DNA of 10,510 bases, from positions 1 through 10,510 of the forward strand of contig NZ_JACIYL010000066.1 in the NCBI RefSeq assembly GCF_014359955.1, read 5' to 3'. Positions 1 to 10,510 of this stretch are shown one piece after another. Origin of the DNA: Thermogutta sp. (GTDB lineage Bacteria; Planctomycetota; Planctomycetia; Pirellulales; Thermoguttaceae). A model generated the notes under the pieces. That model did no database searches. It saw only the letters and a list, made by a program, of their open reading frames with translations, and was not told the origin of the DNA. Made by a program: the position numbers and the translations under genes. Position 1 is the first letter of the stretch; every line of letters starts with the position of its first letter.

Positions 1-281
1 AATTTTTCTTTCCATGTTTAAATTTTTTTAAATAATTATACAATCGACGGTGTAGAAATTAACCGGCACCTTCTTAGCCGCCGCTGCGGCGACTGAGCGG
101 GTGCCCAAAAAACTGGTTGGGCGTCTAGACAGCGCACAACTGGGTGCATCTATGGGCACATGTCTTGCCATATCTCTGCGCCAATTGTGCCAGACTTTTA
201 GTAGGAGGTCTGGTTATCGTCTGCGGCCATCCTGGGGCATGGCGGCCGTGGAGGCCGCTGTGCACCTGTGGAGACGGCACC
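1..281. other. AT-rich left edge and integrase leader without a gene
   Basis: No convincing gene is seen here. The first 60 bases are far more AT-rich than the rest of the window and contain TTTAAA at 17-22 and 27-32 and a TATACAAT at 37-44 that could serve as a -10 element. An inverted repeat GCCCAA/TTGGGC lies at 103-108 and 117-122. The leader further holds two hairpins: 189-195 with 208-214 (7 pairs, one G-U), whose loop carries AGGAGG at 203-208, and 242-247 with 253-258 (6 pairs, 5-nt loop), 23 nt upstream of the integrase ATG. These could affect integrase expression or mark integrase arm sites or the attachment region; none of that can be proved without the flanking host sequence. Confidence 0.4.
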
Positions 282-1151
282 ATGACGATCTCTCAATTTC
301 TTCCACAGTATCTTGTCTTACGTGTCTCTCACTCGAAGCAGTACCTTGCCAATGTTCGGTTGTGCGTGTCACGCTTTGTCGAAGCAAATGGCGACATTTT
401 CTTGGGCGACATCACGGAGGAGCATATTGGGCGATTCTTGGCTGTCGTAGGCAAAACCGCACGCTCGTCCTATACACTACGAGGTCATCTAGCAATGCTG
501 AAGGCTATCTTGAACGAGGCCTTCAACATTGGCCTGCTGCCTCGGCTCCCCCGATTCCCGCGTATCCGCTTGGAGAAACGAGATCCGGATGCTTGGACAA
601 TCGAAGAAGTGCAAAAGCTCTTCAAACATGTGTGGGCCCTTCCAGGATCAGTAGGAGTTATTCCCGCCCGTCTGTGGTGGGGGTCGCTTCTTCTGACGAA
701 CTACTACACCGGGCTAAGATTGAGTGCTCTTCTGAATGTGACCTGGTTTCAGATCGACTTTCGCGGTTTTTTGCGGGCCTATACGAACAAAAACAAGCGG
801 GAACAGACATTTGCCCTTCCTCAAGACCTTGTTCAGCTCCTTCGCGAGATTCAGTATCCGCCTCGCGAGAAGGTTTGGGAACACCCATACCGGGACCCAA
901 AGTGGCCATGCAAGGCCCTTCGGCGGATCGTGGACCGGGCCGGCATTCCAGCTCCCAAGAATCTGCACGGGCAACTGTTCCAAAAGATGCGGCGCACCTG
1001 CATCACCTGGACCGCCGTGAACGATCTGAACATGGCCACCAGGGTGGCGGGCCATGCTTCGCCGGATACAACCATCAAGCACTACGTGGATCCGCGGATG
1101 CTGGGGGCTATCACGCCCATCGTTCCGCGGATCAACATAAAGACGGCATAA
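282..1151 (+). CDS. int: Phage tyrosine recombinase (integrase), 289 aa
   Basis: Site-specific recombinase expected to catalyse integration and excision of the phage genome. The N-terminal part (about residues 1-95) looks like a SAM-like core-binding domain. The C-terminal catalytic domain shows R146 in TGLRLSALLNVTW, a beta-hairpin lysine (K170 or K172), R237 in KMRRT, H258 in GHAS and the probable nucleophile Y268 in TIKHYVDP. The usual His of the HxxR box is Gln here (Q234-K-M-R237), which is seen in some active family members but is worth noting. I chose ATG 282 because GGAGA lies 6-10 nt upstream and the protein then begins at the normal core-binding domain; an in-frame start at 144 would add 46 residues of unlike composition. 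The gene is followed by a nested hairpin and a strong terminator, so it is probably a single-gene unit. Its position at the end of the phage genome fits an attachment site close by on the left. Confidence 0.93.
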   Translation: MTISQFLPQYLVLRVSHSKQYLANVRLCVSRFVEANGDIFLGDITEEHIGRFLAVVGKTARSSYTLRGHLAMLKAILNEAFNIGLLPRLPRFPRIRLEKRDPDAWTIEEVQKLFKHVWALPGSVGVIPARLWWGSLLLTNYYTGLRLSALLNVTWFQIDFRGFLRAYTNKNKREQTFALPQDLVQLLREIQYPPREKVWEHPYRDPKWPCKALRRIVDRAGIPAPKNLHGQLFQKMRRTCITWTAVNDLNMATRVAGHASPDTTIKHYVDPRMLGAITPIVPRINIKTA

Positions 1152-1168
1152 GGACGCACACAACCACG

Positions 1169-1208
1169 CGGTCCCTGTTTAGGCGTGGGCGGTCCACGCC
1201 GGGGACCG
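1169..1208 (+). other. Nested inverted repeat after integrase
   Basis: Outer arms CGGTCCC (1169-1175) and GGGACCG (1202-1208) enclose a perfect inner 7-bp hairpin GGCGTGG (1182-1188) / CCACGCC (1194-1200) with loop GCGGT. It lies 18 nt after the integrase stop codon and upstream of the terminator at 1220. It may protect the transcript 3' end, or be a DNA site for recombination; function is unknown. The apical nonamer GGGCGGTCC recurs in a hairpin at 3935-3953. Confidence 0.5.
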
Positions 1209-1219
1209 ACCGTGCCCCG

Positions 1220-1280
1220 CTCCGGCCGCGGTCATGTTCGCTGCCCGCCACACCGTCCCCGCCGCGGCCGGAGTTTTTTT
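1220..1280 (+). terminator. Rho-independent terminator of the integrase
   Basis: A perfect 12-bp GC-rich stem, CTCCGGCCGCGG (1220-1231) with its complement at 1262-1273, is followed at once by seven T (1274-1280). The loop is long (30 nt). It stands 68 nt after the integrase stop and acts on rightward transcription. The reverse direction has no T tract, so it should not terminate the opposing gene at 1284-1691. Confidence 0.85.
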
Positions 1281-1283
1281 GTA

Positions 1284-1691
1284 TCACGTGCCTTTCAGCC
1301 AGCGTTGGAATCGCCACCACCAGAACGATGGACCGGAGAGCGGTTTTCCTTCCCTGGCCCGCTGTCCGAGGGCAAAACCTGTCTCCGTCACGAGGAACCA
1401 TCCATCCTTGAGGAGGCGGAACAGACCACGCTGGCAAAGCCGCTCGAAGGCCTCCAGGTAGCGGGCGATGGCAGCCGGATCCGAGTGACTGTCGATCAAG
1501 ATCGACCCGGCATGAAAGACGCAGAATTGGTCGTCGATTTCGATACAGACTTGACGGTCTTCCTGGATGGCGGCCAAGAGCTCGATCTCGGCCCGGGAAA
1601 GCCTCGCCAAGCGGGGCCTGAGTGTGCGGAAGGTCCAGACGGCTTGAGCACACAGTTCGGCAGCTTTCATGGCGACTCCTACGTAATCCAT
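1284..1691 (-). CDS. Unrecognised phage protein with winged-helix-like C-terminal half, 135 aa
   Basis: I do not recognise the family. This is the only leftward gene. ATG 1691 is preceded by AAAGGAG at good spacing; a second in-frame ATG at residue 8 also has a GGAG and cannot be excluded. Residues 31-45 (LSRAEIELLAAIQED) form a likely helix, and residues 72-110 follow a helix, then GLFRLLKDGWFLVTETG, then helix, the pattern of a winged-helix wing (recognition helix, hairpin, 'T..G'). The C-terminus is tryptophan-rich (WWWRFQRW, residues 124-131). No membrane segment is seen. Its location between integrase and early genes, divergent from recT, is that of a lysogeny or immunity regulator, and it may bind the palindrome at 1770-1779; this is inference. 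A long rightward reading frame covers the same DNA, but two rightward terminators lie within it and favour the leftward gene. Confidence 0.62.
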   Translation of the reverse strand: MDYVGVAMKAAELCAQAVWTFRTLRPRLARLSRAEIELLAAIQEDRQVCIEIDDQFCVFHAGSILIDSHSDPAAIARYLEAFERLCQRGLFRLLKDGWFLVTETGFALGQRAREGKPLSGPSFWWWRFQRWLKGT

Positions 1692-1706
1692 CTCGCTGGC
1701 TCCTTT

Positions 1707-1761
1707 CTCTTGGGGCCGTCGGTGGGCGGCGAAACTCTGCCGGCGGCCCTGGGAGTTTTTT
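1707..1761 (+). terminator. Rightward terminator upstream of recT
   Basis: Arms 1707-1722 and 1740-1755 pair over 16 positions, four of them G-U wobbles, with a 17-nt loop, and the stem is followed directly by six T (1756-1761). On the rightward strand this is a Rho-independent terminator that would isolate recT from upstream transcription or serve as an antitermination point. On the leftward strand the same hairpin sits in the 5' leader of the 1284-1691 gene, ending next to its ribosome binding site. Confidence 0.6.
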
Positions 1762-1769
1762 CCATCAAG

Positions 1770-1779
1770 CAGCATGCTG
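1770..1779. promoter_or_regulatory. Possible operator palindrome in divergent control region
   Basis: CAGCATGCTG is a perfect 10-bp palindrome in the gap between the leftward gene (start 1691) and recT (start 1814). It coincides with the predicted leftward transcription start, where a bound repressor would block initiation. Only one copy is seen. Confidence 0.3.
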
Positions 1780-1785
1780 AGCGTC

Positions 1786-1812
1786 ATTTTAGCACCGACT
1801 GGAGGTTTCCAA
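1786..1812 (-). promoter_or_regulatory. Predicted leftward promoter with extended -10
   Basis: Read on the minus strand there is TTGGAA (1812-1807), a 15-bp spacer, and TGCTAAAAT (1794-1786), an extended -10 with five of six matches to TATAAT. Transcription would start near 1779 and drive the 1284-1691 gene with a leader of about 88 nt. The -35 element overlaps the segment between the recT ribosome binding site (GGAGG, 1801-1805) and its ATG. No comparable rightward promoter is obvious for recT. Confidence 0.45.
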
Positions 1813-1813
1813 G

Positions 1814-2695
1814 ATGTCCCGACTAACTGGACTGGAGCAAGAGCTAAGACGGAATCTGGCGCGCTTCGGGATTGCCGCCAAAGGGCGGGTAGACGTGCGG
1901 GCCGTGGTGGAAGGTGTCCTCAACCTGGTAAGCCAGACGCCGCGGCTTCAGGAGTGCACGACAACCAGTATCGTGGAGGCCGTCCACAAGGCGGTTTCCC
2001 TGGGGCTTGACCCGACTGGCACGACGGACGAGGGGTACATCACGCCCCGCAAGCGCCACGCGGTCTTTGTGCCGGGATACCGGGGACTCTTGAAAATCGC
2101 CTACGAAAACCCGCGGGTTGGGCTGATCGAGGCCCACGTGGTGCGGGAGCGGGATCATTTCGAACTTCGATACGGCGACCCGGAGGGGCACGTGGTGGAT
2201 CACCGGCCGCGGCTGAACGTGGCTGAGGGAGAGCCCAATGTTCCCATCGGGGCCTACGCCATTTGCTGGTGGCGGGACTGTCCCCAGCCCCTAGTGGAAT
2301 GGATGACCGCCGAGGAAATCGAGGCTAACGCGGAACGGAGCGGAAATAGAGACGAGGACTCGCCCTGGCAGACCGACTGGCCGGAGATGGCCCGCAAGAC
2401 GGTCCTCAAGAGACTTCTCAAGTACATCCCGCTGGGGCCGCAACTGGGGGTCATTCTGCGGGAACGGGACGACGATGGTTCCCTGGAGGAGACGGAAACC
2501 TCCGATGTGGGCGTTGCCGACGGCGATTCTGGGCCGAATTACGACGCCCTCATCGGGCAGGCGGCGACTCTGGAGGCCATCGACCAGGTAATCGCCAGTC
2601 TGAAGGCCGACGAGGCTTTGGATTCTGAGGAAAAGACCCGGCTTTTCAATCTGGCGGTGAAAAAGAAGCGGGAGCTGCGTGCTGTCAGTGTCTGA
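1814..2695 (+). CDS. recT: RecT-family single-strand annealing protein, 293 aa
   Basis: Phage recombinase that coats single-stranded DNA and anneals complementary strands during phage recombination and repair of replication intermediates. Family hallmarks are SLGLDPTG (62-69) leading into GYITPRK (74-80), then VFVPGYRGLLKIA (84-96), matching the RecT core 'GY.GL..L', the segment VVRERDHFELRYG (109-121), and SPWQTDWPEMARKTVLKRL (183-201), the characteristic 'W...W..M..KT..KRL' motif, followed by YIPL. Residues 215-255 are an acidic linker, and the tail to 293 is helical and charged. Length is normal. GGAGG at 1801-1805 lies 8 nt before the ATG. The gene is 53 nt from csrA, so the two are probably co-transcribed. 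No partner exonuclease (RecE, YqaJ or lambda exonuclease type) and no SSB gene is adjacent, which is unusual but not rare. Confidence 0.93.
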   Translation: MSRLTGLEQELRRNLARFGIAAKGRVDVRAVVEGVLNLVSQTPRLQECTTTSIVEAVHKAVSLGLDPTGTTDEGYITPRKRHAVFVPGYRGLLKIAYENPRVGLIEAHVVRERDHFELRYGDPEGHVVDHRPRLNVAEGEPNVPIGAYAICWWRDCPQPLVEWMTAEEIEANAERSGNRDEDSPWQTDWPEMARKTVLKRLLKYIPLGPQLGVILRERDDDGSLEETETSDVGVADGDSGPNYDALIGQAATLEAIDQVIASLKADEALDSEEKTRLFNLAVKKKRELRAVSV

Positions 2696-2752
2696 TGGAA
2701 GGCGCAGGGAGTGAGAACGAGGAGTCTGGGACTGCAAAGGAGTGAAGGATGT
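2696..2752 (+). promoter_or_regulatory. csrA leader with six GGA motifs (possible CsrA autoregulation)
   Basis: The 53-nt gap between recT and csrA holds GGA at 2697, 2708, 2721, 2729, 2739 and 2747. The fifth is within the Shine-Dalgarno sequence AAAGGAG, and the last overlaps the start codon as AAGGATGT (2745-2752), which matches the ARGGAUGU core of the high-affinity CsrA RNA ligand. CsrA dimers usually repress by binding several GGA sites across a ribosome binding site, so feedback control of this phage csrA is a reasonable inference. Confidence 0.55.
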
Positions 2753-2961
2753 TGGTGCTATCACGGAAGCTGAATGAAAAGATCATTCTGGCCAACGGTA
2801 TCACGCTGACAGTGTTAGCCGTTAAAGGGAAAAACGTCCGAATTGGGATTGACGCCCCAAGGGATGTGGTCATCTTGCGGGAGGAACTTCTTCAGAAGAG
2901 GAGACCGCAATGCGAAGCTACTTCTCTGTCGAATGGGCACAAGACGGACGGAGAAAAATAG
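2749..2961 (+). CDS. csrA: CsrA/RsmA-family RNA-binding translational regulator, 70 aa
   Basis: Small homodimeric RNA-binding protein that binds GGA motifs in mRNA leaders and changes translation or stability. The whole fold is present: MLVLSRK (L4, R6, K7) as strand 1, KIILANGITLTVLAVKGKNVRIGIDAP through residue 37, and VVILREEL with R44, the key RNA-contacting arginine, in place. The core ends near residue 52. Residues 53-70 are a charged tail, longer than in short family members, encoded in DNA shared with the next gene, which starts at 2910 inside csrA. AAGGAG lies 7 nt before ATG 2749. Located between recT and a cassette of small phage genes, it could regulate phage messages, host metabolism or motility, or its own mRNA; the target is not shown by the sequence. 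Confidence 0.95.
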   Translation: MLVLSRKLNEKIILANGITLTVLAVKGKNVRIGIDAPRDVVILREELLQKRRPQCEATSLSNGHKTDGEK

Positions 2962-3182
2962 CCGTCGGCAACACGCAGTTTGAGTTTGCACTCTTTCTCG
3001 ATGAAGAGAAACTGCGTGACCCCCACGCCCGGGAAACCGTAACCGCGTGGGCCCTCGGGCTCTTCAGTTGTCCTGGGGCGAATATTTCCAAGAAAACGAT
3101 CGACGATCTGTTCGACTACTTAGAGGAAAACTGGCCGCTCCAGCGGCCGCTATTTCCGAGGCCGAAGCTGCGGTTTTGGTGA
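2910..3182 (+). CDS. Small unrecognised phage protein, 90 aa
   Basis: I do not recognise this protein. The start is well supported: GAGGAG at 2898-2903 stands 6 nt before ATG 2910, although the gene begins 52 nt inside csrA in another frame. The sequence is soluble-looking and mildly acidic in the middle (DEEKLRDPHARETV, residues 31-44; KKTIDDLFDYLEENW, residues 61-75) with aromatic residues throughout and a Pro/Arg-rich end (PLFPRPKLRFW). The N-terminus MRSYFSVEWAQDGRRKIAVG could be two beta strands. Overlap with csrA implies translational coupling, so it is probably expressed in the same early operon. It is followed without a gap by the next small gene. Confidence 0.6.
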   Translation: MRSYFSVEWAQDGRRKIAVGNTQFEFALFLDEEKLRDPHARETVTAWALGLFSCPGANISKKTIDDLFDYLEENWPLQRPLFPRPKLRFW

Positions 3183-3208
3183 CATTTGCGGAGCACAGGA
3201 GCGACGCC

Positions 3209-3493
3209 GTGATAGATCGTGATTTCATTACCACAATCTTTCTGGTCCCCAGGAACTACCGCATAGAGCGAGAGATAGCAAGCTTAGCCAGGAAGCGCTG
3301 GCCTGATGGCGTCGTCCGTCCTGTGTGGACTGTCGGACGGACACCCAGTGGCCGTTTCAGGCTTTATTCAAGTGTGGCCGTGTTCGCCAACGGCGAGCCT
3401 GTAGCCCTGGCATACCTCACCAGGGCAGGGGTTGTTAAATGGCACGCCCTATGGCCAACTGAGGTTTGGGAAGAAGAAACATTGTGCCAATAG
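3209..3493 (+). CDS. Small unrecognised protein with W-rich C-terminal motif, 94 aa
   Basis: Family unknown. GTG 3209 is preferred because AGGAG (3197-3201) lies 7 nt upstream; an in-frame GTG at 3179 overlaps the previous stop codon but has no good ribosome binding site. The N-terminal half (IDRDFITTIFLVPRNYRIEREIASLARKRW) looks like a strand plus an amphipathic helix. The C-terminal 43 residues run FRLYSSVAVFANGEPVALAY followed by RAGVVKW, then LWPTEVWEEE. This second part resembles the 55-aa product of 3741-3908 (common pattern F-R, F-x2-G, A-x-A, R-x-G-x-V-x-W, WP-x-E-x-W-x-E). The two are therefore paralogous domains. The pattern suggests a small beta domain; function cannot be inferred. 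Confidence 0.6.
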   Translation: MIDRDFITTIFLVPRNYRIEREIASLARKRWPDGVVRPVWTVGRTPSGRFRLYSSVAVFANGEPVALAYLTRAGVVKWHALWPTEVWEEETLCQ

Positions 3494-3495
3494 AT

Positions 3496-3711
3496 ATGTT
3501 GATCACGCTGAGGTATTTGTTGTTTCATGCTCCGGTTCTGCTAGTCGCGTTCGGCGTAATACTGAAGAGCGATTTGCTTTTGTATTGTGGAGCAACGTCA
3601 TTCGTGATTAAAGAAATTGTGACTGACGTCTATGCGATAGTGAGAGAGATAGCAAGAAATGGAGCGGAATGGAAGCATGGCAATGTGCAGAGCGAGACCC
3701 GCCATTCTTAA
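3496..3711 (+). CDS. Small predicted membrane protein, 71 aa
   Basis: Unrecognised. ATG 3496 follows the preceding stop codon by 2 nt, so translation is probably coupled; no strong ribosome binding site is visible. An alternative TTG start at 3466 would add 10 residues. Hydrophobic stretches at about residues 4-23 (TLRYLLFHAPVLLVAFGVIL) and 27-42 (LLLYCGATSFVIKEIV) could be two membrane helices, followed by an amphipathic, charged cytoplasmic tail (to residue 71). The DNA is more AT-rich than the recT and rep genes around the cassette. Small two-helix phage membrane proteins act in host takeover, exclusion or lysis, but nothing here points to one of these. Confidence 0.5.
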   Translation: MLITLRYLLFHAPVLLVAFGVILKSDLLLYCGATSFVIKEIVTDVYAIVREIARNGAEWKHGNVQSETRHS

Positions 3712-3740
3712 CTTTAGCAGTGAACGACAAGGAGCGTGTA

Positions 3741-3908
3741 ATGAAGGCAAATATGCCGCAGCAGCGACGGAAATGCATAAGGGAAACGTTCCGCTTTTCA
3801 ATCGGTTCGTTTAAAGATGGCAAATTGATTGCATATGCAAAAGTCAATCGGCGTGGTGCTGTGTCCTGGTTTAAGCCATGGCCAGGCGAAACCTGGCAGG
3901 AGGCATGA
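3741..3908 (+). CDS. 55-aa paralogue of the W-rich domain of the 3209-3493 product
   Basis: Unrecognised, but about residues 17-54 align with the C-terminal part of the protein at 3209-3493: FRF, then SFKDGKLIAYA, NRRGAVSW, KPWPGETWQE, against FRL, VFANGEPVALA, TRAGVVKW, ALWPTEVWEE, with a 2-residue gap. About 15 of 40 positions are identical by eye. AAGGAG (3729-3734) lies 6 nt before ATG 3741, which fixes the start; an in-frame extension to 3669 has no comparable site. The N-terminus (MKANMPQQRRKCIRE) is basic. This is either a minimal stand-alone version of the domain or the remnant of a duplicated longer gene. It ends 71 nt before the replication initiator start, and two strong hairpins fill that gap. 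Confidence 0.6.
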   Translation: MKANMPQQRRKCIRETFRFSIGSFKDGKLIAYAKVNRRGAVSWFKPWPGETWQEA

Positions 3909-3913
3909 GGTGT

Positions 3914-3953
3914 GTCCCGTCCCGGAGGCGGGACTCGCCGGGCGGTCCGGCGA
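3914..3953 (+). other. Two back-to-back hairpins upstream of the replication gene
   Basis: GTCCCG (3919-3924) and CGGGAC (3929-3934) form a 6-bp stem with loop GAGG; an overlapping GTCCCG at 3914-3919 offers an alternative pairing. Immediately after comes a perfect 7-bp hairpin TCGCCGG (3935-3941) / CCGGCGA (3947-3953) with loop GCGGT. No T tract follows, so this is not a normal terminator. Possible roles are control of replication-gene expression or RNA processing. The first loop carries a GGA next to the stem, a weak CsrA-site candidate. Confidence 0.5.
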
Positions 3954-3979
3954 CAGGGATTTGCGGAGTGAAGCTCAGG

Positions 3980-4993
3980 ATGGCTGGTGACTTCATTTTG
4001 TTACGGACAACGCTGCCGACATGCAGAGAAGTCCTCATCTTAGCGGACTTGTGTCGGTGCGAGAGCGACCTGATCTTAGGTCGGCTGGCGCGATTCTGGA
4101 TCTGGGCAGATGCGGAGACCAGCAACGGCGACTTGTGCGGTGTGTCGATCGACATGCTTTCCAAAACGTTGCACATCCCCAAGTCGTTCTTTACGGGGCT
4201 GGTCTCTGTAGGCTGGCTTGAGGTCCACGAGTGGGGCCTGAGAATTCCGAACTGGGACAGGTGGTTCTCGGACTCATCAAAGGCACGGTACGGCGAGATC
4301 ATACGCAAGAGGCTTCAACGCAGTCGGGATGCCCCAAACGGCGAGTTCCGGACAAATGTCCGGACAATTTCCGGACAATGTCCGGACAATTTCCGGACTA
4401 AAGAAGAAAGAAGAGAGAGTAAAGAAGAAAGGAGAAAGAAGACAGAAGGAAGATCTAATCCTTCGGTAACACTGGAATGTAATTTACAACCTTCTGGTGT
4501 TGGAAAATCTTTGTCTACTGGGGAGACACAAAGCTGTTTTGAGTCTTCCGGTAATGGGAAGCCCATGGTAGACGAAGATTGCGGCGAGACGAAATGTTGC
4601 GGCGAGTTCGGGCAAGCCGACTCGCCGCCGTCTCCGGCGGAAGATAACCGCGACGTGCCAGAGGAAGTCGCACGCCTCACATTCCCATGTGATGGGCCGA
4701 CCAAAGAATGGAAGGTCACGCGGGACGTGTTTGTTTCGCTTCAGGAGGCCTTCTCCACAGTGGACGTGGTGGCCGAGATCCGCAGGGCCTACGAGTGGAT
4801 TCTCGCGAATCCAGACCGCCGGAAGACCGCGAAAGGGATGCGTCGGTTCCTGTTCAACTGGCTGAGCCGTGCTGTGGACAGCCGATCCACGTCACGAGCG
4901 CCGCCGAGTCCACTACTGAGCGACCTGGAAAGGAGGAATCTGGAAGCCACGAAGCTCTGGCTTGCCCAAAAGGAGCAGCAGCATGCCAACTGA
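3980..4993 (+). CDS. Phage replication initiator (lambda O-like organisation), 337 aa
   Basis: Probable origin-binding replisome organiser. The N-terminal domain (residues 1-115) has the pattern of phage replication proteins with a winged helix: MAGDFILLRTTL, then ILGRLARFWIWADAETSNG (32-50), VSVGWLEV (75-82), LRIPNWDRW (87-95) and the basic KARYGEIIRKRLQRSR (101-116). A low-complexity linker (116-235) includes a Lys/Glu/Arg run (141-158). The C-terminal domain (240-300) has EIRRAYEWILANPDRRKTAKGMRRFLFNWLSRA in two adjoining segments, typical of domains that contact the helicase loader. ATG 3980 is chosen because homologous proteins begin at MAGDW-type sequences; GGAG at 3965 is somewhat distant, and an in-frame GTG at 3968 is the alternative. 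The linker is encoded by the iteron and purine tract described separately, as lambda ori lies in gene O. The next gene overlaps its end by 11 nt. Confidence 0.82.
   Translation: MAGDFILLRTTLPTCREVLILADLCRCESDLILGRLARFWIWADAETSNGDLCGVSIDMLSKTLHIPKSFFTGLVSVGWLEVHEWGLRIPNWDRWFSDSSKARYGEIIRKRLQRSRDAPNGEFRTNVRTISGQCPDNFRTKEERRESKEERRKKTEGRSNPSVTLECNLQPSGVGKSLSTGETQSCFESSGNGKPMVDEDCGETKCCGEFGQADSPPSPAEDNRDVPEEVARLTFPCDGPTKEWKVTRDVFVSLQEAFSTVDVVAEIRRAYEWILANPDRRKTAKGMRRFLFNWLSRAVDSRSTSRAPPSPLLSDLERRNLEATKLWLAQKEQQHAN
4343..4458. other. Predicted phage replication origin (iterons plus AT-rich purine tract)
   Basis: The five iterons are followed directly by a 54-nt stretch (4400-4453) with only two pyrimidines on the plus strand and about 35% GC, against roughly 55-60% around it; the next 100 bases are also fairly AT-rich. 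Iterons inside the initiator gene, in the linker between its DNA-binding and C-terminal domains, with an asymmetric AT-rich unwinding tract on their right, is the arrangement of the lambda origin in gene O. The similarity is of architecture, not of sequence. Confidence 0.75.
4347..4398 (+). repeat. Five TCCGGAC iterons with 11-bp spacing
   Basis: TCCGGAC occurs at 4347, 4359, 4370, 4381 and 4392, spacings of 12, 11, 11 and 11 bp. From 4357 the sequence is two tandem 22-bp units (4357-4378, 4379-4400) that differ at one position. Each contains the 10-bp palindrome TGTCCGGACA and a TTTCCGGAC half. The 11-bp period is not a multiple of three, so the protein is not periodic here, which argues for selection on DNA. 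One helical turn per repeat places binding sites on one face of the helix. Confidence 0.9.
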
Positions 4994-5621
4994 TGCGGAA
5001 CGCTTTGCCATTGTGATGAATGCCCTGGGGGCTGCCTTCAATCGGCCGATCACCCCCGCGGTCCTCACAGCCTACGAGATGGGCCTGGATGGGCTGGCCA
5101 TTGAGGAAATCGAGGCCGCCGCAAAGCGGGCCCTCAAGACGTGCAAGTTCATGCCGACCCCAGCCGAGCTGCGAGAGCTCGCTGGGGGCCTCAAGCCGGA
5201 AGACCAGGCCGTGCTGGCCTGGCAGGCCGCCGTCCGGGCCGTCGAGGACTATGGTTGGTACCGCAGCGTGCAATTCGAGGACGCGGCCATTACGGCCACA
5301 ATCCGCAGCCTGGGCGGTTGGCAGCGGTTTTGCGAGCGGTGTGGCGGCGAGGAGGAGAAGTGGCTCCGGCAGGAGTTTCTCAGGACCTACGCGGCTTACT
5401 GCAAGGTCGGGGTCAGCCCGGAAGCGGCACTGCCGCTAGTCGGAGAATTCGAGCGGCAGAACACGCTGTTGGGCTACCGCAACAGGCCTGAGGACCGGCC
5501 AGCCCTCATCCCGTGCGAGTATGTACCGCCAGTTCTACGACGGATTGGGCGTTCGGAGGCAGACCGAGAGGCTCTCGCGATAGCCAACGAGCTCGCAAAC
5601 TCGATGCGAGTCCCAGACTGA
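4983..5621 (+). CDS. Probable helicase loader / replication partner protein, 212 aa
   Basis: Likely to deliver the host replicative helicase to the origin complex made by the upstream initiator. The N-terminal 68 residues (DAERFAIVMNALGAAF, then YEMGLDGLAIEEIEAAAKRAL, then FMPTPAELREL at 57-67) follow the pattern of phage G39P-type loaders: helical, with an alternating 'length of gene product, A..A......K..P(T/S)..E' end. Residues 78-140 (AWQAAVRAVEDYGWYRSVQF, AITATIRSLGGWQRFC, FLRTYAAYC) recall a domain of unknown function common in phage replication modules. AGGAG sits 8-12 nt before ATG 4983, and the start lies within the end of the initiator gene (ATGCCAACTGA), so the two are translationally coupled like O and P of lambdoid phages. 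No ATP-binding motif is present, which excludes a DnaC-type loader. The assignment rests on pattern and position. Confidence 0.6.
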   Translation: MPTDAERFAIVMNALGAAFNRPITPAVLTAYEMGLDGLAIEEIEAAAKRALKTCKFMPTPAELRELAGGLKPEDQAVLAWQAAVRAVEDYGWYRSVQFEDAAITATIRSLGGWQRFCERCGGEEEKWLRQEFLRTYAAYCKVGVSPEAALPLVGEFERQNTLLGYRNRPEDRPALIPCEYVPPVLRRIGRSEADREALAIANELANSMRVPD

Positions 5622-5635
5622 AAGTGGGGGCGACA

Positions 5636-5875
5636 ATGGGTAGCGACGAGAAGCCCCGCTGCTGTAATTGCGGGCGTGCCACGTGTGACCTGTACTATCG
5701 CAACCCAGGCACGGGATTTCCATGTAAAGACCCATGGTGTGCCGAGTGCTACGAGCGAATGTGGGCGCACTACTGGCGCGCCTTCTGGACAGACCGCGGC
5801 AATGTGATCGTTGCATGGGAACGCGTGACGCAAAACAAGAAATACCGCATCCGGAAAAGACGGATAAAGCCGTAG
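5636..5875 (+). CDS. Small cysteine-rich, probably zinc-binding protein, 79 aa
   Basis: Unrecognised phage protein. Cysteines at residues 9, 10, 12, 17, 30, 35 and 38 are arranged as CCNCGRATC and CKDPWCAECY, a spacing that could bind one or two zinc ions. The C-terminal half has several tryptophans and ends in a strongly basic run (KKYRIRKRRIKP, residues 68-79) suited to nucleic acid contact. ATG 5636 is preceded by a G-rich stretch (GGGGG, 5626-5630) and not a standard ribosome binding site; an upstream extension of the frame has different composition and overlaps the previous gene. The gene lies 14 nt after the loader gene and 2 nt before rusA, so it belongs to the replication/recombination operon. 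Confidence 0.65.
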   Translation: MGSDEKPRCCNCGRATCDLYYRNPGTGFPCKDPWCAECYERMWAHYWRAFWTDRGNVIVAWERVTQNKKYRIRKRRIKP

Positions 5876-5877
5876 AG

Positions 5878-6252
5878 ATGGAATCAACCAAACAAGCCGT
5901 TAGCATCGATCTCCCCTGGCCGCCGACGGCGAATCGCTACTGGCGTCGTGTCAATGGTCGAACGATCCTATCCCGGGCGGCTCGCCAATTCCGAAAGAGA
6001 GTCAGGGATTTATGGTTCGTGAAAAAGTATGTTTTAGGAAAGGACGGATTCGCTGACACGGAGGTGCGGGTGGAAATCGACGTGTATCCACCCGACCGTC
6101 GCCGACGAGACATCGACAATGTCGTTAAGGCGGTCCTGGATGCCCTCGTGGATGTTAACATCATCGATGATGATTCTCAGGTGAAGGAACTGCGTGTGGT
6201 ACGGCATGAGTGCATTCCTGGAGGCCAGGTGAGGGTACGAATCACGGAATGA
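5878..6252 (+). CDS. rusA: RusA-family Holliday junction resolvase, 124 aa
   Basis: Dimeric endonuclease that cuts four-way junctions, here resolving recombination and replication intermediates before packaging. N-terminal LPWPPTANRYWRR (12-24) is the RusA entry motif. DRRRRDIDNVVKAVLDAL (73-90) contains D78, D80 and K84, and IIDDDSQV (95-102) supplies D99; these correspond by alignment to D70, D72, K76 and D91 of the E. coli enzyme, so the active site is complete. Length is normal. ATG 5878 follows the stop codon of the cysteine-rich gene by 2 nt without a strong ribosome binding site, so translational coupling is likely. It ends in an ATGA overlap with the next gene. Works in the same pathway as RecT. 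Confidence 0.93.
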   Translation: MESTKQAVSIDLPWPPTANRYWRRVNGRTILSRAARQFRKRVRDLWFVKKYVLGKDGFADTEVRVEIDVYPPDRRRRDIDNVVKAVLDALVDVNIIDDDSQVKELRVVRHECIPGGQVRVRITE

Positions 6253-6572
6253 CAACCCCCCATCCTCTCGATTCGTTCAAACTCGTCGCGTTGGACGAAC
6301 TATCCCCGCTGTCACGGCGGTCATTGCTGAACATCCTGGGGATTCGCGGTGCTGAGACCCTGCCGGAAAATACGCTTTCAGATCTGTGTATCTGCGAAGT
6401 GGCCGATCCGGATCAGTTGATCCCGGCTTTGAAATGGGCGGAAGAGCGTTGCGGGGCGCGGATCCCCCTCGTCTTTTACCCTGGTCCACCGGTCCGCATT
6501 CTCCTCACCCTGCGTGACCTGGGCCCCCTCGCGGCCTGGTATTTCCGGGCCGTTGCTGCGGTTCATGGGTGA
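6249..6572 (+). CDS. Unrecognised phage protein, 107 aa
   Basis: Family not recognised. ATG 6249 overlaps the rusA stop (ATGA), and this coupling fixes the start; no independent strong ribosome binding site is seen. The sequence alternates predicted helices and strands: ELSPLSRRSLLNILGIRGAE (17-36), LSDLCICEVAD (43-53), DQLIPALKWAEERC (55-68), RIPLVFYPGP (71-80) and a C-terminal helix LGPLAAWYFRAVAAVHG (91-107). The order strand-helix-strand with 'PLVFYP' gives a faint Rossmann or receiver-like impression, but no phosphoacceptor or nucleotide motif is present. It is the last gene of the replication transcript, as a promoter is predicted after it. Confidence 0.6.
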   Translation: MTTPHPLDSFKLVALDELSPLSRRSLLNILGIRGAETLPENTLSDLCICEVADPDQLIPALKWAEERCGARIPLVFYPGPPVRILLTLRDLGPLAAWYFRAVAAVHG

Positions 6573-6599
6573 GTTTGTTCCAACCTGCTCACAAGCGCG

Positions 6600-6617
6600 T
6601 GGTACACTGACTGTATG
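6600..6617 (+). promoter_or_regulatory. Predicted extended -10 promoter for a leaderless message
   Basis: TGGTACACT (6600-6608) fits an extended -10 element (TGn followed by TAnnnT). The ATG of the HTH gene begins 6 nt after it, at the expected transcription start, and no Shine-Dalgarno sequence precedes the ATG. A TTGTTC at 6575-6580 is too far (22 bp) to act as a standard -35. This would start a separate transcript for the HTH-to-terminase genes. Confidence 0.4.
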
Positions 6618-7091
6618 AAAGGACGGCGGATCACTCAAGCGAAACGGCAACTGGTGATCACGTTGCACGATCAGGGCATGAACATCACGGAGATTGCCCT
6701 GGCGACCGGGGTGCCGAAAAGTTCGGTGGCCCGCATCTGCCGTACTGAGGAAGACCGTCTGCCCGACGAGAAGAAGCCGCTGGGACGGTGCCCCCGGTGT
6801 GGCAGGCTGGTGCGCTTGCCCTGCTATGCTTGCTGGTTGGAAACGGCTCCGGAGAGCCGCAAGCGGGCCTGGCGGGCAGCATGGAGAAAATTGGAGAAAC
6901 GCGCCATGGACCTTGTGAAGGAAATCCAGGAACTGAAACAGGCCATCCAGGACGCTCTCGAGGACGGGCGGATCACACTCCGCGAGGCGATCGTCATCGC
7001 CCGCGAGGCGGCGGATGTGGCCGCCATCCTCCTGCCGTTGATCCTCGGCAAGACGGCTGCCATGGAGGCGGAGTCCAAGGAAAAAGAATGA
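6615..7091 (+). CDS. HTH and zinc-ribbon protein with helical C-terminal domain, 158 aa
   Basis: Probable DNA-binding regulator, perhaps of the genes to its right. Residues 5-43 form a resolvase/homeodomain-like helix-turn-helix (KRQLVITLHDQGMNITEIAL then ATGVPKSSVARICR). Residues 59-73 hold a CPRC...CYAC pair (C59, C62, C70, C73), a zinc ribbon. Residues 80-97 are basic and helical. From M98 the sequence changes to an amphipathic helical segment (DLVKEIQELKQAIQDALEDG, ITLREAIVIAREAADVAAILLPLIL) that resembles small stand-alone phage proteins. That internal ATG at 6906 has its own GGAG 9 nt upstream (6893-6896), so a second 61-aa product from the same frame is possible. Alternatively it is a fused domain. 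It starts directly at a predicted leaderless promoter. Confidence 0.75.
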   Translation: MKGRRITQAKRQLVITLHDQGMNITEIALATGVPKSSVARICRTEEDRLPDEKKPLGRCPRCGRLVRLPCYACWLETAPESRKRAWRAAWRKLEKRAMDLVKEIQELKQAIQDALEDGRITLREAIVIAREAADVAAILLPLILGKTAAMEAESKEKE

Positions 7092-7114
7092 CCCGATAGG
7101 TGAGGACCGCGCTG

Positions 7115-7870
7115 ATGAGAGCCGCGATACTAGGGATCGTGTTGTCGTTAGTTCCAGCCTGGCTCTGGGCGGGGGAGCTCCAATTCCAGGCGGGCGGGGG
7201 TGACCAGCTCACGGTCAAGGCCAAAGCGAACCAGCAAAAGTGGCTGGTGCTCAACGAGAGGATCGTCGTGGCGGCCGTCGTCGATGGTCGCCTTGTCGTT
7301 GAGGACTTTAACTGGCCGCCCGGACCACAGCCGATACCTCCTAACCCTGAACCCGGCCCCCAACCCCAGCCGCAACCGGTTCCTGGGCCGAAGACTGTCT
7401 TGTGGATCGAGGAGTCGTCAGCGCGGACGCCGTCGCAGGCTGCCGCGGTGGTGGATAAAGCCATCCGAGACGCCCTGGCGGCGGCCCGGTGGACGCTCCG
7501 TGTCGTTGACGTAGATGTGGTGGACGAAACCGGGAAGCCACCCGCCGATCTGGCCGGTTACCTGGACGCGGCCCGCCAGGCGGGAGTGCCGCGGGTCTTC
7601 ATCCTCCAGGATGGACGTGAACTTTATGCCGGAGCTGCTCCTCCCGATCGCTCCTCGTTCATAGCCCTCCTCCGTCGTTATGGCCTGCCGGTAGGGGGAC
7701 CCGCTGAACAGTCCGGGTCCCCCGCCGGGTCTCGTCCTCAGGAAGTGAGCCCTGTAAAAGAAGATGCGACCGAGCACGAAGAGGAGACACAACCCATGTT
7801 GAACGGAACCTGTCCGACAGGGCAGTGCCCGGTGCCAACAGTCCCCATGCGGAGGTGGAGACTCAGATGA
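7115..7870 (+). CDS. Secreted proline-rich protein with thioredoxin-fold-like domain, 251 aa
   Basis: Predicted exported protein. Residues 1-19 form a signal peptide (MRAAILGIVLSLVPAWLWA, cleavage before G20). Residues 20-66 look like a small beta domain, 67-93 is a proline/glutamine linker (PPGPQPIPPNPEPGPQPQP), and 94-190 alternates strands and helices ending GVPRVFILQDGRELYAG and LLRRYG, as in the second half of thioredoxin-like folds. The redox CxxC is absent, so it is not an oxidoreductase of the usual kind. Residues 195-227 are a polar linker, and the tail (228-251) is MLNGTCPTGQCPVPTVP plus a basic end, seen in some planctomycete secreted proteins. ATG 7115 is chosen for GAGG at 7102-7105 and for placing the signal peptide at the N-terminus; GTG 7100 would add five residues. 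It overlaps the peptidase gene (ATGA). Function unknown. Confidence 0.65.
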   Translation: MRAAILGIVLSLVPAWLWAGELQFQAGGGDQLTVKAKANQQKWLVLNERIVVAAVVDGRLVVEDFNWPPGPQPIPPNPEPGPQPQPQPVPGPKTVLWIEESSARTPSQAAAVVDKAIRDALAAARWTLRVVDVDVVDETGKPPADLAGYLDAARQAGVPRVFILQDGRELYAGAAPPDRSSFIALLRRYGLPVGGPAEQSGSPAGSRPQEVSPVKEDATEHEEETQPMLNGTCPTGQCPVPTVPMRRWRLR

Positions 7871-8661
7871 GCGACTTGACCATTCTGATCGACGGGAAGC
7901 AGTATCACCTGGGCTGTAAACCAAGACTACTCCATCCCGGGGCGGTTTATCCAGTCTTGGGAGCTGATCCTGATCGTCCGGATATCAAGCTGATCCCTCG
8001 GGAGCAGTGGGTGGAGGTTGACTTCTCTCACCTGGTCCCGGAGATTCTGGATCAGGACGGGCAAGGAGCCTGCAATGCATTCGCCTCTGTGCAGGCTCTC
8101 CACGTTGTGCGAGCGGAAGCCGGTTTACCCTACGTGAAACTCTCACCTGGGAACTTGTACGGCCGCATCAACGGCGGCGTCGATGCAGGATCGACTCTCT
8201 CTGACGCGATCATCACGCTTGAGAAAGAGGGCGTCTGCACGGCTCAGACTGTCCCAGAATTGCAGTGGCGACAGCGATATTGGCCACCGACGTGGAGAGA
8301 AGAGGCGAAGAAGTTCCGTATCCTTGAAGCCTGGGACTGCCCCAGTTTCGACCACTTAGCCTCGGCCCTGCTGTTAGGGTTCCCGGTGAACCTCGGGATA
8401 CTCGTGGGTTGGAACTTCCGCGTCGGATCTGACGGCTGGCTGGCCGATTACCGCGGCGGTGGTGGGGGGCACGCGATGTGTGGCGTGGGGCTTCTCTATC
8501 ACCGGGACCGAAAAACATGGGGCATCAAGGTTGCCAATTCATGGGGAAAAGATTGGGGACAGGACGGCTTTGCCGTTGTGCCGGAGAGTTATTTCAAGAG
8601 TACGCCGTTCACGGACGGCTGGGCGGTGCGGGGGTGTGTGGATCCGTCGGGTGAGTGGTAA
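7867..8661 (+). CDS. Papain-family (C1A) cysteine peptidase, 264 aa
   Basis: Predicted active cysteine protease. The catalytic set is complete: oxyanion Gln (Q63) and nucleophile C69 in LDQDGQGACNAFASVQAL, H202 in GGGGGHAMCGVG and N224 in KVANSWGKDWGQDGF, the papain 'NSWG..WG..G' block. S93-P94-G-N-L-Y and the region 105-125 also match the C1 fold. There is no signal peptide and no papain-type prodomain: only about 60 residues precede the active site, so it is probably a cytoplasmic or virion-associated, non-secreted form. GGAGG/GGAG lies 7-15 nt before ATG 7867, which overlaps the stop of the secreted protein gene. Possible roles include processing of a phage or host protein, virion maturation or lysis; none is shown. 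Such peptidases are uncommon in phage packaging modules. Confidence 0.88.
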   Translation: MSDLTILIDGKQYHLGCKPRLLHPGAVYPVLGADPDRPDIKLIPREQWVEVDFSHLVPEILDQDGQGACNAFASVQALHVVRAEAGLPYVKLSPGNLYGRINGGVDAGSTLSDAIITLEKEGVCTAQTVPELQWRQRYWPPTWREEAKKFRILEAWDCPSFDHLASALLLGFPVNLGILVGWNFRVGSDGWLADYRGGGGGHAMCGVGLLYHRDRKTWGIKVANSWGKDWGQDGFAVVPESYFKSTPFTDGWAVRGCVDPSGEW

Positions 8662-8679
8662 AGCATCGGGAGGCGAAAC

Positions 8680-8928
8680 GTGACCGACGACCGCTGGGAG
8701 AGACTTGAGCAACGGATTGCCGACATCCAATCCGGAATAGCGGAAATCCGGACTATTTACGAGACGCACAGCAGGGCAATTGAAAGGATTGAACGGACAC
8801 TGTTCGGCAATGGAAATGCCGGACTATGCACCAAGGTTTCGGCCATTTTGTGGATGAGTTCGGCGATTGCCGGGTTCGTGGCCGTGCTATTGGCCCAGGC
8901 CATCGCCTCCTGGGTGGGTCGTGGCTGA
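8680..8928 (+). CDS. Holin/XhlA-like coiled-coil membrane protein, 82 aa
   Basis: Small membrane protein resembling the XhlA (hemolysin XhlA/phage holin-associated) type. Residues 5-42 form an amphipathic coiled coil (RLEQRIADIQSGIAEIRTIY and on to AIERIERTLF), and 53-78 is one membrane helix (VSAILWMSSAIAGFVAVLLAQAIASW) with a short basic end. XhlA-type proteins take part in host lysis with a holin and an endolysin. No recognised endolysin is in this window. GTG 8680 is used because GGGAGG (8668-8673) is 6 nt upstream. It overlaps the small terminase start (TGATG), so the two are co-translated. It could instead be a membrane anchor for another phage protein. Confidence 0.65.
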   Translation: MTDDRWERLEQRIADIQSGIAEIRTIYETHSRAIERIERTLFGNGNAGLCTKVSAILWMSSAIAGFVAVLLAQAIASWVGRG

Positions 8929-9377
8929 TGGCTAAAAAGGCGGTCTCAAGAAACCAAGCCAGAAAGACACAATCGCCACCGGAGCCGGCGCGTGATCTGG
9001 GCGGGCTTTCGCCCCGCCAGCGGGCCTTTTTGCAGGCTTATGAGCAATGCCCATCCGTAGCCGAGGCGGCCCGCCAAGCCAAGATCCACCGTTCCACGCA
9101 CTACCAGTGGTTGAAGGACGAGGCTTACCGACGTCACTTCCAGGAGATTCAGGCCACTCTGGGCGACGTCCTTCTGGATGAGGCCGTGACGCGGGCCCTG
9201 GCAGGGAGCGACCAGCTCCTCCAGTTCCTCCTGCGGGGGCTGAAACCGGAGATCTTCAACCGTCAGCAGGTAGAGGTCCTTCCAGCGAGTGGTTTTGTGG
9301 GAATGGCGGTCTGGCAACTGTCCGATGAGCAGCTCGAAGAAGAGATCCAGCGATGCCGTCGGGCCCTCGAACCTTGA
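8928..9377 (+). CDS. terS: Terminase small subunit, 149 aa
   Basis: DNA-recognition subunit of the packaging motor that binds the pac or cos site and recruits the large subunit. Residues 24-45 (GLSPRQRAFLQAYEQCPSVA) and the HTH at about 43-62 (SVAEAARQAKIHRSTHYQWLKDEAYRRHF) are the family pattern: 'A...AGv.rsT.Y.WL.d..F'. Residues 75-105 are helical, and the C-terminal 40 residues, ending QLEEEIQRCRRALEP, are the likely oligomerisation/large-subunit contact region. ATG 8928 overlaps the previous stop as TGATG; the initial MAKKAVSRNQARKTQ is basic. The large-subunit gene begins 53 nt before the end of this gene in another frame. The packaging site, often within or near terS, cannot be placed. 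Confidence 0.85.
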   Translation: MAKKAVSRNQARKTQSPPEPARDLGGLSPRQRAFLQAYEQCPSVAEAARQAKIHRSTHYQWLKDEAYRRHFQEIQATLGDVLLDEAVTRALAGSDQLLQFLLRGLKPEIFNRQQVEVLPASGFVGMAVWQLSDEQLEEEIQRCRRALEP

Positions 9378-10510
9378 TGACCGTCGCCGTCTGGCCCTTC
9401 TCCTCCGCGAAAAAGCCATTCGTCACGCCCGCCGCGAGCTGCTGGCTTTCACCCTCTTCACGAAACCGGATTACCAGGTTAACTGGCACCATCGACTTCT
9501 AGCCGCGAAACTCCAGCAACTAGAGGCAGGGCAGATCAAAAGACTGATTGTCTGTCTGCCGCCCCAGCACGGAAAATCCGAGCTGGTCTGCCGCCGCTTT
9601 CCGGCCTGGGTCTTAGGCCGCAATCCTGCCACACGGATCATCGCCTGCACGCATACGGCCACCCTGGCTGAGGCCCACAGCCGGGATGTGCAGCGGATCA
9701 TGGATTCGCCGGATTATCGGGAAGTGTTTCCCGGTGTCCTGCTTCCCGGCCGGGAATCACGCCTGCCCGGCCGCTTTAAGCGGACGGACGACTACTGGGA
9801 ACTGGCCCAGGGAGGGTATTTTCGGGCCGCCGGTGTGGGCGGGGCGATCACCGGCCTCCGCTTCGATCTGGGGATCATCGACGACCCGGTGAAGAGTCGC
9901 GAGGAGGCGGAGAGCCCGGTCTACAGACAGCGGATCTGGGAGTGGTTCACCAGTGATTTTTTCACCCGCCGGGCCCGCGACGCGCGGATCGTCGTGTGCA
10001 TGACCCGCTGGCACAAGGATGACCTGGTGGGACGGCTTCTCAAGCAAGCCGAGGCCGAGGGGGAAGCGTGGAATCTGGTGGAACTCCCGGCCCTCTGCCG
10101 CGAGGACCGCAAACACCCCCAGGACCCCCGCAGTCCTGGGCAGGCCCTCTGGCCCGGCTTTCTCGATGAGGATGCCCTGGAGAAGACGCGACGGCAGGAC
10201 CTGCGGGCCTTCGCCGCCCTCTATCAGCAGGATCCGGCGGAAGCGGCCGGCACCGAGTGGCCCGCGAGTTACTTCGGCGACTGGCTCTGGCTGGACGAAT
10301 CCCGCTGGCCGCCCCCCGTGGACCACTGGATCATGGCCATCGATCCCAGTCGGGGGCGGGCCGATCTGCCCGGGGACGACACGGCGATTGTGGTCCTGGG
10401 TGTGGCCCCCGACCGGGCCCTCCTCTACCTGGATGCCGAGATCGAGCCGCGGACCCCCGAGGAGACCATCCGCCGGGCGCTGCAGCTTTACGAGACGTAT
10501 CGCCCGCGGT
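9325..10510 (+). CDS. terL: Terminase large subunit (ATPase-nuclease), N-terminal 395 aa, runs off window
   Basis: Motor and nuclease of DNA packaging; the gene has no stop before the window end. Walker A is CLPPQHGKSE (K84), the usual terminase variant. Walker B is DLGIIDDPV (D181 to V189, with D186, D187). The coupling motif is VVCMTRWHKDDLVGRLL (223-239). Residues 293-316 carry LRAFAALYQQDPAEAAGTEW, the hinge found before the nuclease domain, which begins with MAIDPSRGRADLPGDDTAIV (338-356; D340 and D351/D352 probable metal ligands). ATG 9325 is the only plausible start in frame; it lies inside terS (53-nt overlap) and has no clear ribosome binding site, so it is probably coupled to terS translation. 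The family is the HK97/Terminase_6-like group. Confidence 0.93.
   Translation, partial: MSSSKKRSSDAVGPSNLDDRRRLALLLREKAIRHARRELLAFTLFTKPDYQVNWHHRLLAAKLQQLEAGQIKRLIVCLPPQHGKSELVCRRFPAWVLGRNPATRIIACTHTATLAEAHSRDVQRIMDSPDYREVFPGVLLPGRESRLPGRFKRTDDYWELAQGGYFRAAGVGGAITGLRFDLGIIDDPVKSREEAESPVYRQRIWEWFTSDFFTRRARDARIVVCMTRWHKDDLVGRLLKQAEAEGEAWNLVELPALCREDRKHPQDPRSPGQALWPGFLDEDALEKTRRQDLRAFAALYQQDPAEAAGTEWPASYFGDWLWLDESRWPPPVDHWIMAIDPSRGRADLPGDDTAIVVLGVAPDRALLYLDAEIEPRTPEETIRRALQLYETYRPR

What the first reader, a model, noticed from the sequence alone, without database searches (positions are those of the whole stretch)
4343..4458. Lambda-like origin built into the replication gene, with a different iteron
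Five TCCGGAC repeats spaced 11-12 bp, including two 22-bp units that differ at one base, are followed at once by a 54-nt purine tract of about 35% GC. The repeat period is not a multiple of three, so the coding sequence does not explain it. The position, in the linker between the DNA-binding and C-terminal domains of the initiator, copies lambda O/ori in design while the iteron and protein sequences differ. The half-site palindromes (TGTCCGGACA) alternating with TTTCCGGAC suggest paired binding sites.
Basis: partly seen in the sequence, partly recalled or inferred. Interest (0 to 1): 0.85.

Follow-up and report, generated by a model that had tools for sequence, protein, structure and literature searches.

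The report
Phage replication origin inside its initiator
A prophage appears to carry its replication start site inside the gene for the protein that recognises it, and related phages repeat the same two-part layout with different recognition words, so such hidden origins can be found by sequence alone.

Summary
The repeat is real: five TCCGGAC copies (spacing 12, 11, 11, 11), then at once a 54-nt, 35% GC purine tract. They lie in the part of gene 3980-4993 that codes the disordered linker between two confidently predicted domains. The gene is a phage replication initiator (phrog_2509, E 8e-27). Relatives carry arrays at the same place with other sequences: 19 of 36 linkers by shuffle test, against 1 of 34 control segments. 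Array type is clustered on the DNA-binding domain's tree, though only two of four types cluster on their own. In the same genome a second initiator gene shares the C-terminal domain and downstream gene but has another N-domain and another repeat. The next gene's model best matches helicase loaders lambda P and SPP1 G39P. Lambda-like design is supported; kinship to lambda O is not. New here: the tract is often a tandem pentamer, and scanning viral contigs for (GAGAA)4 lands mostly on initiator genes with repeats just upstream: 84 of 106, against 7 of 106 downstream. Binding, unwinding and replication start are untested.

The parts
3980..4993 (+). replication initiator gene (337 aa)
   Evidence: phrog_2509 'replication initiation protein' E 7.9e-27 and phrog_9474 E 1.6e-18 over residues 1-161; no Pfam family at E<=0.1
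3980..4330 (+). N-terminal domain, presumed iteron-binding (residues 1-117)
4347..4398 (+). five TCCGGAC iterons: 4347-4353, 4359-4365, 4370-4376, 4381-4387, 4392-4398
   Evidence: shuffle tests
4400..4453 (+). purine tract, presumed unwinding element; 7-nt periodicity
   Evidence: 35.2% GC, least stable 100 nt of the window at 4396-4495; lag-7 tandem score p 0.003
4355..4627 (+). stretch coding the disordered linker (residues 126-216)
   Evidence: nearly all residues 126-216 have pLDDT under 50
4661..4894 (+). C-terminal domain (residues 228-305), presumed primosome contact
   Evidence: confident; shared with L013, whose N-domain differs, and with metagenome proteins that have other N-termini
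4986..5621 (+). DUF6475 gene, likely helicase loader

Best explanation
This is the replication origin of a temperate phage, embedded in its own initiator gene. The N-terminal domain of the initiator binds the TCCGGAC iterons in the middle of the gene, the bound array opens the adjoining purine tract, and the C-terminal domain together with the product of the next gene (a G39P/lambda P-like loader) brings in the host helicase. Shown: the array, the melting-prone tract, their place in the linker-coding part, the arrays in relatives, the joint exchange of N-domain and repeat. Inferred: binding, opening, helicase loading, the exact start of synthesis.
For: Array beyond synonymous-codon expectation. 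Tract directly adjoining and least stable. Initiator family. Viral relatives L004 and L006 keep TCCGGA arrays at the same place; in L004 the 50-nt bin 4350-4399 is 92% identical, its neighbours 60% and 58%, although 4200-4299 is 94%. L004 keeps N-domain and array but has an unrelated C-terminal part. L013 in the same genome keeps the C-domain (44% over 177 residues, no N-domain similarity) and downstream DNA (82%) but carries another initiator N-domain (phrog_5810, E 2e-10) and a 15-bp tandem repeat AACGATAGAACGATA, 4.6 copies. Linker arrays in 19 of 36 relatives, 1 of 34 control segments. Array type clustered on the N-domain tree: 14 changes, shuffled mean 21.3, as low in 0 of 200. Salmonella phage epsilon15 has 4 GCGGAC copies in the same place, p 0.008. 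The same test finds the annotated iterons of lambda O (p 0.004). Loader-like next gene.
Against: 17 of 36 relatives have no significant array, among them L055, L058, L060 and L061, whose clade I labelled as lacking one, and Rac ydaU (p 0.10) and TL-2011b (p 0.068). Two of four array types (GCGGAN, GGGAC) do not cluster on the tree on their own. L029, L034 and L038 were chosen by the TCCGGAC pattern; without them the count is 18 of 33. Fold evidence for the N-domain is weak: Foldseek has no match at E<=0.001, and ribosomal S19e and CAP rows tie with the RepA_N rows. No binding or replication data.
Confidence: 0.87

Rival explanations
1. The array is an operator: the initiator, or a repressor, binds it to control transcription rather than to start replication.
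For: L004 and L005 carry further TCCGGA arrays upstream of the gene, where an operator would lie, so the same protein may regulate itself.
Against: In the window the array is inside the gene and is followed at once by the melting-prone tract, an order seen in many relatives; no TCCGGAC array lies upstream of the window's gene.
Confidence: 0.07
2. The repeat is a protein-level or slippage product: low-complexity linker coding that drifted into repeats.
For: The linker is predicted disordered, and such linkers tolerate repeats; L051 and Lagaffe pass the test with repeats inside the low-complexity tract.
Against: Periods 11 and 5 rotate the reading frame, so the peptide is not repeated; L006 encodes another peptide with the same DNA word; synonymous shuffles that keep the protein do not give it; control segments of the same genes show 1 of 34.
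Confidence: 0.03
3. A remnant: the prophage element is decayed and the array no longer functions.
For: No induction data; the genome is an assembly of 1117 contigs.
Against: The initiator frame is open with no stops, and the window also carries open integrase, RecT, RusA and small-terminase genes.
Confidence: 0.03

Closest known systems
phrog_2509 / phrog_9474 phage initiators (epsilon15 gene epsilon15_p23, Rac YdaU, TL-2011b gp12)
   Same: homologous N-domain; iteron-like words in the linker and a purine tract after them; Rac is said to have an active origin oriJ (PMC3945230, one passage seen), whose exact place I did not find
   Different: iteron words GCGGAC or GTAACGC instead of TCCGGAC; C-terminal parts differ (epsilon15's resembles DnaT, NCBIfam E 3.8e-17)
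Phage lambda O / ori-lambda
   Same: iterons in the middle of the initiator gene with an AT-rich tract beside them (record annotation; PMC7466680 passages); loader gene next (lambda P)
   Different: no sequence kinship found (BLASTP E 3.7; other PHROG families); 18-bp annotated iterons against 11-bp-spaced TCCGGAC; lambda's tract is not a significant short tandem repeat (p 0.37)
RepA_N plasmid initiators (pSK41, pTZ2162)
SPP1 G39P and lambda P helicase loaders (for the next gene)
   Same: best structural rows for the DUF6475 protein
   Different: no sequence match to them in the PDB search; lambda P row has rmsd 8.7

Membership tests
phrog_2509 phage replication initiation protein | profile match of the protein | tested here: met
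   E 7.9e-27, residues 1-158 to profile 1-151 of 277
lambda O / ori-lambda | O-like protein sequence | tested here: not met
   BLASTP E 3.7; only phrog_2509 and phrog_9474 at E<=0.1, neither among lambda O's 14 families at E<=0.01
lambda O / ori-lambda | direct repeats in the middle of the initiator gene | tested here: met
   same test on lambda O p 0.004
lambda O / ori-lambda | AT-rich, easily melted tract beside the repeats | tested here: met
   (stability only; opening not tested)
lambda O / ori-lambda | helicase-loader gene directly downstream | tested here: inconclusive
lambda O / ori-lambda | initiator binds the repeats | not testable with these tools
   needs purified protein
RepA_N | RepA_N domain by sequence | tested here: not met
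   no Pfam family at E<=0.1 for the window protein, none at E<=0.01 for 26 relatives
RepA_N | RepA_N fold of the N-domain | tested here: inconclusive
RepA_N | origin inside rep | tested here: met
   array and tract lie inside the gene; function inferred

The most novel reading that the evidence does not exclude
The tract is a second code, not just AT-rich DNA: a strand-specific tandem repeat of 5-7 nt, most often (GAGAA)n, that starts a few nt after the last iteron and is shared by initiators whose iterons differ completely. It would work like the DnaA-trios of bacterial origins (recalled comparison): a stepwise track on which the initiator or its loader engages one strand. It serves as a sequence signature by which intragenic phage origins can be found without knowing the initiator or the iteron.
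Probability: 0.35. Interest if true: 0.75.

Novelty: new variant of a known kind. Interest (0 to 1): 0.56.

Why it matters
Phage origins outside a few models are rarely mapped. Here N-domain and repeat are exchanged together while the C-domain and loader stay, giving matched sets of initiator and recognition word, so the protein-DNA recognition code of a large initiator family becomes directly testable by binding assays. If the pentamer tract is a functional strand-opening code, a 22-nt pattern finds origins in uncultured viruses. It also suggests a role (helicase loader) for DUF6475.

Tried and rejected
Array against phage records by blastn: no match. PDB search by profile of the initiator family: 0 matches; by sequence for the DUF6475 protein: only antibody-like matches at E 0.09-1. 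Foldseek for the initiator model: none at E<=0.001 in PDB, 13 in viral models, mostly unnamed. No lambda O row appears, which excludes nothing.

(GGAAA)4 was meant as a negative control for (GAGAA)4 and failed as one: 48 of 102 have repeats upstream against 9 of 102 downstream, 4.3 expected; I read it as a second tract type, after the fact. (CTGAA)4 gave 6 stretches, 5 usable, 0 with upstream repeats. (GGACA)4 gave 23, 22 usable, 8 upstream against 5 downstream, so no clear signal. The TCCGGAC triple pattern gave 23 stretches, its reversed control 0; of the 23, L019 and L037 (the contigs of L004 and L005) match the window protein by BLASTP, L029, L031, L032, L033, L034, L038 match initiator PHROGs, L021 matches none but shares C-domain similarity, L023 is a Mu F-like protein, 13 were not family-scanned.

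Rows dropped before counts: from the 26 family matches, L059 (the window itself), L071 (copy of L051), L072 (second piece of the L064 gene) and L067 (fragment); L005 as near-copy of L004.

Literature: 10 searches. None of their listings showed a paper on intragenic origins in this family or on a pentamer tract; most subscription papers are not held. Papers seen only as passages: PMC3945230, PMC11014345, PMC7466680, PMC5703833, PMC7145576.

Full report
OBSERVATION. The window holds five TCCGGAC copies at 4347, 4359, 4370, 4381 and 4392, and a 54-nt purine tract at 4400-4453. The two 22-bp units 4355-4376 and 4377-4398 are identical, not different at one base. Synonymous-codon shuffles that keep the protein and the codon pool gave five copies in 70 nt in 3 of 20,000 trials; the any-motif test in the linker segment gave p 0.002; periodicity outside multiples of three gave 0 of 300. 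The genome has no other place with TCCGGACAATNTCCGGAC.

RELATIVES. IMG/VR contigs L004 and L006 encode the closest N-domains (82% and 66%) and carry four TCCGGA each in the same place, at 11-bp and 12-bp spacing. In L006 the array codes SGQVSGQVSGQTSGL, in the window FRTNVRTISGQCPDNFRT: the DNA word is kept, the peptide is not. L004 and the window part company soon after the array, about 4426, and have unrelated C-terminal parts. I collected 36 genes: 22 from 296 genomes of the same order (23 of the 296 had a match), the window, three viral relatives, eight phages of record found by tblastn (43 records matched) and two found by the TCCGGAC pattern (L034, counted among the viral relatives, was also found by it). 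Linker arrays were significant at 0.05 in 19 of 36 and at 0.01 in 15 of 36; the following segment of the same genes in 1 of 34. The words include GCGGAC, GCGGAA, CTCCGC, CGGGAC, GGGACA, CGTTAC and CGTGAC, mostly 10-13 nt apart. Those without a significant array include the L055-L058-L060-L061 clade; by eye some have two copies of a word before a purine-rich stretch.

EXCHANGE AS A UNIT. In the window's own genome L013 has a gene with the same C-domain (44% over 177 residues, no aligned N-domain) and 82% identical DNA from window 4796 to 5617, but an N-domain of another initiator family (phrog_5810, E 2e-10) and a 15-bp tandem repeat, 4.6 copies. Lambda O also matches phrog_5810 (E 1.2e-13). 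Metagenome proteins P0002-P0004 and others show the same C-domain behind still other N-termini. On the N-domain tree my hand-made array classes need 14 changes against a shuffled mean of 21.3, as low in 0 of 200; TCCGGA and GTNACG cluster by themselves (0 of 500 shuffles as low), GCGGAN (142 of 500) and GGGAC (500 of 500) do not. So N-domain and word go together broadly, with words changing faster than clades in part of the tree.

THE TRACT. By nearest-neighbour energy it is the weakest 100 nt of the window. In many relatives it is a tandem repeat: with lags 4, 5, 7 and 8 tested, 22 of 36 relatives were significant, 19 of them at lag 5, against 1 of 34 control segments (the call's totals, 22 of 37 and 1 of 35, include lambda O, itself p 0.37). 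The window's best lag is 7 (p 0.003). Several others show lag-6 repeats, which codons could explain and which I did not test. An exact scan for (GAGAA)4 returned 120 stretches, capped. Of 106 usable, all lie in open frames of at least 150 codons at median position 0.53; 88 match phrog_9474 and 78 phrog_2509 at E<=1e-5; 84 have a 5-mer chain of three or more at 9-15 nt spacing in the 120 nt upstream, 7 downstream, 4.4 expected from shuffles. Spacing peaks at 11-12 nt, and the last copy ends a median of 2 nt before the purine run. The hits share a family, so they are not independent, and the 106 were made distinct only by their upstream 100 nt. Of the other pentamers, (GGAAA)4 behaves alike more weakly, (GGACA)4 shows no clear signal, (CTGAA)4 none.

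MECHANISM AND STATUS. Most likely the initiator binds its own gene's array, opens the tract and loads the helicase with the DUF6475 protein. That an origin can sit in an initiator gene and leave the linker dispensable is established for lambda-type phages and pSK41 (passages of PMC7466680 and PMC5703833). The window is therefore a new member of that design in an initiator family for which I found no mapped origin in 10 literature searches; Rac's oriJ may be one, and its exact position should be checked. The variant features are the short, partly palindromic iterons and the tandem tract.

Noticed in passing
4986-5621: DUF6475 protein whose predicted fold best matches the helicase loaders lambda P and SPP1 G39P; possible function for PF20081.
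   Followed up: partly
L004 760-787; L005 2082-2109 and 2206-2233: Further TCCGGA arrays upstream of the initiator gene, doubled in L005: possible operator or auxiliary sites. The window has none there.
   Followed up: no
L040 (epsilon15) gene nt 54-100; L041 (Rac ydaU) nt 149-172; L047 nt 150-194; L064 nt 138-179: A second array of the same kind of word inside the N-domain coding part.
   Followed up: no
L013 1009-1980: Second prophage-type initiator in the same genome: shared C-domain, different N-domain and repeat.
   Followed up: partly
L031 11944-12897; L033 198-1157: TCCGGAC arrays also in initiator genes of another family (phrog_2562, Lin1244-type): shared word by descent, exchange or convergence is open.
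   Followed up: no
2749-2961: CsrA-type regulator gene in the prophage (PF02599 E 8.9e-21, phrog_9500).
   Followed up: no
7825-8661: Papain-family cysteine protease gene (PF00112 E 4.1e-9) between early genes and the small terminase-like gene.
   Followed up: no
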